The notes under the pieces were generated by a model. That model was not told the DNA's origin, made no database searches, and worked only from the letters and a program-made list of their open reading frames with translations. Positions 1-20,217 of a stretch of DNA of 20,217 nt are shown piece by piece. The DNA comes from a virus, in IMG/VR virus record IMGVR_UViG_3300021962_000835, positions 1 through 20,217 of that record; one strand, given 5' to 3'. The position numbers were made by a program, and so were the translations under genes. Each line of letters begins with the position of its first letter. Positions within the stretch are counted from its first letter, which is position 1.

Positions 1-19
1 CCTGAGTAGCCACGCTAAT

Positions 20-409
20 ATGATTCGGAAAACAAAAATAGTTAAATCCAAGAAACATCTTGAGTGGGTTGGCAGAAATCATGTTTGTATTAAATGCCGA
101 TCTAATTATTCTGTTCAGGCTTGTCATATTCGCAAAACCGATCAAACTGGTAATGTTGGCTGGGGAACTAAAGGCGGAGATGCTTTTGTTATTCCTATGT
201 GCTACTTATGTCATCAACAACAACATTCCATGAATGAAGTTTTATTTTATTGCCAACTTAATATAAATCCTATACGAGTGGCAGAAGCATTGGCTTCCAA
301 AAGTCCGTGCAAGAAAATTAAACAACTAACTAAGGAAGGACACTATGACGAACCAATCAAGTATTGGGATAATCTCCAAGCAAGTACAAAAAGCACTACT
401 CAACAATAA
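20..409 (+). CDS. HNH-like zinc-binding putative nuclease (may be 5' truncated)
   Basis: Small protein with the pattern of phage HNH/DUF968-like putative nucleases. A CxxC pair (C23, C26) is followed by QACHIR (about residues 33-38), a glycine-rich stretch, then IPMCYLCHQQQH (about 58-69), giving Cys and His residues that could form a zinc-ribbon and betabeta-alpha metal site. Members of this group are thought to nick or cut DNA in phage recombination or replication, but no activity is shown here. The reading frame is open from base 2 to the ATG at 20 with no stop, and no clear Shine-Dalgarno precedes that ATG, so the real start may lie before the window. Its 3' end overlaps the next gene by 65 bases. 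Family assignment is from remembered motif patterns, not a search. Confidence 0.6.
   Translation: MIRKTKIVKSKKHLEWVGRNHVCIKCRSNYSVQACHIRKTDQTGNVGWGTKGGDAFVIPMCYLCHQQQHSMNEVLFYCQLNINPIRVAEALASKSPCKKIKQLTKEGHYDEPIKYWDNLQASTKSTTQQ
332..340 (+). promoter_or_regulatory. Strong Shine-Dalgarno inside the upstream gene
   Basis: AAGGAAGGA lies four bases before the ATG at 345, inside the last part of the HNH-like gene. It decides the start of the following gene and supports a real 65-base coding overlap. Confidence 0.6.
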
Positions 410-608
410 AATCTATAAAGACAATGAGTTCTTTGAATTAGATCAAAAGAAAATTCTTATTTCAATTTTAAAAGACAAACTAAATATTAGTTATGCAAAG
501 CTAGGCAAGGAACTAAATCTAAGTTGGTTTCCTGTATATAAATCTTGTGAGATAGCCAAAAAAAAATACGCAAATATTTTAGAGCAAGTGATGAAGGTAA
601 TCAAATGA
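345..608 (+). CDS. Small putative helix-turn-helix protein
   Basis: An 87 aa protein of unknown function. Residues about 45-75 (SYAKLGKELNLSWFPVYKSC and the following basic helix) read like a helix-turn-helix, with a conserved-looking LGKELNLS turn, so DNA binding is plausible but only inferred. The start at 345 is chosen because of the strong ribosome binding site four bases upstream, even though it overlaps the previous gene by 65 bases. The stop overlaps the next start as ATGA (605-608), indicating translational coupling to the replication-type gene. A run of nine A residues (558-566) lies near the 3' end and is a potential slippage or sequencing-error site. Confidence 0.6.
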   Translation: MTNQSSIGIISKQVQKALLNNKIYKDNEFFELDQKKILISILKDKLNISYAKLGKELNLSWFPVYKSCEIAKKKYANILEQVMKVIK

Positions 609-1213
609 ATTATAAAAATGGATTTGTTTTATTACACCGAAAAATATTCAATTCTACTGACTTTAAAAACCAATTAGATGTTTCTGTATTTATTTATCTT
701 ATGTCTATGGCTTCGCATGAGGCTTGTGAAGTTATCTATCGCTGTAAGAAAATAGTTCTCCAAAGAGGAGAGGTTTGTATTGCTGAACGAGATTTAGCTA
801 AAAAGTTTGATATTACTAAGTCTAAGGTAAAATCAATAATTAAGCGGTTAATTAGCAACCATAATTTGTACCAAAGAACGACCAAACGATTGAGTGTATA
901 TACCATTGTAAAATATGAGAAATATCAATCTTTGGATAAGCAAAACGACCATAAAACAACCAAAAACTCTACCACAGAACAATTAAATAAATTAAATAAA
1001 TCAAATATTAGTATATATACTAAATCTAATAATAAATTTATGAATAAGAAAATAGATATTAAGTCTAGCAAAGTACCTCTGAAGGACTTAAAACAAACTA
1101 TCTATGAAAATGAATCTGTGTCGGAATTTGAGGTTGCTCGGCAAAGACTAAGCAAAGACCGCTTTGAAGATTTTATAAAATTTAAACTTGCGGAATTAGA
1201 CAAATCAAACTAA
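605..1213 (+). CDS. Phage replication-type winged-helix protein
   Basis: A 202 aa protein with the look of phage replication-initiator or replisome-organiser N-terminal domains. A hydrophobic helical segment (about 6-40) precedes RGEVCIAERDLAKKFDITKS (54-73) and a recognition-helix-like KVKSIIKRL, then a wing ending in YTIVKYEKYQ (about 99-108). That order (a 'RGE-x-x-x-x-x-RDLA' lead, HTH, then an 'I-x-x-Y-x-x-Y' strand) is typical of the winged-helix part of phage O/DnaD-like proteins. The remainder is Asn/Lys/Ser-rich linker and a charged C-terminus. It starts by ATGA overlap with the previous gene, with GAAGG just upstream. No helicase or helicase loader is seen in the window, so a purely regulatory role remains possible. 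Confidence 0.6.
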   Translation: MNYKNGFVLLHRKIFNSTDFKNQLDVSVFIYLMSMASHEACEVIYRCKKIVLQRGEVCIAERDLAKKFDITKSKVKSIIKRLISNHNLYQRTTKRLSVYTIVKYEKYQSLDKQNDHKTTKNSTTEQLNKLNKSNISIYTKSNNKFMNKKIDIKSSKVPLKDLKQTIYENESVSEFEVARQRLSKDRFEDFIKFKLAELDKSN

Positions 1214-1223
1214 AGGGAGAATC

Positions 1224-1361
1224 ATGCCGTTGAAAAAAGGATATTCCAAAAAATCTATCAGCTATAACATTAAGCGAGAAATGAAAGCTGGTAAAAAAAC
1301 TAAACAAGCTGTTGCAATAGCATTATCTGTTGCAAGAAAAGCTAAAAGGAAAAAGAAATAA
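1224..1361 (+). CDS. Tiny basic protein, DUF6496-like
   Basis: A 45 aa protein beginning MPLKKGYSKKSISYNIKREM and ending in a lysine/arginine-rich tail (ARKAKRKKK). The order 'LKKGYSKKSIS-NIK-EM-AGK--KQAVAIALS-ARKAK' matches, from memory, a very small protein family common in marine phages (DUF6496). Function is unknown; the charge suggests nucleic acid or virion binding. GGGAG at 1215-1219 lies just before the ATG, and the stop shares one base with the next start (TAATG at 1359-1363). It is easily missed because of its length. Confidence 0.75.
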   Translation: MPLKKGYSKKSISYNIKREMKAGKKTKQAVAIALSVARKAKRKKK

Positions 1362-1645
1362 TGGACAATATAACTAAATTAGACCCTGATACATCAACTG
1401 GAACTTACACAGTAGAAAATACATCAGTACAATCTGCTGTTATTATAACTGGTTCAGGTAAAGTTAGAATAGCTACAACAACTCATGCACATATTAAATT
1501 TGGTGCTAATCCAACAGCCACAGAGAATGATCCACTTATGCCTACTGACCATGTAGAGGTATTTTCATTTAAGTCAGGCGACAAGGTAGCATTTATAGGA
1601 CATGGTGCTGGATCAGGCGAAATTTCAATTACAGCAATAGACTAA
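1361..1645 (+). CDS. Beta-rich phage protein of unknown function
   Basis: A 94 aa protein with alternating hydrophobic residues and many Thr, Ser and Gly, suggesting a compact beta fold. The segment HAHIKFGANPTATENDPLMP followed by a GDKVAFIGHGAGSGEISIT ending resembles small phage proteins that could be minor virion or decoration components, but I cannot assign a role. It sits between two tiny basic proteins, joined to both by one-base TAATG overlaps, so the three are probably co-translated. No signal peptide or membrane segment is visible. Confidence 0.65.
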   Translation: MDNITKLDPDTSTGTYTVENTSVQSAVIITGSGKVRIATTTHAHIKFGANPTATENDPLMPTDHVEVFSFKSGDKVAFIGHGAGSGEISITAID

Positions 1646-1764
1646 TGGCGGGACTAACTACTTCATCAACATTATCTGAATTGATCGTTAAAAAATTTGG
1701 TAAAGGACGATACAAAATAAAATCAGGCAAAGGCAAAAGCTACACTAAACGAAAGAAAAAATGA
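1645..1764 (+). CDS. Tiny basic protein of unknown function
   Basis: A 39 aa protein, MAGLTTSSTLSELIVKKFGK then a Gly/Lys-rich tail ending KRKKK. The start overlaps the previous stop by one base (TAATG at 1643-1647) and the stop overlaps the next start as ATGA (1761-1764). That exact fit into the operon is the main evidence that it is real. About a third of its residues are Lys or Arg, so DNA, RNA or virion binding is plausible. I do not recognise a family. Confidence 0.55.
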   Translation: MAGLTTSSTLSELIVKKFGKGRYKIKSGKGKSYTKRKKK

Positions 1765-2084
1765 GAAAACCCAAGTCCGTTAAGTTTGGGCATAGGGATT
1801 TGAACATAAAATACATTACTCATAAAGAAGCAAACAAAAGAGGAATTTATGGGGAAGTTCAAACAAGCACCAATACTATTTTGATAGACAAATCATTAGA
1901 CGGCAAAGTTACCTTAAACACAATCATACATGAATTAATCCATGTCATAGCTGAACATTACCATTGGAACTTACCAGCTAAAGACGAAGAACTTGTTTGT
2001 GAAACTACTGGAAACGCATTAGCAGATTTATTTAATCAGAATCCTAAATTAGTAGAATATCTTGCATTTGTGTTTAAAAAGTAG
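1761..2084 (+). CDS. HExxH zinc metallopeptidase-like protein
   Basis: A 107 aa protein with a clear zincin motif HELIH at residues 57-61, followed by VIAEH and then a helix EELVCETTGNALADL whose glutamates (about 76-80) can supply the third zinc ligand. A beta-hairpin before the motif (EVQTSTNTILID) is typical of compact SprT/ImmA-like phage peptidases. The product is therefore probably a single-domain Zn-dependent protease; its substrate is unknown. It begins by ATGA overlap with the 39 aa gene. It lies about 7 kb from the capsid gene, so a role as prohead protease is not supported by position; cleavage of a host or phage regulator is an alternative. Confidence 0.75.
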   Translation: MRKPKSVKFGHRDLNIKYITHKEANKRGIYGEVQTSTNTILIDKSLDGKVTLNTIIHELIHVIAEHYHWNLPAKDEELVCETTGNALADLFNQNPKLVEYLAFVFKK

Positions 2085-2097
2085 TAGGCAGAAAATA

Positions 2098-2111
2098 CGA
2101 TTACATAATCG
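2098..2111. promoter_or_regulatory. Palindrome upstream of the ParB-methyltransferase gene
   Basis: CGATTA-CA-TAATCG, two perfect six-base arms around a two-base centre, lies in the 34-base gap before the methyltransferase ATG at 2119. This is one of the few non-coding gaps in the window. Its position would suit an operator for a DNA-binding protein, or a weak hairpin over the ribosome binding site. Short palindromes occur by chance, so this is tentative. Confidence 0.25.
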
Positions 2112-2118
2112 GTAAATT

Positions 2119-3297
2119 ATGGAACTACAAACTAGAAAAGTATCTGATCTTATACCCTACATTAATAATAGTAGGACACATTCTGAAGAACAAATAAATC
2201 AAATTATAAGTTCTATTAAAGAATTTGGATTTACCAATCCTATTTTACTTGAAGAAGAAAACGGAATCATAGCTGGTCATGGTAGGCTCATGGCAGTTAA
2301 AAAAATGGGTTGGACAGAAGTTCCTTGTGTAACCATAAAAGGATTAACTAAAACACAAATAAAAGCACTTAATATTGCAGATAATCAAATAGCTTTAAAT
2401 GCTGGTTGGGATTTGGACAAACTTAAATTAGAAATTAAAGGATTAGATGAGGATAATTTTAATTTAGACATATTAGGGTTTAATAAGAATCAAATAGATG
2501 ATTTTTTATTTGAAGAAAAACAAGGTTTAACAGATGATGATGCAACACCTGAAATAGATGAATCAAAAGTTAAATCTAAGTTGGGAGATATATTTATTTT
2601 AGGAGATCATAGACTAATGTGTGGAGATAGCACAAAAATAGATGATACTGATAAATTAATTAATAAACAATCAATGGATTTAGTATTTACTGATCCACCT
2701 TATGGAATAAATGAAAAAGGAGATAGATCAAATAGAGGTGGTTTAACACAAGGAAATAAATTAAAAGATTTTAAAGATGATACTATTCAATATGCTGTAG
2801 ATGCCTATAATATTTGTGAAGGAGTTTACAAAATACCTAGACAAGTATGGTGGGGTGCAAATTATTATTGCCATCATTTACCTTTATCTAATAATTGGTT
2901 TGTTTGGGATAAAAGAGTAGAAGAAAAACAAAAAGACACTCAATCTGATTGTGAATTAGCATGGGTTAAATCTAAATGGTCATCTATTAGAATATTTAGA
3001 CATCTATGGAAAGGCATGATGAAAGATTCAGAAAAAGGTCAAAGAAGAGTACACCCAACTCAAAAACCAATAGCATTAGCAGAGTGGAGTTTTGATTATT
3101 TTAAAGATTTTACTAATGTTTTAGATTTATTTGGTGGATCAGGTTCAACATTAATAGCTTGTGAGAAAAGAAACAAAAAATGTTTTATGATGGAATTTGA
3201 ACCATTATATTGTGATACCATAATACAAAGATGGCAAAACTTTACAGGAAAAGAAGCAATACATGAACAAACAGGAAAACGATACAACGAACTCTAA
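2119..3297 (+). CDS. ParB-domain DNA methyltransferase fusion
   Basis: A 392 aa two-domain enzyme. Residues 1-110 form a ParB/Srx-like nuclease-fold domain: DLIPYINNSRTHSEEQI, IIAGHGRLMAVKKMGW and the hallmark NIADNQIALNAGWD (85-98). The rest is a SAM-dependent amino-methyltransferase (N6-adenine or N4-cytosine) with catalytic motif IV TDPPYG at 191-196 and SAM-binding motif I FGGSGST at 338-344. Motif IV before motif I places it in the beta class. The region between them should hold the target-recognition domain. Length is normal for phage ParB-MTases. No restriction endonuclease is nearby, so it is an orphan enzyme. It overlaps the terminase-small-like gene by 35 bases, suggesting co-expression with packaging. 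The specific base and site methylated cannot be read from sequence. Confidence 0.9.
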   Translation: MELQTRKVSDLIPYINNSRTHSEEQINQIISSIKEFGFTNPILLEEENGIIAGHGRLMAVKKMGWTEVPCVTIKGLTKTQIKALNIADNQIALNAGWDLDKLKLEIKGLDEDNFNLDILGFNKNQIDDFLFEEKQGLTDDDATPEIDESKVKSKLGDIFILGDHRLMCGDSTKIDDTDKLINKQSMDLVFTDPPYGINEKGDRSNRGGLTQGNKLKDFKDDTIQYAVDAYNICEGVYKIPRQVWWGANYYCHHLPLSNNWFVWDKRVEEKQKDTQSDCELAWVKSKWSSIRIFRHLWKGMMKDSEKGQRRVHPTQKPIALAEWSFDYFKDFTNVLDLFGGSGSTLIACEKRNKKCFMMEFEPLYCDTIIQRWQNFTGKEAIHEQTGKRYNEL

Positions 3298-3601
3298 AGC
3301 TGGTCGTCCCAAAAAGGAACTAGACTCAGAACAAGTGTATAAATTAGCACTAATGCACTGCTCTATGCAAGAGATGGCAGATTTCTTTAAGGTAGATGTT
3401 AAGACATTAAGAACTAATTATTCCCAAGAAATAATAAAAGGAAAAGCAGAGGGTAAAATTAGATTAAGGAAGAAACAATTTGAAGTAGCTGAGAAGGGTA
3501 ATGTCAGTATGCTTATTTGGCTCGGAAAACAAGTATTAGGTCAATCAGATGGACAAACAGGAGATGATTTTGAGGCTTTACCTTTAACAGATATTCTATA
3601 A
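3263..3601 (+). CDS. Small terminase subunit-like HTH protein
   Basis: A 112 aa protein beginning with a KAGRPKKELD lead, then a helix-turn-helix (residues about 25-55: VYKLALMHCSMQEMADFFKV, DVKTLRTNY) and a C-terminal part, LRKKQFEVAEKGNVSMLIWL GKQ-LGQ. The latter ('RR-QF--A-KGN--MLIWLGKQ-LGQ-D') is characteristic of small terminase-like proteins in many phages. It would bind the packaging site on phage DNA and recruit the large subunit. The large subunit is not adjacent, as is usual, but about 2.2 kb downstream at 5769, after an insert of other genes. Its start lies within the methyltransferase gene, with AGGAAAAG upstream. Confidence 0.75.
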   Translation: MNKQENDTTNSKAGRPKKELDSEQVYKLALMHCSMQEMADFFKVDVKTLRTNYSQEIIKGKAEGKIRLRKKQFEVAEKGNVSMLIWLGKQVLGQSDGQTGDDFEALPLTDIL

Positions 3602-3610
3602 ATAGAATCT

Positions 3611-3889
3611 ATGGCTAAATACAAAGGTAGAGAAGTTTCATTAAATAAACCATTTAGAACTCCATCAGCTTCTAAAAAGTTTGGAGTGTATGTTAAAGAC
3701 AATAGATCAAACAAAATTAAGATAGTTAGATTTGGTGCTAAAGGCATGAGCATCAAGAAAAATATTCCAGCAAGACAGAAATCTTTTATGGCAAGGTTTA
3801 AACCTATACTAGCGAAAGTAAAAGGACAAAAAAGTTTATCTCCAGCTTATTGGGCAGTTAAATCTTGGCGAAAAGGTTTCAAAGTATGA
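3611..3889 (+). CDS. Small basic marine-phage protein of unknown function
   Basis: A 92 aa basic protein starting MAKYKGREVSLNKPFRTPSA and continuing KKFGVYVKD, VRFGAKGMSIKKN, PARQKSFMARF and AYWAVKSWRKG. This series (KGREV-LNKPFRTP, KKF-VYVKD, VRFG---M-I, PAR-KSF-ARF, YW--K-W) recalls a small protein family common in marine phages, where the late part usually carries cysteines in an 'HxC...YWSCKxW' context. Here those cysteines are replaced (ARFKPIL and YWAVKSW), so a metal-binding role seems lost. Function is unknown. It lies between the two terminase genes and overlaps the next gene as ATGA (3886-3889). Family name recalled only loosely (possibly DUF5872). Confidence 0.6.
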   Translation: MAKYKGREVSLNKPFRTPSASKKFGVYVKDNRSNKIKIVRFGAKGMSIKKNIPARQKSFMARFKPILAKVKGQKSLSPAYWAVKSWRKGFKV

Positions 3890-4161
3890 TCAAGTATTTT
3901 TTATTCATGCACATAATGGTATCCGATCCAACTGCACATATTCCTAAGGTCTATGACTTTTGGTTTGACGATTATGAATTAAGATATTTTAAGACAGAAA
4001 AAGATTGTAAAAATAAAGGTAATGAAATAATGACATGGGCTAGGCAATCTATGGAAGATAAAAATTTAACTGTTTTAGACACTTGGTTTGAGTGTGTTGA
4101 GGTACAAAAGAATGAAAAAGCATCATTTAATAATCAACCTAGAGGATATAAAAAAATATGA
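3886..4161 (+). CDS. Hypothetical protein
   Basis: A 91 aa protein of unknown function. I use the ATG at 3886, which overlaps the previous stop as ATGA, rather than an in-frame TTG seven codons earlier; AAAAGG lies about ten bases upstream. The N-terminus is short and hydrophobic (MIKYFLFMHIMV), which might be a weak signal or simply a beta strand. The body has an aromatic-rich stretch (YDFWFDDYELRYF) and two later cysteines at most. The C-terminal half, ending RGYKKI, overlaps the next gene by 50 bases. No family is recognised. Confidence 0.5.
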   Translation: MIKYFLFMHIMVSDPTAHIPKVYDFWFDDYELRYFKTEKDCKNKGNEIMTWARQSMEDKNLTVLDTWFECVEVQKNEKASFNNQPRGYKKI

Positions 4162-4486
4162 CATTAATTTTAGACAAGAAATCATTAACAAAGCTTTCTT
4201 CTTTCAAGCACAAACTATATTGTTGTATGGACATACTTTTAAAAACAGCAAAGAAATTGAAAAGCAAACCTTTACTAGCAACTACGATTTCCATTATGAT
4301 CTTGTTGTTGTTAATAATGTTTTAGAGCATTTACCTTTAGAATATTTGAGTATAGTAATTAAAGATATATTTAGTTACTCAAGTAAGCATGTAATGGTTA
4401 TATTAAACTTTAAATCAGATTTGTTTAAACCAATAATTAAACTACTAAGCAAATACCCTAGACATAGTTTCTATTTTAATTCCTAA
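4112..4486 (+). CDS. Short class I methyltransferase-like protein, degenerate SAM loop
   Basis: A 124 aa protein from the ATG at 4112 (GAGG nine bases upstream; an in-frame TTG at 4088 is less likely). Residues 62-81 read YDLVVVNNVLEHLPLEYLSI, followed by VIKDIFSYSSKHVMVILNF. This is the motif IV/post-IV region of SAM-dependent methyltransferases, where 'YDLV--NNVLEHLP' is typical. The expected glycine-rich motif I (like LDYGCGKG) is here ILLYGHTFK (36-44), which lacks the usual acidic and glycine residues. It is shorter than usual family members and may not bind SAM normally. Another small frame starts by ATGA at 4158, but only this frame carries the methyltransferase-like pattern. The stop shares one base with the next start. 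Confidence 0.55.
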   Translation: MKKHHLIINLEDIKKYDINFRQEIINKAFFFQAQTILLYGHTFKNSKEIEKQTFTSNYDFHYDLVVVNNVLEHLPLEYLSIVIKDIFSYSSKHVMVILNFKSDLFKPIIKLLSKYPRHSFYFNS

Positions 4487-5034
4487 TGTTTGATCCATTT
4501 AATTACATGAAGGATAAGGATTTGCTTGTCATAGGAAATGCAGTTGTTGATCAAGAACCTGATTACTCAAAGTATAATTGCATTGTAAGAATGAATCTTG
4601 GAATTAAAACTAAACCTTGTGATGTATGGATAGACAACTTAGTTAATAAAGCACATGAGTTCTTAGGAGATATACCTGAGTTTAAAAACATTATTAGACT
4701 CAATGCAGAAAAGGACGGCAAAAGAATGGAACGATTACCTAAAGAACTTAAACCTTATGCTTGGTTATGGAACTCTAATGAATATAATTTTATGTGTAGA
4801 GAGTTAGATTATTTAAGACCTACTACTGGATTGATAAGCATCTATTGGATACTAAATAATATTAAGTTTAAATCTATGACCATAACTGGTTATGACTTCT
4901 TTAAAACACCAAATAGATATACAATGGAAACTCATGCAACATCAGGAACATATGTGTACCCATCACATGATATTAGAAAAGATGAGTATTGGATTATGAA
5001 ATGGGCAGAGCAAGGAAAGTATGCAATTATTTAA
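4486..5034 (+). CDS. GT29 sialyltransferase-like glycosyltransferase
   Basis: A 182 aa protein with the layout of family GT29 (sialyltransferases). An N-terminal Rossmann-like segment, DLLVIGNAVVD (12-22) then CIVRMNLGIKTKPCDVWIDN (32-51), corresponds to sialyl motif L (VVGN...VIRMN...DV). RPTTGLISIYWIL (111-123) and MTITGYDFF (131-139) correspond to sialyl motif S (PSTG...V..YGF). H161 with E167 (SHDIRKDE) fits the motif-VS histidine and glutamate. It is short and has no membrane anchor, so it is probably soluble. Known GT29 enzymes transfer sialic acid from CMP-sialic acid; donor and acceptor here are unknown. It is joined by one base to the previous gene and overlaps the following methyltransferase by 14 bases, so they are co-expressed between the two terminase genes. 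Identification is by motif, without a search. Confidence 0.7.
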   Translation: MFDPFNYMKDKDLLVIGNAVVDQEPDYSKYNCIVRMNLGIKTKPCDVWIDNLVNKAHEFLGDIPEFKNIIRLNAEKDGKRMERLPKELKPYAWLWNSNEYNFMCRELDYLRPTTGLISIYWILNNIKFKSMTITGYDFFKTPNRYTMETHATSGTYVYPSHDIRKDEYWIMKWAEQGKYAII

Positions 5035-5803
5035 TGACGATTGTTTGAGGGTATTACCGACAATACCTGATAAGTCTATTGATCTAATTATAACAAGTCC
5101 ACCATATAATTTAGGTTTAAAATATAATACTTACGAAGATTCAAAAAGTGATTACATAGAATGGTTAATAAATATTTTTAATAAATGCTGTAATGTTTTA
5201 AAAGATGATGGTCATTTATTTATTAATTTATCTTCAAGTAAAGAAAATCCATTTACAGCATACAAAATTGCTGAAGGTATAAATTGGAAACTACAAAACA
5301 ATATTATTTGGGCTAAATCAGTTGAAATAGATGGTTATGTTAGGGGTTATAATACACCAACATCAAGTAAAAGATTTTTAAAAAATGGTTGGGAACACTT
5401 ATTTCACTTTACAAAATTTGGTAATACAAAAATAGATTTAAAATCTTCAGGTGTACCTTATAACAACAAATATAATAATGCAGAGAGAATGTTTAAAAAA
5501 ACTGGTAAAAAGTGGACAGCAACGACTAACTGTTGGCACATAACTTATAAAAGTAAAGCCACTAAAGAAATAACAAAACAAATTGCAGGGGATAAAAAAC
5601 ACCCAGCTATATTTCCTGAGAATTTAGTAGAAAAATGTTTAAAGGTTTCTGGTATAAAAAAGGGTAAAATTCTTGATCCTTTTATGGGTACAGGAACAAC
5701 AGGTTTAGTTGCTAAAAAATACAAACTTAATTTTATAGGTATTGAATTAGACAAAGATTATTTTAAACATGCAAAAAATAGGATTGAAAGTGCCGTTATC
5801 TGA
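5021..5803 (+). CDS. Beta-class DNA amino-methyltransferase
   Basis: A 260 aa DNA methyltransferase. Motif IV TSPPYN (residues 25-30) near the N-terminus and SAM-binding motif I DPFMGTGTTG (219-228) near the C-terminus give the beta-class order. The SPPY form is often seen in N4-cytosine enzymes but also in some N6-adenine ones, so the target base is uncertain. IGIELDKDYF (about 239-248) is the acidic motif II region. A target-recognition region lies between. Length is complete for a stand-alone enzyme; no ParB domain and no partner endonuclease are present. It begins inside the GT29-like gene and overlaps the large terminase by 35 bases. This is the second orphan methyltransferase in the packaging region; the two differ in sequence and are not a duplication. 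Confidence 0.88.
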   Translation: MQLFNDDCLRVLPTIPDKSIDLIITSPPYNLGLKYNTYEDSKSDYIEWLINIFNKCCNVLKDDGHLFINLSSSKENPFTAYKIAEGINWKLQNNIIWAKSVEIDGYVRGYNTPTSSKRFLKNGWEHLFHFTKFGNTKIDLKSSGVPYNNKYNNAERMFKKTGKKWTATTNCWHITYKSKATKEITKQIAGDKKHPAIFPENLVEKCLKVSGIKKGKILDPFMGTGTTGLVAKKYKLNFIGIELDKDYFKHAKNRIESAVI

Positions 5804-7019
5804 ACCGCAAAGACAAGTCTTATCTAGCAACAAAAGATTTAGAGTTCTAATTACAGGAAGAAGATTTGGTAAGACTCATCTATGTATGATGGAGTTATTA
5901 CGCAAAGGTAGAGATAATCCTAATGGTAAAATCTTTTATGTAAGTCCTACTTACCGAATGTCTAAAGAGATCATGTGGAAGAATCTCAAGAAGGTAGTTA
6001 AGAAATTAAGATGGGATAAATACATTAACGAAACTGAACTAACTATTGTACTTAAAAACAACTGTCAGATTAGCTTAAAAGGTGCAGATAAAAGTCCTGA
6101 TAATTTACGAGGTGTAGGTCTTAACTTCCTTGTCTTAGATGAGTTTGCAGATATACCTGAAGAAGCATGGAACGAAGTATTGCGTCCTACTATTTCAGAT
6201 AAGCATGTACAAGGTTCTGTTCTATTTGTGGGTACTCCTAAGGGTGTAGGTAATTGGTCATATGATATGTTTCAAAAAGGAAAGTCAGATGATCCTGAAT
6301 GGCAATCATGGAAGTTCACAACGATAGAAGGGGGTCAAGTAGAAACACATGAGATAGAACAAGCTAAAAAAGATTTAGATGAGAGATCATTTAAACAAGA
6401 ATACTTAGCTAGTTTTGAAACTTATGCTGGTGTTGTTTATTATAACTTTGACAGAGAGTATAATGTTAAACCTTGTAAGTATGATCCTGAAGCAGTCATT
6501 CACTTGGGACTAGATTTTAATATTGATCCCATGTCGGCTTGTTTATTTCATTTAAAGAATAATATTGCTCAATTCTTTGATGAAATTGTTATTTATTCTA
6601 GCAATACTGATGAATTTATTGAAGAATTATTAAGAAGATACCCTAAAAATAAGATTATTGTTTATCCTGATCCAGCTAGTAGGCAAAGAAAAACTTCGGC
6701 GGGGGGTAGAACTGATTTAACTATCTTGCAAAATGCTGGACTTAGTGTTAAATGTAAAAATACTCATGCTTTAGTCCGAGATCGGATCAACTCAGTTAAT
6801 TCAAGATTGAAAAATTTTGATGGTACTAGAAATGTATTAATTGATCCTTCTTGCAAAAACCTTATAAATAGTTTAACGAAACAAATGTATAAAGAAGGTA
6901 CAAATATACCTGAGAAAAATGGATACGATCATATGAGTGATGCACTTGGATACGCATTAGAATATCTGTTCCCTATTTCAAGTAATTTACCACCTTCACA
7001 ACCTAAGAGATTTAGCTAA
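5769..7019 (+). CDS. terL: Terminase large subunit
   Basis: A 416 aa packaging motor. ATPase domain: Walker A TGRRFGKT (29-36), Walker B LVLDEFAD (121-128) with catalytic glutamate E125, and coupling motif VGTPKG (154-159). Nuclease domain (RNase H-like): GLDFNIDP (247-254) with the first acidic residue D249, YPDPAS (about 300) and YDHMSDALGY (386-395) with the C-terminal acidic residues. The enzyme cuts concatemeric phage DNA and pumps it into the prohead through the portal, with ATP hydrolysis. The ATG at 5769 overlaps the methyltransferase by 35 bases; in-frame TTG (5784) or GTG (5790) starts would reduce that overlap and cannot be excluded. The stop shares one base with the portal start. 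Confidence 0.95.
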   Translation: MQKIGLKVPLSEPQRQVLSSNKRFRVLITGRRFGKTHLCMMELLRKGRDNPNGKIFYVSPTYRMSKEIMWKNLKKVVKKLRWDKYINETELTIVLKNNCQISLKGADKSPDNLRGVGLNFLVLDEFADIPEEAWNEVLRPTISDKHVQGSVLFVGTPKGVGNWSYDMFQKGKSDDPEWQSWKFTTIEGGQVETHEIEQAKKDLDERSFKQEYLASFETYAGVVYYNFDREYNVKPCKYDPEAVIHLGLDFNIDPMSACLFHLKNNIAQFFDEIVIYSSNTDEFIEELLRRYPKNKIIVYPDPASRQRKTSAGGRTDLTILQNAGLSVKCKNTHALVRDRINSVNSRLKNFDGTRNVLIDPSCKNLINSLTKQMYKEGTNIPEKNGYDHMSDALGYALEYLFPISSNLPPSQPKRFS

Positions 7020-8416
7020 TGGCATATTCAAGAAAAGAAATTTTACAACAACATGAGCATTACACAGCTTATTCAAATAAATGGCAATATTATATTCGTT
7101 CTTTTTTAGGTGGAGAAGAATATAAAGATGGAAGATATTTACAGGAATATAATTTAGAATTAGAAAACGAATTTAATAAAAGAATAACTTATACTCCTCT
7201 TGATAATCATTGTAGAAATATAGTTCATATCTACGCATCATTTTTATTTAGAAATAAACCAACAAGACAATTTGGAAGTTTAGAAGATGATCAAACTATT
7301 CCAATGTTTTTAGATGACGCAGATTTAGAAGGTAGAGCATACACAGCTTTGTTAAGAGAAATGCAAACTTATGCTTCTGTATATGGTCATTGTTGGGCAA
7401 TATTAGATAAACCAAATTCAAATGCACAAACAAGAGCAGAAGAACTTAATCAAGAAATAAGACCTTATCTAAATATATTCACACCTGAAAATGTTATTGA
7501 TTGGTCATATTCAAGAGCAACATCAGGCAAATACTATTTAGATTATTTAAAAGTTAGAGAATATACTGATAGTAGAAAAGAAATTTATAGATTGTGGTTT
7601 AATGATAAAATTGATGTAGTTGAATTATCTAAAATTGGTGCAAGTGATCCTGTATTAATTGAATCTCAAGAAAATGTTTTAGGACAAATACCAGCAGTTA
7701 TTTTATACAATCAAAGAAGTCATATGAGAGGAATTGGTGTATCTGATTTAACTGATATAGCTGATTTACAAAAAGCAATTTACAATGAACATTCTGAGAT
7801 TGAACAATTAATTAGATTATCTAACCACCCTAGCTTAGTGAAAACAAGAGATGTTGATGCTTCTGCTGGTGCTGGTGCAATTATAGAAATGCCTGATAAT
7901 ATGGATACTAATTTAAAACCATATTTATTACAGCCAAGCGGAACTAATATTGATTCAATTTTAAAAACAATTGATATGAAAGTAGATGCTATCAATAGAC
8001 TATCTCATGTAGGTGCAGTTAGAAGTACATCAGAAACAGTTGCGTCAGGAATAGCTTTAAGAACTGAGTTTCAATTATTAAATGCTAGACTTGCAGAAAA
8101 AGCAAATTTACTTCAATTGTTTGAAGAACAAATTTGGAGATTATATGCATTGTGGCAAGATAATGTTTTTGATGGAGAAATTATGTATCCTGAATCTTTT
8201 GATTTAAGAGATTGGGCAACTGACTTAGAATTACTACAACAAGCTAAAGCATCTAATATTAAATCTGATACTTTTGTTAAAGAACTTGATAAACAAATTG
8301 CTAGAACCGTTATTGAAGATGATGAAGTATTGGCAGTAATAGATGATGAAATAAATCAAACAACAACAAGGTTAGGCGAGTTTCCAATTAGACCAATTGA
8401 AACACCTACGATTTAA
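7019..8416 (+). CDS. Portal protein
   Basis: A 465 aa portal, forming the dodecameric channel at one capsid vertex through which DNA enters and leaves and to which TerL docks. Support comes from position directly after TerL and before a minor head protein, from length, and from features such as an N-terminal HYTAYSNKWQYYIRSFLGG, the segment DNHCRNIVHIYASFLFRNKP, the strand YGHCWAILDKP, and a long helical part (DLTDIADLQKAIYNEHSEIE) followed by acidic C-terminal helices. The type resembles SPP1 gp6-like/DUF4055-like portals. It starts with TAATG overlap with terL (7017-7021). Confidence 0.88.
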   Translation: MAYSRKEILQQHEHYTAYSNKWQYYIRSFLGGEEYKDGRYLQEYNLELENEFNKRITYTPLDNHCRNIVHIYASFLFRNKPTRQFGSLEDDQTIPMFLDDADLEGRAYTALLREMQTYASVYGHCWAILDKPNSNAQTRAEELNQEIRPYLNIFTPENVIDWSYSRATSGKYYLDYLKVREYTDSRKEIYRLWFNDKIDVVELSKIGASDPVLIESQENVLGQIPAVILYNQRSHMRGIGVSDLTDIADLQKAIYNEHSEIEQLIRLSNHPSLVKTRDVDASAGAGAIIEMPDNMDTNLKPYLLQPSGTNIDSILKTIDMKVDAINRLSHVGAVRSTSETVASGIALRTEFQLLNARLAEKANLLQLFEEQIWRLYALWQDNVFDGEIMYPESFDLRDWATDLELLQQAKASNIKSDTFVKELDKQIARTVIEDDEVLAVIDDEINQTTTRLGEFPIRPIETPTI

Positions 8417-8418
8417 TC

Positions 8419-9369
8419 GTGGCTAAAGATTTATTAAAAGAACTTCAAGCATTAAGGGCTGAGGCATTAACTTCATTAGAAGATAAACAACAAGAACTTT
8501 TAATTAAAGCATTACAAAGATTAGAAGCAGATGTTGTTGCTCAAGTTTCTAAATTGCCTGATAGTAATGGTATGCTTTTTAATACCAGATTAGCTATTGA
8601 AATAAGACCAAAATTAAAACAAGCAATTGAACAATTATATTTAACTCCAGTACAATCATTTATTGATGACTATGATCAAATAGCTAGTAACATAATTGCA
8701 ACTTATGGAAAGCTACCCATTCCATCTGAGTTTAAACAAATAACAGAAATAGATTTAACTGTAATACAACAATTAAAAAGAGTTGCATTTTCACAATTTC
8801 AAAATTTGGGGAACGAATTTATAGATACATTGGCTAGTGAAGTCTATCAATCAACTTTAGTTGGGAGACCAGTTAGAGATATGATTCAAACTATAAGAAG
8901 TAAAATTAATGGTATCTATCAACAATCAGATTCAAAAAAAGCACAAGAGTTAGTTAATTATATAGCTAACAATCCTAATGGTGCTGAAGTAGATACAGCA
9001 GTTTCTCAACTACAAACTATTTATGGCAGAGATAGATTAGGAGATAATTTAAACAGATATGCTACACAAATAGTACAAGATGCAATTATGGGTTTTGATG
9101 GTCAATTTGCCAAGTATAGAGCAGATGAAGTAGGATTAACCTCATATGTATATTTTGGTAGTTTAGTTAGAGATAGTAGAGATTTTTGTGTAGAAAATGC
9201 TGGAAAGATTTTTACAGAAGAAGAAATTAGAGATATTTGGGCTAATACGACTTGGCAAGGAAAAGCACAAGGCGACCCATTTGTTGTTAGAGGTGGTTAT
9301 AACTGTCGCCACAGCTTTCAACCTATCAATCCAAATTGGGTAGATGAATTAGGAAACTACATAATTTAG
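8419..9369 (+). CDS. Minor head protein (SPP1 gp7/Mu F-like)
   Basis: A 316 aa head morphogenesis protein. The N-terminal two thirds are long charged helices; the C-terminus carries the characteristic LVRDSRDFC motif (about 252-260), then 'GKIFTEEEIRDIW-N' and VRGGYNCRHSFQPI (about 291-304), the conserved cysteine/histidine end of the phage Mu gpF/SPP1 gp7 family. Such proteins bind the portal and are packed at low copy inside the head. The start is GTG at 8419, two bases after the portal stop; the next in-frame ATG is about 50 codons later, so translational coupling with a GTG start is the best fit. Confidence 0.85.
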   Translation: MAKDLLKELQALRAEALTSLEDKQQELLIKALQRLEADVVAQVSKLPDSNGMLFNTRLAIEIRPKLKQAIEQLYLTPVQSFIDDYDQIASNIIATYGKLPIPSEFKQITEIDLTVIQQLKRVAFSQFQNLGNEFIDTLASEVYQSTLVGRPVRDMIQTIRSKINGIYQQSDSKKAQELVNYIANNPNGAEVDTAVSQLQTIYGRDRLGDNLNRYATQIVQDAIMGFDGQFAKYRADEVGLTSYVYFGSLVRDSRDFCVENAGKIFTEEEIRDIWANTTWQGKAQGDPFVVRGGYNCRHSFQPINPNWVDELGNYII

Positions 9370-9395
9370 ATTGACAATAATGACAGTTAAAATTA

Positions 9396-9401
9396 AAGGA
9401 G
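9396..9401 (+). promoter_or_regulatory. Strong Shine-Dalgarno fixing the scaffold start
   Basis: AAGGAG five bases before the ATG at 9407. It selects that ATG over the upstream in-frame TTG at 9371 and is one of the strongest ribosome binding sites in the window, as expected for an abundant scaffold protein. Confidence 0.65.
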
Positions 9402-9406
9402 TAAAT

Positions 9407-10141
9407 ATGGACGAGAAAAATAACTCGGTAGAGCAAACACAAGCTACTGAAAATAATGTGGACAAAGCAACTACTGTTTCTAATGAAGCAGAAGCAAAAG
9501 CAGAAACTAAAGCATTTACTGAAGATCAAGTAGAGGCAATAGTTCAAAGAAGATTAGAGAGATATAAAAAAACTGTATCATCTAAACTTGATGGACTAGA
9601 TTTAGAAGAAGCTAAAAAACTTCTTGAAGAAAAGAAACAGAAAGAGCAAGAACTCGCTTTACAAAGAGGCGAATTTGATAAAGTTTTAAAAGAAACAGTA
9701 TCAAAAAAAGATATGAAAATATCTGCTTTGGAATCTGAGTTACAGAAGATTAGGATTGACGAAACATTAATCAATACTGCTTCTCAACTTAAAGCAATTA
9801 ATCCTAATGAGGTTAAAGCCTTATTAAGAAGTAATGTGAAGTTAAATGACTCAGGTAATGTTGAGGTAGTTTCTGAAAATGGAACACCAAGATACAATGA
9901 AAAAGGCGAATTAATGAGTGTGAACGAGTTGGTTGCTGAGTATCTAAATAACAATCCTCATCATTTGAGTGCTACTCCAAAAGGTAGTGGTAGTCAGAGT
10001 GGGATTGGTGGCAATACACTAAAGCCGTTTAATATAGCTGATTTGGATTTGTCAAAAGCTGAAGATCGTAAGATTTATGCTGATTTCAAAAAACAAAGAG
10101 AGCAAGGTGGGTTGAAGGCAAAACTAACAATTAACAACTAA
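9407..10141 (+). CDS. Scaffold protein
   Basis: A 244 aa protein with an acidic, Glu/Thr/Ala-rich disordered start, a central predicted coiled coil (from AIVQRRLERYKKT through repeated EEAKKLLEEKKQKEQE and KDMKISALESELQKIR) and a C-terminal region with Gly/Ser linker (GSGSQSGIGG) and a basic tail. Position immediately before the major capsid gene, high charge and coiled coil are typical of capsid scaffolds such as SPP1 gp11. It would direct capsid assembly inside the prohead and then leave. The start is set at 9407 by the AAGGAG ribosome binding site; the in-frame TTG at 9371 would add 12 residues without one. No protease domain is fused to it. Confidence 0.85.
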   Translation: MDEKNNSVEQTQATENNVDKATTVSNEAEAKAETKAFTEDQVEAIVQRRLERYKKTVSSKLDGLDLEEAKKLLEEKKQKEQELALQRGEFDKVLKETVSKKDMKISALESELQKIRIDETLINTASQLKAINPNEVKALLRSNVKLNDSGNVEVVSENGTPRYNEKGELMSVNELVAEYLNNNPHHLSATPKGSGSQSGIGGNTLKPFNIADLDLSKAEDRKIYADFKKQREQGGLKAKLTINN

Positions 10142-10158
10142 CCTAAAAGGACAAAACT

Positions 10159-11004
10159 ATGGCAAACGAAACAACAAGTTCAACACTAAGTGAACTGTAC
10201 ACAGAGGTCATTCAAGAAGCGATATTTACATTTCAAGAAACTTCTGTAATGAAACCAGTTGTAACTACTTACAGCATAACTGGACAAGGAAAACAAATAG
10301 CAGTACCAGTATATCCAGCTATTTCTGCATCAGCAATCGCAGAAGGAACTGACTTATCTAATACTGCTGTAAACCCAACTGAAGCACTTATCACAGCTAG
10401 CGAGGTAGGAATTATGACTACACTTTCGGATCTTGCTAGAGATTCTGCATCTAGAAATGTAGCATCTGACATTGGTAAGCTATTCGGTGAAGCAATCGCT
10501 AAAAAAGTTGACTCTGATTTAGTAGCTTTATTTAGTTCATTCTCTAGCGACATTGGTTCTGCTGGAACTGAATTAACTGCTGAATTACTATTCAAAGCAC
10601 AAGCAACTTTAAGAGCATTGAATGTACCAGCACCTTACTATGGTGTATTCAATCCTAAAGCTGTATTCAACTTGAAGAAAACTTTAACTCAAGCTGGTTA
10701 CAACACATCTGCTAGTTCAATTTCTGATATTGGAAATGAAGCATTAAGAAACGGATATGTTGGCAGAATTGCTGGTATTGATGTATTTGAAAATGCAAAC
10801 ATTTCTATTGACGCATATGATGATTCAATCGGTGGTGTATTCCACCCAATCTCATTGGGTCTAGCTATGAAAGCTGACTTCAAAATTGAAACTCAGAGAG
10901 ATGCTTCTTTAAGAGGTACTGAAATTGTAGCTACTGTAACTTACGGAACAGGTGTAGTTAAAAATAACTATGGTGTTGCAATTACTACTGACTCTGCATT
11001 TTAA
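10159..11004 (+). CDS. Major capsid protein
   Basis: A 281 aa shell protein, probably HK97-fold. It follows the scaffold and is followed by a strong hairpin, the usual setting. Features include an N-terminal helix (LYTEVIQEAIFTFQE), a strand pair around GQGKQIAVPVYP, an 'ASEVGIMTTLSDLARDSA' segment, a long spine-like helix SDIGKLFGEAIAKKVDSDLV, PAPYYGVFNPKAVFNL, and IAGIDVFENANI before the C-terminal strands ending VVKNNYGVAITTDS. The order 'VPVY...EG-D...T-V...T-SDLA' resembles N4 gp56/P22-like capsid families. C-ending codons such as ATC, GAC and TTC are more frequent here than in neighbouring genes, fitting high expression. AAAAGGA lies about seven bases upstream of the ATG. Confidence 0.9.
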   Translation: MANETTSSTLSELYTEVIQEAIFTFQETSVMKPVVTTYSITGQGKQIAVPVYPAISASAIAEGTDLSNTAVNPTEALITASEVGIMTTLSDLARDSASRNVASDIGKLFGEAIAKKVDSDLVALFSSFSSDIGSAGTELTAELLFKAQATLRALNVPAPYYGVFNPKAVFNLKKTLTQAGYNTSASSISDIGNEALRNGYVGRIAGIDVFENANISIDAYDDSIGGVFHPISLGLAMKADFKIETQRDASLRGTEIVATVTYGTGVVKNNYGVAITTDSAF

Positions 11005-11018
11005 TTAATGCTAATAAT

Positions 11019-11040
11019 GGTGGGGAGTAAAATCCCCACC
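11019..11040 (+). terminator. GC-rich hairpin after the capsid gene
   Basis: Perfect eight-base-pair stem GGTGGGGA/TCCCCACC around a six-base loop GTAAAA, in the 53-base gap between the capsid stop and the next start. It is the most GC-rich structure in an otherwise AT-rich window. No run of T follows it, so it is more likely an attenuating terminator, or an RNA-stabilising or processing hairpin protecting the abundant capsid message, than a complete intrinsic terminator. Confidence 0.65.
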
Positions 11041-11057
11041 TACAAATAGGATTTAAC

Positions 11058-11522
11058 ATGGCTAATTTTTCTACTGATGCAAATTTAACATTTTACCAAC
11101 CTGATATTTTAAGTTTTGGTATAGCAAGTTTTACAACACCTAACGATTACCACGCACAAGCTAGACTAGATATTGAACGAGATTTAAGAATTAAATGGTT
11201 TCCAGTTTATCAAAGAAATGTACAAGAAGATATTAGTGTTCTTGATTCTATTGAAATGGACGGAACTAAATTAACAGATTCACAATGGAGAAGATGCTCA
11301 GTTTATAAAGTGATAGCTGATTATGCTTGTCCATTACTTACTAAATTTAATAGTGCTGATAACCTAGACAGATTTCAAGTAATGATGAATCATTATAAAG
11401 TTTTATATGAAAAAGAATTTACTGATATTTTAAGAGATGGTGTTGAATATGATGATGACAGTTCAGGAACAGTAACCAATTCAGAAAAAGAAGCATATCA
11501 TAGATTAAGATTAATAAGATGA
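11058..11522 (+). CDS. Head-tail connector/head completion protein
   Basis: A 154 aa protein following the capsid gene, in the slot of head-completion adaptors (gp6-like, SPP1 gp15-like). It is mostly helical, with NDYHAQARLDIERDLRIKWF (about 30-49), WRRCSVYKVIADYACPLLTK (about 77-96) and a charged C-terminal helix (MMNHYKVLYEKEFTDILRDG). The all-helical layout and the order relative to the Mu G-like and tail terminator genes support a ring that bridges portal and tail. Specific homology is not visible. AGGA lies six bases before the ATG at 11058. The end overlaps the next gene by four bases (ATGA at 11519-11522). Confidence 0.65.
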   Translation: MANFSTDANLTFYQPDILSFGIASFTTPNDYHAQARLDIERDLRIKWFPVYQRNVQEDISVLDSIEMDGTKLTDSQWRRCSVYKVIADYACPLLTKFNSADNLDRFQVMMNHYKVLYEKEFTDILRDGVEYDDDSSGTVTNSEKEAYHRLRLIR

Positions 11523-11959
11523 AAATTACTGTTAGCGACAATGCTTTACAAGTTGCTAAAAACTTTGAAAAACAAGTTAGAGAACAACCATTAATAGTTA
11601 AAAAAGCATTAGGTAGAACTGCTGAATTTTTAATCTACTTAATTAAAACCAAAACACTTAAAGGTATTGATGCTGATGGTAACGCATTTGTTCAATATAC
11701 TCCTGAATATAAAAAATTTAGAGAACAAGCTGGTAAGCAAGTAACTAAACCTGATCTATATTTTGAAGGAAATATGTTAGGCAATATAATCCAAAAATCT
11801 TATCCTAAATATGCAGAAATATTTTTTGCTAGTAAATTTCAAAATACTAAAGCATTGGGTAACCAAAAGAAAAGAAAATTCTTTGCTATTGGCAATAGAG
11901 ATGTTAATTCAATAATGAATGTATTTAAAAAGGAATTTTTTAATTTAAGCAAAATATGA
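11519..11959 (+). CDS. Neck/tail completion protein (HK97 gp10/Mu G-like)
   Basis: A 146 aa protein of the virion-morphogenesis type. An N-terminal helix (LQVAKNFEKQVREQP) leads to a long helix with ALGRTAEFLIYLIKTKT, then GNAFVQYTPEYKKFREQAGK (about 54-73), PDLYFEGNMLGNII (about 78-91) and a C-terminal NQKKRKFFAIGNRD segment. The sequence 'G--F--YTPEYKKFR' followed by 'PDL---GNML' and 'KRKFFAI' is the pattern of HK97 gp10/Mu gpG-like neck proteins that complete the tail end or head joint. It overlaps the flanking genes by four bases on each side, indicating coupled translation. Confidence 0.72.
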   Translation: MKITVSDNALQVAKNFEKQVREQPLIVKKALGRTAEFLIYLIKTKTLKGIDADGNAFVQYTPEYKKFREQAGKQVTKPDLYFEGNMLGNIIQKSYPKYAEIFFASKFQNTKALGNQKKRKFFAIGNRDVNSIMNVFKKEFFNLSKI

Positions 11960-12396
11960 GCAAAAGAGAATCAATAGCTAATAATATTATAACTGTTTTA
12001 GATGCAGTTACATCTCCTATTGAACTTAAAAAGATTACTAGAGAACCATTTTCAGTTGATGAATTATCTGAACAACAATATCCAGCAGTATTTATTCAAT
12101 CAGGAAATGAAGTAAGAACAGATGAAACTATGACATCTACTACTGTTACAAGACAAGCTATTGCTGATTTTGTAATTGTAGGATTTGTCAAAGGCACAGA
12201 TACTAATATTGATACAAAGAGAAATGAACTTATCTCTACCATTGAAACCACACTAGAATCTGATAGAAGCAGAGGTGGATACGCAAAAAGAACCGAAATC
12301 GTAGAAGTTACTACTGATGAAGGTACTTTGTTTCCAATCGGTGGAATCAGGGTAGTGGTACGAGTTATGTATCAATATACTGCTGGAACACCTTAA
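11956..12396 (+). CDS. Tail terminator protein
   Basis: A 146 aa protein in the tail terminator slot (lambda U/SPP1 gp17-like). An N-terminal helix (SIANNIITVLDAV), a strand containing KKITREPFSVDELSEQQYPA and VFIQSG, a central ADFVIVGFVKG strand, a helix (KRNELISTIETTLESD) and the conserved-looking end EVTTDEGTLFPIGGIRVVVR VMY. The alternating beta-alpha-beta order and the 'TDEG---PIGG-RVVV-V-Y' ending are typical of this group, which caps the finished tail tube. It overlaps the previous gene as ATGA (11956-11959). Confidence 0.72.
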   Translation: MSKRESIANNIITVLDAVTSPIELKKITREPFSVDELSEQQYPAVFIQSGNEVRTDETMTSTTVTRQAIADFVIVGFVKGTDTNIDTKRNELISTIETTLESDRSRGGYAKRTEIVEVTTDEGTLFPIGGIRVVVRVMYQYTAGTP

Positions 12397-12418
12397 CAAC
12401 TAACAACGGAGAAACCAA

Positions 12419-12805
12419 ATGGCAACACATACAGGCTCAGAAGGTACTATCAAAATTGGAAATGATACTTTAGGAGAACTAAGATCATTTTCATTAGAGA
12501 GTACGGCTGAAACTATTGAAGATACATCAATGGGAGATACAAGCAGAACATACAAAGTAGGATTGAAAAGTTTTACTGGTACTGCTTCTATTTTTTTTGA
12601 TGAAACTGATACAGCACAAGGAAACTTAGATGCTGGTGCAGAAATAACTTTAAATGTATATCCAGAAGGTGCTTCAAGTGGCGATACTTACTACACAGGT
12701 AGTGCAATCGTTACTGGAAGAACAATCAATTCATCTTTTGATGGAATGGTTGAAATGGAAATATCATTTCAAGGAAATGGTGCATTAACTGAAAGCACAG
12801 TTTAA
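12419..12805 (+). CDS. Major tail tube protein
   Basis: A 128 aa beta-rich protein, immediately upstream of the tail assembly chaperone and tape measure, where the tail tube gene lies in siphoviruses. It begins HTGSEGTIKIGNDTLGELRS, then FSLESTAETIEDTSMGD, SRTYKVGLKSFTGTASIFFD, an EITLNVYPEG strand and a VEMEISFQGNGALTES end. 'A--IEDTSMGD...R-Y--GLK--TG-----D' is a recurrent phage tail-tube pattern. The subunit stacks into hexameric rings to form the DNA conduit. CGGAG lies upstream of the ATG. The absence of a sheath gene supports a siphovirus rather than a contractile tail. Confidence 0.85.
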   Translation: MATHTGSEGTIKIGNDTLGELRSFSLESTAETIEDTSMGDTSRTYKVGLKSFTGTASIFFDETDTAQGNLDAGAEITLNVYPEGASSGDTYYTGSAIVTGRTINSSFDGMVEMEISFQGNGALTESTV

Positions 12806-12827
12806 TTTATAAGGAGAAGGATAAAAC

Positions 12828-13163
12828 ATGAGTGTAATAGATAGAGTTAAAGAACATTTTGAATCACAAGGGGTTAAGAAGATTGAAGTTGCCGAGTGGG
12901 GCGAGGAAGGACAACCTCTAGTGATTTATTCAAAACCATTTAATCTTGGAGAAAAACGAGGATTATTTAAAAATGCAAAGAATGATGATTTAGGAGTTCT
13001 TGTAGATGTAATAGTTCTTAAAGCTAAAGATAAAGATGGTAATAAAATATTTAAGTTAGATGATAAATTAACTTTACTTAATTCAGCCGATCCTGAAGTT
13101 ATTGCTAGAGTAGCGCAACAGATGTTAAATAGTATAACTTATGAGGAAGCCGAAAAAAAGTAA
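12828..13163 (+). CDS. Tail assembly chaperone, zero-frame product (G-like)
   Basis: A 111 aa product located between tail tube and tape measure, the invariable place of siphophage tail assembly chaperones. It has a mixed alpha/beta body (IEVAEWGEEGQPLVIYSKPF, then ALFKNAKN-like and VLVDVIVLKAKDKDGNKIF) and a C-terminal helix (ADPEVIARVAQQMLNSITYE) ending EEAEKK. Translation ends at TAA 13161-13163 directly after the slippery heptamer, so a fraction of ribosomes should continue in the -1 frame. The chaperone would bind the tape measure protein and recruit tube subunits. AAGGAGAAGG at 12811-12820 is its ribosome binding site. Confidence 0.88.
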   Translation: MSVIDRVKEHFESQGVKKIEVAEWGEEGQPLVIYSKPFNLGEKRGLFKNAKNDDLGVLVDVIVLKAKDKDGNKIFKLDDKLTLLNSADPEVIARVAQQMLNSITYEEAEKK

Positions 13164-13345
13164 GAACTGACTCAGAGTTATTTTCTGTACTAGCTTTGGG
13201 ACATGAATTAAAAAAAAGTATGGAAGAAATATTATTAATGACTAATGAGGAATTTACTTATTGGATAGCTTATTTTAAGTTGAAGGCAGAAAAAGAGAAA
13301 ACTTATGGATCAACAGTTAAAAATTCGCCTAGACGCAATAGATAA
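12828..13345 (+). CDS. Tail assembly chaperone -1 frameshift product (GT-like)
   Basis: The joined product of the 111 aa zero-frame part plus 61 residues in the -1 frame (13160-13345), about 172 aa. The -1 frame is closed upstream by TGA at 13142-13144 and the zero frame by TAA at 13161-13163, so the switch must happen within about 19 bases, which contain A AAA AAG. The extension reads VRTDSELFSVLALGHELKKS, then 'MEEILLMTNEEFTYWIAYFK', and ends in a basic tail. 'ILLMT-EEF--WIAYF' is the usual T-domain pattern in phage chaperones. An independent start for the extension would be ATG 13220, which lacks a ribosome binding site. It overlaps the tape measure start by 41 bases. Confidence 0.88.
13154..13160 (+). 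promoter_or_regulatory. -1 ribosomal frameshift slippery site
   Basis: A AAA AAG in the zero frame (last base of GAA, then AAA, AAG), followed at once by the TAA stop. This is the dnaX-type heptamer. Slipping back one base pairs both lysine tRNAs with AAA and enters the T-like frame. An AGGAAG at 13144-13149 might act as a Shine-Dalgarno-like stimulator, although its spacing is shorter than in dnaX. I saw no convincing downstream stem. Confidence 0.85.
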
Positions 13346-15074
13346 TACTCTTAAATCATTTAAAAATTTACAAACTAATTTAAAAAATACCAAAGTAGAA
13401 ACAGATAAAACTGTTCAAGGATTTCTTACTTTAAAAAATGTTTTATATACTGCTGTTGCTGTTGTAATTGGTAGAGTAGCACAGCAAATAGTTAGATTAA
13501 CTTCTAATTATCAAGATTTAAGAACTTCATTAAATTTAGTTGCTGGTTCAGCAGAAAAAGGTGCTGAAACATTATCATATCTTACTAATCTTTCAAGAAA
13601 TACAACTTTATCTACTAAAGATTTAGCAGATGCTTTTACTATTTTAGCTACATCAGGAGTAAAACAAACAGATCAATTATTTAATACTTTAATAGATACA
13701 TTTTCTGCAACAGGAAAAAGAGTAGAAGTTTTAAATTCATTAGTAACTTTATTTGCCAAAGGAACACAAGGTGGATTAGGATTACAAACAATACAAAATT
13801 TAATTAAACAAGGTATTCCTGTTTGGGATATTTTAGAGAAACAAATTGGTATTACCAAAGATACTTTTTCTAGTTTTGCAGAAACTTATTCAGGATCAAG
13901 ACAAATTTTAACCGCTTTACAAAAAGGTTTGGAAGAATCTTTTTCAGGTGCAACAGTTCAACGAGCAAATGATTTATCTGTATCTTTATCAAGAATAGGA
14001 AAAGAATATGACAAATCATTAAGACAAATAGGAGAACAGGGTTTATCTGATGCTTTTAAAGAATTATCTGATGCTTTTGCTAATCTAAATGAACAAGGAA
14101 AACCATTTTTAGAGTTTTTAGGAGATTTAGGTGCATTTGTTGTTAGATCAGGTGCAAGTATATTAAATTTCTTTTCTAGTTTAAGTAAAAAATTATCAGA
14201 AGTAAGAAAAGAAGCAGTACAAATAGAAGATATAAACTTACAAGATTTTTTAAGTACTCAATATGGAGTTGATAATCAACCTAGTTTAAAAGTTCCAGTA
14301 CAAACAAAAAATGAAGGTTTGCAAGAAACATTAGATATTTATGAAGATATACTTGATGGAATAGAAGATGAAGTTAAACAAACTGAAAAATTAATTGATT
14401 ATCAAGAAGTATTAAATAAAATCTTTCAACAAAATGATGTTGCTATTAGGAACTTTAATAATCAATTTGGATCAACAGAAGATATAGCTAAATCTGTTAC
14501 AACTATTCTAAATAAAGGTATAGAAGGTTTATCTCAAAATTTAGCAGAAGCAATTGTTCTTGGAAAATCATTAACAGATACATTTAAAAATTTAGCACAA
14601 AGTGTATTAGTTATTATTTTAAAACAAACCATTGAACTTATTGCTAGAGAAGCATTAGCATATTTTTGGAAAACACTTCAAACAAGTGAATTATGGAAAC
14701 AATATGGTTTAGAAAAACTTATTACAAAAGAAAAAGAAGCACAAGCAAGAGCAAAAGGCTCATCAGGCGGTGGTGGAGATTTTGTTTCTACTGCATTTAA
14801 TGTAGCAAGATCAATATTTGGTTTTGCTGAAGGTGGATCAGTTAAAGCTGGAGAACCAATTACAGTAGGCGAAAGAGGTAGAGAAGTATTTATGCCAAAA
14901 ACTGATGGTACTATAATTCCACATGAAAAACTTGGTGGTGCAACTAATATTAATTTTAGTATAACAGCAACAGATGTTAGGGGTGTTAAAGAATTATTGA
15001 TTGATAATAGAGCAACAATCACTAATATAGTTAATCAAGCATTAAACTCAAGAGGCAAACCAGCATTAGTATAA
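13305..15074 (+). CDS. Tape measure protein
   Basis: A 589 aa protein that spans the tail lumen and sets tail length. It begins with charged helices (MDQQLKIRLDAIDNTLKSFK), a hydrophobic stretch (about 39-63, NVLYTAVAVVIGRVAQQIV) and a conserved-looking region with QDLRTSLNLVAGSAEKGAET, 'STKDLADAFTILATSGV' and QGIPVWDILEKQ, typical of tape measure N-terminal halves. Long helical and coiled segments follow, then a second hydrophobic part (LVIILKQTIELIAREALAYF) and a Gly/Ser-rich linker. The end FAEGGSVKAGEPITVGERGR then EVFMPKTDGTIIP is the common tape measure C-terminus. At about 1.5 angstrom per residue this would give a tail near 90 nm. The start overlaps the GT frame by 41 bases. Confidence 0.9.
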   Translation: MDQQLKIRLDAIDNTLKSFKNLQTNLKNTKVETDKTVQGFLTLKNVLYTAVAVVIGRVAQQIVRLTSNYQDLRTSLNLVAGSAEKGAETLSYLTNLSRNTTLSTKDLADAFTILATSGVKQTDQLFNTLIDTFSATGKRVEVLNSLVTLFAKGTQGGLGLQTIQNLIKQGIPVWDILEKQIGITKDTFSSFAETYSGSRQILTALQKGLEESFSGATVQRANDLSVSLSRIGKEYDKSLRQIGEQGLSDAFKELSDAFANLNEQGKPFLEFLGDLGAFVVRSGASILNFFSSLSKKLSEVRKEAVQIEDINLQDFLSTQYGVDNQPSLKVPVQTKNEGLQETLDIYEDILDGIEDEVKQTEKLIDYQEVLNKIFQQNDVAIRNFNNQFGSTEDIAKSVTTILNKGIEGLSQNLAEAIVLGKSLTDTFKNLAQSVLVIILKQTIELIAREALAYFWKTLQTSELWKQYGLEKLITKEKEAQARAKGSSGGGGDFVSTAFNVARSIFGFAEGGSVKAGEPITVGERGREVFMPKTDGTIIPHEKLGGATNINFSITATDVRGVKELLIDNRATITNIVNQALNSRGKPALV

Positions 15075-15075
15075 T

Positions 15076-15678
15076 ATGAGTGGACAATTTCCTACATCTC
15101 CAGCACCAAGTTCAGTAGCAATAACATCAGAACAAATGACTATTGTTAGCACAACAACTTCAGGAAGGAGACAAGCTAGACAAATTGATGGTCAAAAATT
15201 TAAACTAACTGCAAGATTTCCAGTTATGACAAGAGCAGAATTTGCACCTATTAAAGCCTTTATAATGAAACAAAGATCACAATTAAATTCATTCACTTTT
15301 ATTCCACCAACTGTTTCAGATGCACAAGGATCAGCAAGTGGAACTATCTCAGTTAATGGTGCTTTAACTGCTGGAACTACCACAGCCACAATAGATGGCA
15401 TGGTTACTTCTACTAATGGAATACTTAAAGCTGGAGATTATTTTAGATTCACAGGACAATCAAAAGTTTATATGGCTGTTGCAGATTTAAACTCTGATGG
15501 TTCAGGAGAAGGAACATTAACTTTTGAACCACCATTAAGAGCAAATGTAGCAGATAATAATGTTCTAGTTTATGATAATGTAGATTTTACTGTTGGATTA
15601 ACTGGAGATGTCCAAGAATACACAATAGGTACTTCTAATTATTTTCAATATGAAATTGATTTAATTGAGGTACTATAA
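15076..15678 (+). CDS. Distal tail/minor tail protein
   Basis: A 200 aa protein following the tape measure, in the slot of lambda M-like or distal tail (Dit-like) proteins. It opens with FPTSPAPSSVAITSEQMT, then a SGRRQARQIDGQKFKLTARF segment, MTRAEFAPIKAFIMKQRSQL, an inserted Gly/Thr-rich beta part, and GILKAGDYFRFTGQSKVYMA leading to a PPLRANVADNN segment. It is nearly all beta strands and would form a ring between the tube and hub. I recognise the general pattern from marine siphophages but cannot name a family. The ATG overlaps none of the upstream gene; it lies one base past its stop (TAATATG). Confidence 0.68.
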   Translation: MSGQFPTSPAPSSVAITSEQMTIVSTTTSGRRQARQIDGQKFKLTARFPVMTRAEFAPIKAFIMKQRSQLNSFTFIPPTVSDAQGSASGTISVNGALTAGTTTATIDGMVTSTNGILKAGDYFRFTGQSKVYMAVADLNSDGSGEGTLTFEPPLRANVADNNVLVYDNVDFTVGLTGDVQEYTIGTSNYFQYEIDLIEVL

Positions 15679-16232
15679 TGACAAGAACATTATCTACTTC
15701 ATTAAAAAATGAATTAGCTACAAATAAATTAAACCCAATAGATTTAGTTTATATTGGTGTAGAAAATGGTTATTATTTTACAGATCATTTTAAAGATATA
15801 ACTTTTAATGCTAATACTTATCAATCATCATCATTATATCTTGGTGCTTCAGATGTTAATGAATCTTCTGAAGTTTCTGTAAGCAATTTAGTAGTTAAAT
15901 TTACTGGTGCTAATCAAACTATTATAAGTTTGTTTTTAAATAATGAATACATGGAAAAACCAGCGCATGTATATAGAGGTTTTTTAGATGACAATTCAAC
16001 TTTAATTACTGATCCTTTTTTATTATTTGAGGGAAGAATAGAAAACTTATCAATAGAAGAAGATGAAACATCATCATTAGTTAATATATCTATTGCATCT
16101 CATTGGGCTGACTTTGATAAAATTAAAGGAAGAAAAACAAATACAAACTCACAGAAAATACATTTTCCAAATGATAAAGGATTTGATTATGCTTCTCAAA
16201 CTTCAAAGGATATAAAATGGGGCAGAGCATAA
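15678..16232 (+). CDS. Tail hub/minor tail protein (L or DUF2163-like)
   Basis: A 184 aa protein in the position of lambda L or GTA gp13-like hub components. It contains LVYIGVENGYYFTDHFKDIT, FNANTYQSSSLYLGASDVNE, 'SEVSVSNLVVKFTGANQTII' and a VYRGFLDDNSTLITDPFLLF region followed by EGRIENLSIEEDETSS. These correspond to the usual order of hub beta-barrel strands and a 'FEGRI' strand. The C-terminus lacks obvious cysteines for an Fe-S cluster as in lambda L, which makes the DUF2163/DUF1833 resemblance the safer description. The end overlaps the acyltransferase-like gene by 16 bases. Confidence 0.62.
   Translation: MTRTLSTSLKNELATNKLNPIDLVYIGVENGYYFTDHFKDITFNANTYQSSSLYLGASDVNESSEVSVSNLVVKFTGANQTIISLFLNNEYMEKPAHVYRGFLDDNSTLITDPFLLFEGRIENLSIEEDETSSLVNISIASHWADFDKIKGRKTNTNSQKIHFPNDKGFDYASQTSKDIKWGRA
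16205..16210 (+). promoter_or_regulatory. Shine-Dalgarno of the HlyC-like gene
   Basis: AAAGGA six bases before the ATG at 16217, inside the end of the preceding tail gene. It supports the overlapping start of the acyltransferase-like gene. Confidence 0.5.
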
Positions 16233-16657
16233 ATGATGTATATAAAATTGTGGCTTTGTATAGGCATTTTCCTAAGTATGATCACATTAAGTATGAAGAT
16301 ATTATTAAATCAATACTGCCATCAATTAATCTTGGTCAATATCAAATACATAAAGATAAAAACGAAATTATAGGTTTTACTAACTGGGCTTTTATTAATG
16401 ATTTAGTAGAGCATAGATTTCTTAAAACAGGCAAATTAAAATCAAATGAATGGAGATGTGGAAATAATTTATGGCACATTGAAACTATTGCCAAAAGAAA
16501 CTTGAAAGAAATCATGTCTTGGACTAAACAACATTTTACATCTTTGTATGGCTATGAAAAACCAATTAAATGGATAAGAATAAAAGATAACAAAATAGTC
16601 AAACATCAAGTAAGATGTACCAAACCAAGTTGGAATAATGGATTAATTTATGGGTAG
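16217..16657 (+). CDS. HlyC/RtxC-like toxin-activating lysine-acyltransferase
   Basis: A 146 aa protein with the layout of the HlyC family, which in RTX-toxin operons transfers a fatty acyl group from acyl-carrier protein to lysines of the toxin. Visible features: ALYRHFPKY with H17 where HlyC has its catalytic His23 (SPLHRNW); a strand IIGFTNWAFINDLVEHRFL (51-69), matching the 'VAYCSWA-LS-E-E--YL' region; and EWRCGNNLWHIETIA (78-92), matching 'DWTSGDRKWFIDWIAP'. The catalytic Asp92 position is Glu here (E89), with almost the same spacing from the histidine (72 versus 69 residues). It lies between the tail hub and J-like genes, overlapping both, where lambda has K and I. There is no RTX repeat protein nearby. 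Acylation of a tail-tip protein is the natural hypothesis; activity with Glu is uncertain. Confidence 0.78.
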   Translation: MGQSINDVYKIVALYRHFPKYDHIKYEDIIKSILPSINLGQYQIHKDKNEIIGFTNWAFINDLVEHRFLKTGKLKSNEWRCGNNLWHIETIAKRNLKEIMSWTKQHFTSLYGYEKPIKWIRIKDNKIVKHQVRCTKPSWNNGLIYG

Positions 16658-19421
16658 TTTTTTTGCACAAATAGCAATCTTTGTAGTAACCACAGCAATA
16701 AGCTGGGTATTAAAACCTAAGCCACCCAAACCACCTGAACAACCGCAACCAGAACAAGGAATACAATTTAATAAAGATGGTAATAACACTTCTATTCCAG
16801 TTATTTACGGAAAACGAAGAATAGGTATTTCAAAAGTATTTATAGAAACTTCAGGAACAGATAATACTTATTTATATGTAGCTGGTGTTTTATGCGAAGG
16901 TGGAGTTAGTGGAATTGAAGGAATTGAATCTATTTATGTTGATGATAAATTAGTTACTTTTAATTCTACATTTTCTCATGGTGGAACAAATACAGTTAGT
17001 AGTTCTGATAGTAATTTTTATAAAGATGAAAGTTTAATTTCTGTTCAATCATTTTTTGGTAGAGACGACCAAGTTGCCTCAAGTATATTATCTGAAAGTT
17101 CAAATTGGGATAGCGATTATAAATTATCTGGTGTTGCTTATCTAGCTTTTAAATTCAAATGGAATCAAGATGTATTTAATGGTGTTCCTGATATTAAAGT
17201 AGTTGTTAAAGGTCAAAAAATTTATGATCCAAGATTAGATTCAACAAAAGGTGGATCAGGAAGTCATAGAGATAATGATGCAACCACATGGGAATATTCA
17301 AACAATTCTGCTTTAGTTTTATTAGACTATTTAAGAAATGCTAGATACGGAAAAGGATTACCAACATCAGCTTTTGAAACTAATTATGATTCTTTTTCAG
17401 ATTCAGCAGATATTTGTGATACGCAAGTAACTCCCTATTCAGGTGGTACAGATATTAATTTATTTGAAACTAACGCATATATAAATACAGAAGAAAAAGT
17501 TATTGACATAGTTAAAGAATTGCTAAATCCAATGAGAGCAATTTTTACTTATACTCAAGGAAAGTATTTATTAATTATTGAAGACCCAGCTAGTTCAGTT
17601 TTTTCTATTAATAAAGATAATGTTGTTGGTGGAATTAAAATAACTGGAGAAAAGAAAAATCAAAAATATAATAGGGTTATTGGAACATATATTGATCCTG
17701 ATAAAGAATGGCAATCTAATACTATTACCTTTCCACCAGCAGATGATTCAGGATTACCAGTTGCAGATCAACACGCAACCATGTTGGCACAAGATAATGG
17801 AACATTGTTGGAAGGTAATTTTGACTTTAAACACATTACTAATCCATATCAAGCTGAAGAACTTTGTGAGATTATTTTAAAACGATCAAGAAATGCTTTG
17901 GGAGTTGAAGTTACTTGTACTTCAGAAGCATTAAATTTAACCATTGGAGATATTGTTGATATAACTTATGACACGGCTGGTTTCTCAGCAAAACCATTTA
18001 GAATAATGGGATTAAGTATTAATACTGATAATACTGTTAATCTTCAATTAATAGAACATCAAGATTCATTTTATGTTTGGAGTTCAAAAGCACAAGCACC
18101 AATTATTGCTGATACTAACTTACCTAATCCAAATGTAATTCAACCACCAGCATCATTAACTTTGGGAGATACTTTAATTGAATATAATCAAACACCCTTA
18201 ATTGCATTAGATATAACTATTGGTGCAAGTCCTGATAGTTTTGTAGATTATTACCAAGTTGAATACAAATTAAGTTCAGCAACTAATTACATTATTTTAT
18301 CACAAGGAACTGGATTAGTTCATAGAGTTCTTAATGTGTTGGAAAGTGGTGTTTATGATGTAAGAGTAAAGGCGGTTAATATTTTAGGTGTATCTTCTAG
18401 TTATGTATCTGCACAAAGAACAATTGTAGGAAGTACAGAACCACCTTCAGATGTTACTGACTTTGCTTGTAACATTGTTAATTCAGATGCTCATTTATCA
18501 TGGCAACAAATACCCGATTTAGATTTATCTCATTATCAAATTAGGTACTCAACATTAACAGAAGGTGCTGAATGGCAGAACTCAGTTTCTTTAGTTGAAA
18601 AAGTTTCAAGACCAGCGACATCAATTACAGTTCCAGCAAGGATAGGTAGTTACTTAATCAAGGCAGTTGATAAGCTAGGCAACTATTCTGTTAATGCTAC
18701 TTTAATTGCTACTAACTTAACATCTATTGGAAACTTTAATGCAGTAACAAGTCAATCAGAACACCCTACTTTTTCAGGAACTAAAACAAACTTAACTTTA
18801 GAAAATGATACTCTTAAATTAACATCTTTAGCTTCTGATGGAACTTATGAATTTGCTAGTCCTATTGATATTGGTGCAAAGCATACTTGTAGAGTTACAG
18901 CTTCCTTAACTCAGTTTGCAGAAAACCCTAGTGAATTATTTGATAATGGTAGAGGCTTTACAAACTTTGATGATGCAACTGGTTCATTTGATGGAGATTC
19001 TCCAAGTAACTCAAATGCTCATTTAGAAATATCTTTATCAGATGATGGCACAACTTATACTGCATTTAAAAACTTTGTGATTGGAGATTATTCTGCAAGG
19101 TATTTTAAATTTAGAGTATTTTTGCGTTCTATTGATGGATCAACTACTCCAGTTATTTCTCAAGTATCAGTAACAATAGATATGCCTGATAGAATATTTA
19201 GTGGAAATGATATAGTTAGTGGTGCTGGTACTAAAACTGTTAGCTTTACAAATCCATTTAAAACAGCTAATTACGCAGTAGGTATAACTGGTCAAGGAAT
19301 GGCGACTGGAGATTATTTTGAGGTAGAAAACAAGACTATCAGTAGTTTTGATGTTACTTTTAAAAACTCAAGTGGAACGGCAATATCTAAAACATTTGAT
19401 TACATGGCAAAAGGTTATTAA
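16650..19421 (+). CDS. J-like tail tip/host specificity protein
   Basis: A 923 aa protein that forms the tail tip and central fibre. The N-terminus has a hydrophobic segment (FFAQIAIFVVTTAISWVL, residues 4-21) then a proline-rich stretch (PKPPKPPEQPQPEQ), which is usual in lambda J-like proteins. The body begins with SIPVIYGKRRIGISKVFIET and GVLCEGGVSGIEGIESIYVD, followed by tail-hub beta domains including IIGTYIDPDKEWQ-like strands and a LCEIILKRSRNALGVEVTCT segment. Two fibronectin III-like domains (about 500-690; SDAHLSWQQIPDLDLSHYQI, then YLIKAVDKLGNYS) come before a jelly-roll-like region and a C-terminal ~65-residue beta domain ending FDYMAKGY. It begins inside the acyltransferase-like gene (8-base overlap) and shares one base with the fibre start. 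Confidence 0.88.
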   Translation: MGSFFAQIAIFVVTTAISWVLKPKPPKPPEQPQPEQGIQFNKDGNNTSIPVIYGKRRIGISKVFIETSGTDNTYLYVAGVLCEGGVSGIEGIESIYVDDKLVTFNSTFSHGGTNTVSSSDSNFYKDESLISVQSFFGRDDQVASSILSESSNWDSDYKLSGVAYLAFKFKWNQDVFNGVPDIKVVVKGQKIYDPRLDSTKGGSGSHRDNDATTWEYSNNSALVLLDYLRNARYGKGLPTSAFETNYDSFSDSADICDTQVTPYSGGTDINLFETNAYINTEEKVIDIVKELLNPMRAIFTYTQGKYLLIIEDPASSVFSINKDNVVGGIKITGEKKNQKYNRVIGTYIDPDKEWQSNTITFPPADDSGLPVADQHATMLAQDNGTLLEGNFDFKHITNPYQAEELCEIILKRSRNALGVEVTCTSEALNLTIGDIVDITYDTAGFSAKPFRIMGLSINTDNTVNLQLIEHQDSFYVWSSKAQAPIIADTNLPNPNVIQPPASLTLGDTLIEYNQTPLIALDITIGASPDSFVDYYQVEYKLSSATNYIILSQGTGLVHRVLNVLESGVYDVRVKAVNILGVSSSYVSAQRTIVGSTEPPSDVTDFACNIVNSDAHLSWQQIPDLDLSHYQIRYSTLTEGAEWQNSVSLVEKVSRPATSITVPARIGSYLIKAVDKLGNYSVNATLIATNLTSIGNFNAVTSQSEHPTFSGTKTNLTLENDTLKLTSLASDGTYEFASPIDIGAKHTCRVTASLTQFAENPSELFDNGRGFTNFDDATGSFDGDSPSNSNAHLEISLSDDGTTYTAFKNFVIGDYSARYFKFRVFLRSIDGSTTPVISQVSVTIDMPDRIFSGNDIVSGAGTKTVSFTNPFKTANYAVGITGQGMATGDYFEVENKTISSFDVTFKNSSGTAISKTFDYMAKGY

Positions 19422-20217
19422 TGGCAAATCACGATTATATAATAAGCAACCAAACATTTCCGTCATTTAGAACGGACTTAAATAATTCATTATCAGCTAT
19501 CGCAACTAATAACTCATCTGCAAGTGAACCAGCTACAACTTATGCTTTTCAATGGTGGTATGACACTTCTAATGACCAACTTAAAATAAGAAACAAAGAT
19601 AATGACGCATGGATTACTGTCGCTTCATTTAATCAAACTACGGACACAATTACTTTAGTGGGAACTTATCTTCAGTATCTTCCTACGATTACTTCAATTA
19701 GTCCTAGCACTATTGGAAACTCAGCAGAAAATGTTGTCATCACAGGAACAAACTTTGTAATCACTCCTAATGTAGAAATCATTTCAACAACTGGAGCAAT
19801 CTCTTATCCTAATTCTGTAACAAGAGATTCAGCAACTCAATTAACAATCAATGTAACTTTACCTGATGATGGAACATATTTTATCAGAGTAGAAAATCCT
19901 GATGGACTTGCAGTTAGAAGTTCAACAGCTTTACTTACTGTTTCTGATGCTCCTACTTGGAGTACAGCTTCAGGAAGTTTAGGAAGTGTAGCTGGTGGAT
20001 CAAGTGTATCTTTATCAGTATCAGGAAGTTCAGATTCAACTGTTGCTTATTCTGAAACAACAGCAGTATTAACTTCTAATACTGACACACCTAACTCTAC
20101 CATGAATTTATCTTTAAACAGTTCAACTGGTGCAATTACAGGAACAGCACCTAGTCCAACATCTGAAAAAGTTTATAACTTTACACTGAGATTGACAGAT
20201 GCAGAATCACAAACTAC
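19421..20217 (+). CDS. Tail fibre protein, partial at right edge
   Basis: Open from ATG 19421 (TAATG overlap with the J-like stop) to the window end; about 265 codons are seen and no stop. N-terminal residues MANHDYIISNQTFPSFRTDL, 'NNSLSAIATNNSSASEPATT' and YAFQWWYDTSNDQLKIRNKD form a virion-anchoring segment that I recognise from many marine phage fibres. Then LPTITSISPSTIGNSAENVV ITGTNF (about 86-112) is an IPT/TIG immunoglobulin-like domain ending in DDGTYFIRVENPDG. A Ser/Thr-rich part follows, with a putative-Ig (He_PIG/cadherin-like) repeat around NLSLNSSTGAITGTAPSPTS. It would contact the host surface. The receptor-binding end lies beyond the window. Confidence 0.85.
   Translation, partial: MANHDYIISNQTFPSFRTDLNNSLSAIATNNSSASEPATTYAFQWWYDTSNDQLKIRNKDNDAWITVASFNQTTDTITLVGTYLQYLPTITSISPSTIGNSAENVVITGTNFVITPNVEIISTTGAISYPNSVTRDSATQLTINVTLPDDGTYFIRVENPDGLAVRSSTALLTVSDAPTWSTASGSLGSVAGGSSVSLSVSGSSDSTVAYSETTAVLTSNTDTPNSTMNLSLNSSTGAITGTAPSPTSEKVYNFTLRLTDAESQT

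Follow-up and report, generated by a model that had tools for sequence, protein, structure and literature searches.

Glycosyltransferases of family GT29 are best known for sialylating animal glycoproteins; they act on sugars by inverting transfer from CMP-sialic acid, their fold is a variant of GT-A, and the residues of their sialylmotifs L, S and VS form the CMP site and supply the catalytic base. Glucosylation of phage DNA is also a known phenomenon, and the known DNA glucosyltransferases possess, to our knowledge, a fold other than that of GT29. Bacterial members of GT29 are few, and those described originate mostly from alphaproteobacteria (PMC5811610, the text of which does not contain the word "virus"). 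No GT29 member has been described in a phage in the literature searched, nor was any description of a phage or pelagiphage sialyltransferase found there, this being a limited set of papers whose silence is no proof of absence. Genes for glycosyltransferases, methyltransferases and epimerases lie in the hypervariable regions of SAR11 genomes (PMC6811365), and a role in modifying LPS has been attributed to the glycosyltransferases of pelagiphages (PMC9599517).

Herein, a virus record of 20,217 bases is analyzed, the whole of which is termed the window. One of its genes encodes a protein of the GT29 fold, minimal in size and divergent in sequence, that belongs to a phage glycan cassette, an assignment that is well supported as far as the fold is concerned; catalysis, donor and acceptor are what we infer beyond it. 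The reading put forward, to which we give about an even chance, is that of a minimal CMP-ulosonate transferase working within this cassette and most likely decorating virion proteins.

Fold and sialylmotifs of the phage protein

The gene begins with ATG, which shares one base with the preceding stop (TAATG, 4484..4488), and terminates with TAA. Its 3' end overlaps a DNA methyltransferase gene that itself overlaps terL (Table 1). No membrane segment was found in the protein, which points to an enzyme without a membrane anchor. The preliminary description had placed the gene between the terminase genes, and this holds with certainty for the large subunit on the downstream side, the upstream HTH protein being a weak match to small terminases.

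Table 1. Features of the GT29 locus in the window
Feature	Position	Strand	Evidence and remarks
HTH protein, probable small terminase	3263..3601	+	phrog_309, E 2.7e-5; 37% identical to the putative DNA-binding protein of HTVC202P
phrog_7595 protein, left border of the variable slot ending at terL	3611..3889	+	E 1.1e-19
Shortened methyltransferase-like protein, directly upstream of GT29	4109..4486	+	Sub-threshold Methyltransf_23, E 0.005
Minimal GT29-fold glycosyltransferase, 182 aa	4486..5034	+	Homologues match PF00777; AlphaFold2 model from alignment A3 resembles GT29 structures
Motif L region, residues 11-37, KDLLVIGN...IVRMN	4516..4596	+	G17, N18, R35 and N37 invariant in 33 homologues
Motif S region, residues 111-139, RPTTGL...MTITGYDFF	4816..4902	+	P112-T113-T114-G115 and D137-F138-F139 invariant in A3
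Putative motif III, residues 144-148, RYTME	4915..4929	+	T146, M147 and E148 invariant; assigned by eye
Motif VS, residues 161-166, HDIRKD = Hx4[E/D]	4966..4983	+	H161 invariant in 33 homologues
N4/N6 DNA methyltransferase (PF01555), accessory neighbour	5021..5803	+	E 8.5e-46
Terminase large subunit	5769..7019	+	Terminase_6N, E 2e-13; 53-54% identical to HTVC202P and HTVC026P, 54% to HTVC111P
Portal protein	7019..8416	+	57-59% identical to the HTVC026P and HTVC202P portal

Searches of Pfam, PHROG and PDB sequences with the window protein alone returned nothing useful, the protein lying below the Pfam cut-off, which counts against the reading put forward. An alignment of 33 diverse homologues (47-98% identity), designated as A3, was more informative: seventeen of its members matched PF00777 (Glyco_transf_29) at E values up to 10, the best being 1.4e-6, and the curated Pfam cut-off for this family was passed by the homologues L042, L074 and L104. 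The PF00777 matches inspected start at motif S and reach the last or nearly last position of the profile, where motif VS lies. Profile and sequence searches of the PDB with A3, L104 and L074 gave noise only.

Template-free AlphaFold2 prediction on A3 produced a model (pLDDT 75, pTM 0.76) whose six best PDB fold matches all belong to GT29, represented by ST6GALNAC2, ST8SiaIII and ST3Gal1, at a probability of 1.00 and E values of 7e-4 to 7e-3; the seventh match falls to E 0.08 and a probability of 0.2. The GT29 match is partial, with TM scores of 0.55-0.60 by query length and rmsd values of 5.5-8.5. A first model, built from 12 close homologues, was poor and without a fold match, and was then replaced by that from the 33-sequence alignment, which indicates that the GT29 result depends on the deeper alignment. 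The GT29-type fold proposed in the preliminary description turned out to be right, as judged from the PF00777 matches of the homologues and the fold matches of the model. Two outcomes named there as speaking against it, namely the lack of a GT29 fold match and the loss of the motif residues, were looked for, and neither came true.

The invariant residues of A3 fall in the sialylmotifs and are kept across marine and freshwater phages. Motif L of the window protein reads LLVIGN-x13-IVRMN, and the motif III candidate, which was absent from the earlier list of motifs, stands where this motif is expected and differs from the canonical HY[Y/W/F]E. Position 166 of motif VS is D in the marine clade, including the window protein, and E in the freshwater relatives (HDVKLE, HDVELE) and in the L118 group (HDMEKE); the D that marine members have in place of E as the partner of H161 counts against the transferase reading. 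Between relatives, dN/dS values of 0.06-0.22 disclose purifying selection on the GT29 gene, in which synonymous change so strongly exceeds replacement change that the protein is evidently in use. Combined with motif residues that are invariant or nearly so in the 33 homologues, this selection implies that the motif pattern is not due to chance, and the recognition of motifs L, S and a His/Glu-type VS within 182 residues was confirmed. One relative, otherwise conserved, carries an in-frame stop at codon 45 of its GT29 gene (L008:1859-2404), which represents either a pseudogene or a sequencing error.

Relatives, gene neighbourhood and probable host

Iterated searches of IMG/VR yielded 104 non-redundant loci with relatives of the window GT29, which comprise a marine clade of 70-98% identity, the L118-L126 group at about 53% and a large freshwater group at about 50%. 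A tblastn search of 50,697 phage records gave no convincing match, divergent members being included as queries. The window is colinear with two Pelagibacter phages, HTVC202P and HTVC026P; the shared stretch takes in the probable small terminase, the phrog_7595 protein (67-68% identical in both), TerL, portal, scaffold, capsid and several tail proteins. This colinearity with cultured pelagiphages makes a SAR11 host likely, though not proven, for the window phage. Both cultured phages harbor unrelated genes between the phrog_7595 protein and terL, which marks this slot as a variable site.

A cassette gene lies directly upstream of GT29, with its stop at most 60 bases from the GT29 start, in all 92 relatives with upstream sequence. 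This neighbour is a protein of about 300 residues with ParB-like and methyltransferase-like parts (assigned by eye) in 45 of them, a small methyltransferase like phrog_24759 in 41 and a GT8-like protein in five; the shortened methyltransferase-like protein takes this place only in the window. The proteins of about 300 residues (e.g. L095:3094-4008 and L038:2288-3265) gave no Pfam match. Many freshwater relatives contain two GT8-like genes upstream of GT29, with Pfam matches to GT8. Small SAM-methyltransferases and GT8-like glycosyltransferases are the recurrent partners of GT29. On the other side, 88 of 91 relatives have terL no more than 2.5 kb downstream, and a DNA methyltransferase stands between GT29 and terL in only ten. 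The overlap of GT29 with a DNA methyltransferase gene is real in the window, but this gene is an optional neighbour in the family at large.

The window differs from its relative L007 in lacking exactly one small methyltransferase gene (L007 5534-6001, 155 aa, phrog_24759-like), which is flanked in L007 by TAATG on both sides, the window retaining the single TAATG mentioned above. That a single complete gene is cleanly missing between two such junctions suggests that places where start and stop codons overlap may be sites at which genes of the cassette are exchanged. The shortened protein left in the window shares a 43-residue local similarity with the intact partner methyltransferase, and a clear SAM-binding motif I is not present in it; the loss of the intact partner from the window counts against the cassette reading. 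In L010-L013, where the contig is long enough, the methyltransferase-GT29 pair resides elsewhere in the genome, away from terL, a location that counts against the reading put forward; the two genes accordingly seem to move together as one unit.

Several further genes deserve mention. Upstream in the window, 2119-3297 (+) encodes a protein with a ParB-like N-terminus and an N6/N4 DNA methyltransferase part that is replaced or absent in L007, and the small-terminase candidate of L007 also differs from that of the window. Near the methyltransferase-GT29 pair of L013, in the tail-protein region, 2OG-Fe(II) oxygenase genes are found (L013:2181-4671), for which hydroxylation before glycosylation is conceivable. 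Among the tail genes of the window, 16217-16657 (+) encodes a protein with a clear match to HlyC-type acyltransferases (PF02794, E 5.1e-19; phrog_20210), odd for a small phage and perhaps another modifier of virion proteins.

Parts of the cassette recur in other phages. Relatives of the partner methyltransferase occur in DSL-LC06, CRP-9, Tetraselmis virus S20, Caulobacter phage C1 and others; they adjoin glycosyltransferases in DSL-LC06, S20, C1 and DLP_6, and lie beside coat, capsid or head-tail genes in CRP-9, MW202512 and S20. The GT8-like partner, a member of Pfam GT8, has homologues in DLP_6, MW202512 and Caulobacter phage C1, the DLP_6 protein being 35% identical to a freshwater GT8-like protein. 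DSL-LC06 (L021, 1732-9017), a relative by its TerL, contains a larger glycan set, annotated as heptosyltransferase-like, FkbM-like, two glycosyltransferases, KpsC-like and GT42-like.

Donor, acceptor and rival readings

A CMP-sugar synthetase was sought in phage records and not found in those tested, which would leave the host as the source of the donor. In the genomes of the probable hosts, for which a search for CMP-sialic acid or CMP-Kdo pathways had been recommended at the outset, the enzyme families concerned are present: the PF02348 family, which includes Kdo and sialate cytidylyltransferases, is present in 97 of 98 SAR11-order genomes, and the NeuB family in 71 of the 98. One SAR11 genome, L251 (G175), carries neuB, the cytidylyltransferase gene neuA and a 225-aa GT29 side by side, the sole GT29 among 197 genomes, and this adjacency ties a bacterial GT29 to a CMP-nonulosonate. 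By eye, 2OG-Fe(II)-type genes lie alongside at that locus. When the A3 profile was run against 147 SAR11-order genomes, a set that had no positive control, no match appeared. Sialic acid, another nonulosonic acid and Kdo appear equally possible as the donor sugar of the phage enzyme.

In the mechanism proposed, a soluble, pared-down GT29-fold enzyme would take an ulosonic acid (sialic/nonulosonic or Kdo) from the CMP-activated pool of the host and place it by inversion at the end of a short glycan, with H161 serving as the base. The cassette would be constructed from GT8-like transferases, small SAM-methyltransferases and the GT29 enzyme in the small-terminase-to-terL slot of SAR11-type phages, and its acceptor would most likely be a phage structural protein. 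Such an acceptor is suggested by the location of the cassette in the packaging/head operon and by the related methyltransferase-glycosyltransferase groups beside virion genes of unrelated phages. More generally, the enzyme would cap a sugar chain, most likely one on the phage particle itself or on the surface of the host and not on DNA. The fuller picture, in which marine and freshwater SAR11-type phages build a methylated, ulosonic-acid-capped glycan on virion proteins by means of a packaging-linked cassette and the CMP-sugar pool of the host, is offered tentatively and with less than even confidence. It counts against a virion acceptor that no published account of glycans on the virions of SAR11 phages was found.

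The same enzyme might instead act on a host surface glycan such as LPS or capsule, whose remodelling would block further adsorption or the re-adsorption of progeny. This is a possible though rather unlikely course, which gains from the surface-sugar type of operon in which the L251 GT29 sits with neuB-neuA, from the glycan genes of the SAR11 hypervariable regions, from the LPS modification ascribed to pelagiphage glycosyltransferases and from the presumed dependence of the enzyme on host CMP sugars. The packaging operon, with the gene directly before terL in the 88 relatives counted above, suggests late expression and speaks against it, as does the fact that neither a flippase nor a membrane anchor was seen with the GT29 gene. 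Glycosylation of phage DNA, a possibility to which the preliminary description gave weight on account of co-transcription with a DNA methyltransferase, might protect that DNA from restriction jointly with the adjacent methyltransferase, and would fit the overlap of the two genes and the precedent of DNA glucosylation. This emphasis was not supported by the wider comparison, in which the methyltransferase proved to be a minority neighbour and no thymidylate-synthase-type pyrimidine hydroxymethylase (PF00303) was found in the window (a fragment), in five relatives of 32-33 kb or in two pelagiphages, nine of 14 controls being matched. The missing hydroxymethylase and the merely occasional neighbour render DNA an unlikely acceptor, and the sugar specificity of GT29 and the different fold of the known DNA glucosyltransferases point the same way, so that we regard this reading as very improbable.

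Two further readings concern the enzyme itself. A GT29 fold that transfers a non-ulosonate sugar, or uses as acceptor a lipid or small molecule that has no relation to glycans of the virion or the surface, would agree with a sequence far below ordinary similarity to characterized GT29 enzymes and with a length of 182 residues against about 270-290 in the matched animal chains; the retention of the CMP-site and base residues of motifs L, S and VS makes it quite unlikely. Membership in the GT42/CST-I or MptE-like (DUF115) sialyltransferase-like proteins common in phages, instead of GT29, is brought to mind by the alpha-2,3/8-sialyltransferase annotation in DSL-LC06 and by phrog_4603 proteins in S20 and C1, phages that are near in TerL or cassette content, and by a CST-I (PF06002) match in one homologue at E 0.03. 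Nevertheless, GT29 outscores CST-I in Pfam searches with the homologues, animal GT29 enzymes occupy all of the top places among the fold matches and a Pasteurella sialyltransferase first appears at rank 13, and profile comparison of the phage family with the DSL-LC06 and C1 proteins, P0001 and C1_162 among them, yielded no useful alignment. Given that lone match and no CstI or CstII structure of C. jejuni among the 50 best fold matches listed for the model, GT42/CST-I membership was set aside and retains hardly any probability.

Comparison with known systems

The animal GT29 enzymes ST3Gal1, ST6GALNAC2 and ST8SiaIII (PF00777) share with the phage protein motifs L, S and VS in the same order, with a putative motif III between S and VS, and they are its best structural matches, the family profile being matched by its homologues. 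Their matched chains span about 270-290 aa, in contrast with a phage protein of about 180 aa that lacks a membrane anchor, and identity in the structural alignment amounts to only 11-15%. A GT29 of this size with the motif set would help to define the smallest working core of the fold. The bacterial GT29 proteins (PMC5811610), including that of L251, have the GN...R[MF]N and Hx4E motifs and the CMP-ulosonate context in common with it; the L251 protein is longer, and its profile comparison with the phage family gave no useful alignment. GT42/CST-I and the phrog_4603 "alpha-2,3-sialyltransferases" of phages resemble it in the order of the GN, S/TSG and GxDF elements (by eye) and have the methyltransferase of the cassette as a neighbour, but they constitute a separate family with far weaker scores against the window protein.

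As to the acceptor preferred here, a virion protein, the nearest parallel is provided by mycobacteriophages with glycosylated virions (Freeman et al. 2023, as cited in PMC11256854), whose phage glycosyltransferases are thought, according to that citing text, to decorate structural proteins. Hosts and enzymes are different in that case, and the decoration in a SAR11-type phage is proposed from gene context. Should the cassette indeed modify virions, surface sugars would be present on abundant SAR11-type phages, a matter that would bear on adsorption, grazing and host range.

A counterpart of the whole cassette is found in Stenotrophomonas phage vB_SmaS-DLP_6, whose GT29 (L025:5832-6620) matches PF00777 at E 1.2e-7, above the Pfam cut-off, and can be aligned with A3 over the stretch between motif L and the YTME (putative motif III) region. 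It differs in its length of 263 aa and in a cluster situated among tRNA genes, outside any packaging operon, a setting that counts against the reading put forward. The pairing of methyltransferases with glycosyltransferases recurs across unrelated phages and affords a directly testable system, of which DLP_6, with two phrog_24759-type methyltransferases, a GT8-like protein and a GT29, possesses the same three parts.
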